From NCBI GenBank assembly GCA_964030785.1, contig OZ034975.1, positions 38,782,069 to 38,846,068 on the forward strand: a stretch of DNA of 64,000 nt, read 5' to 3'. The position numbers and the translations under genes are program-made. Below are positions 1 to 64,000 of the stretch, piece by piece. This DNA comes from Siderastrea siderea. Its lineage: Eukaryota; Cnidaria; Anthozoa; Scleractinia; Rhizangiidae. How positions within the stretch are numbered: the stretch's first letter is position 1; every line of letters starts with the position of its first letter. A model generated the notes under the pieces. That model was not told the origin of the DNA and searched no databases. It saw only the letters and a list, made by a program, of their open reading frames with translations.

Positions 1-725
1 TTTATACTTAAATGCAATTCGCATTACACTTCCAGCTTGACAAAATATTCTAAGACTACATCTGTCACAAATCTGAGCTCGTTTTCTAATACTTTTTTGA
101 AGTCAAAAGTAAATGACACATTTCTAATGACATAAATTCAATTTCAAAATGTAATTTCTTTGACCGTAATAAATACTCAAAATCATGCACCTTAAACCCT
201 TTAAAAACTTCACTTACTCGGTTGTGTTTCAGAACAAGGCAAGCTCTCCGCCGTGAAGAAAACAAAGCGATGAAGTCCTTTGAAGGCAGCTTTCGTAACT
301 TGAAGTTTTCGCCTGCTACCAGTATTCTTTTGAACTTTTTCTTTCCATTTATAGGTATTAAATGTTTTTTTTCTCACGTTTAAAACTACAATACCGTCGA
401 ACAATCGTTTTGCTAAATAAACTTAAGCTTTTTAAAGCAACCTCTTTTTCAAAAGCGACGATGGTCATGCGATTTCCCGCCAAGAAAAACGCCGGTTGCC
501 CAAAAGCACCGCGCGATTTCCCGCCAAGAAAAGATGGCATTCTCCACTCCCGGTCGGGTTGCCTTGGGACTTCCCTCCCCCTCCCCCAGAGTCTGTACGG
601 ACGGACGGACGGACGGATGGACGGACGTACGCTGACGTCACAACCAAAATTTTTCGCATCGATACATTACCAAATTTCCTTAGCAATGGAGCTCCGCTGG
701 CGGGCTTTGCCCGCAGGCTCCGCTA
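1..725 (-). repeat. Copy A of a 1.6 kb dispersed repeat (partial)
   Basis: This stretch is the reverse complement of 17355-18080 and of 28361-29120, from the TAGCGGAGCC terminus (ends at 725) to the window edge. It holds a (GGAC)n-like run at 595-625 and two copies of a TTCTTGGCGGGAAATCG motif. Open frames inside it recur in all copies and show no protein signature. It is probably a non-autonomous transposon. Confidence 0.85.
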
Positions 726-1750
726 TAAATAGGATAAGGTTAGCGATCAAACGGGAACGCGCAAAGGCACTCCAATTTTGCTTAATGTTGGTTTAGCAAA
801 CATTGTCATTATCGTTTAAAACTGAGGGAATTGCAAATGAAACGTTGTAGTGTTCTAAAGCTGTAATGATATCGCATATGAAAGCGAATTTCTGCAGGAT
901 TACAAAATAACTTGTTTGAAGTCACAGCTCCTTGATGTTTGGTCAACCCAAAGTTTTGGCCACCTGTACTGTCCTGTGCATCGAAAAAGCTGCTGAAATT
1001 AAAAGTCAAAAAGCTTGACTAAGGTGAGTCCTAACGACAGAACTACGCTTGAAAGCGATCAACGTTCCGCCACAAAGTAGGAAGCATAGGTATCATGACT
1101 CCGAGAAACGGAAAGGGCTTTAACAATGGTTCAAAGCCAAGCTGAATACACGCTTGTAAACTAAACGGTGAGAAAGTAATAAAAGCCATTTGAAAAAGCT
1201 CAAAAATTAAGACTGAAACATACCAACCTAAAGAGACGAAAGCGTTGACATCACCAACAGCAGCCGAAATCCGTATTTTCTCGTTGATGTCCGCAGATTT
1301 GCAGAAAACATTCTTTCTGTGAAAGGACAAAAGATATACGGAAATCTACGAAGTAAGGGTCTGGGTTGGTTAGTAAATGTCATTCTAGTAATCCTATCAT
1401 TAATATCTTAAGTCTTCGTCTTTTGGATGACGAGGATAGATCACTGATAGGCAGTCTTTTCATCTTTAGCCCTTGATTTGAGAAATACATTAAGATACAC
1501 TAAGCACTGCAGTATGCACGTAAAACATGAAAAGAATAGAAACCAATTCACCGGCATGGCGGTCGCCCCTGTCGTTGGCGATCGCGTGGGTAATATATCA
1601 TAACGTGGCTGATTAACCTGCGATCAGGAGAAAGAAGGAAGGGATGATTGCAGGCTATTGGCTACTATGTCGTGTTATTTACACAAAAACGTGTTTACTA
1701 TCTGATACATTTTCTGAAAACCCTAACTTTTAACATTTCCTTCGTTTCAT
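726..1750. other. Non-coding stretch, nothing recognised
   Basis: No ORF with family signatures, no tandem array and no RNA gene was seen here. Short ORFs such as that at 1043-1330 look like chance. Confidence 0.5.
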
Positions 1751-1751
1751 A

Positions 1752-1838
1752 CTAATCATCACCATCATCATCATTGTCATCATCATCATCGTCGTCGTCG
1801 TCGTCGCCGTCGTCATCATCATCATCATCAATGTTATT
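1752..1838. repeat. Trinucleotide microsatellite (ATC/GTC)n
   Basis: An imperfect run of TCA and TCG triplets. It gives poly-Ser, poly-Asp and poly-Met frames that are not genes. A similar array lies at 47678-47756. The unique sequence just after it (about 1850-1884) recurs inverted at about 13298-13330, so a small dispersed repeat sits beside the array. Confidence 0.9.
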
Positions 1839-2214
1839 ATTACTGTTGACCTGCACCGTTCCAAAGCGGCTCTGTGATTGGTCCGCTTTGCTCCGCCTTG
1901 AGCATTTCCGTACCGGGTGTACCGAGCCAATCACATCACAGGTTTGCTCGAGGGAGAACTCTAAGGTATAACAATCGTTACAGGCCTGCACAGACTCCCT
2001 ACTGTGGAGTTTTGTTTGCGACGTGTAAGATATTGTGCCTTCAAAGCCTTGCTCTGACGAGCATGTATTTTAGTGATTTGTCTCTCTTGGATGATATAAT
2101 AGGAGGCTTTTTGAAAATGGTCCTCAGCAATGGCTGATTTTGAATTAAACTCCATTTGTGCATCAATATATTTTTAGGTTTTTAACTCCTGGGTGATAGT
2201 GTCGTCACGAATGG

Positions 2215-2690
2215 TAATATTTGCTCGTGAGTCTTTTTCTTTTGCTTCAAAGCCGACTGTCTTCCGGCGAAGTAGACTTCAGATATTATTCTCTCCATTA
2301 CGTTTTTAAGGCGTGTTTTGAAATTAGAGAGAGATTCCTGGAAATTTTTTCCAAAGAATGTGTTCGTAGAAGTCTAATAGCTTTTGATAAAACCTCTTTT
2401 GACGCTTGGCGGGTGACAGGAGATGTAATGTGTGTACTGAAATGTTTCAGTCGGCTTATAGTGAGTTTTTCTGTCAAGGATAGGTCAGGATAGCGTCTTT
2501 TTGGAATCGTTCTCCTTTAGAAACTACTGTGTCAAGGAATGTGATTTCCTTGTCTGAAATTTCAGCTGGAAATTTTATTGTTGAAAGAAAACTGTTTGCT
2601 TGTTCAAGAAATAAATATATTTCTTGTTTGTCTGATGTCCCATAGAGATGTCCCGTCATCGTTGAAACGTTTCCGTACTGTAGGTTTTAT
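2215..2690 (-). pseudogene. Penelope-like reverse transcriptase fragment
   Basis: Reading leftwards from about 2690, three frames in turn give a degenerate catalytic box (KRFNDDGTSLWD, expected RFIDD), then EISDKEITFLDTVVSKGERF, then THYKPTETFQYTHY with SCHPPSVKRGFIK, then a stretch ending near FAGRQSALKQK. The order matches the RT of Penelope-like or related GIY-YIG retroelements as I know them. At least two frameshifts break it and no endonuclease domain is visible. It is a dead fragment; the family assignment comes from motif memory, not a search. Confidence 0.7.
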
Positions 2691-2699
2691 TCTGCTTTG

Positions 2700-3749
2700 G
2701 CTCAGTATTTTTGTTCGATGTTTACCATGAAAATTTTGGCAAAAGCTATCTATCAAGTTCCTATACGAGTCAGATTCAACGTACCTGATATGCCGAAAGC
2801 GGCATAGAAACCACATTGAGTCGCTTAACAAACGATCAGAGGTCAAGTTTAACTGAGAATAACAAACAGTGCGCGCGAGCCACAAGAATCCACCGGTTAT
2901 CGGAAAATTGATGACATATGACCTCGAGATCCAAGTCTTAAAAAATGCGACGTTTAAGTTGTAACGGTTCAATTCAGTCGCCATATAAAAATCCTCCAAA
3001 CTAGACCCACTACAAAAACACAAGAAGCACAATTAATTGGTCAAAAGACCGAGATAAGGCGCGGCGAACAAAGACGTGATGTAGGAGTCGCGTAAGCCTT
3101 CCAACACCATTTTATATCCGCGTTGCTAGATTGATCCATAACATAAGTCCATCTGTCCCAAAGCATGAAGTACCTAGCGAGGCTAAAAAATAAAACTCTT
3201 TATCTTCGATTTACAAAAGAAGACGTGCTCGCATTGTTGCTAGCCACCCCCTCTTAAGCCTGAAACTATAAAAGGGAACAAAATTATCATTGAGGCGATT
3301 TTGTCTCGGATTGTTCCGATATCGTTATATCCTTATATCGTTATATCAGGTTAGCCCCCCTCCTTCTTAAAAGGTCCTGGATCCGCCACTGCAAGCTTAC
3401 CAAAACTTAAACCCAGATAGCATTAGGAGTCTTTTTACAGAACATATAACCAGCCATAATTTAAAAGACAATTTGAAATTTGAACACACACGTTCTGAGT
3501 CTCAGCAGAGTCATGCCAAATTTATTATCTTTTAAGACAAACCTCTAAACGTTCTCTAAGACTTAATAGGTCTATTTTCCTTTGGATCTTGCTCTACTGC
3601 AGTAACAAATAAGAACACTGATGAGTTTTACCTCTGATCTTCCTGAATATGATTATCACTTCCAAACACCTCTGTAATTAATACACTTAGCACATTTGGT
3701 TTTAAGTGACCGTTACGCATGACATAAGAGAGTGCTTTGAAATGGGGAA
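2700..3749. other. Non-coding stretch, nothing recognised
   Basis: The 142-residue minus ORF at 2604-3032 lacks family signatures apart from the RT box at its 3' end. The rest shows no coding or repeat structure I can name. Confidence 0.4.
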
Positions 3750-3753
3750 TTAA

Positions 3754-4957
3754 GTGGCTGTCTCCCTAAGATCCTCATAACCCAAATTGGTCACAAAATA
3801 GATTTCCTTCAAATCTTGTATGTGAATTGTACTTTGTCTGGGTACTTTAAAAACACTTTTCATTTGGGCTCTAAATGCTTTCTTCGACAGTTTACAAGGG
3901 GGGCCCCCTGGTGGACAAAAATGCACATTTTATTGGTACAAAAATGCCAATTTTCAATAACTTTGGTAACTCCTCACAACACTTAAAATTTGATGCAGGA
4001 CAGAATTCTACTGTTGGTTGATAATTACAACTCTTCCTTATCCTACAGTGTTACTGACATTTCCATGTAGTTGTTTTGAGTAGTTAAAACAGTTCCTTTT
4101 AACAACCCAGTTTAACAGCTTTTAAAAAAGTAGGAAAAATGGGTAAACAAAAATACATGTTAACAAAAAGTGAGACCTCGTCTAGCAAATTCCTTGCAGT
4201 CATGGAAAGTTAAAGACTTGGTCTTAGTTATAATAAAATAAAATCTTGCGGCCAGACGGTTTAAAGAACGTGGCGCCGCTTTGAAACACCAGTATTTCTT
4301 AATTATGCAAATTACGAACCACAACCTATGCGTGGAATTTAAGAGCAACTGTGATGCGAGCAATGCTCCCTTACATCAGGAAAACACGAAAATAGCTTCA
4401 AACTACAACAGGACACAAATGTAAACTGGTAACATTTCGCATATAGCTTTAATTAAAATGTACAGCATTCAAATAGCTCATTAACTATGTTCAATTCACA
4501 AGATAAACAAGTTATGAAGTACATGCCACTCGATGATTGCTAATTGCGCTTTACAAAACAACCTCGTTCTAGAACTATTAATCTGAGAATAAATCAATAA
4601 AGGCAGGTCATATTGCCTGTATCACAGCCTGTGTTTTGCAAACTTATTTAGCCAACACTTAGTGCCTTGCAAAACAATGAAATCAACAAAGGGCATCTTG
4701 TTCTGTTTACATTCGCACCCGTTACCTCAATTTTCTGTCGTCTTCGATCAAATATATAGATCCGTGCGTTTCAGAGATCATCTTAGAAGCGTCAAACAGT
4801 CGGTTTTTGAGAAAATTCTTCGTTCAACAACCTTCATTTACAACAAGCATGCCAGGCATTTAGTTCTTTCGTGTTATATTATTCTGGCAGTAGCCGCTGA
4901 CCAGTTACTAATGTCAACAACAACACCGGGTACTGCTCCATTTTGCACTCGCGTTTT
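3754..4957 (+). repeat. Left inverted arm of the TTAA element
   Basis: Nearly collinear with the reverse complement of 10316-11501, with scattered substitutions and small indels. For example, both carry an AACAATGAAATCAACAAAG-type segment. No coding signature. Confidence 0.85.
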
Positions 4958-4996
4958 GGCTCTTAGACTATGACAAGCTTTGAGGTGCGAAAAAAT

Positions 4997-5051
4997 CTTA
5001 TGCAAATTAGCTGGCTGCACATTGAATGTGCAGCCAGCTAATTTGCATAAG
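4997..5051. repeat. Perfect 27-bp-arm palindrome
   Basis: The arm CTTATGCAAATTAGCTGGCT... (4997-5023) is followed by one G and then its exact reverse complement (5025-5051). Each arm contains the octamer ATGCAAAT. It sits just inside the left arm of the TTAA element and could extrude as a near-loopless cruciform or be a tiny foldback element. Confidence 0.95.
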
Positions 5052-5615
5052 TAATTCAAAGCCAAGGTTTGACACCTTTCCGTCTCTTGAGGTTTCAGCT
5101 GAACACACTAGGAAATCAGGCAAACGCCCACAAAAAAGTATTTCAAGCTCTCCTAAACTGAAATGAAAGTAACTGCAATTTCCGGATTAATGGAGATACA
5201 ACACTAATTAGTGAGCGGTTTGTCCATTTTTAATACTAAGGAAAAAACTCACACATTTTAACAATGGTTCTTTTTTGAAAATTGTTCCTCAGCAGAACAA
5301 AACTAAAATACAAGTAATATGCGGTAGTCACAAAGCGACATAAACATTAATTTACCAGCTTTTTTCAATTTCAGTCAGTCAAATAATATAAAATGTTGGT
5401 AAACTCAAGAATACAATTGTGTAACCGGTAATATTGAATTAAATAAATTCTCCGCCCCGCTACCTGTAAGACCGGGAAAAAGGTTTTCAAAAAATATGAT
5501 GATTTTAGAGTCGTAATACAACTTTACATTCAATGTACATTGATTGTAAATGAAAACCTGGCAATCGGTTAATCTTTTGTTTTGTTTTGCTTCTTTTTTA
5601 TTGCACAAATAACAG

Positions 5616-6640
5616 AATCTTCCAGGTATATGCATGCTACCTAAGGAAGACAGAATAAGCTATAAAGCAATGTTAGACATTCCGCTTCCAGGTATATACT
5701 ACCCAAGGAAGACAGAATAAGCTAAAGCGCGATGTTAGAAATTCCGCTTCCAGGCATACGTTACCCAAGGAAGACAGAATAAGCTCTAAAGCAATGTTAG
5801 ACATTCCGCTTCCAGGTATATACTACCCAAGGAAGACAGAATAAGCTAAAGCGCGATGTTAGAAATTCCGCCTCCAGGTATACGTTACCCAAGGAAGACA
5901 GAATAAGCTAAAGCGCGATGTTAGACATTCCGCTTCCAGGTATATGCTACCCAAGGAAGACAGAATAAGCTAAAGCGCGATGTTAGAAATTCCGCCTCCA
6001 GGTATACGTTACCCAAGGAAGACAGAATAAGCTATAAAGCAATGTTAGACATTCCGCTTCCAGGTATATACTACCCAAGGAAGACAGAATAAGCTAAAGC
6101 GCGATGTTAGAAATTCCGCTTCCAGGCATACGTTACCCAAGGAAGACAGAATAAGCTCTAAAGCAATGTTAGACATTCCGCTTCCAGGTATATACTACCC
6201 AAGGAAGACAGAATAAGCTAAAGCGCGATGTTAGAAATTCCGCCTCCAGGTATACGTTACCCAAGGAAGACAGAATAAGCTAAAGCGCGATGTTAGACAT
6301 TCCGCTTCCAGGTATATGCTACCCAAGGAAGACAGAATAAACTAAAGCACGATGTTAGAAATTCTGCTTCCAGGTATATGCTACCCAAGGAAGACAGAAT
6401 AAGCTATAAAGCGACGTTAGAAATTCCGCTTCCAGGTATATACTACCCAAGAAAGACAGAATAAGCTAAAGCGCGATGTTAGAAATTCTGCTTCCAGGTA
6501 TACACTACCCAAGGAAGACAGAATAAGCTTTAAAGCGATGTTAGACATTCCGCTTCCAGGTATATGCTACCCAAGGAAGACAGAATAAACTAAAGCGCGA
6601 TGTTAAAAGTAATGCTTCCAGGTATATCATACCCAAGGAA
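5616..6640. repeat. Minisatellite, about 61-bp unit, about 16 copies
   Basis: Tandem units run from CTTCCAGGTATATACTACCC through GGAAGACAGAATAAGC to a GATGTTAGAAATTCCG-like end. Variants alternate in a higher-order pattern (TATACTACC and CATACGTTACC types, with TAAAGCGCG and TATAAAGCA types). No unique spacers are present, so it is not a CRISPR array. It decays after 6600. Confidence 0.95.
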
Positions 6641-6659
6641 AACAAAGCGTAACGATAGC

Positions 6660-9009
6660 GATCAAGTTTCCAGGTACAGCATATTATGTGAGAAAATCAG
6701 AATAAAGCTAGAGCGCACTGCTAATATTTCGCCTTAAGGTGTACACGTATTTAAAACCGTAATTCTTATTGCCACTTACCAAAGGTCTCTCGTCTCTTTT
6801 TGTCTCGATTCCATAGCTTCGTGGACCGGTCGTCGTCAAGACGCGCGCGATTTTCAAAACCTTACATTTCCCGCCACCATTGTGTTACATGCAAAACACA
6901 AATTCAATATAATGTTTTGAAGAAAGCCTGGTATTACCCAAGCAGTCCCTAGGTATTTAGGTTGGAAACCTTCTATACTTGGAATAAAGTAAGTAAAATA
7001 TCAAAAGGAAACGCAATGACTCGCGGATGGGAAATGTTTAATACATGATACTAGTGTAGCTCGAATAAATTATAATCGAGTCGTGAAAGCGCCACCACGT
7101 CCCGTGGGTCCTCTAACATACATTTCTTCACGTAAAAGTCAGTAGCCTAAAAATTTGATCGATGTCGGGTTCTTGCTCGACCTACATGCAAATCAGCAAC
7201 ACAGCTTAGTAAAAACAACTATGAACTTTCAGTTTTCTAAGAAGCATCGAGTAGAATTTGCAGGTTTACGTAATGTTGAAATAAATTCCTGCCAGATAAT
7301 TCTCACACAAAATTAAAATTCTCTTTTTACAACCTGACCAGGAAAATCTACTAAAATCGCAATTGCATGCATCAGCCGGTTTTAATTGTCACAAAGGACT
7401 ATAGTGGCGGTCTAGCAAAGAAATTATACCATAAAACTGAATCGACGAACACATGTCGCACCACATCATTACAAACGGCTTGACAAGACTGAATACTTCT
7501 CTGGGCCTGTTCTAGATTTCGTTTCCTGGCGTATGGTGACAATTCGTGCTACCTAAACCCTTTGTGTTGCTGGAATTCGACAGAGCCAAAAGGAGGTTAC
7601 CCGAAAAACAGACAAACTTACCTGAAAATCCACGCACTTGCGCTGACTGCGCTCGTTCTTTCCTGTAATAATTTTTACTTCACGGCGTGATCGCCTTTCT
7701 CATAATCTTAATGTATGTCATGCTGTTAAGTAACCGCAAGGACACATACCGATCAAACGTGTTGATATAATTCTCTACGTTGCTGACAGAAATGACTGGC
7801 GTAAAATAACGCGTTTAATGAATGCATGCTGCGAAATTTTTTCATGGCCAAAGTTCCTCATTTTGAATTCATGATCCTTCACGAATTAATAGTGAATTTA
7901 TTTGAAAAAAAGGGTTGGAGCTCATGGGGAGAAAAAACAAATTTTTGTCCTTAATTTAATCTGCAAGCACACATCCACAATGAAGACCATGGTTTGGCTA
8001 AGTAAAATAACTCGTACAGCTGGGCACGTCTTCATAGATTTGAAAATGACTTCCTGTTTTCGACTTCTGGGGTTTTGAAAGGTTCGTTCAGTTTTGAGAA
8101 AGTATTCAGCTGCAGTTAAGAGACAACCTTAACCCTATCTAGACCGGGCCTCCTTTGGTCTTCTGAAGCCGTTGTGGGGCAGGCCTCCAGCAAACTCCGA
8201 TAGCAATAAAGCAATGAAAATGAAACTTAGAGGGTCAAAAGTATGTCCAAGAATTTTGTCCAAGAATGTCTCCTTTGAGATCGGCAAGGGATACTGATGA
8301 CGTCACAAGACGTCAGATTTATGTCATAATTTCCAATTGGATCCACCGTATTGGATTTTGTGATTTCCCTAAGACTTTGGAAAGCCACCCAATTGACCAA
8401 AAAGTCAACAAAAATAATAAAAGAACTCTAAAATTATCTAATAGCATGACACCTTCAGTAAGAAAGTCATTTTTGTTTTCAGTTAAACCAGTAATGTACC
8501 AAACAATTTCAGGTGAACACGCCTGTCAAAGTTTGATTGCCTTAGCAACGTGAATCTCACTGTACATTGACCCACCACACTAATTTGTTCCCAACTAATT
8601 TTTTCAATAAAATTCTGGCGGTGCTTATTCACACATTAAAAAATAATAGAAAAGTTTCAAGTCCCCAAAGGTAGAGTCCGTGCACTCCCCACGCCCCTCC
8701 CTCATTATAGGGTTAATTTAAAATAAAGTAGGGTTTCAAGGAAATCAAAAAATTCCTTCGGCAATGACAGTAGTAAATGACTGGAAACAATATTCAAGAG
8801 GAAACGAGTTTCTGTTCTAGGTAAAGGGCGTCTACTGTACAGTTAGATTAAGAGTAGTCTAGTAGAGAAAGAACTTATAGTAGAGTAATTTTTGCGCGAG
8901 CTTGAGTATCTCACCCGCTATTCAATCCCTAGCAAAAATCTGAGGATACTTGTAACTTCCACTGATTAAGCCTGGTTCTCATACCACCCAGCTGGCTAGT
9001 CTGTGATCA
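6660..9009. other. Interior of the TTAA element, no gene seen
   Basis: No ORF with recognisable domains. The ORF at 8266-8553 has no family signature. I see no tandem repeats in this stretch. Confidence 0.4.
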
Positions 9010-9761
9010 ACTCCGGAAGGGCATGTACTTAAACCCGGAACGCCGGAACGCCGGAACGCCGGAACGCCGGAATACTTAATTAAAACCTGGAACGCCGGAA
9101 TACTAAAACCAGGAACGCTAGAATACTTCAACTCTAAATGACGATTTAATATACAAAAGATCGCTGAAAAGACGAACAATTAAGGTTAAGCCACGCTACA
9201 ATATTAACGTTACCTTCTGACTCCCGCCAAAACCTGCCCGCAGGCTAGTTAAGATTCAGTGTCTTACCTCTTTTTCTCTGGACTTTGGCTGGGACTAAAG
9301 CAAGGGAGTAACAGTTTATCATTTTGTAAATGTTACTTTAAATGCTTTAAGTCAAAGAGAAAATTTCAGGTACATACGCTTACCTTGCTGTAGAGTCCTC
9401 CATGTCGATGCCAGCGCGAAACAGCCCAGCAATCAAATAAATTATAATAATTATGGTTGGCGGGAAAACGTAAGGCAGGGGGTTGGGGAGGGGATATTGA
9501 GGAGAATGGTTTTGGCGGGAGTTAGAAGGTAACGTTAATAATGTGGAAGCGTGGCTTAACCCTAATTCTTTGTCTTTTCAGCGATCTTGTGTATATTAAA
9601 TCGTCATTTAGAGTTGAGGTATTCCGGCATTTCGGGTTTAAGTATTCCGGTGTTCAGGGTTTAAGAATTCCGGCGTTCCGGGTATAAGTATTCTGGCGTT
9701 CGGGGTTTTAGCATTACGGCATTCCGGCGTTCCGGCGTTGACGTACATGCCCTCCGGGAGT
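9010..9761. mobile_element. Foldback element with CCGGAACG-type internal repeats
   Basis: The left end (ACTCCGGAAGGGCATGTAC at 9010) and right end (its inverse with small changes, ending at 9761) bound two inverted arms. Each arm holds short GGAACGCC or GGCGTTCC repeats. Further in, AGCCACGCT...TTAACGTTACCTTCT (about 9191-9220) is inverted at about 9518-9560. The layout fits a non-autonomous long-TIR foldback element nested in the 7.7 kb element. Confidence 0.75.
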
Positions 9762-10315
9762 GACATTCACTATGTTTGGCGGTATACTGCTAATCTAGAG
9801 AAAGTGCAGTAAAACCAAGTCGGGGCGAAATTTCAAAAGCAAGACGTTTTTTGGCGTATCGTAGGTTCACATTTGGTAGAGCAGTACCTCACGATCAGGT
9901 GGTTCTGGGGGCTACATACTGCAAACTGGATCATAACCATTAAGTCGTCATGGACCAAGCTCCCACAACTTTTACCAAACAGAATGTATTCAACGGAGGA
10001 TATTTCTATCAAGTAGTAATATTTTTGCTATACTGACGTTTCGCCAGGGTCAGATTCCATAATTTAACAGCTTGGATGAAACTAGAAGTTTATTTTCAAA
10101 CATGTTTAAGATGCTCCCCCAAAGTCCGAGTTATCACGTTGTTTTACCTTGCTAAAAATACCAAAAAAATAGCAACCACGTCACACACTGTGTTTTTGTG
10201 CTTACAGCTCTAAATTAAGGACAAAAATTTGAATTTTTAATTTTCCCTCTTGAGCTCCAGCCCTTATTTTCAAATAAATTCACCCTTCATTGGTGAGCGA
10301 TCATACATTCAAATA

Positions 10316-11501
10316 GAAACGCGAGTGCAACAGGTCTTTTTGTTGACATTAGCTACTGGTCAGCGGCTACTGCCGGAAAAATTTAACACGAAAGAAGTAA
10401 TACATGGAAAGCTTGGTCTAAATGAAGGCTTTTGAACAAAGAATTTTCCCAAAACCAACTGTTTTGACGCTTCTAAGATGATCTCTGAAACGCACGGATC
10501 TATATTTGATCGAAGATGACAATAATTGAGGTAATGGTGCAAATGTAAACAGAACAAGATGCCCTTCGTTGATTTCATTGTTTTGCAAGGCACTAAGTGT
10601 TCGCTAAATAAGTTTGCAAAACACAGGCTGTGATACAGGCAATATGACCTGCCTTTATTGATTTATTCTCAGATTAATAGTTCTAGAACGAGGTTGTTTT
10701 GTAAAGCGCAATTAGCAATCATCGAGTGGCATGTACTTCATAACTTGTTTATCTTGTGAATTGAACATAGTTAATGAGCTATTTGAATGCTGTACATTTT
10801 AATTAAAGCTATATGCGAAATGTTACCAGTTTACATTTGTGTCCTGCTGTAGTTTGAAACTATTTTCGTGTTTTCCTGATGTAAGGGAGCATTGCTCGCA
10901 TCACAGTTGCTCTTAAATTCCACGCATAGGTTGTGGTTCGTAATTTGCATAATTAAGAAATACTGGTGTTTCAAAGCGGCGCCACGTTCTTGAAACCGTC
11001 TGGCCGCAAGATTTTATTTTATTATAATTAAGACCAAGTCTTTAACTTTCCATGACTGCAAGGAATTTGCTAGACGAGGTCTCACTTTTTGTTAACATGT
11101 ATTTTTGTTTATCCATTTTTCCTACTTTTTTAAAAGCTGTTAAACTGGGTTGTTAAAAGGAACTGTTTTAACTACTCAAAACAACTACATGGAAATGTCA
11201 GTAACACTGTAGGATAAGGAAGAGCTGTACTTATTAACCAACTGTAGAATTTTGTCCTGCATCAAATTTTAAGTGTTGTGAGGAGTTACCAAAGTTATTG
11301 AAAATTGGCATTTTTGTACCAATAAAATGTGCATTTTTGTCCACCAGGGGACCCCCCTTGTAAACTGTCGAAGAAAGCATTTAGACCCCAAATGAAACGT
11401 GTTTTTAAAGTACCCAGACAAAGTACAATTCACATACAAGATTTGAAGGAAATCTATTTTGTGACCAATTTGGGTTATGAGGATCTTAGGGAGACAGCCA
11501 C
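10316..11501 (-). repeat. Right inverted arm of the TTAA element
   Basis: Reverse-complement partner of 3754-4957. The outer end abuts TTAATTAA at 11502-11509. Confidence 0.85.
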
Positions 11502-11689
11502 TTAATTAAGGTCCAAAACGTCACTCGAAAGGAAAACAAGACCTTGGTCCACGCCATCATTTACTGTAGCTGCAACTCACTGCGTTATAGTAGAAAGCTC
11601 AAACAGCACCGGCTCCTCCTTTTTTGATCTGCATTCACTCCCCATCAAATAATGAAATTCCTCTTTACTATCCATTCAAAAACCGTACA

Positions 11690-13012
11690 CTCGGTACACT
11701 CGGTACAGCTAGTACAGCCGGTACAGCCGGTACAGCCGGTACAGCCGGTACACTCGGTACGCTCGGTACACTCGGTGCAGCCGGTGCAGCCGGTACACTC
11801 GGTACATTCGGTACACTCGGTACAGCCGGTACACTCAGTACACTTGGTACAGCCGGTACAGCCGGTGCAGTCGGTACACCCGATGCACTCGGTATACTTG
11901 GTACAGCCGGTACACTCGGTACAGCCAGTACACTCAGTACACTCGGTACAGCCGGTACACTTGGTACACTCGGTACACTTCGTACACTCGGTACACTGGG
12001 CACACTTGGAACAGCCGGTACAGCCAGTACACTCGGTACAGCCGGTGCAGCCGGTACACTTGGTACACTCGGTACACTTGGTACACTCGGCACACTCGGT
12101 ACACTCGGTACAGCCGGTACACTCGGTACACTTGGTACAGCCGGTACACTTGGTACACTCGGTACACTTGGTACACTCGGTACACTCGGTACACTCGGTA
12201 CAGCCAGTACAGCCGGTGCACTCGGTACAGTCGGTACAGCCGGTACACTTGGTAAACTCGGTACACTTGGTACACTGGGTACACTCGGTACAGCCGGTAC
12301 AGCCAGTACACTCGATACAGCCGGTACACTCAGCACACTTGGTACAGCCGGTACACTCCGTACACTCGGTACACTCGGTACAGCCGGTACACTCGGTACA
12401 CTTGGTACAGCCGGTACACTCGGTACAGCAGGTACAGCTGGTACACTCGGTACAGCCGGTACACTCGGTACAGCCGGTACACTCGGTACAACCGGTACAC
12501 TCGGTACAGCCGGTACACTCGGTACACTCTGTACAGCCGGTACACTTGGTACACTCGGTACACTTGGTACACTCGGTACACTCGGTACACTCGGTACACT
12601 CAGTACAGCCGGTACAGCCCACGCACTCGGTACAGTCGGTACAGCCGGTACACTTGGTATACTCGTTACACTTGGTACACTCGGTACACTCGGTACAGCC
12701 GGTACAGCCAGTACACTAGGTACAGCCGGTACAGCCGGTACACTCGGCACACTTAGTACAGCCGGTACACTCGGTACACTTAGTACACTCGGTACAGCCG
12801 GTACACTCGGTACACTTGGCACAGCCGGTACACCCGGTACAGCAGGTACGGCCGGTACACTCGGTACAGCCGGTACACTCGGTACAACCGGTACACTCGG
12901 TACACTCGGTACACTCGGTACAACCGGTACACTCGGTACACTCGGTACAGCCTGTACACTCGGTACACTCGGTACAGTTGGTACAGCCGGTACACTTGGT
13001 ACAGCCGGTAGA
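11690..13012. repeat. 9-bp GTAC minisatellite, about 147 units
   Basis: Units of the form GGTACACTC, GGTACAGCC or GGTACACTT run almost without interruption. The unit is a multiple of three and stop-free, so long ORFs appear in several frames on both strands (Gly-Thr-Leu/Ala, Val-His-Ser, Cys-Thr and Tyr-Arg-Val repeats). These are repeat shadows: no flanking splice signals or unique domain link them to the RTK exons. The array ends about 370 bp upstream of the first Ig exon found. Confidence 0.95.
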
Positions 13013-13385
13013 ACCCAGAGGTTCAACTTACACGATCCTTCGGTTGTGGTTTGAGGTCTTCTCGTTCTTAAGGAACAGGTCTCCCTGCACTGAGAGAAAG
13101 CGGCACTATGACTGGCTTGTTATTACCGAGAAGGATAGGATACTTTGCACGAAATGATGTGATATTTGAAGAAAGGGGACCTAATAGTTGGTTTACTAAT
13201 AAAACAAAGAAGTCGACTTCAAAGCCAATGTGAAATAATCAACGACACATGTACCACATCATTTCGTGAAAAAATATTCTATTGTTCTCGCTAACTAGCC
13301 AATCACAGAGCCGCTTTGAATCGGTGCAGGCCTGCTCTATTATTAACCATTACGTACTTGTAGTTACGTTCCTCTTCTTTACCAG

Positions 13386-13625
13386 TTCCGCCACACATCG
13401 ATCACCTCTCTGGAAACCAGACATTAAATGAGACAGATACAGTGGCTCTTTTCTGTAACGCAACTGGTAATCCGACACCAACTATCACCTGGACAAGACT
13501 ATCTGATAACAGTTCTGTCAGCATGTTTTTTAACATCAGTAGACAGGACAAAGGAGGTTACAGATGTACGGCTGATAATGGTGTTGGAAGTCCTGCAACT
13601 AAAGAGACCTTCATTACTGTTCAAT
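13386..13625 (+). CDS. RTK exon: Ig-like domain 1
   Basis: Phase 1-1 exon, donor GTGAGT. It contains the Ig cysteines ([15 protein letters not shown]), the core Trp (TITWT) and several N-glycosylation sites. Its start [12 protein letters not shown] resembles the next Ig exon and the Ig exon of the minus-strand gene, which suggests local duplication. Confidence 0.9.
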
Positions 13626-16600
13626 GTGAGTGTTATGAGGTTTTGGTTTGGGCAAGTTAAAAATAATTTTTAAATGTTTCAGCAAGAAATGCTGGTACGT
13701 AAACACCCACACTTAATGCAGTTGTTTCCTTTACAAAACTCATTAATTAGAGGGCCTGCAGGTACGAAACGACCAGTCACTTTTGGCTCAAAAATCAATT
13801 CAGGTGACAATTACACCACATGTAAAAATGTATTTTGTTTTGGTTTCGCATTCAGTTCTTTGACAAACAGTGAGTCGTGAAGTCTGGTTGTCTCCCTGAT
13901 GCCCAAACTAAGCCATAAAATGACGTTTCTTAACTTTCTTTACTTTCTTTTGGCAGAACAATGTACCATTTGTATTAAAAGGGGATGCAGAAAAAAATTA
14001 GATTTATTTATTCCACCGTACGGCCCTGCTTGCAAAGTCCTTTTGAAAATGCATTGGCGAGTTGACGTGTGTATAGGGCTTGAAGGGTTGACGCGAGCTG
14101 GTCTGGAAAAGCCAAGCGTCATTTGTTCATAAATGAACAAATGACGCACGGCTGTAAATTTTCCTTTTATAATCTTCCAAAGAAATAAGGTAAATACTTA
14201 TTTAGACTGAGTTAGGTCAAGTCGGAAGGAAACATATTTGGCTCTCGGTCCTGGCGCATGGACCTTGAGTTAATAAGTACATTAGCATCATACCAACGGT
14301 GTAATGTAAGGTATGATTTGAGGAGTTATTGTTTGTCAAAAGTTTAACCAGTTCTAAAGGAATAAAACTCCCAAAACAGAAACCATAAGGATAGAGTAGC
14401 AAAACATTTTGCGGACCCAGTATATTGATGTTGTACATTTTACGGAATGACTAGAGCTATTGCATTCACCGTTAGTGAGTATGAGCGAACCGTCTCTACA
14501 TTGTTGGCAACATTGTAAACACCAGGTTATATTAGTAAGGAGGATTAATAGGGCATACAATTACAAATTGACAAAAAAAGGAAAGTCATTTTCCCTATTT
14601 ACTGTTGAAATGTGGTCAGTGAATTTGTATTTCTAACTGAAGCGGAGTCCTAATATTGTTTCGGGTGAAAAAACAAAACAAAACAAAACAAAGTATTAGG
14701 ACTGAGAACAAGTTTACAATGCGAGACATGCTTGCAAATAATATTTATTCTTCATCCTCTTTTAATTACACTAAAACGTATAAATAATACCTTTCATTTT
14801 ATTTCATTCTAAAGTGTTATCCATCAGTTTACGTTGCAAGAAATTTATGCAAACGCTATTTTACGGTTCGACTTGGACGCTTAGTGGGCAGCCAAACTTC
14901 GCAACTCAATACTTCTTAAGGTGGCTTGCCTTGGTTTTATAGGGTTACACCTCCCAACATTTCAACGGAAGAAAACTACTTCACTGTCCGAGCTCAGGGT
15001 GCTGTGATTAGGTACTGATTAATTCAGTGTAATTCGAAGAATATAAATAGCTTGTCCATGACACATCATAGCCTTCTGTGATGGCTAAAAATACTAGCTG
15101 AATCTCTACCATTGATCTGGAAATTAACAGTCTCTGAATTTTCAGATAATGCTGCTTCCACAGGCTACGTTCATTTCCTCCTTGTTGTTGTAATTGTTGT
15201 TGTTATTGTTGTTGTATTTCCCAGCTACAGTACATGTACATCAGAACTGTATGATGTGTCATGAACCAGCAATTTTTACCTTAAACCTGAAAATTTGCGT
15301 CAAGTTTCTAATTTATTTGCTTTCTACATGCAATTAATTACCAAAGAATTGTCAAAAATGATATATCTGTATTATCCAGGAAACGTTTTTTATTTATTAA
15401 CTAGTACCGGGTTACTGTAATGTTTAAGGCTCCGCGCCTGGAAGTTTATTTATGGGATCTCAAAAGTCTGTCAATCCACGGATCTCCACCCAATGACAGT
15501 AGTCTTGTTTCCAAAAAGATACGTGTAGCTACTACATCCATGTCATTTAACTCGAAAACAAGGCCATTTGTAAATGACGTGGTTTTCCAGAAGACATGAA
15601 ACAGATGCATCATATCCCTAGTAATTTAAAAATTTCTACCAGTGTTTTAGGCGTATATAAGGCAATTAGGGAAAAAGTCTTTTTCTATAAAAGATTGTAT
15701 TTCACCTGTCCACTACACAAGTACTTCTGAGATATTTTTGCGGTCATCCAGGTGCAAAATTTACTCTGTTGCAAGGTAAAATTAAGTTTACCTATGCAAT
15801 CAGACATAGTACAAGGGTAAATCTGGCAGTACCTAAAAGCTAACGTCTTGTGACTGATGATGAGTGAATTTGTTTGCACTTTAATTAACACACTGTTAAC
15901 TTAAAAATATCCAGCTAACCGTTTCCTGGATAGTAAACACCTACAGTAGTTATCCTTTGCATTGTTCTATTAACAGATCCACCAAACATCACTCACATAT
16001 CTCCCAACCAAACAGTAAGTGCCAGGTATGTAGTGCATCTTAACTGCACAGCTGATGGGTATCCAGCGCCAAGCATCACCTGGACAAATGTTACTCACGG
16101 TAACAGTGTTGTTCCCATGCCTTTGCATATCGTGGGTAAACATGATGAGGGATACTACGAATGTACTGCTGATAATGCCATTGGTAATCCTGCCAACAGG
16201 GATATCTTCATCACTGTTCAAAGTAAGTCAAGATTGTCTTTAAGTGTGATTTTACACAATCAAACTTGGTAAAAGTATTTTTGCACTGAATTACTTTTAA
16301 TTGGCATACATGCACATAATTATTATTTAATTTGATTGTATGTATTTATTTTATTTTTATATGATCATAGCTTGTAAGTGTGGATATCAAAGGCATTAAT
16401 GGAGGCCATAGAGAACTAAAAATCACACAATATGCGGATGATAACACGGTCCTGGTATATGACTGCGACTCAGTGCTAAGATTATTAGAACTTTTAGAAA
16501 AATTCAAACGAGTTAGTGACCTAGAAATTAACACCAGCAAAACCGAAGCCATGTGTTAAGCTACCTCGAAAGCCGCACGGAAAAGCCCTTCGGTTTCAAG

Positions 16601-19600
16601 TGTACTTTTCTTCTGATTCTGAACGTGCTAAGAAGCTTAATGTGGAAGATAAGATAGCCACATTGGAAAAAAACTCTCAACAGCTGGAAGCGAAGAATCC
16701 TCACTCCAACTGGAAAAATACACATTGTTAAAACATTAGGCTTGTCCAAACTTATTTCGATGCTTCTTTATTGGCAATGTCGAAACATACTGTAGAGAGA
16801 GTTAACAAAATCATTTTTAACTTCCTTTGGGATGGAAAAACCACCAAAATAAAGAAAAAACTATCATAATGATTGCAGAAAAGAAGCATGGTGGATTAAA
16901 AATGTTTGACGTTGAAATCTTGGAACGGTCAGTCAAAATAGCTTTCAGAACATTCAGTGAGCGAATGCAGTGGAATTGCGTTTTTCAGCCCAATGCCATT
17001 ATGATATTAATTTTTTTTGACCTTCAAAACCTACCTGAATTCCACCGAACCATTCTGAATTACTGGCAAAATTTTGAGCTCTTAAATTTACTTAATCTGA
17101 AACAATCGTAACATAGAATAATTTATATTAAGGATTTACTCAACGAAGACTAAAATTTTCTTTCCGTAACGGATCGCAAAGCAAAATTCGGCTTAGAAGT
17201 ACCCTGCACTGTCTATTATGGTCTATTGAAATGCTATTTCAGCAAGTTGGAAAGAAAACATCCAAAATACGGATTTCTCAAGAGTAGCCCGAGCTGATGT
17301 CGTACCGTCTTTCCTTTTCCCCTCTACTAAAATAGTTTATTCGACCATACTTTTTAGCGAAGCCTGCGGGCAAAGCCCGCCAGCGGAGCTCCATTGCTAA
17401 GGAAATTTGGTAATCTATCGATCCGAAAAATTTTGGTTGTGACGTCAGCGTACGTCCGTCCATCCGTCAGTCCGTCCGTCCGTACAGACTCTGGGGGAGG
17501 GGGAGGGAAGTCCCAAGGCAACCCGACCGGGAGTGGAGAATGCCACCTTTTCTTGGCGGGAAATCGCGCGGTGCTTTTGGGCAACCGGCGTTTTTCTTGG
17601 CGGGAAATCGCATGACCATCGTCGCTTTTGAAAAAGAGGTTTCTTTAAAAAGCTTAAGTTTATTTAGCAAAACGATTGTTCGACGGTACTGTAGTTTTAA
17701 ACTTGAGAAAGAAACATTTAATACCTATAATGGAAAGAAAAAGTTCAAAAGAATACTGGTAGTAGGCGAAAACTTCAAGTTACGAAAGCTGCCTTCAAAG
17801 GACCTCATCGCTTTGTTTTCTTCACGGCGGAGAGCTTGCCTTGTTCTGAAACACAGCCGAGTAAGTGAAGTTTTTAAAGGGTTTAAGGTGCATGATTTTG
17901 AGTATTACGGTCAAAGAAATTACATTTTGAAATTGAATTTATGTCATTAGAAATGTGTCATTTACTTTTGACTTCAAAATATTATTAGAAAACAAGCTCA
18001 GATTTGTGACAGATGTAGTCTTAGAATATTTTGCCATGCTGGAAGTGTAATGCGAATTGCATTTAAGTATAAACTTACGGGTTTTCGAATAAACTTTTTC
18101 AAAAATGATTTCTCTGTTTATTATTTTGTGTTTGTTTATTCATAACAGTAGGTCAAAGCACAGTCGCAAGGCAACTGCACAAGCATCACTTACGGCGAAT
18201 AATTGCTTTCAATTTTAACTGTCGGATCGGTTTGTGCAATTGTCGATTTTCTTGTCCTAGAACTTTTCAATAGTAAGCGAAGCAGTTGTCGGTTTAAGAC
18301 TATTTTATCCGAAAAGCTTCCGAAAAACAAGTTGTTTTGCGTTCCTCAAAGCGCCTAACTTTACATAGGCTTACTTCGCATCCGCAAAACTTATGCCATA
18401 ATTAAAAGCGTGTTTGGTGTTTGCTCGTTTTCAATCTTGATGGTATAAATTTTGACCAGACTAATAGGGGCAGTTCATGTTATTTGTTAACTGAACATCC
18501 GAACGCGATGAAGATAACCCATTTACTTCAGAATAAGTTTTATTTTGTTGTTGTACATGAGCGCCGTTTCAAGTTCATTCAAGCCAACAGCCAATAATCC
18601 AAGGAGATTTGACAAGCCTTGAAGTTAATGACAGGATATGGAAACATTTAAAAAACCAAGCAAGACTGCTCCTGAGTAAAATATGTGTTCAGTTTGATGC
18701 CCGAAAAAAAATTAAGCTGTGCTCAGCCTCTAGAATGACCTTTCGAGCTTGGTTTTACAGAACAGATCCTCAAAATCTTGGAGGACAATTCGGAACACTT
18801 TCGGGCTTTTTGAGAAACACTTTTCGAAAGGGAACGAGCCAAAGAAAGCCCCGAAATATATTTCAGAGCGAAAAGTTTCAGGACTATTTTTGAGAAAAGA
18901 GCACCAGTTTATTCCTTGGAGGCTCCGCTTTTAGGCATGGCTAAATCTATATATTATAAGCTACTCTGTACCAAGGGCTGAGAGCAAGATTTTAAAGAAC
19001 GGCTTCACTGCAGACAATATCGAAAATGTCTACAGGCTTCCATTTCAAATTTTGAAGGAACGAAAGTTAATAATTTATCCGTATAAAATCGTTCATAACA
19101 CCCACACACGCAATCTAGCTTGTTCCGTGCGGGTATAAAAGACAGTGAAATATGCTTCTAATTTTTAAGCCCAGTGGTGTTTACATGTCATACATACTTC
19201 CTCGTCGTTCTGGAACCAGCTCAGACACTGGTGGTGAAAAAGCTTTCAGAAACAAATAACATTACCCGAAAGCGTGATTCTATATGGCTGGCACAAAAAC
19301 AATCAAACACCTGGCTAGACTGCTCAACTACACGCTCATTATTGCAAAATACCATATTTTCACCACGAATGTAGGCGATGCAGCCTGGACGTTGAAGGAT
19401 TTCTCTCACAACTGGAAAGCAATTTGACTATTCTGCGAACAATAGCAACTACAAATAATCTGGAACAATTTACAGAAACTTGGGCCGCTGTGTTGTAGGG
19501 CTACATGTATGTGTGTGTACTTTTGTGTGCGTCAGTCTGTTTGTTTTTAGCTACTTATTTGCTTACCTTAGTTTCTGCCCTATGAAGTAGTATTAAGTAT

Positions 19601-22600
19601 TGTATTATTTGTAGTTACGTATTATAAGTTATTGTTAAGTAATTAAGTATCATAAGTTATTGTTAAGTATTCATTGTAAATTTTGTCTTGTAGCGTATAA
19701 AAGCAGTGTTGAGTAGTATACGTAACTAAGTATTTATCGTAAAGTAGCGTGCATTAATTGCATTAAATAAGAAAATATTATATGATACATAGTTATAATA
19801 TCATAATATGTAAATAGGTCTTACAATTAATGTTTCATTTTCATTTACTCGTTATTTTATTATCGGAATGTAAATAGTTTTCGTAATTAATATTAATGTA
19901 TGGAGGAAGAGCCCCCAAGAGGGAGCTATACAATGTATGTATGTATGTATGTATGTATGTATGTATGTATGTATGTATGTATGTATGTATGTATGTATGT
20001 ATGTCTGCATGCATGCATGCATGTATGTATGTATGTATGTATGTATGTATGTATGTATGTATGTATGTATGTATGTATGTATGTATGTATGTATGTATGT
20101 CTGAGCAAATTTGAAAAAACTGTGCTGTAACTTTTTTGCTTTGTCCTGGACGTAATCCTTTGTGCGGCCAACCAAAAGTGAGGGGGGGGGGGGTACCTGT
20201 CAAACGACACCCCACCGTGCTCCCCGGGGACCAAGCTTTGCGACTACTGGTGAAAGTTGGGTCTGGGACTCACTCAGTGGGGGATAGTGAGGCTTAACCT
20301 TAGCTGTGCTGTGCGAAAGATCTGAGAGAGAATTGTGAACTGGCTGTTTGGGGCAAACTGATCGCTTGACTCTGTGCACAGAGCTTTATCTAGCTAGGCG
20401 GACACCCTGTATGTAAAATGTAGATAACAGTCAGAGTTCGGTTACGGAAAAAAAACTAGCGCAATAACTTTTAGGCATTTCTTATTGATCACTGAGACTG
20501 GGTCTTCATTCCCTTTTGAGCAGCATTTCGAACAATAAGCAATCAAACTTGTTTTTAACCATGTTTGTTTAGAAATACTGACTCTAGTGCCATTTCTTTT
20601 TCATAACCAAATTGTTCATCAAGGGTTTGCCTGAGTTTGGATGCGGAGTTCAATGCTTATAATCTCAAAACTATTTTTCAATTCAAGCCCTGCACAGCAG
20701 CAATTATCAATATCTTGAAATTCATAATGGTGGACGTTGATACGGGACCGCTGGAAAATTTTGGTTTTTGAGCATATAATGATGTTTGCAGAACTAGTAA
20801 ATACTCATTAATGGTTCAAACGATTGGCGTTATTTTTGCAGACTATCCTCCCATAAATACAAATCTAACTACACCCGGTTTGACTAACAACACTGTTGTC
20901 ATAAATACAAGCTTCAGCCTCACCTGCACTGCACAGGCCAAACCACCTGCAAAGTATCGATTCCTCAGAGAGCAGCAGAGTTTATTTACTACCACAGCTG
21001 GTAGTTATTTGGCAGTGAACACAACCTCAGTCAATGAGAGAATAAAGCGGGTGACTTACAGCTGCATTCCATTCAATGATTATGGTGATGGCCCCACACA
21101 AACAATCACTGTGACAGTACTCTGTAAGTATACATTTTTGTAACTTATGCATGATACTTAATTACTTAACAATAACTTATTTATGGTTATATTTCCTTAC
21201 ATTTATCACTTTATCATCTATAAATCTGGTTTTTTACTTCTTCCCGTTTGTTCTTCTTCTCTGGACAACATTTGATATGTTTAATATCCACCTCTGATGT
21301 TCCGTGATCTATCCCATTGGTTTTTTTTTTAAAGTTTTCCCTTTTTTTGTCGATACTGCATTGTATGAAATATTGATATTGGTAAACTATAGTTGCAGTT
21401 AAATGTAACATATTTATTAATCAGTTAAAGACTATGTAAAAGTGGTCATAATCAAGACCAGTCTGACTTGATGCACTTTTCAATAATACTTGAACTCTGA
21501 ACTGCAAAACCTGAAGCGGCCTTCACACGTCAAACTAGTATTGGCCAACTCGTGTGGGCAAACTAAATTCGTGTGTGTGACAACACAGCCAGATGGTGGC
21601 AAACTGTTGGCACTAAATAGAATAGTCTCTATTCTCTCCAACAGTCAGCCAACATGTTGTTGTGTCATTCACATACACCAATTCAAGTTTGCCCACAGGA
21701 GTTGGCCAACATTAGTTTGACGTGTGAAGGCCGCTTAACTGATGAATGACGAATGTGTTTTCTACTGCCGTCAATCATTATTACATGGACAACCAAGAAA
21801 TCCTAAAACCTAAAACTGTATGTGGCTTGCGTAGCAGCTGTTGTCAAAATATAATGGGAAGCAACACAATTTTTGGTCAAATGACCCTGTTCGTCAAACG
21901 GAGTCCAGCACCGAGGCGGCCAAAACCTTGAGATCTACTGGTAACTGTATCGTGCGACAAACGACAAAAATCCTGTCAGTCGTCAGAAGAATTGCTATTT
22001 TTGTTTCTCATAGCATTAAATGTTCATTTTATTTTTTTTTTATTTCACGACAAAGTGTTCTATTGGCAGGTACAACCTGAGCTGCCACAAGCTTCATAAT
22101 AAATAGATTATGATCGAAGTAAAAAGCAATAGTAGTATTTCATATAATCAGAAAAAAGACCCAGTGTAGCGTAAAATGACTGGTAAAAGAAGAAAAAAGT
22201 CACTGTTGCTCTGTTTTTTTTTTTGCGTTAGATCCTCCTTCAGCTTCAGAAAAATGTCATATTACTCGCGCTGCCGAAGGAAGCCTTGTTTCGCTTTCTT
22301 GTCCCACTGATGGAAATCCTGCCCCTGCCATTACGTGGCACAAAGGGAGCGGGTTATATGGTACCATGCTGTCCAGTGGAAAAGAGTTGAAATTTTCAAA
22401 AGCAATGTCTAATAACAGTGGATGGTATACATGCTCTGCAAAAAACTCCTTAGGGACAGTTAGTGTCAGTCTTTATCTTTTAGTTGGTAAGTTGCTTTTT
22501 AGAGTTCCCAGGCAGTACCTAACTTATTGTCAAAAGCGACTAGTTCAAGGGACTAAATCCCAGGGACGAAGGGCGCTCTACAATGAGCCAAAAGTTTCAG

Positions 22601-25600
22601 TTCAAGTGGTGGAAATGCAAATAGCACGCAGGGATCCATTGGAAATTTTCTGGAACAAGTGGAAGTATTCCACTTTCTCTGTTCCAACTGGTTGGAATGG
22701 AAATAACCGCCCCATTTGCACAACATTTCCATTTGTTCTCCTCGCAAAATTCAAACTGTTGTCCCAATTGTGCTTGTCCCCTCGTGTGAACTGTATTATG
22801 TGCGACTAGTCCCTGTGAATACATTTTAAAAAAATAATAAGCCAAATAAGGGATGGGCGCCCTGAGTAACACTACTGAGGACCTGTCAAGCGACCTGTCC
22901 CGTCGTGTGTGCCATGTGAGCGTTGTTCGATTTTTTTGATACTCCCTTTAATTTCAATCTATCATTTCCATCATACGAGTTATTTCTAAATGCATGGGCG
23001 TAACGGGTTTGAGGTTATTTCCAAGGAGGATCACGACCACTTGCCCTTTAAAACATATGAATGACTTTCTCAAAGTGCAGTTGAATTATCCAGTAGTCTT
23101 TCTCTGTTAACAATTACCTCCCTTTTTGTAGAAACCATGAACACTCTCAAGATATCGCTAGTCGTCAAAAACAAAAACTGCAACGACTTTCCAGAAAACG
23201 ACTTCCTTAACGAGGTATGCAAAAAATTTTACTTTTCACTCCTCGATCGATTGTCCCGCCCCCCCCCCCCCCCCAAAAAAAAAAAAACATTGCTAGGTAA
23301 CAATTGCCAAGAGTAAGTAATTCCTACTCAATTTAAGACAATATAATAATTTTAAGAGGATATTGAGGGACTCCTGACTATATACTAGGTACAATTAGGT
23401 GCTGAGTACTGTCCATTCTTATCTTCAGGTCGTAAAGGCTTCTTTGTTTAATGGCAGCTGTTCTTTGATCCCTAAAAAGCAACAAGGGAATAACGGGCGT
23501 ATATATTTGGACTTCAACCGGAATTAATAACTGATACCGTAAATAAATGAGTCAACTGATGATGGCGAAAATGATCGTCTTATTCCGGACATCTCGTGGG
23601 TTTGCTTTTTTCGTTTTGTAAATCATGGGTTAACCTTGACGTTTTCTGTGTAGGTTGTATGTTTCAATTAGTTATTCTTTCTATGCATAAAGTATAATTA
23701 TAGCTTTTGATAAGTAGTTAATTTTTGTTTTTATTTTAGATTGCTGAACAACTTCAACCTCTGGGCATCCAAGGAGCAGAAATCGAAAAGAAAAGGTATG
23801 ATCTTCTCTCACTTTGGAAATGGTAAAGGCTGCATTTTAGGAGGCGCATAAAGGACGGCAGCCCTTAATTATCTTGCATAACACAGTCGTTACGTTGTAA
23901 ATGTACGATAAAATTAAATATCTAAGCTTATGCCTACTTCTTTTAAAGATGACTTGTCACATTTGAACCGACAACCCTACACTTGCTTTTGTAAAAGCCT
24001 TCATTGCTATCGCTAACAAATAATTGCCGCGAAAATATATATAAAAAGTCTCGGTTATTAGGGAAATATTTATGTACCGCTGAGCGGGTTGAAAATCGTG
24101 CATTTTTTTTTCACCTGAGTAATGAGTAGTTGACATGAATAATGATGTTTTCTAAGAAAGATATTCCAGAAAATCACTAAAAATATGTATCCGGATAACA
24201 AGCAAGCAACACAGTCTATTTATATTTGAGCTTTCTTTGAAAATGTAGTTTTAGTGATAATTCTGTGATCAACATCTCTTTTCATTTTTCAATTCAGAGT
24301 GAAATATAGAACTTTGGATTTATAAACTGGGTTGAAAAGGCAAATTGGCCACCTGGGTTTGTTCCGACGAAAGGCTAACGCTCAAACCATCAGCTCTCAA
24401 TTTCCATACAGTGGCCAGTTTACTTTAACGACCCAGCTGATAAATCCAATTTCAGCTTTCTTTGAAAATGCAGAATCAGTGATTATTCTGTGAACAAAGG
24501 CTTAAATTAACAACTTACAACAGACAGAAATAAATAGATGATATGTATAATAGAACTTTGAATTCGAAATATTAAATAAATCGTGGCAAAATACCCAGAT
24601 AGGAAACCTTTGAGATATTAGTTTAGATTGTAAACGTATTTAACCAAACTGAAATGTGCAATTCGTGACACTTCTAGTTGCCGTTTTAAGGTGTGGCAGT
24701 GTTTTAGTTGATCTCGTACTGCGATTCAGTCAAAGCGTCAGTGTAAACGATGTGATATCTGTTCTGAAGACTGCTGCACAACGAACCAACTTCGGCAGTT
24801 TTATCGTTGATCCTGAGTCCATAAAGCAAATTTCTCCATCGCCCACCGCATCTCCATCACTCACCACTTCTTCGTCAACCATCACCACAAATGGCACACA
24901 AGGTATAGTTGAGGTCTTGCATTTTTATTTTTAAGAGATTCTAAATTGCTTAAATTGTGTTAAAATAAAACTTGCGTGTGTTGCCCATAAAAACTAAGTG
25001 TGCTTAATAAGTGTAAAACCTAAATACTCTCGCTGAACGTAGATCAGTGTTTTCCTCACGTGAACAGCAGTGTTTTTGTCAAGTGCACAGCTATCACAGC
25101 AACACTAAAAACTGTGAAATCAGTGAGTGACACAGGCATTCTCCAAAAATAAAAAGAAAGAAATGCGAGTTCTCCTAACAGGAGAAAGAAGAAAAATCTG
25201 TTACCAATGTTACCAATGTTACCAATGTTCTATTAAAGTATCATTCTCATTTTTCTTTACAGAATGCCCATGCTCCTGTTATTTTGAGATATTCGGATCG
25301 ATCATTGGGGTTCTTGTAGCTATCATTATTCTTCTCATTATATACATCATTTGGCTGCACAAGAAAGGTGAGTTAATTAATATATTTTGAAGGTTTCTCA
25401 TATCTTTATTTTTACTTAACTGATCGACAAATTTTATCTCCTTTACTAGGGACTACACGGGAAAAAAGGTACGAGTTTCCCATCATGGGATGATATCAGT
25501 AATTTTTGTAATTCCTCAGCATCGTAAAATCCCATTTAAAGTTTTAACAGGTGCTTTTCTGCTCAACACAAGACGTGTTGTAGCAATTCAGTTACTGTGA

Positions 25601-28600
25601 TGCTTCAGCTCATGACTTTAACAGTATTGCATTCAAAGTTTTTCTGAACTGCCAGGCTTTAAAAATAATTCTTAGGGATATATATTAAATCGTCGATTAA
25701 CTCTTATTAAATAATAGGTAGGTTCGTAGTTAAAAAGCTATCAGTAAACAGGCTAAAAACCGTTCTCCAAAAGCTAATAACATGTCATAGTTTGAAACTT
25801 TCAATGCAACTGGCGTAGTAGCAGCAACCTGTTCAGTGTACTTTTATTTCGTCCTCAGCCCTTATGAAGTTCCTCCTGACGATATAGGAGCCTATGACGT
25901 AAGTCCATTTCCTTTTTGTTCTATTTGTTATCTTTCTTCTTGACGTCGCTAGCGGGTTTTCTGCAAAATGGCTTGGAAAGTTATAACTGAAAGATGATGA
26001 AAGATAACGAAGATAAGATAAGATATAAGATGAGATAAGATAAGATAAGATAACATAAGATAAGATAACATAAGATAAGATAGAAATTTACATAATAAAA
26101 AAGTAGCATCGTAATCGAATATAGTGTTCATCTGTTTAAACTAGTTTGCATCCCTACAAACTGTGTATAACGGTTTTTTATTTTGGTGACCAGATAACCG
26201 GAAGTCCTTTCAAACAGGGGCTACTATAAAAGTTTTTCTTTTAGGGAGTTTGTTACGTATTATAACATAAATCACACTGATGCAACGTCCAGGGAAACGA
26301 TATTCAGAATATCACCATTGGTTTAAATTTGCAACAGCATAGAATTGATATTAGGACAATTTTTTTTCGAAATAGAACAAGTTGTACGTGCTTATCCCCC
26401 CCAAAAATGAACAGTCACCAATAGTATGGGCATGACTTAATCATAGCATGGCAGGTTTGAACCATGAGTGTATTTCCTTTCTTAATACGCATATCTCGTT
26501 TTCAGAATGAAATCGCTATGGAAGACGTTACACCAACTCATGTTCGTCCAAGTAATTCTACCCAGCAATTAACCCTGGCTAGCAGTGCCACATACGTGCA
26601 CCTACAAGACGCAACTCCATCTGCAAACGATTGCACAGATGAATCGAGGCCTAACAATCCACAGCCGCAAAGTCCATCTGAAGGAGCTGAATATGCGCCT
26701 CTTAATCCAAGGACACGTTCTTTGGAGGTAGCAAGAGATCACGTGACAATAGAAAAGATCATTGGTAAAGGTGCTTTTGGTCAGGTTGCCAAGGGAACAG
26801 CAATAGACCTTCCGGGAAGGCCTGGAAAGACCACAGTTGCTATTAAAATGCTCAAAAGTAAGACATCTTTTGTTTTGTTTTGTCTCGGGACAACTGCAGT
26901 CTTTAGAGAATTGTTATCTCTGTTGTCCAGAGGCTGGTTTTATCTCTACTTTACAATAAATCCTCTTTTCATGCATTATTAGCAAGCCTAGTAATGCCAC
27001 ATATATCCCACATCAACCCATTCCAAAATTAGATTAACTCACTTAAATTAAAAGTACTTTGCTAAGGTGTTTAAATATTTTTCTTGTTCCTGTTAGGAAC
27101 AATGACAAAACTGACAGACTGGATACAGGGCTTGTAGACCAAAATTATTTCTTTTTTCTTGACAGTAGAGCACAAGATTTAGTGATAAACCTAGAGAATA
27201 AAAACAAAATGTTTTCCGATCAACAAACTGCATAAAAGAAAAACCTAGGAAATCGTTGTTATGATGTTCCTGTTTATTAATTCTTAGCCAACGCTCCTGA
27301 ATCAGACAAGAAAGACTTGTTATCAGAACTTGAAGTGATGAAGACGCTCAAACCTCATCCACACGTCATTAAGCTACTGGGCTGCGCCACGGAGTCAGGT
27401 AGGACATCAACAGAAATTACTGCATAGATATTTGGTTTGCAATTTCTTAATTTTGCATGATAAGCTTCATTGTATTGGAATTGATTTACCTTGCAGCGAC
27501 AATAAGTCGCTAGAATATCACGGAAACCTCTTTTAGGATAATCTCAAACGCTATTTAGCTTGAAAGCAACTTCTTAAGTCTCTTTATATCTATCAGAGCC
27601 ACTGTTGGTGCTGATTGAGTATGTGCCTTATGGGGATCTCCTGGGTTACCTGAGGAAGAGCCGTGGATTAAATGACACTTATTACAAAGACCCGGATATA
27701 AAACCACAGACCAGTCTGACGTCACAGCAGCTGATGAAGTTTGCTTGGCAAATCGCTGATGGAATGAATTACCTCTCCTCAAGATCTGTGAGTGCATTCA
27801 TTGTGTTTGCCTTTTACCTGTTATAAATCTTGTTACATTTTGCAAAAAGCAGCACAGGGACAGGTTAATTGAAACTTTCTCCGATAACTTTTACATTAGA
27901 GAATCCGAATTCACACAAATTTCTGAGAATGCATGCAATACCGCTGTTTCTTTATTGAACTAATCTTTAAATTTGCCGGGTATGTGTTAATCTGTTCAGT
28001 TTAACCGGATTTTGTCAGGTGAAGTTACAATTCGATGGTTCCTACTCTCTTTTTAATTAATTTTAATGACAGAAAGATATACATTTCATTTTCGTTATAT
28101 TTGTAATGCGCATTTGATCATGTATGTATGTTAATTTGCACAATATTAAGTAATAAATATTATTATTATTATTATTTTTGATTGTCAATAAACACTAATC
28201 CATACACCACTGCTACCAGCACCTACATCATCAGCAAAAATAACAATAGCGCCGACAAGAAAAACAGTTACAAACAACAAGGCAAAACATCAACATCACC
28301 AATAAGTACAACAACAACGAGAACAAAATGAAATATGGGAAACTTAACCATTTTTTATGATAGCGGAGCCTGCGGGCAAAGCACGCCAGCGGAGCTCCAT
28401 TGCTAAGCAAATTTGGTAACCTATCGATCCGAAAAATTTTTGTTGTGACGTAATACGGGAGGGGGAGGGGAGTCCCAAGACAACCCGACGGGGGTAGAGA
28501 ATGCATGTATGCCATCTTTTCTTGGCGGGAAATCATGCGGTGCTTTTGGGCAACTGGCGTTTTTCTTGGCGGGAAATCGCATGACCATCTTCGCTTTTGA

Positions 28601-31600
28601 AAAAGAGGTTTCTTTAAAGGGTTAAGCTTCTTTAGCAAAATGATTGAACGAGCGTACTGAAGTACTTAACAAAAAAAAACATCTAATATCTATAAATGGA
28701 AAGAAAAAGTTCAAAAGAATACTGGTAGAAGGCGAAAAGTTCAAGTTACAAAAGGTGCCTTCAAAGGACTTCATCGCTTTGTTTTCTTCACGGCGGAGAG
28801 CTTGCCGTGTTCTGAAACATAACCGAGTAAGTGAAGTTTTTAAAGGGTCTAAGGTACATGATTTTGAGTATTACGGTCAAAGAAATTACCTTTTGAAATT
28901 GGGATTTAATTTGTCATTAGAAATGTGTCGTTTACTTTTGACTTTAAAAAATTATGAGAAAACGCGCTTAGATTTGTGACAGATGTAGTCTTAAATATTT
29001 TGCCATGCTCAGCCGATTGCACTCGCGTGGACCGATCTACGATTTTGGAAGTGCAATGCGAATTGCATTTAAGTATAAACTTACGGGTTTTCTGTCCATT
29101 ATTTTGTGTTTGTTTTTTCATAACACACTGGAAAAGTTGAAAATTTACAAAACATGTAATTTTCATGTAAATTTGGATTTACAGGATTTGTAAATTGCAA
29201 TTTACATTTTAAGGTTTTGTAAAATAAAATTTACATGAAATTTACACGTTTCAATAGATTATGTAAACGTGGTGTAAATGAAAATTTACAGGGTCACTTT
29301 CTGGTTTTATAATTCGAAAAACATGTAAAAAACGTGTAAATTCCTTTTGGCAGATTTACAGTATCTGTAGTGTAAAAAAATATGTAAATTATTTGAACAC
29401 ATCATGTAAATAACATGTAAATGGTCATAACAGAAAACTGTGGTGTTAGAACTCTGTAAATTGAATTTACGAGGAACTGGTTTCTTTCCATGGACAATGT
29501 AAATGTCCTGTAAATGGTACTTTACATGGTCATGTTCTAATGCAGATTTGAGGATAATGTAAATAACATGTAAATTTATGGTTACTAGAAAAGGGGGCGA
29601 TTGAACCGCATATCGTTTCCATGTGTCATGTAAATGAGCTGTAAATAGTGATTTTCAACATGTAAATGGTTTTACCAGATACAGTAAGGTTGCTGTTGAT
29701 GCTTGAACATTAAATTTACATGAAACTTTTTTACAGAATTGTTATCTGACAGAGTAATGGGCTCCTGTATCTGATAAGAAATTAAGGTGATTTATTTGTG
29801 AAAACAAAATGGCATATACCGGGCTTTGACGTAAAATGGCATATACGGGGCCAAGTAAAATGTCTGTAAAATGGCAAGTACGAGGCTCTGTTAAATGTCT
29901 GTGGTCTTCCATAGCTCAAAAGGATGTCGTTCCCAGGGAACGTGAGGTATATTTAATCTAGTAAATCAGTTATCGTTCGAGTACTGACGTAGGCAAGGAT
30001 CGAGCTTCGGTTGAACAGAGAGAATAGAGTTCCGGGTTATCAAAGAACAGTGTTCTGGAGCCTTAGGGTGGTTAGCTTTCATTAATTGTTATGGTAACAC
30101 TGTATTTATATTCTTAAAATTTTATTCCTGGCAATTAACGATCGTTGGTGTGCCATTCTGTTCCGGTTTTTTTCCTCTTCTTTTCTTTCTTTCTTCCTTC
30201 TTGAATTTTTCTCAATGTAAGTTAAGTCAAGAAAATGACCTCCTTTGGACCTATGGAATCTAGACTCTACCAGTGTCTGTAAAACGGCATATACCGGACT
30301 CTTTAAAATGTCTGTAATAGGGCATAAACGGGGCTCTGTAAAATGTCTGTAAAATTAAGGAAATGGGGCATCATAAAATCTCTGTAAATTGACGTAAACG
30401 GGGCACCACAAAAACCCTGTAAATTGACGCAAACGGGGCATCATAAAATCTCAGGCTCCTGCCGTAAATCATGACGTCGGAAACAGGGCATCATAATTTA
30501 TAGGTGTTACAAATTTGCGTTAGATTATCAATTTAGAAACGTTTCAAACAGAGCACTGGCGTTAATTATATTCATCTGAAAATACCCCCGTTTAATTTTA
30601 TTGGCGAACGATTCGCGCAAGGTGCCCCATATTTGATGTCCCAACCGGGCTTGTTGCTCCTTGTCAGTGGTATTTTCTCAACTTAACGGATAAGAAAAAA
30701 ATAAAAAACGCAGTTGCAATTTGAAAGAAAATTTGTTGTAGATTTAGAGTACTGATATTATTAGAGCTAATGAAAATGAATCGAAAAGCGGTTCGCATTT
30801 TCATTTATTTGCCGGTTCTGGCCCAATCTCGTACCACGGTGGGTTTGGCCGAGTGACCTTGGGTACGAATTGATCATGCGCAAAGTGGTTCCCTTCCCGA
30901 CGTGCTGTTCGTATTTTTGGCGCCGATCGTTGAATTCATCGTTTGAGGTCTAAAATTTCTTTCGCTTTGGAGAGATGGCTTGTGAACTATTCCTTCTCCT
31001 TGCTTCACGGTCTCTGAATAGCTGCAAACAATCTTCTTACAGCGGATTAACGATCAGTGGGAATGTTTTTCTGCCATTTAACAAGCCTGGATCAGTCAAC
31101 TTTTGGCCGCCATATTTGATGGCTCATGATCATGCATGGTTCTTGTTGTAATTGCCAAGGTAAGCTAAGTTTTAGACTGTAAAACGTGAGCTAAGGCTCT
31201 TGTATATCCAAATATTCGTGCCTTGTTTGATATTTGCCACGTTTAAGCGAATTGCCCCGCACTTTAAGTGTTCTTGATGACACTTTCTTTGGGACTTCAA
31301 AAGTACATGATGTAATGCATGGTTCAATTTTACGTGTTACCATCCCCCCCCCGGGCAACCCCGGGGACAAGTCCAGCCCTTCAGGCCCGGGGGTGGGGAA
31401 TTGTTTGAAGCGGTCTTGTCCCGGGGGGAGGGGGGCGGGGCAAATTAAAAAAAAAAAAAACTTCTTGCTGTTCTTGTAAAGTACGTCACTTCTCGGTTGA
31501 CACGATGGCGCCGGACCGCGCGGAGAAGACTGCCTATTCCCGGGGAAAATCTCTAGAATTTGTAGCAGACTGTTTAAAGAAGAATAAAATCTCAAAATTA

Positions 31601-34600
31601 AAATTTGTATTCGAAGGTACCTTTATTATTATAAATTGTTAAACGAATGTGCCCGCATTGATGCGCGGATGGATGGCGTTCGTAACAAACAAAGAAATAT
31701 TTGTTCAGCGTATTTATGTATAAAAATGTAAGACGACTTATAAAATAGACTTTATATAAAAACGGACGCACGGCTTAATATTAAACAGAGATCTCAGTCC
31801 AGTGTTCTTATGAAACAAGCTAAGAAAGCCCCTCGGTAAAATGCTGCCATCAGTTTGTTCACGGGCCTCTTGTGCGTATGCGCTAGATTTAGAATAAAAC
31901 ACGTGGCAAAGAACATTTCTTTACTTGCTAGCCGTATGCCAGTGGGGTTGGAACTTTTTCTTCAGTTTTCTTTTTCAAATATAGTGTTCATGTTTTTGTT
32001 ATATAGTGTCCTTCGTTCAATAAACTCTAAAAAATAGTTGAAGTTCTTGCCAAAACGTCTGGTTTTGCTACAAAACAACGTATTGGTGGTCGATGAGGAG
32101 TCCCGGGGGTGGGGAATTGTCTCTTTCTGCGTGCCCGGGGGTGGGGAATAGACGGCCAAGTGAGAAAAAAATTGCAAATCCCCGGGGGTATGCCCGGGGG
32201 GGGGATGGTTACAGGTAGAATTGAACCATGCATAAGCTCAACAGTAATTGTGGCTCATTGCTGAGCTCCAACACCTTTTAAAATCAAGACTGGAATATGC
32301 TTATATTTTCTTTGTTTTAAATTATCATGTTTACACATTTTATTTCATAGTTTGAGATCTTTATGCTTGCCCGACGTGACCAATCGAACCAAATTGAACA
32401 TTCGATTAATCAAATTCAATCGAACCCAGTCGAACTCAATCATATGATTGGGTTCGGTAATCGAATTCAGTCGGGCTCTCACAAAAAAAATGGAGCAATC
32501 AAACATTGATTAGGTTCGATTGTGTTCGATAAGGTTTGATTCAGTTCGACGGGAAGGCAATCACAAAACTGTTAACATGGTTTGTGTGGGATGACATTCC
32601 ATTGAAAATAGAGGTACATGTAGCAGAGCCAAATCTGGGGAGATGCAAGTTTTTCTTGGCAGCTTACAATGCCAACTCTTTCCACATCATCGGCTTGGTT
32701 CATTGAATTTTGCATGGGTTATTGTAAAGATTACATATGCTGATAAGAAATAAATGAATCATATATGAAAATTTAAAATAGGTGGGGTGAATTGAAATTT
32801 ATATAATCTTCTGTTGTCTGATGAACTTAATTTGTAAGTTGTTCTCACATTGTGAACCATACTGTTCAAATAACTTATATATTTTGAATGAACTTTTTTT
32901 TGTTCGATTCGTTCGATTGGGTTTGAAAATCGAACACAATCAAACTTTCACACAATTTCTTTAGTTCGATTGTGTTCGATTTCTGAACCAATCAAACCTA
33001 GTCATTGGATTTAGTTTGACTTGGTTTGATTGAGTTCCATTACTGAAAAGTTCGATTGGTCACGTCGGGTACTTGGTACAGTTTGCTAGTGGTCGCTTTG
33101 TTGTTAGATCTTCAAGCTGCTGTACTATTTGCAAGTGACCACATTGACTCTGATTGAATGGGTTTTATCATGTTTATACATTTAATTTCATAATGTGAGA
33201 TCTTTATGCTTGGTACGGTTTGCTAGTGACAGTTTTTTGTCAGATAGTCAAGCTGCTGTACCATTGTGAGTGACCACATCACCTTATATTCCATCTGTTT
33301 CTGTCAGACAGACAGGTAACATCTATTAGTGTGATCAGTGTTTACCCAGGGCTGTCATTAAGGGCCGTAAACCATAACACCTGTTATGGCTGAGTATTCA
33401 TGACGGGACCTCAATGTTATGGGTGAACTCGGTTTCTTGTCCTTACAATTTACTTACAAGTTTGTTGTGGGTGTGAAGTTCAAGGTAACAGGTGACTCAA
33501 AGCTTAATGACAGCCCTGTATACCGAATCATTGGTTACTCAAACCTGGTCATGCATTCCTGTCAATAACAAACTAATGAATGGCTTCTGTCACCCAGCCG
33601 GAGTAGGAATTTGACAGGTTTACAATATGCATAATCTGCCTGTAACAGTCAGTTACATTTCTTTATTTTTACATCTCTTTATTTTTATTCTCTTTTCACT
33701 TCGCTGCCCATTTTTTTTCAATGCATAAATGTTGAGAGAACTCAAACACCAGGCCTGGTATTTACGTATTCTTAAGGACGGTGCCTCCTTTTGTTACTGC
33801 CCATACGTTCTGCGCATCTTGGTACATGTATATTCAGATTTCTTGAGGAAATTGCCCACTAATACAACAATATTTTTGCACGGTTTATGACTATGTGGAA
33901 AAAGCAGATCTTAGCAAGGGCTATCAGAATCCAAAAAGAAAATTGGGGGTGACCATTCATTTTTCAGAGATAATAGAGCTTAAGTTTGGAAAGAAATTGC
34001 CATACATTCTTTGTATTTTAATGCTTTTTTAGAATTATGGTTGCTTAGTTATCTCTGAAAAATGCACAGTTTCCCACATTTTTCTGTCTGGATTCCAATA
34101 GCCCTTGCTAAGATCTACTTTTTCCCCATAGTCATAACCTTTGCAAAAGTACATCTGTATTAGGAGGCACCGTCCTTAAAAGGTTGTGCAACGATGCAAA
34201 TCGAAGTCAGTCAAACTCTCACCCTGTCCTGAGGCTGGAAGTCACGCATTAACTATTATGGAATATCAGATCAAGTTTCACTTTGAATTGTTTATTTCAA
34301 GAGCCACATTGCATTTGTTTGTAACTGACAGGAACACATGACTGGGTTAGTTTGAGAACAAAATAAGGCCTTTGTGCATGATAAATTTATGCCTTAGCAG
34401 TGACTAACCTTCAAATCACTGTTTTTATTGCACAATGAAATCAAGGCAAATAGTGTACACCAGGCTTTTATTGATGGCTTAAAATTTGGTTGCTGACATA
34501 TAATATGAACATGAATATATGAAATTCATATATTTGAACTGCAGATAAAGACAGAATTATATGTAGATCAACCCAGTGAAGTTGTTCGAACCTAAGCGGT

Positions 34601-37600
34601 TGAAAAGAAGAAACCTGAAAAATTCAGGCTTGAACAGGAATCAAACCCATGACCTCTGCGATACCGGTGCAGCGCGCTAACCAACTGAGCTATCAAACCA
34701 ACTGGGAGCTGGTCAATTGAGAGTTCGTATTATCCCGTCGATGGAGAATAAATGAACATGAATATATGAAATTCATATATTTGAACTGCGGATAAAGATA
34801 GGGAATCGAACCCTAACCAACGCGCCCTAACCAACTGAGCTGCACCGGTATCGCAGAGGTCATGGGTTCGATTCCCATTCAAGCCTGAATTTTTTCAGGT
34901 TTCTTCTTTTCAACCACTTAGGTTGGAACACCTTCACTGCGATGAACTACATATAATTCTATCTTTATCCGCAGTTCAAATATATGAATTTCATATATTC
35001 ATGTTCATTTATTCTCCATCTACGGGATAATACGAACTTTCAATTGACCAGCTCCCAGTTGGCTTGATAGCTCAGTTGGTTAGGGCGCTGCACCGGTATC
35101 GCAGAGGTCATGGGTTTGATTCCCGTTCAAGCCCGAATTTTTCAGGTTTCTTCTTTTCAACCGCTTAGGTTGGAACACCTTCACTGCGATGATCTACATA
35201 TAATTCTACCTTTATCTGCAGTTCAAATATATGAATTTCATATATTCATGTTCATATTATATGTCAGCAACCAAATTTTAAGCCATCAATAAAAGCCTGG
35301 TGTACACTATTTGCCTTGATTTCATTGTGCAATAAAAACAGTGATTTGAAGGTTAGTCACTGCTAAGGCATAAATTTATCATGCACAAAGGCCTTATTTT
35401 GTTCTCAAACTAACCCAGTCATGTGTTCCTGTCAGTTACAAACAAATGAATTCATTAATGGATATTTTTTTTTTGCAATAAGTGGCTCTTGAAATAAACA
35501 ATTCAAAGTGAAACTTGATCTGATATTCCATAATAGTTAATGTGTGACTTCCAGCCTCAGGACAGGGTGAGAGTTTGACTGACTTCGATTTGCATCGTTG
35601 CACAACCTTTTAAGGATGGTGCCTCCTAATACAGATGTACTTTTGCAAAGTTTATGACTATGAAGAAAAAGTAGATCTTAGCAAGGGCTATTGGAATCCA
35701 GACAAAAATGTGGGTAACTGTGCATTTTTCAGAGATAACTAAGCAACCATAATTCTAAAAAACATTAAAATACAAAGAATGTATGGCAATTTCTTTCCAA
35801 ACTTAAGCTCTATTATCTCTGAAAAATGAATGGTTACCCCCAATTTTCTTTTTGGATTCTGATAGCCCTTGCTAAGATCTGCTTTTTCCACATAGTCATA
35901 AACCGTGCAAAAATATTGTTGTATTAGTGGGCAATTTCCTTAAGAAATCTGAATATACATGTACCAAGATGCGCAGAACGTATGGGCAGTAACAAAAGGA
36001 GGCACCGTCCTTAAGAATACGTAAATGCCAGGCCTGGTGTTTGAGTTCTCTCAACATTTATGCATTGAAAAAAAATGGGCAGCGAAGAGAAAAGAGAATA
36101 AAAATAAAGAGATGTAAAAATAAAGAAATGTAACTGACTGTTACAGCCAGATTATGCAAATTGTAAACCTGTCAAATTCCTACTCCGGCTGGGTGACAGA
36201 AGCCATTCATTAGTTTGTTATTGACAGGAATGCATGACCAGGTTTGAGTAACCAATGATTCGGTATACAGGGCTGTCATTAAGCTTTGAGTCACCTGTTA
36301 CCTTGAACTTCACACCCACAACAAACTTGTAAGTAAATTGTAAGGACAAGAAACCGAGTTCACCCATAACATTGAGGTCCCATCATGAATACTCAGCCAT
36401 AACAGGTGTTACGGTTTACGGCCCTTAATGACAGCCCTGGGTATACACTGATCACACTAATAGATGTTACCTGTCTGTCTGACAGAAACAGATGAGCTGC
36501 ACCGGTATCGCAGAGGTCATGGGTTCGATTCCCATTCAAGCCTGAATTTTTTCAGGTTTCTTCTTTTCAACCGCTTAGGTTGGAACACCTTCACTGCGAT
36601 GATCTACATATAATTCTGACATATAATATGTTAGCCGCATCTCTGTTACATGAATGCTGTGTTTGAAAAATGAGCAATATAAGGCCGATTTGCTTAAAAA
36701 TGCACAGAGGACCCTTATTCCACAAAAAATATCAACTTAAGCAGCTGATAAAACAACCTGAAGAAAATTTCCCGCCTGGAGTTTTTTCAGGTTGTTCTTT
36801 TATCAGCTGCATAAGTTGATATCATTAACTGTGATGGTCATTATCATTTCATAGTTTAGCACCACTTGCCTTTTTGACAAGTTTTAGTGAAGATACTTTC
36901 TTATCATTGCTTTGGCTCAAAGAGTAAAATAGTCTACCAGCTCTTTTCATGTACATGCATGTAAACATTTCATTCAAGGGGAATCCTTCAAATTACCTTT
37001 TAGGTGATTTCTGATTATAAAAAGGAAATGCGGGATGCCATAAAAGCTGATTCCCTGAAGTTGTTGCAAACAGGGCTTGTAAGTATTCATGTATTAATTT
37101 ATTACTCGTTAATATATGTAACAGTAAGTTTTCTGAAAATTAGTTTTAGGATTACTTGAAAAAAAGTTTTAACCATTGCCTTAAAAGCTCAATGCCAGCC
37201 TTTTAGTGTGTTGGATGCATGTCACAACACCATTTCTCTGCAGACAATTCATCACAGTCAAACTACTCAGCATGTGACCATTTGCCTGACACTAGTAATA
37301 AACCAATCAACAGTTATTTGAAATTATGGTACTGGATATCATTGGAATATTACAGTAGGCTATGCAAAATTGTAATTTTGATCCCATTAATAAAATCTAT
37401 CTGTTATTAGTGAAAGTCATTCCTAAATAAATATACGAATGTGCTGAATATCTTGAATGTAATTCAGTTTGGTGTGTACTAATTAATAACCATGTAGTGA
37501 ATTCAGTGTGCAAGAAAATGCAGGTTTTGACAGGGTGTCTGTATTAAGCGGGTACTATGTTTATTAATTAGTCTAGTGTCTGTGCTTATGGTTACTGTTA

Positions 37601-40600
37601 ATCACATTTCTCTTCCAGGTTCAAAGAGACCAAGAAATTATGATTGCCCTCCACTTTTCAAAAGAGAGACAGGTTTCCTCTGTCACATTAAAAAGACTGA
37701 AACCATTGTGCAAGGATCACTGCATTCCTTGCATGCAAGGGACACCTAAACAAGACCTACTGAGTTCCCTAGGACAGGTTCTGTTTGAGAAATGTAGTAA
37801 AATGTAAAAACAATGAAGAACTTACCACCTATGATAACCTCGTAACTATTGATTTACCTACCGGTACTAATTTGTCATGTGCAATTTAACTTTGCTCACA
37901 CGTAACAAATATTATAAAAACCAGGGTTCAAATAAGATACAATTTAACAGCATTCATAAGTCGACCTTACAAAATATACACATACATTTCTGTTGATGAG
38001 ACTGATTCTTCTCCGATGGGTGTACTACTTTGGGTGCATAAACCATCACCGAATACCACTCCACAATGTACTGAGTACCAAATTCTAAAGTTGCAAATAC
38101 TAAAACGAATGCTGTGTCTGTGAGCCCCAAGTTGTAAGCACTGGTCCGCTTAACCAGGAAAATATGGTACAAGACAACAATTCGATCAAATCAAGTTCAA
38201 TGAATTTTTCTTTTGTTTTGTGAAAGTTGATGCTGTAGAATATGATGTCGGCATCTACATAACAAATCTTAGAAATATGCCAGAGTCAAATACATGTATC
38301 TTGACACTTTAAGACGGATTCAGCTCAGCATTCGAGCAATAAGTGCAAGAATTATTTACTAATACTCATAGCAAGGTAACATTTTGGAGTAATATATCAA
38401 ACACGAGAAAGAGTGTTTCATCAGGATATCCAAACCCCGAGAAGTGGGTTGAAAAAACGAGGCGCAGCCGAGTTTTTTTGACCGACTTCGAGGTGTTTGG
38501 ATACCTGATGAAACACTCTTTCGAGTTATTGATATGGCTTTTCAAACCATTCATAATTCTTGGAGGACCATTGGGTTGCATCATCACTGATTTATGCTTT
38601 TCACTTGACAACTTTTTTTCAATTGGGTGTGTATATAACAAATTGTAAGAATGATGTAGTATCTTTTAAAATAACTTTATGGGTCAGAAACAACAATTAT
38701 TACCATTTGAATCGAAACACAAGGATATTTATACATTTAACAAACCTATATTGATGTGAAAATATTTTGAAAGCACATAGTTCAAATTATAATTTTTATT
38801 GAATTGGGCAGAATGAAACAATAAAGTTTTTATGTATTTTTATTACACATTTTTATTCACTGAGGACTGTATAAGTTATTTACAGGATCTTGACAGCCCT
38901 CCCTTTTAATTTCAATTTACGTGGTATTTACAGGATCTTGACAGCCCCTCTTTTGCAATTTACATGATATTTACAGGGTATTGACAGCCCCCCTTTTTCG
39001 ATTTACATGACATTTACAGGATCTCGAGAGCCCCTCTTTTTCAATTTACATGATATTTACAGGATGTTGACAGCCCCCTTTTTCGATTTACATGATATTT
39101 ACAGGATATCGACAGCCCCCCTTTTTCGATTTACATGATATTTACAGGATATCAACAGCCCCCCTTTTTCAAATTACATGGTATTTACAGGGTCTCGACA
39201 GCCCCCCTTTTTCAATTTACGTGGTATTTACAGGATCTCGACAGCCCCCTTTTTTCAATTTACGTGGTATTTACAATGTTATTTACAGGATCTCGACAGC
39301 CCCTCTTTTTTAATTTACGTGATATTTACAGGATCTCGACAGCCCCCCTTTTTCGATTTACATGATATTTACAGGATCTCGAGAGCCCCTCTTTTTTAAT
39401 TTACATGATATTTACAGGATATCGACAGCCCCTCTTTTTCGATTTACATGATATTTACAGGATATCAACAGCCCCCCTTTTTCAATTTACATGGTATTTA
39501 CAAGGTCTCCACAGCCCCCCTTTTTCAATTTACGTGGTATTTACAGGATCTCGACAGCCCCCTTTTTTCAATTTACGTGGTATTTACGATGTTTTTTACA
39601 GGATCTCGACAGCCCCCCTTTTTTTAATTTACGTGGTATTTACAGGGTCTCGACAGCCCCCCTTTTTCAATTTACATGGTATTTACAATGTCAGTTACAG
39701 GATCTTGGCAGCCACCCTTTTTCAATTTACATGGTCTTTACAGGATCTCGGCAGGCTCCCTCTTATAAATTTACATGTTATTTACATGATCTGTATTCTT
39801 TTGCCTTACAACATTTACAGTATCTTTCTTTATATTAACATGTTTCAATGCCGAAATTTACATGTTATTTACAGTATCTTTTGAGAACATGTAAAAGTCC
39901 AAAAATCATGTAAATTTACTTTTTACGGTATCTTTTTACCCTTTTACATGTTATTTACATGTTATTTACATAGTATGTAAATTTTCAACTTTTCCAGTGA
40001 ACAGTAGGTCTAAGTACAGTCGCAAGACAACTAGCTGCACAAGCATCACTTCATTGAGATCACGACGAATAATTGCTTTCAATTTTCACTTTCGGGTACA
40101 TCTCTTTGTGCAATTGTCGATTCTCTTGTCTTACAAGTTTTCAATAGTAATAACCTTTTAAGCGAAGTAGTTGTCGGTTAAAAGCTACTTTATCCCAAAA
40201 GCTTTCGAAAACAGTTTTGCGCGTTCCTCAAAGTGGGTAACTTTATATAGGCTTACTTCGCATCCGCAAAACGTATGCCGGCATAATTTAAAGCGTGTTT
40301 GGTGTTTGTTTGTTTCGAATCTTGATGATCTCTGCTGATTTAGAGAACGAAATATAACAGTTATTTAAAAAACTATAAGCGAAGCAGTTGTCGGTTTAAA
40401 CCTATTACATCCGAAAAGCTTCCAAAAACAATTCTGTGCATTTCTAAAAGCGCTTGAATTTCAAATAATTTGCAGCCGCAAAACTTATGCCATAGAGTTA
40501 AGCATGTTTGGTAATTGTTTGTTTGTTTTCATCCTCGATGGTCTCAAGTTAGAGAACGAAATATAAGGGTTACTTAAGTAACTATTTATCCGGTAAGTAA

Positions 40601-43600
40601 TGAGTGTTCTTCAAAGCCCTCGAATTTTTTCTCGGCTGCTATAAAAGCCTACGCGACATTTCTTCGATAAGTTTATTACAAGTGCTTCGAAGCTCCCCAG
40701 TAAAATGCCGGTGAAATGCCTTTTCTATAAATTTTTGACTAGACTAATAGTGGCAGTTCATGGTATTTGTTAGCATCCGAACGCGATGAAGATAACCCAT
40801 TTAAATTTTGTTGTTGTAAATGAGCGCCGTTTGGAGTTCATTCAAGCGAACAGCCAATAATCCAAGGAGATTTGACAAGCCTCGACAGTTAATGACAGGA
40901 TATGGAAACATTGCAAAAACCAAGCAAGACGGCTCGTGAGTAAATATGTGTTCAGTTTGATGCCCGAAAAAAAAATCAAGCTGTACTCAGCCTCTAGAAT
41001 GACCTTTCGAGCTTGGTTTTACAGAACAGATCCCCAAAGTATTGGACGACAATTCGGAACACTTTCGGGCTTTTTGAGAAACACTTTCCGGAAGCGAACG
41101 AGCCAAAAAATGCCCCGAAATATATTTCAGACCGAAAAGTCTCAGGACTATTTTTGAGAAACGAACACCAATTTATTCCTTGGCGGCTCGGCTTTTAGGC
41201 TTGGCTAAGTCAACATATTATCTTGTCTTAAGCAATATGAGTTGAATACTTGCTGACCGCAGCTGTCATATACTACATTCGGATCGACTCCAAGCAAGGC
41301 CGGAAGTGTAGATTTTTGTACAACATAACTCCAGTAAGGTGTAGCATGTGAGTCAGCCCATAAAACACCGTAAAAGTATTAAAAACAAAAGGTAATGAAG
41401 TGCCAAAAAAGATCTTTTTAAAGCCAAACGTTTCGGGCTTAGCCCTTCATCAGTTTATCGTTCATTTGTCACTGATGAAGGGCTAAGCCTGAAACGTTTG
41501 GCTTTGAAAAGAACTTTTTTGGCATTTCACTACCTTTTGTTTTTAATATTTTCCTCTAAATTAGTGCCACGCAGTACTGTGAACTTTTGTTCATCATTTA
41601 TCTATGTTCCATAAAACACCGTTGCTATTTTACGCTGAATTGTTTCAGATAATCCACCGAGATCTTGCTGCTCGTAATGTGTTGGTTGGAGAAAGAGAAA
41701 CGTGCAAAGTGACGGATTTTGGAATGGCCAGAGATGTGCAACAGGAAAACATTTATGAAAAAAAGACAAGGGTAAAGAAACCAACAAAAGTCATTCAAAA
41801 ATAGAATTTTTTTTGCAGTTCAAATCTTATCTGACATATGTTTTGAACGTACTGCTCCCATTGTTAAAAGAAGCTTTCATTAAAACAAACATCTTTCATT
41901 TAAAATAGTTCTCTTTAAAACCAAATTTTATTTTCCAGCCTACGTTTTTCTGGCAAAATGACAATTATCAATATCTACAAGTTTGTAGTAGGGCATGGAG
42001 TCCAGAAATATTTTTATCTAGATTTACCTGAGACAGTGAGTTTGCTTCTTTCGTACTCAGTTCTTTAACTATGTACAAGACTGAAATCTCAACAGCGAAG
42101 TATCACCTTACCGTCGAATACTATTTTCTTCGATCTTGAGCCGTATAAGTAGATCTTAACAGTTCCATGCAATCTTCTGTCTACCATGCAGGGTCGTTTG
42201 CCAGTCAAATGGACTGCATATGAAGCGCTGATGTATGGAACGTACACGACCAAAAGTGACGTGTAAGTTTATTAATTGATGGATTGTGTATCAGAATTTC
42301 ATAACAAAAGTTAATTTATAGAATGCTGGTATTTTTCTGGTTTGAAACGTGCCCTTTGACTAACAAAATATAAGTAAACGGTATTACTGTTACTCTCATT
42401 ATTCTAGAAAAATTAATAAATTACTAAAAAGTAATAGCCTGAGAAAAACAGCCGACGTTTCGCGAGGTCGTCACTTGAGCCCTCGCAAAACGACGTCAGA
42501 GAAACGAGCGCAGAAATTCCATACTGATTACGTGTCACTACCCAGATCTTGGTAGTGCTTCTGATTGGTTGAAAGAAAATTCCCTCGCAGCACAACTAAT
42601 CAGAAGCACTACCAAGATCTGGGTAGTGCTCGTCATCAGTATGGAATTTCTGCGCTCGTTACTTAGACGTCTGTTTGCGAGGGCTCAAGTAGCGACCTCG
42701 CTGTTTTCTCAGGCTAATTAAGTAATAAATAAATGAATTTTGTACCTACTTCAGTTCTGTTAAAATATTCTTTATTCTCAATTTCTGACAGATGGAGTTA
42801 CGGCGTTGTCCTATATGAAATCTTCACAATAGGTGAGATTAATCTAAACACCAGGTCGACATTCATGTGTTCACAGATATGGGAGAAAAATGCAAAATAC
42901 CTGAAAGATCGCTTAATGGAAGCAGGGGAAGAAACCATGTCAATGTGTGATGTATATCTCGTAAACGTGAAAAGGAACCGAAACAGACCGAAAACAAACC
43001 AAGGCGTCTTTTTTATGAATAGACATTCACTATGTTCTATTGCAAATGCACAAATGATTAGCTTTATCGTCATTGTCTATTCCCTGATAACCAACGATTG
43101 CACGCTGAGGCTTGGGACAACTTACTGTTACTTTTTTGTAAATACCACCAGCTGAGTCTCGCTCTTTTCACTTAAAAGTATTCGCAGCCTACTAAAACAA
43201 TCAGACTACTCCTAGTTTTCTATAAGCAAAAAGCAAGTCGACAGAGCCTTTTTGACTACTATTCACTCAGGGGAAAAAATCGGTCTCGTAATCTAATTAT
43301 TGATTAATATATTCAGAGTGATAGGGTATTCTTGCGACCGAACAGGTTCAGGGTATCTCTGCGGCCTTGTAAGCTACATCAGTTTAGTTCCAAAGCTTTT
43401 GTCTTGTTCAGGTGGCTCACCGTATCCAAGGGTAGAGGGCAGGAAAATTGCAAACTTGCTTCAGGAAGGATACAGGATGCCTAAGCCACAACACGTGGAT
43501 GACAAATTGTAAGTTATCCAACGGAAACCTGTCTATTTTAATCAAGTTAGAAAATATCATCTGTCTTGGGGAATTTGGGTTAGACTAAGGTGATTACCGT

Positions 43601-44956
43601 TGGTTACATGGCCTGGGCATTGTCAGCATTTTGCTCCTGTTGATATTTTATAAAACTAAAACGTCTTTAATTCGCGTGGTGGGCTCCCTTGCTCTTCAGT
43701 AGAGAATGGCTACTGGGACAAGGATACTTCGGGGATTTCAGTTTACTCTTTCTAGTGACTTGGTGACTCTTCATTGTGGGTCCCAGATGGTAGAGTAATT
43801 CTTTATCTCAAGACTCACAGTGCAAATTCAGCCTGACTTACAAACATTGGGAGGATTACATGAGCCGTGGCGGACCCAGTTAACCAGGCTGGCTAGGTTT
43901 TACGAAAGCTTCAAACTTTAGTTCATCTCGGCAAACACGTCTACCTCACGACTTAGCTTAGAGAAAATCAGGTATAAGTGTAATTTGACATCCACTTCAC
44001 AGGAAAAATGCAGGGATGTAGAATTAAAATACGTAAAACAAAAAATGTCGGTACGACTGTCGTGATCTGTTAACTAAATTCTCCGTAGGTATCAAATTAT
44101 GATGAACTGTTGGCAAAATCAAGCAGAAGCAAGACCTTCATTTGCCGCCTTAACGAAACAGCTAAGAGATATGGAAAACCAACACACGGTAAGATCAACA
44201 AAACAAGAGCAACAAACATTTATTTATTTATTGAAAAAAATTTTTTAAACTTTGAAATGATGCCGGCCCCCGAATCGAGGTGAAGATTATTACAACAAAG
44301 ATAACATTTGAACCACTTTGTCAACACTTTGTAAGTTAAATTAACAGCTGGACTTTTCGAACGTTGGCTAGCGACTTGTCTGCTTGTAGCGGGTTATTTT
44401 TTGAATAGTGGAGGATATTTATGGAGATGCGAAGTGAAGAGGTTCAAATCCACCGCTGTTCACCAACCCTGGGGTAAGAAATTGTTGTACTATAGTCCAC
44501 ACTAGTGAGTAGCCGGTCCCCTAAGTTTTTTTTCTTTGGTGAATGGGAAAAAACTCAGTTGCGCGAGGTCACAACTGCTTCGTCCGAAGCTGAGTAGCGA
44601 TGCCGGGTATTCCGGCGAATGTGAGCAGCCGATTAAAAAAAATTGGGAATCAATCAAAGTGCACCAGAGGTTGCTCATAATTGAGTCTGATAAATCCTTA
44701 TATCTCCAGCCTAAACCACGTCAAACACACGCACCACAAACACACACAAGAACGAACACACACAAACCTAACAATCGTATGGGGTAATAAAAACATTGTC
44801 ATTGGCGGCAAATCAAGTCGTCAATTTATTGCTTGTCAAAACATAAGAATCTTGCTTTTAAATTTGTTTTCCGTTGTTTCCTTTTTTCAGAGTCTGATCA
44901 ACATGCACATTTATGACAACCAGTTGTACGCAAAAGTTGAGGATCTGAATGTCTAA
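13386..44956 (+). CDS. Receptor tyrosine kinase with Ig and SEA-like domains (5' incomplete)
   Basis: A cell-surface receptor kinase. Exons: 13386-13625, 15977-16222, 20842-21123, 22232-22486, 23132-23214, 23740-23795, 24691-24902, 25263-25367, 25450-25468, 25859-25898, 26506-26857, 27288-27398, 27597-27787, 41649-41771, 42192-42262, 42792-42832, 43412-43508, 44089-44188, 44891-44956 (stop TAA). Every junction has AG/GT and all phases agree. Order: four Ig-like domains, SEA-like domain, membrane helix, tyrosine-rich juxtamembrane region, split kinase. The kinase has [15 protein letters not shown], the alpha-C Glu, HRDLAARN and DFG, so catalysis is expected. The activation loop and FTIGGSPYPR resemble FGFR/VEGFR-type kinases. 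The first exon found starts in phase 1, so upstream exons with the signal peptide are missing. A Crk-type YEVP motif follows the membrane. AATAAA lies at 45485. Ligand and orthology are unknown. Confidence 0.9.
13626..15976 (+). other. RTK intron
   Basis: Holds a perfect 15-bp-arm hairpin at 14116-14147 (GCGTCATTTGTTCAT and its inverse), an AAAAC run near 14670 and a TTG/TTA run near 15182-15215. No other coding signature was seen. Confidence 0.6.
15977..16222 (+). CDS. RTK exon: Ig-like domain 2
   Basis: Phase 1-1 exon with donor GTAAGT. It reads [12 protein letters not shown]..., [17 protein letters not shown] and YYECTADN, a canonical I-set-like core with both Cys and the Trp. Confidence 0.92.
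16352..17110 (+). pseudogene. LINE reverse transcriptase fragment
   Basis: The frame at about 16370-16560 gives [14 protein letters not shown] (the YADD catalytic box), then [18 protein letters not shown] and a stop. A later frame gives [20 protein letters not shown] and [10 protein letters not shown], typical of sequence just after the RT in L1/Tx1-type LINEs. The 5' half, endonuclease and poly-A tail are missing. It lies in an RTK intron and is a truncated fossil. Confidence 0.85.
17355..18944 (+). repeat. Copy B of the 1.6 kb dispersed repeat (full length)
   Basis: Runs from TAGCGAAGCCTGCGGGC to AGGCATGGCTAA. The ends share an inverted AGCGGAGCC word. It is collinear with copy C (28361-29125 plus 40004-41208) and inverse to copy A. 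Its uninterrupted CATAACAGTAGGTC near 18140 is the empty site for the element inserted in copy C. The ORFs inside carry no domain. Confidence 0.88.
19933..20100. repeat. (ATGT)n microsatellite
   Basis: About 42 tetranucleotide units with a CATGCATGCATG interruption near 20010. It gives MYVC and HTYI repeat frames that are not genes. A poly-G run lies at about 20182. Confidence 0.97.
20842..21123 (+). CDS. RTK exon: Ig-like domain 3
   Basis: Phase 1-1 exon, acceptor TTTTTGCAG, donor GTAAGT. It has both Ig cysteines ([16 protein letters not shown]), but the usual core Trp is absent (KYRFLREQQ). It could be a divergent Ig or V-like domain. Confidence 0.88.
21514..21736. mobile_element. 223-bp MITE with about 50-bp TIRs
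   Basis: The left end AAGCGGCCTTCACACGTCAA and the right end are near-perfect inverted copies over about 50 bp, including TTGGCCAACTC and GTTTGCCCACA-type words. It has no coding capacity and lies in an RTK intron. The flanks give no clear target duplication. Confidence 0.9.
22232..22486 (+). CDS. RTK exon: Ig-like domain 4
   Basis: Phase 1-1 exon. It reads [20 protein letters not shown] and [17 protein letters not shown], a canonical Ig core. The downstream intron (22487-23131) shows nothing recognised. Confidence 0.92.
23132..24902 (+). CDS. RTK exons: SEA-like juxtamembrane domain and Ser/Thr stalk
   Basis: Exons 23132-23214, 23740-23795 and 24691-24902. The joined product begins [10 protein letters not shown], continues through [13 protein letters not shown], and has the hallmark [14 protein letters not shown] followed by [12 protein letters not shown] and [12 protein letters not shown], as in SEA domains. 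A Ser/Thr-rich stalk ([15 protein letters not shown]) follows. The third acceptor was set at 24691 (TTTTAAG) because the alternative CTAG at 24676 gives an early stop. SEA domains often self-cleave at G-S-V/I; here GSVLV sits in that position, so ectodomain processing is possible. Confidence 0.75.
25263..25367 (+). CDS. RTK exon: transmembrane helix
   Basis: Phase 1-1 exon. A Cys-rich start (CPCSCYFE) leads into [20 protein letters not shown], then LHKK as stop-transfer. It is followed by a 19-nt microexon (25450-25468) and 25859-25898, which encodes [14 protein letters not shown]. Confidence 0.92.
25993..26082. repeat. (GATAA)n microsatellite
   Basis: Pentanucleotide run in an RTK intron. 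It explains the Ser-Tyr-Leu-type minus ORF here. Confidence 0.95.
26506..27787 (+). CDS. RTK exons: juxtamembrane and kinase N-lobe to hinge
   Basis: Exons 26506-26857, 27288-27398 and 27597-27787. Visible: juxtamembrane tyrosines (TYVHL, EYAPL), GKGAFGQV loop, VAIKMLK lysine, [11 protein letters not shown] (alpha-C Glu), [10 protein letters not shown], hinge [14 protein letters not shown], a short kinase insert with TYYKDPD, and [14 protein letters not shown]. It joins in phase 0 to the catalytic-loop exon at 41649, 13.9 kb away. Confidence 0.95.
31316..32233. mobile_element. Inverted-repeat element with G/C-run interior
   Basis: The left end ATGCATGGTTCAATTTTACG and right end (inverse of TGCATGGTTCAATTCTACCT) bound a segment rich in CCCGGGGGTGGGGAA-type runs. 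It is nested in the CACTGG element. The ORFs here (for example 31191-31595 minus) are proline/glycine artefacts of the runs. Confidence 0.7.
31505..31616 (+). CDS. Possible first coding exon, unknown product
   Basis: An ATG opens [20 protein letters not shown] and continues as a Lys-rich sequence to a donor (GAAG/GTACCT) in phase 1. Composition and the donor look exon-like. I found no phase-compatible next exon nearby; the exon at 37004 starts in phase 0. It may be the start of a transposon-borne gene, or chance. Confidence 0.3.
32371..33070. mobile_element. 700-bp element rich in TTCGAT motifs, with TIRs
   Basis: The ends CCCGACGTGACCAATCGAAC (left) and its inverse at the right enclose many TCGAAC/GTTCGAT words. 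The insertion splits one unit of a tandem duplication: the intact unit at about 33165-33290 reads TTTATGCTTGGTACGGTTTG, which acts as an empty site. The duplication at the junction is CT to CTTG, depending on where the TIR starts. Confidence 0.8.
34627..34699 (-). ncRNA. tRNA-like sequence (SINE-type), left palindrome arm
   Basis: On the minus strand, 73 nt with a D-arm/A-box-like TAGCTCAGTTGGTTAG and a B-box-like GGGTTTGATTCC. The acceptor arms are imperfect (GGTTTGA against TTCAAGCC). It is the weaker inverted partner of 35061-35133 and probably part of a tRNA-derived repeat. Confidence 0.55.
35061..35133 (+). ncRNA. tRNA-like sequence (GGT anticodon position), right palindrome arm
   Basis: The 73 nt have a pairing acceptor stem (GGCTTGA with TCAAGCC), a D-arm TAGCTCAGTTGG, an anticodon arm with GGT in the loop, and a T-arm TGGGTTTGATTCCCG. 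The base before the anticodon is C instead of the usual U and the anticodon stem has a mismatch, so it is more likely a SINE head than a working tRNA-Thr. Further partial copies (B-box half) lie at about 34838-34886 and 36494-36545. Confidence 0.55.
36729..36823. repeat. Short foldback element
   Basis: TATCAACTTAAGCAGCTGAT and its near-inverse at the right (GCTGCATAAGTTGATA) enclose about 45 bp. It lies between the large palindrome and the orphan exons. Confidence 0.85.
37004..37807 (+). CDS. Two terminal coding exons of an unrecognised gene inside the CACTGG element
   Basis: Exon 37004-37078 (acceptor TTTTAG, donor GTAAGT, 25 codons: [20 protein letters not shown]...) and exon 37619-37807 (acceptor TCTTCCAG, 63 codons with TAA stop) are both phase 0 and join cleanly. 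The second encodes an [20 protein letters not shown] segment followed by three cysteines ([12 protein letters not shown]) and a hydrophobic helix. The LKRLK...[11 protein letters not shown] pattern is weakly SAP-like. I do not recognise the family and upstream exons are missing. It may be the 3' end of the element's own gene or a captured host fragment. Confidence 0.5.
38391..38535. mobile_element. Hairpin MITE
   Basis: The left ATATCAAACACGAGAAAGAG and the right inverse (CTCTTTCGAGTTATTGATAT) flank further paired blocks (TGTTTCATCAGGATATCCAA). The whole 145 bp folds on itself. It explains both overlapping ORFs here. Confidence 0.85.
38880..39770. repeat. 43-bp subterminal array of the CACTGG element
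   Basis: Units read TTTACATGATATTTACAGGA then a TCGACAGCCCCCCTTTTTC-type tail, repeated about 20 times, with some units shortened. 43 is not a multiple of three, so the ORFs cycle frames and are artefacts. The TTTACATG/ATTTACA words also occur at the left end (29150-29720), as transposase-binding subterminal repeats would. Confidence 0.92.
41373..41556. mobile_element. Hairpin MITE next to the catalytic-loop exon
   Basis: TAAAAACAAAAGGTAATGAA and its inverse, with AAGCCAAACGTTTCGGGCTT paired to AAGCCTGAAACGTTTGGCTT, enclose a loop of about 25 bp. It ends less than 100 bp upstream of exon 41649. Confidence 0.9.
41649..44956 (+). CDS. RTK exons: kinase C-lobe and tail
   Basis: Exons 41649-41771, 42192-42262, 42792-42832, 43412-43508, 44089-44188 and 44891-44956. 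Visible: [24 protein letters not shown], a single activation-loop tyrosine (ENIYEKKT), [16 protein letters not shown] (Tyr where most RTKs have Pro of APE), [30 protein letters not shown] (alpha-I Arg), and the tail [14 protein letters not shown]. Confidence 0.95.
42415..42722. mobile_element. 308-bp hairpin MITE in the RTK intron
   Basis: AGTAATAGCCTGAGAAAA at the left pairs with TTTTCTCAGGCTAATTAAGT at the right. The inner CACTACCCAGATCTTGGTAG is matched by its inverse near 42610. It ends about 70 bp before exon 42792. Confidence 0.88.
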
Positions 44957-46630
44957 GCTGTCTTTCGAATGAAAGTCGACTTATTTATTCTGGTGTAGAT
45001 TTATTGGTTTCCTGTAGCATATAGCATATTGGTGTTATTGATGGTAGTTTCAAAGGACATGTATACTTTCACTATTTTTCTTAAGTCACGGAGCATTGTA
45101 AATAAGCGTTCCTTAAACTTTCTCAAATTGACGAAATCAAATTGGTAAATAGTAGTTCATGAGGGCAACCTTGAAATTCCCAACATAACGTCATGAGCGA
45201 GCTTTTATAAAATGTTAGTTTTTTGACATACCAAAGAGTACAAAAGTATTGCAGAGTTCTGCCAATGTTTGCTCGTCGTTCTTGTGAAATTTTGCCGAAT
45301 ATATTTTTTTCACAACATTTAGCGGAATGTGTCGCGGACTTTCCACAATTTCTAGCACGTGAATTGTTTACGCTTTTGTCTTACATAGCTTTTCAAGGAA
45401 TATAGCTAAAAATTTTCGTATACATACCAAGTTAACTTCCTTTAGCTGGTCCTTGTAATGTGGACCTTAAATTGTAGCATGAATAATAAACATAGGTACC
45501 ATTTCTAATAGAAGCAGTATTTTTATACTTTACTGCAAACGACTCTTTTAGCAGCTGGTTCTTACCAAAATGGTTCAACTTTAAGATAGAAATACATAAA
45601 ATACAATAGTTTGTTTTTTTACTCCGGTTGTTTCTGCTTTAAGTGCTAAACTTCAATGATTAAAGTAGCTCTTTTCACTTTATACCACGACAATGTTGTA
45701 TTCAAAAATTACTCGTTATTTCTCGCACCCCTACCCCACTCGACTTGGTGCGAAATGTGACGTCACCGACACATTCGGTGACGCCATGACAGTTCGCGCC
45801 GAGTTCAATGAGCGGGAAGTGAACGCCTGGGCAAAGATCGATGAAAGTTTGATGCAAACAAAACTCAAACAGTTCTTCCCTGCTTAAACTGCGATCAGGT
45901 GTTTTTATTCTGTCATACACAGTTGCGTTCGTCACCTATACCCTACAATTTCTCAGACACCTTCTAAGCAATCCGCCAAAATAAAAATTATAGTCTCTCT
46001 GATTTAGTACCATCCTTTTCCATTCCATTTGGGGCCTGCCGTCCATTGACACCCGCCTCTAAAAGTGCGTTATTTCAGAGTAATCAGTCTTGAGGTATGG
46101 TGTTGGTTATTTTTTGGCGGCAGTGGATGTGGAGAGGTGGTCATTGTAGGCATCTCTGGTCTGCTAAAATTATCCAGGTCAGCATAAAGCACCTCACCTG
46201 GTTTGCGTTTCTTTGAGAAAAAGACGCAAAGAAGAGATTATTTTCATCTCTTCAGTTACTAAATTTGCAGTTTTGTTGTTGTTGGAAAAATACTAAAATT
46301 GCAGTCAAAAAATGTTTTTTTTCTTGTTGTTGTCGTTGTTGTGCCCATAATGACCACGACTTTCTCATCTCAAGAGGTTAGGGATTGAATGTTCCATTCT
46401 CGTCGTGGACAGTGGTTGGAAATTTGGAACTTGTATGTGTGGATGAAATTCTAGCTTGTTACTTTTCAGTTGTCTGTGAGATTGCTGTAGTAACAAAAAG
46501 CATAAACAGTTTCAGTCTGTGGCTGAAGTAACAAAATTCACATGAAATTTAATTTTTAGTGTCAGTCTTGCACTGCCTTTATAAGCGCATACAAGGGTGT
46601 TCCACTTGTACCTTTTTGCTGTTCTGATAC
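44957..46630. other. RTK 3' UTR and convergent intergenic stretch
   Basis: AATAAA at 45485-45490 is a plausible RTK polyadenylation signal. The ORF at 45693-45887 has no known signature. A minus-strand CAG acceptor near 46488 could start a short last exon of the converging gene (CAATCTCACAGACAACTGAA, then TAA), but this is speculative. Confidence 0.4.
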
Positions 46631-46804
46631 CTTTCAACGACCGTACAATGAGGAGTGTTTTGGCATCCAACTCCTTTGTGATCTTGGACATCTTCTCTGG
46701 AAGTAAAATGTTTGTGCGTTGCGGGGATGTTTTATTGCTACGATGCAGTAACGGTGACGCCGACCGTGGAGCAATGCTGATCTCCAAGTATTGTGCTACT
46801 CCCA
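46631..46804 (-). CDS. Candidate cytoplasmic exon of the minus-strand Ig gene
   Basis: Acceptor TACATGCAG and donor AAAG/GTATCA bound 174 nt that stay open in the phase delivered by the membrane exon (1-1). It encodes GVAQYLEISIAPRSASPLLH and continues through a Lys-rich segment ending IVRSLK. No family recognised. Phase agreement is the only support. Confidence 0.4.
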
Positions 46805-46881
46805 CTGCATGTAAAACTATTATTCGTAAAGCTACTCCCAGAATTCAGTTAGGTTGCCCCAAAAGTTGGCTGGTAATGTGA

Positions 46882-47677
46882 AATAAATTCTGTTCCCTAA
46901 ACAAAAAACACGAAGCGATTGACAACCATTGACTGGTGTAACGTCTTAGTTATTGAATAAGTCTCTCCATAATGGCAACAAAGTTATAAAATGAAATCTT
47001 GAAAAAAATAAAAAATTGTCCAGTTCCTTCACTAAAGGTTCCATTTCTGGAAGTGAAGTGACTTGAATTGGGCGAGATCGTAATTAAAAATTGAAAAGGG
47101 TCAGAAACTTAAAAGTAAACATTAGGCTAAGTTACACATATAAAAACGAGAATTATAAAATATATGTTTGCTATCTTGAGCAAAAGTACCACAAAGAAAC
47201 ACGTTCTAATGGCACTATTTTTCTGTCTACTCTACGAGGTATATGTACAATAAAAAAAATGAATAGAATTACTTACTTTCCTTTTTTACCAACTTCACGT
47301 TGAAATAAGCAGGGTTGCCATAAAAAAAAATGATAACAAAGTAAGAAGTAGGCAAGCATATAAAAAAAATACCTTGTGGTTTTAAGGTGACTTTGGTTGC
47401 AAATTAAGTTTCTGTTTTCCTAATTGTCTCTGGTTAATCACCATAATCTTGAACAGGGGAAAATATTTAATCTAATGTAAAAAATTGAACCACAACATCT
47501 ACGCCCTACCTCTTACTGCTAAATGCAACGTCAAAAGAGCCAATTGTGGCAATAAATTAAAGAAAGTCTGGGCAGCAGCTAATTTCAGTAATAGAGTCGG
47601 CAAAGTCAATTATATTTTGCCACGGACATAGAACTACAAACAACAAATTCCGGCATTTGTCTTGATCATGGACTCAG
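46882..47677. other. Non-coding stretch
   Basis: AT-rich; no domain-bearing ORF was seen. The plus ORF at 47091-47303 looks like chance. Confidence 0.4.
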
Positions 47678-47713
47678 AAATCATCATCATCGTCGTCGTC
47701 GTCGTCGTCGTCG

Positions 47714-47747
<34 letters not shown>

Positions 47748-47756
47748 TGTCATTAT
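47678..47756. repeat. Trinucleotide microsatellite (ATC/GTC)n
   Basis: Same pattern as at 1752-1838: ATC blocks flanking a GTC block. It lies in the putative intron just 3' of the membrane exon of the minus gene. Confidence 0.95.
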
Positions 47757-47833
47757 CACAGACCTTCACGCCCAATGATGCATAGTACGAAAAGATACCA
47801 AAATTTGCCAGAAAAGGCCATTAAATTACTCAC

Positions 47834-47939
47834 TTCTTGTGTCCCTTCGCATCCACCAAACGGCAATGGCAACGACTACAACCAGAGCTCCTCCCACTAA
47901 AGTGCCCATAATGATCCATGGAGAATCATCTAGAATACG
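47834..47939 (-). CDS. Membrane-helix exon of the minus-strand Ig gene
   Basis: Acceptor TATTCTAG, donor GTGAGT, phase 1-1. It reads DSPWIIMGTLVGGALVVVVA and then IAVWWMRRDTR, a single-pass helix with basic stop-transfer residues. Confidence 0.85.
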
Positions 47940-48133
47940 TCAAGACAAATCGCTTAAAGTTTTTTTTTCAGTAGTTCCCTGATTAACTATATCATATTTT
48001 AAAAGAATTTTTTCCAAACTGCTTTTTCAAGGGTTGCAAATTGAAGCCGCACAAGCTTTATTTGTCCACGTGTTTGATTTTCAGCCCTTCACTTAAAAAA
48101 TGGCCCTTTAAAGCCAGCATAATGAGCCATTAA

Positions 48134-48409
48134 AGGACCGATTTAGGCCGTGTAATTTTGTAGAGCGCGCTGCTCGCGTCAGGTAAAGATCAGAAACAAC
48201 TCGTCATTCTAACATTTTGTCTGTGGACACGACTGTCGTAGGGATTTAAAACATGTTTCAAAATCCTACTACATTTTTCGGGTTATGTGCAACTGTCGTG
48301 CAGATGTTATAGTTCTGATTTAGACGACACGATTCATGTTGGAGACATAACGTGAACAAGTCGCATACAGTAGATGTAAGCAAACATCGTACCGTCTAAA
48401 ATCGGCCCT
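48134..48409. mobile_element. Possible small MITE
   Basis: AGGACCGATTTAGGC at the left resembles the inverse of the right end (CTAAAATCGGCCC), with TAA next to both ends. TAA and the short TIR would fit a Harbinger-derived MITE. The support is modest. Confidence 0.4.
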
Positions 48410-48766
48410 AACGAAATGTTGAGGTGTCATCGTTAAAACAGCATCTTTCGCAGATATGATTTCTAACAAAGCTCATCATTCCAGCGAAGGTTTAATTGTG
48501 CAAAAGTCCTCAAGCTGTGTCTCTGGACAAGACAGGTACTTTTAATTTGAAAACAGTGGATAATTATAATTCTAACCAACAGTAGCATTAATAGGGACCT
48601 TTAGCAAACAGGACGAGAACGTGGACGTCGTCGTCTATGGCAGTTTGGACACTGGGACGAGACCGCCGTTCTTGGCGGGAAAAAATAAACTTTAGCGGGT
48701 TGCAGATGTGGACGTTATAAACGAATACAGAGTCACACGCAAGAGCAATAACAAACTCTTTCGAAA

Positions 48767-49061
48767 ATGGTTTCTTTTAAAGAGTTTCGAGACTTGCTGA
48801 TACTTCTCTACGCTAATAACTCCCTTTCGGACGCAGAATTCGTGCTTCTTTACGAGACCTTCACTTCGAAAAATCCAGATTTTCCCTACGACAGCTACGA
48901 ACGATTCAACTTGGATTCTATGAATGCCGCTGAGTGTAAAGCAGAGTTCCATGTGGAAAAGCAAGATATTCCACGCCTTGTTCAAGCCCTCCAGCTCCCA
49001 CCAGTTTTCAAATGGGAGCAGAGAAGTATTTGCGACGACATGGAAGGTTTATGCATGCTGC
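48767..49061 (+). pseudogene. Harbinger transposase, 5' part
   Basis: The ATG at 48767 opens MVSFKEFRDLLILL and continues with FPYDSYERFNLDSMNAAECK, FHVEKQDIPRLVQALQLPP and DDMEGLCML, the conserved N-terminal block of HARBI1-type transposases. The open frame then runs into the poly-G end of the nested element; everything after LCML is foreign. The continuation LKRVAYPCR lies at 59076, after the second TGCATGCTGC. Confidence 0.92.
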
Positions 49062-49127
49062 AAGGGGGGGGGGGAGGTGTCTCCAAGGAAGATGTTGGTT
49101 CAATCATCACTGCCAGTATGACGTCAC

Positions 49128-49914
49128 GCTTCGCGCTAGTGGTTTTCAAGATGGCGGGCGAAGTGGCAATCGTAGGACGATCTACAAATGTGGCATTTTC
49201 CTCGCTTACATTCCTTCATTTACTAAAGTCAAAAATGCAGAGACAATTGGGAAGATAACCGACTCTTTTTTGGTATTTTTCTGGTAGATCAGACGATAGA
49301 TTATTTTTTAAATTAACTGAAACTCGCTCTCCAAGTGTAGAATGTTCGAGGAAATCTGTCAACAGGTCGCGCTTTCGAGGGTCACTGCATAGCGAATTTA
49401 CGTTGTCTTGTAACAGAAATAGGAGGTTTGGCACAGGATATATTGTTCTTTATGTATGTGGAGTATCAGACTTTAAGCATTTGTGGATCTTCACGTCTTT
49501 CCCCTCAAAGTTGAACATCCGAGCGGCTGAGGGGAAGGAGCTGCTTTAGTCAAGACTTCATGGTACACAGGTGAGAAATCTGAACTTAATACAGTATTAT
49601 ATTGAAATTTCTTTATTGCCATATAACTTTGCTAGTGCAACTGTCACAATTTAAGATTAAATACTACTCTTGGAATTTTGTGGAAGTATGTATTTTCTTT
49701 AGACTGTAAAATTGTAAAATCCACTTTTAATGTTTGTGTAGGAGCCTGATGCATTGGGGGTAGCCAGTGAGGAACTACACAGTTCATGAAAATCATTACC
49801 ATTTAAAATCATAGTAAAAGTCAAATGATTCAGCCATGAACAGTTTCCTTTGTATCAGTTGCTTTTCATTTTCAGTTGGTTCTTCCAGCTGTATAAAATA
49901 CAAATTATTCTGAC
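49128..49914. other. 3' non-coding end of the P-like element
   Basis: Between the subterminal repeat and the USP-like ORF. No other coding signature was found on either strand. Confidence 0.5.
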
Positions 49915-51552
49915 TTATGCAGGGGATGTTCCTCTCCCATGCTCCACATCAACATTATCACTTTCGTTAGAAGAGAAATTGCTTTCTTCCTGCAGGGCAT
50001 AAACCATTTCTTTAAAGGATGTCCTTAAAGGATTTAAATAACTAAATCGGGGTTCACTAATAGATTCGTGTGAATTTTCGTCAACACAACTTGTTGTTTC
50101 TGTTACCCTTGGTTGAGATTTCTGTTTTTTTGTGGGATGCCTTTCTGGTGTATATCCTTGTTTTACAGGGGTTAAATCGCGTCGTTTTAAATTGTTTGTT
50201 TCGGAAATATCTTCCCCTGCTTGTACCAATGTAATCATATTTGAGTCATTAATGAAAGTTGCAGGCACAAAATCAGCTAGTTCATTTTGACTGAAATTGT
50301 CTCTCTTAGAAGCCTCGGTATAATTATCAATACTAAAATCAGATACAAATGTTATAGGTACAGTTGTTGTGGTGTTACAGTGCTGTAACAGAAGGTCACT
50401 TAGGTCAGCAATTTTCATATTTAATTTCATAGGGATATTGTGATACTGTAGAATTGCTTTAATGTTTGCCAGTTTTGCTTTATTGTCACTTAAGGACAGC
50501 AGGCATTTATGTTGCTGAACAATTTCCTTAATGATTTCTTGATTATTTGAATGAATGGACTTGTAAAAAGTAACACAAGGATTGCTTAAGATTGTAGGAT
50601 GCTTTGTTTTGCTTTGTTCAAACATTAAAAGATACAAACTCTCCTTTTCTAAAAATAATGGCTTTAGACCAACAAAGGTTGCTTTGCCATTATTCCATAA
50701 ACCATTATAGGCAAACCATCCCTTTTTTAAGTGTTTTTGAGTAGAATACACCTCGCACCAGTAGTGATGTGATTTTAAGTAAACAATACCAGACAATCTG
50801 TATGTACAGTTGTTGACTTCAATTGTGGTGTTTCCCTTGCCTAGGTTTGGAGTATACCCCTTAGAAGAGTTGTGTGTGTACCCTACAAAGAAAATATCAG
50901 GTGTGTTTGTTACACTCGTTGAACCCAGCAGTGTTGCACCACATGTGTTGGGATTATAATTGACCGTGCATTCAGAATCACTGGTACATATATCATTTCC
51001 ATCAATTTTTGTCAGGACAGAGCATTTTGATGCTGGTGTAAAATCATTTAATGTCAATTTGTGTTTTATCACTTGAATAACATCAAAGTCATTTGAGTTT
51101 AAGAAGAGGTGTGTTTCTAAAACATCATCAGTGGAAATTGGAAACACACTATGAGTGAAACTGCGACATGAATTGTGGCTTTTGTCATTTCCACAAGTGT
51201 ATGAATAATTTGTTTTGATTGAAAATGTGTCTCGAAGTTCACCAGGCATTGATTCTAGAAGCCTGTAGATAATGGAGATGAGAGAGGCTTCTTTTCCATA
51301 TGCATAATGTGTAAACCCACTTTCTGTCTTATCTCTCAACCACTTCCACAGTGTCATTTTACTTTCGTGAAATTTACCTTTCTCCCTCAACACAAAAGCT
51401 TCAAGTAGCTGTTTCAAGCCTTCTGTTAGTTTCGTATTTAAAGAGCAATCAAAATGGCGTTTGAAACTATGATAAATCAATTCAAGGAAAGTGTCTTGAT
51501 GACAGCTGTTATGTATTCCATTTGAACCATACTTGTACGATTGGTATGACAT
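49915..51552 (-). CDS. USP-like deubiquitinase ORF of the P-like element
   Basis: 545 residues, intact. It has the layout of a ubiquitin-specific protease (C19 family). The Cys box is NGIHNSCHQDTFLELIYHSF (Cys17, with Asn15 before it). A mid-region CGNDKSHNSC resembles one half of the USP zinc finger. The His box is SGIVYLKSHHYWCEVYS (His263), followed by GWFAYNGLWNNG, where USPs have the third catalytic Asp/Asn. The C-terminal 120 residues are polar with a basic patch (KKQKSQPR). Homologous-looking sequence continues upstream of the ATG in the same frame (KCQGCKDEEWKCKLNPCEVR) to a TGA near 51650, so the natural start may lie upstream or follow splicing. The expected role is cleaving ubiquitin or the element's own ubiquitin-like domain; that role is inference. 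Confidence 0.8.
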   Translation of the reverse strand: MSYQSYKYGSNGIHNSCHQDTFLELIYHSFKRHFDCSLNTKLTEGLKQLLEAFVLREKGKFHESKMTLWKWLRDKTESGFTHYAYGKEASLISIIYRLLESMPGELRDTFSIKTNYSYTCGNDKSHNSCRSFTHSVFPISTDDVLETHLFLNSNDFDVIQVIKHKLTLNDFTPASKCSVLTKIDGNDICTSDSECTVNYNPNTCGATLLGSTSVTNTPDIFFVGYTHNSSKGYTPNLGKGNTTIEVNNCTYRLSGIVYLKSHHYWCEVYSTQKHLKKGWFAYNGLWNNGKATFVGLKPLFLEKESLYLLMFEQSKTKHPTILSNPCVTFYKSIHSNNQEIIKEIVQQHKCLLSLSDNKAKLANIKAILQYHNIPMKLNMKIADLSDLLLQHCNTTTTVPITFVSDFSIDNYTEASKRDNFSQNELADFVPATFINDSNMITLVQAGEDISETNNLKRRDLTPVKQGYTPERHPTKKQKSQPRVTETTSCVDENSHESISEPRFSYLNPLRTSFKEMVYALQEESNFSSNESDNVDVEHGRGTSPA

Positions 51553-51739
51553 TTGCTGTGAATTAACTGAATTTAATGCTCTTTTTCTTCGTACCTCGCA
51601 TGGGTTGAGTTTGCACTTCCATTCCTCATCTTTGCAACCCTGACACTTTCATGTAACTGTTGTTTGCTTTAAGGGTTTGGTGTTATATTCAAACTTCTTA
51701 ATGTTGTCATTGGATAATAAGGGGTTGGATAATAAGTTG

Positions 51740-54301
51740 TCAAGGGGTAATAAGAGAATTAGACGTGAAACATATGCAAGGACTTTTTGCAGCAATTTGC
51801 ATACTCATTTGCTTTAAACCAAAAACATCTTCATGCCATGCTGGTTCTGTTTCACCAGCAGCAAGATTCCAAAATTTGTATAAGTAATTCAAAAGTAATT
51901 CCAGATATTTATCATCTCGCTCAATAAGGAACACTTTAGTACCAACAGGTGTCCATACAATGTAGTGACATTGCTACGTTGACGTACAACACATTTGTAA
52001 CATAATTTGAGGGATGTGGTTTACACAAACCTTTTTGTATGGAACTGGTTTGCCACCCATAAAAGGACATTTCATCTCTAGGACAGTTGTTAGTTTGCCA
52101 TTTTCCTCTATAATGCCATCTGGGGAAGAACCTAGCCAGTTTTGATTATTGCTGTTCTTTAAGAACCAAATTCCAGTTTCTTTAACAGTGGCTCCATGTT
52201 TGCTTTGAGAAAAGAATTTCTTTAGGTATGTAACTAGAGCACTGTGCTCATTCATAGAGCCCCACAACATAGCCAGATTTGATTCATGATCAACTGCTTC
52301 ATTTTGTGAGCCATGCAAATCATTTGATAGTTGATTCCAGTAATCAGTCATTGCCTTTTTTCCGTACCATCCAAGGGCTGTTGCAGCCTTGCTGGCATTT
52401 ATTATACCCTTACGGACCTCAAACCACTTGGTGCTTCTTTGTTTAAAGTATTTTGGATCATTACTGGCTGTACTGGAAATTGGTTTGTAACATTGGAAAT
52501 GATCCAGACTTTTTTGTGATAAAGTACTTAATAGCCTTGGCAGTGATATGCCAGCATGGTACCATGTCTTCTTCACAGTGGGAGGTTTGTTTTGCATAAC
52601 TGTAGTCTTGGGATTTTTTTGGTCTTCAAATTTTTTAGGACATACAGATTTTAAGTGGCCCTGTTGGCCACATTGAAAACACTTTTGTTTGGTCAGCCAC
52701 TCTTCTTCATGTCCTTCTAGACAATCAGAAGCCCAGTGACCTTGCTTATGGCAACGAAAACAAATATCTGTTGCACCTGCATTTGTTTCAGCTTTCTTTT
52801 GTTCATCTGTTTTTTTTAATTTTTTCAACATTTGTCTTATGGCTGATTCATCTTCTTCATGGAGGGGTGAAAGCCCATCTTTGGCTAAATAGGTAACACA
52901 CCTTCTCTTGGAAAACTTTCTGACAAAAGCAGAAAGAACATCAGTAGATAATTTAATTTGGGATTCTGGAATGTGGATTTCTCTCAAGAGTTTTTTCCAG
53001 TAAAAGCATAATGCCTTTTCACTCTTAATTTTTTTTATTGCTTCTTGAAGTGAGGCATAAGACCAGTTTCCAGTAAAGAAATGTGTTCTCAAAAAAAAGT
53101 CAAGTTTTCTAGCCAACAGGGCTACATGTCTATGGTTCTCACTTGCATGCAGAGCAGTTAGTAGGGGCTGGAAAGTTTGAAGAACTGTAGTAGGTGAAAA
53201 TAGATCAATATATTCTACAGTCTGTTTAACATGCCTTGATATCTGCATTTTTTCTGCTGCATCATGAAAGTTTTCGTCAAATTCCCATGGTACAATGTCT
53301 TCAGTGGCACTTCCAGAGTTTAACTCAGTAGAACACAATTCCCAGCCATCTTTTTCAGTAAAGCTATTTGTATTTTCACATGTTAATTTTGGTTTTGATA
53401 GGGGTAATGAAACAAGATTAGGAAGAGCAGCCCAATCATAAGAACCACAGGTTCCCTTCAGGTCTTTCATTTCAGATGATACCAGTAGTTCTGTTTCGAG
53501 GGTAGCTGAAGACTCAAAAAACTGTAAAGTGGTTGGTTTTCCTCCTGAAACCCTTGCCCTTTGAAGTGAAAAGTAATTTTCCACATCATCCTGGCACATG
53601 GACTTTGGAATGATGTGCAATTCTGGATAATGCATCTGCACATACTGAACCACCCCCAAGAAAGCTCTAATGGTTCTTTTTAGATCCTTGTATGTAAGAC
53701 GAGGAATAAATTTTTTCCAGTGGTCTTTGAGACTGCCACTTGCCTGTGCAGTTGTCTGTTTTGTCTCCGGGTACCAGCTGTCAAACCAAAACATTATAGA
53801 AAGTAGCTGTAGATAGCATAAAGGGTCAAGTTCTGTATTATTAAATATTCTAAACAAATTGTGGCATTGTTTTAAGTATGTGCGTGTTGCAATTGTATCC
53901 TCAGGGGGGAAAGGACCCTTCAGGATGTCTAGTGCCACATCAAGAGAGCAAACAGTAACAGCTCTTTTTACACTCATTTTTGTTCGAGGGGTTAACTTGA
54001 TATGTTTCCAGTTTAACTTTGTTAGGTGGTGTTTGACAACTGGTATCAAATGATCCAGCATAATTTTTTTGCCTTGCATCTCAAGGTGCCTGTCAGGATT
54101 AACAATGAAGTTTCTTAGTTTTTTTAGCATATGGGGATAATCAGATAGCCACCAAATTGGTTTATTGTCGTTAAAAGGATTATATGTTACCCAATTTTGT
54201 GCCCCTGCTCTGCTAAAAAATGCATGAGAATATGTTGAGCCATCAGAAACACCATAGATAATTTCAATTTTTTTTTCATTTTCAAGATGAAGACTTGCCA
54301 A
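51740..54301 (-). CDS. P-like transposase C-terminal half with CCHC knuckles and YqaJ nuclease (one in-frame TAG)
   Basis: Continues the transposase in the -1 frame relative to ORF A. Near the start, IIYGVSDGSTYSHAFF and IWWLSDYPHMLKKLRNF match the second acidic motif region of P/THAP9 transposases. Further on are two CCHC knuckles (CFRCHKQGHWASDC and CFQCGQQGHLKSVC, around residues 515-565), then a YqaJ/lambda-exonuclease-type domain: STKWFEVRKGIINASKAA, LAMLWGSMNEHSALV, WLGSSPDGII, VLEMKCPF. An in-frame TAG at 51976-51974 interrupts the nuclease; the same frame continues with IVWTPVGTKVFLIERDDKYL to 51740. The joined length would be about 850 residues. The break suggests decay or an assembly error. 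Confidence 0.82.
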
Positions 54302-57300
54302 ACAAGTGAAGAGAGAATTTTATGATTTATTTTATTTAATGGAAAAGAAGCAACTGGCCATGAAAAATCCCCCTCTATTGAAGAATAGAAGAATTGGCAG
54401 ATGAGTTTTGCTTTTGTACTAGATGGGATTAGTTCAATGTCATCATCTGTGGTACATGAACTAGGACTAGATTCCTGGTCAGATACAGTGGATGAGGCAT
54501 CTGAATCACTGGATTCTGGGAAATTGTCAACGTCATTGTCCTCTTTTTCATTGTTTAAATCATTTGGGTTCATATTGAGTTCACGGTCAATATTTAAGTC
54601 TTCAAATCCAACCAATTCTCCCGTTCTTTTACAAAGCACAATTCCTTCTTTTATGCTCATCTCATCCCAATGGATACCTCCTATTCCCTTGCAACCCCTT
54701 CTTGTCATTTCCTGTACCATTAGTGCAAGATTTTGTTCGGAAATTGGGGTTGTTGTACTAGCTGCCTGCCTGTATGACTTGGCTGTTTCCCAGCTTGGAA
54801 TGGGGAGAATGCTACGTACAACATCATATCCTGTTTTACGACACTTGCTGGCTATCATGCAGCTCCATTTTATTACAAGGGGATTATATCTCATCCCTTT
54901 GGGGTGTGGCTTCTGTTTGTTTTTTGTTACTTTCCCATGCCTAGCAAATTCCTCCTCCTGACACTTTAATGATTTCAAAGTATCAGTAAGAAGGGCATAC
55001 AACACTGAATTTTCAGTCAGCCACTGGTTTGTTATGGCAATATCCATCAAGTTAGCTAGATCTGAAGAGGTGGGGTTGTAATTTTTGGGAGCGCTTAGGT
55101 TTTTTTGCTTTTCTTTTTGGTACAAAAGATAATACCGTTTTGCCTTTCTTTGGCTCTGGGCAACCATTTTGTGTAGGTTATTGGCCCTAAGTCTTAGTTC
55201 AGCATGAGAAAGACTGCTAAATTTGGCATGAGAATTGTGAGCTGTTTTGGACTGAGAAGAAGATTCACTTTTTTTTGTTAGGAAACGCAAGTTAGAGCGG
55301 AGCAAATTTTGGCATTGTTGGCATCTTACTCTTGATTTGGCAGTTAATTTGTATGAACAAGTTGTACTTCTAATGCACTTAGTAACATTTCCATCCATAT
55401 CTGATCCCCGACTGTCGACATAATATAAAAAAGTGTCTGTCTGCTTTCTTTCAGCAGTATCAATCAATGTGGGATCAGTAATACCAGGGCAAACACGTAA
55501 GTCATCAACTGGTTTGATTATTAGATTAATGGCAGATTTAAATATGTTTGACTGAAACATGTTGGGGGGGAGTTTGCCATTATCCACTTGGTTCCCCATG
55601 ATTTGTACAGTAAACTGACAGATGTCATTTGTTGCTACTGAGATATTGGTTGGAAGGAAAAAGGCCATTTCCTTCCAGTTAGATATTTCTCTCCCATTTG
55701 ATGTGTTTGGTTTTGAAAGGACAACCTTAAGATTGTCACAGGTTGTTTTGGAATGCACAAATGACAATCTCCATGGATAAATATCTGAAAGAACAGATTG
55801 AAACATTGTATATGTACATACATATGCATGCTGGGGCTCTGAGGGGGATTTCCCATTCAAATTTTTCAAAAGCTGAGACAATCCCTCTGTAAAAATCCCT
55901 GCTTGTAACTTTGATGGAAGAGAATTACATTTCTCAGATTCACTGACTTTGTTATCATTTGAACTGGTACTGGGAGTACAGTTCTCAAGTTTATCCTGCA
56001 AGTCTTGTTTGCAGGGCTCAGTTACAAGGTTTAAATGTCCTTGTTGTTCCTCAAACATTGACTGGGCTTTTTTGTATTGATCTTCTAATTTTACAGCATT
56101 GAGAAAAAAAGGCTGACAGGACATGCATATGTAACTTATGGTTGAGCCATCAGGAGGAGAATCTATAGATTTATAAAGATCACTATGAAATTCAGTTCTG
56201 CTTTCAACTGCTTCATCTAAAAAGTTACATGCCACTGTAAACTCAGTATTAAATATTGTTATATTGTGTTTATTGCAGATCTTGTCACTTGAAAGACAGA
56301 CCTCTTTCTTGCATTGTGAACAAGAGACACTGCAAGGAGTTACTTTGAGAGTGCCAAGTTGGGCATTGCTCCTGGATTTTGATTTGGATGATTTTTTTCC
56401 TCTTGAGGGTTTATGTCCTCTGCTTGGCAAAGTGTTGTAATGTTTGTCACACACCCTTAGATTTTTAATGTTCTCAAGATCAGTAAGATCATGAGGACTG
56501 CATTTTAATTCATATTGTCCAATCATACTGTCCAATTTTCGTAAACCTGCCTCCTTGTCACACCCCTTAATACAGCACTGTACACCTCCAATTAACCGGC
56601 CGTTCATAAAAACAGTTCCAGTTATTTCTTTCAGTGGAACAAATTCATTTAAAGGTTTGCCACTACTTGACAGCCAGTATGAATCACTTCTTATGTTCAG
56701 TTTTAAATTAATTTGTGCTCTCAAATCAGTGGTAGTAGCATATGGTGCAAACATAAAGGAATGTGGCTTTCCTGTTATATCCACAAGTGAAATAGAAATC
56801 ACAAACCTTTTTGACCTCAAAACTAAACTCAAGAGAGAGCCTGGGTGCTGAAATTCAATAGATTGTAAACATGAATACCCCAACATTATACCAAGAATGA
56901 TGTACAGAAAAGGGAAAACTAAGGGCATTTCTATGGGATCTCTTGAGCTTGCATCAAAACTCTCCCCCATTGCTACTGTAATCACCACAAATGACACCAC
57001 AAATATAGAATAGGGAAGAACAGATACCACCATTAGAAGAGCAATTGCTACAACATAAACAAGAACAGAATTAAGTTTGTGGTCCACTAGCAGATTTTGA
57101 CTATCAAGGTTGAAAATAATGCAATGGAAGAAAAGGACAAATGTGAGCATAATAGTGGGAAGAAAGAATTTTGATGCAAGGCTCCATACATATTGCACCA
57201 AAGAGAATTTATGAACTGGCTTAGCTCGTAAGCACAAATTATAAACTGGCTCAAGCAGAGACAAACACATCCTTAATATGATGACACCAGGAAATAGTAG

Positions 57301-57702
57301 AAGTTCCAGTGAATAGTTTATTCCTTTATGATACTTCAAAATTTGGTAATAACATGTTTTGTATACCATTTCCCAGCAAAAGGGGGTTATGAGGGTGATG
57401 GTAATTACAAAGAAAGAAAACATGGCAGAAAATAAATTGTTCAGGTCAGGGTTGTGCACTTGTCTTACTTTATACTGTAGTAAAAACAAGGATAACACAA
57501 GGGGGGAATACTTTCCAAGCACACTCAACTTTGTTGTTATTTGATTTTGGAGCACATTTGATTCTCCAGTGGCTTGTGATTTGGATTTGTCAGTAGATGG
57601 AATGTAAATACTGCAGGGAAGCCTTGAAAGCTTTGGGAAGGCTTGCGCAATGACACCTATTACAACAATAAATATAAAAATTGCAAAATAATTATTCATC
57701 AT
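54187..57702 (-). CDS. Multi-pass membrane, ubiquitin-like, zinc-finger and P-like transposase N-terminal half (ORF A)
   Basis: 1171 residues from ATG at 57702. Residues 1-290 hold about seven hydrophobic segments (for example FAIFIFIVVIGVIA, LVYVVAIALLMVVSVLPYSI, LVFPFLYIILGIML). Residues 300-373 align by eye with ubiquitin: VISISLVDITGKPHSF, TTDLRAQINLKLNI, SSSGKPLNE, then TVFMNGRLIGG, ending in Gly-Gly. A C2CH motif follows at once (CIKGC, 36 residues, CDKH), the spacing of a THAP finger though other THAP landmarks are weak; then a second Cys cluster. A helical region precedes MRYNPLVIKWSCMIASKCRK and IPSWETAKSY, then GIGGIHWDEMSIKEG with the first catalytic Asp (about residue 1013) and TGELVGFEDL, as in P/THAP9 transposases. 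Residues after the A9 run are out of frame. Fusing membrane and ubiquitin-like parts to a transposase is unusual. Confidence 0.85.
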   Translation of the reverse strand: MMNNYFAIFIFIVVIGVIAQAFPKLSRLPCSIYIPSTDKSKSQATGESNVLQNQITTKLSVLGKYSPLVLSLFLLQYKVRQVHNPDLNNLFSAMFSFFVITITLITPFCWEMVYKTCYYQILKYHKGINYSLELLLFPGVIILRMCLSLLEPVYNLCLRAKPVHKFSLVQYVWSLASKFFLPTIMLTFVLFFHCIIFNLDSQNLLVDHKLNSVLVYVVAIALLMVVSVLPYSIFVVSFVVITVAMGESFDASSRDPIEMPLVFPFLYIILGIMLGYSCLQSIEFQHPGSLLSLVLRSKRFVISISLVDITGKPHSFMFAPYATTTDLRAQINLKLNIRSDSYWLSSSGKPLNEFVPLKEITGTVFMNGRLIGGVQCCIKGCDKEAGLRKLDSMIGQYELKCSPHDLTDLENIKNLRVCDKHYNTLPSRGHKPSRGKKSSKSKSRSNAQLGTLKVTPCSVSCSQCKKEVCLSSDKICNKHNITIFNTEFTVACNFLDEAVESRTEFHSDLYKSIDSPPDGSTISYICMSCQPFFLNAVKLEDQYKKAQSMFEEQQGHLNLVTEPCKQDLQDKLENCTPSTSSNDNKVSESEKCNSLPSKLQAGIFTEGLSQLLKNLNGKSPSEPQHAYVCTYTMFQSVLSDIYPWRLSFVHSKTTCDNLKVVLSKPNTSNGREISNWKEMAFFLPTNISVATNDICQFTVQIMGNQVDNGKLPPNMFQSNIFKSAINLIIKPVDDLRVCPGITDPTLIDTAERKQTDTFLYYVDSRGSDMDGNVTKCIRSTTCSYKLTAKSRVRCQQCQNLLRSNLRFLTKKSESSSQSKTAHNSHAKFSSLSHAELRLRANNLHKMVAQSQRKAKRYYLLYQKEKQKNLSAPKNYNPTSSDLANLMDIAITNQWLTENSVLYALLTDTLKSLKCQEEEFARHGKVTKNKQKPHPKGMRYNPLVIKWSCMIASKCRKTGYDVVRSILPIPSWETAKSYRQAASTTTPISEQNLALMVQEMTRRGCKGIGGIHWDEMSIKEGIVLCKRTGELVGFEDLNIDRELNMNPNDLNNEKEDNDVDNFPESSDSDASSTVSDQESSPSSCTTDDDIELIPSSTKAKLICQFFYSSIEGDFSWPVASFPLNKINHKILSSLVWQVFILKMKKKLKLSMVFLMAQHILMHFLAEQGHKIG
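54268..54276 (-). promoter_or_regulatory. A9 slip site between transposase halves
   Basis: On the minus strand AAAATGAAAAAAAAATTG is read KMKKKL in ORF A and NEKKIE in ORF B. The family sequence moves from the first frame to the second exactly here, a -1 shift. A9 contains A-AAA-AAA, a known slippery heptamer, so programmed slippage is possible; a one-base deletion in a homopolymer is the simpler explanation. No pseudoknot was checked. Confidence 0.5.
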
Positions 57703-57714
57703 TGATTTTTATTG

Positions 57715-58235
57715 TTCCCTTTATTGTATTTCTTTCATTAAATAACCTTAAATAGTATTTTACTGTCCTTTTTTTTAAAAAAGTACCTTTCACCTAATTA
57801 ATTTTTACAATACTAAAGCTAATTATTAAATTATAATTGTTTGTTTGTTTCTTACAGTAAACTAAATTTAATAAATATTTCTTTATTAAAATAACCTTAA
57901 ATAATAATTCTTTATTAAATAACCTTTAATAATATTTTACTGTACTTTTTTTAAAAAAAAGTTCCTTTCACCTAATTAATTTTTACAATACAAAGACTAA
58001 TTATTAAATTATAATTGGTTGTTTGTTTCTTACAGTAAACTATATTAGAAGCATATGACCTTGATATGCTTCTGACTATATTTAATAATATTTCTTTATT
58101 AAAATAACCTTAAATAATAATTCTTTATTAAATAACCTTAAGTGATATTTTACTGTACTTTTTTAAAAAGTACCTTTCACCTAAAAATTCTGTACAGTAC
58201 TAAAACTAATTAATTTTTCTTTCTTAAATTACTCA
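57715..58235. repeat. AT-rich tandem repeat upstream of ORF A
   Basis: Three imperfect units of about 170 bp, each with TTAAATAACCTTAA, TATTTTACTGTAC, a T-then-A run, GTACCTTTCACCTAATTAAT and (in two of them) TTGTTTGTTTCTTACAGTAA. It lies where the promoter of the minus-strand operon-like cluster should be. Confidence 0.85.
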
Positions 58236-58373
58236 ATTTTTTTTTTTTGGATTTTCCAGTTTTATTGTATTGTTTACTTTGATAACTAAAATAAAATAGC
58301 GAAGTAAGAAAAGCAAAGCCAGGCACAACTGCAATAAAAAGCAAACTCAAGCAACACTGAGGACCCCTCTAAA

Positions 58374-58562
58374 TTATATATACAAGCACTGAAATGAAAG
58401 AATCAACACGGCCAGCAAAAGCCACAAAATCCAACAGATTTTAACAGGAATCGACGAAGTACACCACAGTAAGCTAGTGAAAAGAAAACAAAAGAACCTG
58501 GAAAGAGAATTTACACCAGCCAACTGAAGAAGTTCGCCAAGGCACGAGCAATAAGTTAACAA
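58374..58562 (-). CDS. Small hydrophobic ORF upstream of ORF A
   Basis: 62 residues with two hydrophobic segments (FFCFLFTSLLWC and WILWLLLAVLILSFQ). It could be a non-initiating 5' exon of the membrane region or a chance ORF in AT-rich sequence. No splice join was established. Confidence 0.25.
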   Translation of the reverse strand: MLTYCSCLGELLQLAGVNSLSRFFCFLFTSLLWCTSSIPVKICWILWLLLAVLILSFQCLYI

Positions 58563-59065
58563 ATTTTAGACGAAAGCAACACCTTCGCACTCAAACGGAA
58601 AGACGTGGATATCGGCTTGGCCAAGCGACACAGAACGACGGTGAAATTAAACGTTGATAATCAAGTAGTAAAACCTCCTGTTATGAAGCTTTCTGAAGCA
58701 AACTGTGTAGTAAAAAGGTGGATGTTTTAAACGGACTTCGCTTGTCCCGGAAGCAAAATGGCGGTCCCGCGGTTTGTCCCGTTCAAAAAATAAACCAAAT
58801 TACAGGATTACGGGAACACAAAACAAGAAACAAATTTGACACACAGGCAGTAAAAATTTAAAAGAGTACACACTTACGAGGAATTAGCGAACAGTAGCTA
58901 TAAAAGCAATAAATCTAATCCTTTCTTGACCTCTGTCGTGGCGCACCTAAACTCAATCCCGCGTAAAACTGAACAGCGCTCTCTCGTTGCCGTGTGACGT
59001 CATACTGGCAGCGATGAGTCGGTCACGAATAAACAACTGGAAACAAAAGAGTCACCTCCCCCCCC

Positions 59066-59871
59066 TGCATGCTGCTGAAACGTGTTGCGTACCCCTGCCG
59101 ACTCAGTGATATGATACCCCGGTTTGGTCGACCAGTCTCTGTGCTGAGTCTGATTATAAATCACATCATGGATTATGTCTATGATTTTCATGGGCACCGG
59201 ATCACCCAGTGGAATCAAGATATCTTAAAAACTGAATTACAATGGGCATAAACGGGTTCATGCCCTAAAATTTCAATCACTGGCCCTGCCCAATGGACTC
59301 ATTGGAAACCTGTATGGATCAGCAGGTAGGTTCCTGTTAGAAAATGCACTTTATAGTGTATTCTTGATCAACTGGTATTAAAGCAGTTCCAAATTTCTTG
59401 CCTGAAATTACTTTATTATTAATTTTTGTTTCAGAGGGACGTAAACACGACGCAGGGATGCTGGCGGATTCCGGCCTACTTCATGACCTGCAACGGTTCG
59501 CCTTCTCCCCAACAGGTTAACCAATGTGTATATATGGAGATCTAGCCTACCCTTAACGCGTCCACTTACAAACCCCATTTCGTCACCTCCCCCTTGCTCT
59601 ACCCATGCAGGATTACAATGAATCGATGAGTGCTGTCCGGATTGCTGTTGAGTGGCTATTTGGTGACATCGCCAATTCTTTTAAATTTCTTGACTACAAG
59701 AACCTAAAGATCGGCCTTAGCAGTGTGGGTAAAATATATGTTGTTTCTGCATTACTTCGCAATGCCATAACCTGCCTTTATGGCAACGAAACCAGCGATT
59801 ACTTTGGCATTGATCCCCTACTCTGGAACAATACTTTCAGAAAAATGGAACTCTGTAACTATGATAAGTGA
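59066..59871 (+). pseudogene. Harbinger transposase, 3' part
   Basis: It resumes at LKRVAYPCRLSDM and reads RFGRPVSVLSLIINHIMDYV and WNQDIL, then shifts frame to YNGHKRVHALKFQSLALPNG and LIGNLYGSA (exon to 59325; intron; exon 59435-59871). The shift marks a deletion of roughly 35-45 codons that in relatives carry the FxDGT motif with the first catalytic Asp. After EGRKHDAGML (second Asp) come two in-frame stops (59518-59520 and 59554-59556), then SMSAVRIAVEWLFGDI (Glu) and GLSSVGKIYVVSALLRNA. The protein is dead through the deletion, the stops and the nested insertion. Confidence 0.9.
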
Positions 59872-59879
59872 CATGTTAC

Positions 59880-60515
59880 CACCAACAAAACAGCTCAATG
59901 GTCTACCATTGACCAAGTGCATGGACTGAGTTCAACAAAATCAATTTGTTCTTTTTGGTTTGCAATTTTCTTCACTAAGCTACTGGAATTAAAAACAAAA
60001 AAAAACTAAAACGAGAGTGGTATGATTAGACTACCTACAGACCTCAGCACTTTTAAGCATAGGGGTGCAACAAAACCTTCTTTGCCAGTCCAAGTGTTAC
60101 AATAGAGCGGTACATATGCAAATAAAAACAAGTGGGGGTCTAGGGTAGTGGCCTGGGTGAGCCAGTCCCTCCCTTTTATCAGAGTGAATTAGGCTGGCCT
60201 CCCTTCTTCTTTGCCTAAACGAAATTTGGTATTTCCCACCCAAAACAGCGTAAGTGAAAATGAATAGGTTGTAACAATCCACAATACTTTACTTATTATT
60301 AAAAAAATACAGATGCATAATTATATATTTACCTATATCAAGGGCAAAATAAACACGCTATTTGAAAAAATGAAAACTCAACACAGTTTATCTCTGTAAT
60401 TTTTCACAATGAAAAAATGCAGCTGCATCATATGTATTTACCTATATCAAGGACAAAATAAACAATGTTGTTATTTGAAAAAATGAAAACTCAACACAGT
60501 TTATCTCTGTAATTT
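59880..60515. other. Harbinger intergenic segment
   Basis: No coding signature. Two near-copies of a unit of about 110 bp (ATGCATAATTATATATTTACC...CAACACAGTTTATCTCTGTAA and its variant) lie at about 60310-60400 and 60420-60515. Confidence 0.5.
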
Positions 60516-60519
60516 TTTC

Positions 60520-61310
60520 TTATGTGGACTTGGGGAGCACTTTTTCTAGTAAACCCATAAGTAGCTGACTTTGTTGTTGCAGTAGCTGGAAGAACATCAT
60601 TTGAAAGCTTTGCAGCTGCTGCTCCTGCCTCTGCTGCTGTTCATTCATAGCCTTCAGTACATCATGGAATTGCTTCTGTTGCTGAGTCTGCTGTTCCATC
60701 ATCATCCTGTACTGACCCAGTTGGTTTTCCTGCTCCTTCTCTCTCACTTCCAGCTCCTTCTTTCCTGATTTCACATTCTTGTGTCATTTTCTCTTTCAAG
60801 CACTGTACAGCTTCAGAGGCATTCTTTCTGCTTTGTGGTGGTGTGACTTCATCACAGCCTGAATCTGCATTCCTCTTTTTGGTTTGCCCAAGGCGTTCCA
60901 CGGCTTTCAATCTTACTTCTTCTGCTGAAGCCTTGTCGTTTTCATCCTTCTTAGTGAGAGAATTCGAATTCTCTTTTCTCACCAGGTCGGCCGCCTTTTC
61001 TTTCTCTATGATTTCAGCTACTGCCATTTCCACGTCACTTTCATCATCACATGCAATGCCAGAGCTTTTCTCTTCTTTGTTTATTTTCTCTCTGTACTTG
61101 TTGATCAATAGGGTAAGTCTGTCCCTGACTGAGCGCTTATTTACACTGAACTTAATGGTGCTTGTGTTGTTTAAACTGGTGGCTATTTCATGCCAGAGCT
61201 CACCCCTCTCTTTGCTTCGTTTTGGGTACTTGAAAATTTCCATAACAAGAACTTCCCGGCAAAGCATCAGGTCATGTTCCTCAGACCATGAAAAGGGGCT
61301 GGAAACAATT
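60520..61310 (-). pseudogene. Harbinger Myb/SANT-like DNA-binding protein, frameshifted
   Basis: Reading leftwards from about 61305: PFSWSEEHDLMLCREVLVME, then SKERGELWHEIATSLN and KRSVRDRLTLLINKYREK, a Myb/SANT-trihelix domain as in the second protein of Harbinger elements, which helps target the TIRs. A Lys/Glu-rich coiled region follows. Near 60770 the frame shifts by one base (ECEIRKE continues as ELEVREKEQENQLGQYRMMM in the other frame), then a Gln-rich coiled coil runs to a stop at 60520. It is divergently placed from the transposase, the usual layout. Confidence 0.85.
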
Positions 61311-61322
61311 TACCAAAATTGA

Positions 61323-62300
61323 CATATTTAGGTCTTCTGTATGTATTTAAATGTAGAGAAAACTAGATCTGTCTTCAACAGCTTATAAAGGAAAACAAGG
61401 GCTTTAATTCCAAAAGCAATACAGAAGCTAGGGCAAATAAAACAAACCAAGTATAAATACTGCAACAAATTTATAAAAACAAATATCCAACCAGAAAAAC
61501 AATAAACACACTGGAAAACTACACTGGGCTACTCGTATAAATGGAAGAATGTTTCATCGTTCGAGACGACAATTAAAACAATGGTTTACACAAAGTTCCG
61601 AAAAAATTTATAGAACCCTTTGTACAGAAAAAAATGACAAACGGCGGGAAAGATCAGGAGGGCAACCGCAGTATGTTATCAAACCGTACCTGAAGTTTAC
61701 GCTGCTTTTTGGAAAAAGCGGAATAGTAAATGCGAGAAATATTCATTCTTACATTATAAACCCAGCATCGAATCCCATTTAAACACTTCTAAGTCTGATC
61801 GAAACAAAAAGTTGATCCACATGGAGAAGAGAGCATCACAAAAGACAGCGTGTAAGCTGCTAAACAACTTATTTAATTACAGTTGTCTTCATCACAAATT
61901 TCTGTTTTCAAACGCTGAAAAATTATGGTAAACAACAAAAAACGCGATTCAAAGCATTGAGACCACAGTAAAAAGAGCACAAAGCTTACTGGTTACCTAC
62001 CCTGTTTTGTCTTGTTCGGAATGCGTAGCTTCCATGTGTACAGAAAACCTGCAACACGAGAGAAAACTTAGTTTTTAATATTTCCATCACAGGACACAGA
62101 AATAGTTTTAGTTCTTCTAGCATGCACTAACTAAGCCATACGTTTTAAGAAATCCACAGTTTTAGCGAGGAAAATGACAAAACGTGAAAAAAATTACAAA
62201 AAGTACTCACGTTCACCACACAACGGGAAATCTGCTGTTATGGCGTCGACAACGTCATGTGGACAACAATTTGTGAACGTCTAGACCTACACAGTAGCAG
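61323..62300. other. Right flank of the Harbinger element
   Basis: The ORF at 61549-61782 has no known domain. Otherwise non-coding up to the TIR. Confidence 0.4.
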
Positions 62301-62678
62301 CGAACTGTGGCTTTTTTGACTTCCGGTCGTTGACGTCCGCGTACTCGTTCTCTATGCTAAAGGTCGGTAATGTGGTAGCAGACGTTTTTTGGAAGGGGGC
62401 TGTCCTATACATAGATGACTTTAAAACCTACCTGATCTTGACGCTGTTCTCGCCTTGTTTTCTGGCTCAACACGTGTAGTAGGAGAGGAATCAGTTGGTT
62501 TCCTAGAAGCTGCGTAAAAAGATATGAGACTTGATGCTACAAATACATATGTTATGTGCACGTGTTAATTTTAACATACACAGGCACTGAGAACTATCCA
62601 GATTCGGTTTAAGTTCTACTGAAGGACACCGGCGCAATGCATGAAATTGGATTCAAGAGTACATTTACTGAGACTTAC

Positions 62679-62936
62679 ATGTACTTGTAATCCTAACTAA
62701 AATAGTGACGCTTGTAGAACCCATGCTATTTGACCCAGTACAAGTATGATTTCCTCCATGACTATCATTCACGTTATGCAAACGGAGATATTTTTCAGTT
62801 GTAACGACCTCGCCAGCTGCATTTGTCCAAACATACTGTGGACTAGGGCTGCCATTTGCATGACATGTGACATAGGCAGACTCCCCAGCAGTTACTGTCC
62901 GTGTTACAGTCTTTGGTTTCGTAATTTCAGGAGGAC
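62679..62936 (-). CDS. Intact Ig exon of the minus-strand gene
   Basis: Phase 1-1, acceptor TATATTCAG, donor GTAAGT. Starts PPEITKPKTVTRTVTAGE; cysteines in YVTCHANG and NHTCTGSN; Trp in YVWTNAAG. Confidence 0.88.
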
Positions 62937-63174
62937 CTGAATATAGAAAATAAACAAAAGTTAGGGTGTTAAAAAAAAAAACAGATGAATGAAAGGTAAA
63001 CTCAATTGAGGACGGGCAGAGCACTGGTGTCCCGGATACTGCTTGGGAGCGCGTTCACTTTTATATTGACAACAATGATTGATTTTCAAAACAAGTTTTT
63101 GAGTTCTGTCGGATAGTATCACATACTACTGTGATGATTTTGTTTCAATGTAAGTCAACTGAAGAAGGTCTTAC

Positions 63175-63416
63175 TTGGAAGGGCAATAGTGACATCCCTG
63201 ATAGCGGGACTTCCAAAGCCATTAGTAGCAGTACATCTGTAGGTTCCTTAATCCTGTTTTTCAGTGAAAGTCAAAGGGAAGGTGACAACATTGTTATCAG
63301 AGAGTCTTTTCCAGGTTTTTTTGCAGCTGGATAACCACCAGCTGCACATCGGAGAAACAACAGATCACCCTTATTCACTGTCCTATCCTCGGATATGTAA
63401 GTAATCTTTGGCGGAA
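63175..63416 (-). pseudogene. Broken Ig exon of the minus-strand gene
   Basis: Splice sites are intact, but the Ig fold is split by a one-base frame change at the A7 run (about 63321) and a TAA near 63258. The second half reads TWKRLSDNNVVTFPLTF and YRCTATNGFGSPAIRD, which closely resembles RTK Ig domain 1 ([24 protein letters not shown]). Confidence 0.8.
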
Positions 63417-64000
63417 CTTCAAAGTCAAAGCAACACTGAAACAATAAATAAAAATAAATACGTAACGTAGCCACAGTGGTAAGGTTCGTTTGTGAGGGCT
63501 CGTTCCTCGATGTTTTGCATAACGATTTCTGCAAACAACCACAGAAACTGGCCAGCCCACAGCTGTTCCATGCAACTGTTTGCACTATTCTTGCCGTTGT
63601 ACTGAAAATAAGTAGAAGTACGACAGAGGTTCAGTAAGTCCATTAAGTCGTCCGTAGGGAGCGGTAGTCTGATAGTTGAGTTGTTGATGGCGGTCTCAGT
63701 GTAATCTGGAGCCAGTTGATGTGAAATACTGGTGAACAGTGGACACTAGTTTGTAGTCGTAAGGTACTTGTACTGTCTTAATTGCGTCAATAAGGTTCAC
63801 AGTCGACTGTAGTTTGTGTCGCGATTCGTCGGTCAAAGGTTCCAGTACGGTAATCGAGAATTTGGGCATTTGGTACTTCGGGAATCCACTAAACGAGACA
63901 ATGGGTGTCCCACACCTTACAGTTTCCCAGGATATTGTTTAATACAAAACGGAAGAAGAAGCAATGGACAGAAGAAGCAAAATGTGAATTAAATGTTCCA

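Follow-up and report, generated by a model that had tools for sequence, protein, structure and literature searches.

A decayed P-superfamily transposon in Siderastrea siderea and the possible self-cleavage of a membrane-bound transposase precursor at an internal ubiquitin-like domain

Transposases are normally thought to be soluble nuclear proteins, and P elements are best known from flies. An element of about 10 kb on contig OZ034975.1 of Siderastrea siderea raises the question of why a P-type transposase would be preceded by hydrophobic segments and a ubiquitin-like domain (Ubl) and followed by a candidate protease. An earlier note on the window (the whole 64,000-nucleotide stretch of DNA that was analysed) had proposed that ubiquitin-type chemistry controls release or activity of the transposase.

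The boundaries of the element were determined. It occupied positions 49062..59067 with minus-strand genes, and read CAGGGG...CCCCTT on that strand; its right end, placed at 59065 in the earlier note, was corrected to 59067. Identical 8-bp target site duplications, CATGCTGC, were found at 49054..49061, inside the 10-bp repeat TGCATGCTGC, and at 59068..59075. A subterminal inverted repeat near the 3′ end (49104..49127) was 96% complementary to its partner near the 5′ end (58994..59017). Rejoining the flanks without the element gave an open 161-aa frame, indicating that the insertion had interrupted a reading frame. This frame had no Pfam match, and a later frame resembled DDE_Tnp_4 (E 3.7e-4, below the Pfam cut-off). 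Ten further copies were fetched; with small boundary shifts allowed, perfect 8-bp repeats were present in all five copies with both ends recognised, the other five being without both ends recognised. The element is therefore real, has precise ends, as first described, and is mobile with the 8-bp duplication of the P superfamily, which the window element and the five two-ended copies all carry.

The transposase core was then compared with known proteins. ORF A (54187..57702, minus strand, as are all coding features below) matched the RNase H-like core model PF21787 above its cut-off (E 1.7e-6; 28.8 bits vs 24.6), and the acidic motif GIHWDEM (54658..54678) lay within that match (residues 994-1040). 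Through alignment of the relatives P0003 and P0029 with the P transposase structure 6p5a, WLSDYPHM (54128..54151) and DDVENYF (53570..53590) aligned with SDTPHL and QDIVEHF of P transposase, respectively. The 6p5a matches had E values of 6.8e-6 for P0003, 5e-5 for P0029 and 1.7e-5 for profile A2, the last resting on full-length rows, with the window row covering only residues 1-394. The GTP-binding insertion domain PF21788 was detected in P0004 (4.3e-10) and P0029 (1.3e-12) and was not listed by Pfam for the window frames. These matches bear out the proposed P/THAP9-type core, and by sequence the element belongs to the P superfamily. The window copy is best explained as a decayed member of a P-superfamily lineage.

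The coding region of the element was split into three ORFs. ORF A held the hydrophobic region, the Ubl, the finger and the first part of the P core. The ORF B frame (51977..54319), shifted relative to ORF A around position 54300 by comparison with P0001, held the remaining P core, two CCHC zinc knuckles (52640..52762; zf-CCHC E 2.4e-6, two stretches) and a YqaJ nuclease domain (51983..52429; PF09588 E 2.2e-14, 54.4 bits vs cut-off 22), so that both of these predicted domains were confirmed by Pfam profiles. An in-frame stop followed at 51974-51976. The ORF C frame (49918..51648) held a zinc motif, the USP-like protease and a HeH-like region, and was continuous with the transposase in relatives. 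Protease and transposase shared one frame in P0003, in P0029, in a frame of 3315 codons from another family and in three of the ten own-family copies, which rules out the separate protease gene assumed at first. Because relatives keep the parts in one frame, the three window ORFs are read as one broken polyprotein. Its order was hydrophobic region, Ubl-GG, THAP-like finger, P core, CCHC, YqaJ, USP-like protease, HeH-like region and sometimes a ParB-like part.

Whether other relatives have the same parts, a test that the earlier note had itself named, was answered mostly in the affirmative. Hydrophobic N-terminus, Ubl-GG and transposase occurred together in P0028, P0029 and P0030; the 3315-codon frame had these parts as well as the protease; and fam2, in which a deletion has removed part of the core, had them too. 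Ubl and protease were present within one element in fam1-fam4 of the window's genome. On the other hand, the fam5 copy read kept GGG and the protease without the Ubl, and fam6 retained the finger, the core, YqaJ and the protease, but about 7.3 kb of upstream sequence revealed no hydrophobic-Ubl part. Both fam5 and fam6 share the genome of the window element.

The Ubl (residues 286-373; 56584..56847) ended in GRLIGG. Its best PDB sequence match was ISG15 (phmmer E 6.9e-5), and profile A2 also matched it to ISG15/ubiquitin with the GG in register. The window was not listed for the Pfam ubiquitin model at E up to 1, and the relatives matched that model at E 0.02-0.09, below cut-off. Foldseek with a low-confidence AlphaFold2 model of the Ubl ranked ubiquitin first. 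In a five-sequence alignment not anchored on the motif, G-R-L-x-G-G was invariant. Among seven distinct Ubl sequences, trimmed to end near the GG, all had the GG, although the lowest pair was 15% identical, and seven of 81 gap-free columns were invariant, including the terminal R, G and G; in P0029 the terminus was RLRGG. R-x-x-G-G alone is not special, because these proteins also carry it within their transposase core, as RVSGG and RIAGG. Taken together, the homology to ubiquitin-like folds and the conserved C-terminal GG make the Ubl assignment solid, and support the beta-grasp fold ending in Gly-Gly that had been predicted.

Directly after the GG lay a C2CH finger (56437..56583). Its first cysteines stood 2-3 residues past the GG in six of the seven Ubl sequences and also in fam5 without Ubl; P0029 had no finger at that place. 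The Pfam THAP model matched three of six fingers, all below cut-off (window E 0.025, P0002 0.065, fam5 0.0035), and those of P0028, P0030 and fam4 were unmatched. The C2CH finger noticed earlier is thus present and resembles a divergent THAP finger. In an ordinary P transposase, a THAP finger forms the N-terminus.

Upstream of the Ubl, residues 1-285 (56848..57702) formed a multi-pass hydrophobic, membrane-like region by the Kyte-Doolittle scale, 35 residues shorter than that of P0001 near its start. Hydrophobic segments preceded the Ubl in the window, P0001, P0002, P0028, P0029 and P0030 by computation, and in fam2 and fam4 by reading. Hydrophobic segments are thus present where a multi-pass membrane region had been described, and hydropathy suggests its membrane nature. 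The Ubl (dN/dS 0.22/1.47) and the protease domain (0.23/1.41) are under constraint, with ratios of about 0.15-0.16; the hydrophobic part gave 0.44/1.50, with a higher dN, and dS was near saturation.

USP proteases have a Cys box, a His box and then an Asx. This order was present in the motif scan and the family alignment: a Cys box NSCHQD (51493..51510), whose N, S, C and D were invariant in the alignment, was followed by a conserved His/Asx box SHHYWCEV...GWFAYNG (50701..50772), and the predicted USP catalytic triad can be recognised at the level of motifs. The first four of 39 Foldseek matches of the protease model were USP15 (three) and USP47, with E values of 0.038-0.24 and none at 0.001. 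This model was built from a 17-row alignment and had a mean pLDDT of 38.4; both AlphaFold2 models were below 40, so their Foldseek ranks are hints. UCH/USP profiles of Pfam matched neither the window nor the relatives, and PDB sequence searches with the protease domain gave no match. With human USP sequences, hhalign scored 3.4 against two USPs, below shuffles of up to 21.4, and 16.0 against four, within the range of the shuffles (mean 14.9, max 21.2). On reading the alignment, no Asp was seen two positions ahead of the conserved His; a VTD-type deubiquitinase, which needs Asp-x-His, was rejected. The C-terminal protease is likely USP-like, as first suggested, judging from motifs and model. 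Its identity is weaker than that of the Ubl, because conserved boxes and Foldseek rank speak for it, but sequence profiles give no support.

Given this arrangement, the transposase would be made as one large, membrane-tethered polyprotein, with the N-terminal hydrophobic region inserted in the membrane and holding the precursor there. A cut after the Ubl GG, 2-3 residues ahead of the finger, would leave the anchor behind and release to the nucleus a transposase with a standard N-terminus. We consider the odds of such a tethered precursor, freed after the GG, to be evenly balanced. The cutter would most simply be the USP-like domain located at the opposite end of the polyprotein, acting in cis or in trans. 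The complete reading, a membrane-bound transposase zymogen that cleaves itself at its internal Ubl, is held more tentatively, at somewhat below an even chance. The place of the GG fits the idea of release by ubiquitin-type chemistry; the protease without a detected Ubl in fam5 and fam6 counts against it. We know of no earlier case of ubiquitin-fusion-type maturation of a transposase.

Because these two same-genome relatives keep the protease with no Ubl found, an explanation by a protective deubiquitinase must be taken seriously, though we consider it unlikely. The USP-like domain would then be a general deubiquitinase that keeps the transposase or its partners from proteasomal degradation, and the Ubl would dock or regulate without being cut. 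VTD deubiquitinases encoded by Helitrons have been proposed to prevent the degradation of proteins that transposition requires (PMC9741609). Such shielding leaves unexplained the conserved terminal GG, its place before the finger and the preceding hydrophobic region. Clearly less probable is a cut at the GG by host deubiquitinases, with the element protease doing something else. Host deubiquitinases do cut linear ubiquitin fusions, and the Ubl ends in GG (RLRGG in P0029), but the Ubl sequences differ greatly from ubiquitin, and Ubl and protease lie in the same element in fam1-fam4. It is very improbable that the N-terminal half, once its GG is exposed, serves as a membrane signal or ubiquitin-like modifier that disturbs host ubiquitin or innate signalling: ISG15 is the best PDB match of the window Ubl, but the Ubl stays attached to the hydrophobic region, and a free modifier needs a second cut, for which none was identified. 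Transposons do capture host fragments, but passive capture with no role in transposition is the least probable reading, given that several families share the order of parts and that dN is clearly below dS, with the Ubl constraint disfavouring it.

Several known systems come close to this element. With the P-superfamily transposons (Drosophila P element, THAP9) it shares the RNase H-like core PF21787, the 6p5a match, the 8-bp duplication, the THAP-like finger and, in relatives, PF21788. It differs in the hydrophobic N-terminus and Ubl-GG that precede the finger, in the CCHC, YqaJ, USP-like, HeH-like and ParB-like parts that follow the core, and in frames that reach 3315 codons. ISL2EU of the PHIS superfamily also pairs a THAP-bearing transposase with a YqaJ nuclease, but belongs to another transposase superfamily and has YqaJ on a second ORF, and the passages concerned mention no Ubl or protease (PMC4482050). 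According to passages of another source, VTD- and OTU-bearing Helitrons likewise encode a deubiquitinase, but are rolling-circle elements, and the VTD Asp-x-His had no counterpart seen in the window family; the same passages describe viral polyproteins in which di-glycine sites are cut by viral DUB-type proteases (PMC9741609). A di-glycine motif, here a putative cleavage site, and a protease in one polyprotein are common to both, but here the carrier is a transposon, not a virus, and the GG forms the end of a complete ubiquitin-like domain. Judged by title and abstract, none of the literature matches listed described a P-type element with Ubl, membrane region and USP; Repbase was outside this scope, and an earlier description is possible.

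NCBIfam gave no match for three proteins. Viral contigs searched with A1, A2, A4 and P0029 yielded no relatives, nor did prokaryotic genome contigs searched with A4. If release after the GG does occur, post-translational release would be an added means of controlling transposition, and the element would offer a natural, directly testable ubiquitin-fusion system. The lineage shows the extent of P-element diversification. Two minor features of the window copy were also recorded: tblastn with the P0003 C-terminus, together with the frames, revealed a decayed remnant of the relatives' C-terminal ParB-like part (49647..49948), and an AT-rich 5′ region (57697..58255) contained three repeat copies spaced 177-213 bp apart, with repeat families D1 and D2.

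The element spans 49062-59067 of the window (10,006 bases) and is encoded on the minus strand. Its termini were imperfect inverted repeats, a G run followed by AGGTG, and a second, 24-nt inverted repeat (49104-49127 and 58994-59017) was 96% complementary. The 8-bp repeat CATGCTGC was found on both flanks, within a 10-bp repeat, and joining the flanks with one repeat copy gave an open 161-aa frame without a Pfam match. The flanking stretches concerned are 48767-49061 and 59076-59871: the element sits in a frame that closes when it is removed. A later frame, downstream, matched DDE_Tnp_4 (E 3.7e-4, below the model's cut-off), so the insertion site is probably an old Harbinger-type ORF. Three AT-rich repeats (57697-58255), possibly promoter or transposase-binding repeats, were observed ahead of ORF A, the frame with the hydrophobic region, ubiquitin-like domain (Ubl), finger and first part of the core.

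ORF A was searched against the window's own genome (831 Mb, 402 contigs). At least 43 rows were found, at least 36 of them with 97% identity or more; the counts are lower bounds, and several of the rows are fragments of a single copy. Both ends could be identified in five of ten further copies sampled. These five and the window all carried perfect 8-bp repeats and started with CAGGGG. Identity in the main aligned blocks was about 98.6-99.6%, apart from one 95% block in copy C4_30.8. The element belongs to a recently active multi-copy family, and the precise ends and duplicated target sites put forward in the earlier note were borne out.

The protease had been described as a separate gene, which does not agree with the reading frames of relatives. 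P core, CCHC, YqaJ, protease and a ParB-like end follow one another in the relative P0003 (1819 aa), and P0029 (2321 aa) combines within a single sequence two hydrophobic segments, Ubl, core, CCHC, YqaJ and protease. One frame covered core, YqaJ, protease and C-tail in three of the ten own-family copies (2174, 2244 and 2248 codons); none of the ten was open from the N-terminal mark through the C-tail. In fam3, another family of the same genome (C1:74.92-74.93 Mb), every main part was present in a single open frame of 3315 codons. As judged from these frames, ORF A, ORF B (rest of the core, CCHC, YqaJ) and ORF C (protease) are pieces of a single protein. Interruptions of the window copy lie near 54300, at 51974-51976, somewhere between about 51743 and 51804, and immediately 5' of 51648; the ParB-like part is mostly gone from it. 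A C-terminal ParB/sulfiredoxin-like part was seen in P0003, P0008 and the related-family loci L041/L042, and is mostly lost from the window's family. The name was taken from the label that P0008 carries in its source; no Pfam model matched this end. P0008 is related to ORF C (65% identity) and is labeled Desmophyllum pertusum, a coral, which suggests a cnidarian host for the element. Across L045:255-4787, the fam3 frame starts with a GDSL/SGNH-hydrolase-like domain (E 1.4e-6, below cut-off), followed by long P/Q/T-rich repeats ahead of the hydrophobic region. A weak Tea_mid (telomere ends associated) Pfam match (L046:3400-5412, E 1.8e-4, below cut-off) overlaps an HeH-like region.

The proposed ubiquitin fold ending in Gly-Gly was upheld. 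Window residues 286-373 matched ISG15 (E 6.9e-5), and A2, a profile that has the window among its rows, matched 266 distinct PDB sequences with E no higher than 0.1; of these, the best 60 were mostly ubiquitin and ISG15 (e.g., 4hk2, 3.7e-7; ISG15 9nn9, 1.3e-8). The P0029 Ubl alone matched a redesigned ubiquitin (E 0.0022). The Pfam ubiquitin model gave a sub-threshold match only, in relatives, with the window not listed. A poor AlphaFold2 model (pLDDT 39.8) showed strand-strand-helix-strand order. Its top Foldseek hit was ubiquitin (E 2.5e-3, probability 1.00), and no hit reached 1e-3. G-R-L-x-G-G was invariant across five sequences aligned independently of the motif. Among seven distinct Ubl sequences trimmed to end near GG (window, fam2, P0002, P0028, P0030, P0029, fam4), 7 of 81 gap-free columns were invariant, including the terminal R, G and G. 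GRLIGG was exact in eight of the ten own-family copies and GQLIGG occurred in one; the motif was not found in C7_14.6.

In six of the seven Ubl sequences the first cysteines of the C2CH finger lie 2-3 residues past GG; in P0029 the finger is absent there. Three of six fingers matched Pfam THAP from model position 1, all below cut-off (fam5, 0.0035; window, 0.025; P0002, 0.065), and those of P0028, P0030 and fam4 were unmatched. An ordinary P transposase begins with such a finger, so a cut after GG would restore that N-terminus, and the GG position is the strongest architectural hint for the putative cleavage. A control scan for R-x-x-G-G also hit RVSGG and RIAGG within the transposase core. 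What carries the case is therefore the Ubl ahead and the finger behind, not the letters GG.

The USP-like protease claim stood in part. In ORF C an NSCHQD box lies towards the N-terminus and a second box, containing HYW and GW(F/Y)..(N/D), towards the C-terminus, an order that fits USPs; across 12 aligned family members, N, S, C, D and H, W, GW, respectively, were invariant. The top four of 39 Foldseek hits were three USP15 chains and USP47 (E 0.038-0.24), obtained with a poor AlphaFold2 model (pLDDT 38.4). Sequence searches lent no support: the UCH profile did not match, PDB sequences yielded nothing for this domain, and hhalign scores against USPs were below or within shuffles, even in one comparison that aligned the His boxes. 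A USP-type fold is probable for this domain.

When the window's family was compared with fam2 (two blocks, 49% and 58% identical), Ubl and protease gave Nei-Gojobori dN/dS values of 0.22/1.47 and 0.23/1.41, against 0.44/1.50 in the hydrophobic part and 0.40/1.36 in the stretch that follows; dS was not estimable for the finger region. The ratios are rough since dS is close to saturation and copies are decayed, but Ubl and protease are clearly under constraint. The fam2 copy lacks part of the core and is therefore evidence of architecture, not of activity.

The most likely mechanism, with about an even chance of being correct, would be a membrane-tethered precursor. Translation would occur at the membrane, the N-terminal segments would tether the precursor with the Ubl facing the cytosol, and the USP-like domain or host deubiquitinases would cut after GG, releasing a transposase that comprises finger, core, CCHC and YqaJ. 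The data establish domain order, homology of Ubl and core, constraint and mobility; membrane insertion, topology, proteolysis and nuclear release are putative. Findings in two other families count against this simple model. In fam5 (C7:48.9 Mb; L049, C7:48909600-48912700), the protease is present together with a hydrophobic N-terminal part, recognised by eye, and the N-terminal region runs directly into GGGKQCC without a Ubl at the expected place. It looks as if the Ubl was removed and di-glycine and finger were kept. The fam6 locus (C3:37.61-37.63 Mb; L051-L053), the single row with 72% identity to P0004, has finger, core, CCHC, YqaJ and protease, looks intron-bearing and may be a domesticated gene; in the roughly 7.3 kb upstream, tblastn (E up to 1; N-terminal queries from the window's family, P0028, fam3 and fam4) detected no hydrophobic-Ubl part, though small exons could escape. 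The link between protease and Ubl is thus not a strict one, and the alternative that the protease acts as a protective deubiquitinase stays in play.

The element shares the P core and 8-bp duplication with the P superfamily. Of two further marks of that superfamily, the THAP finger matched below cut-off in the window, and the GTP-binding insertion (PF21788) was matched in P0004 (E 4.3e-10) and P0029 (E 1.3e-12), with the window frames not listed. Among the literature matches listed, a scope outside which Repbase and most subscription papers lie, none showed this domain combination. ISL2EU has YqaJ adjoining a THAP transposase (PMC4482050), and Helitrons encode deubiquitinases (PMC9741609).
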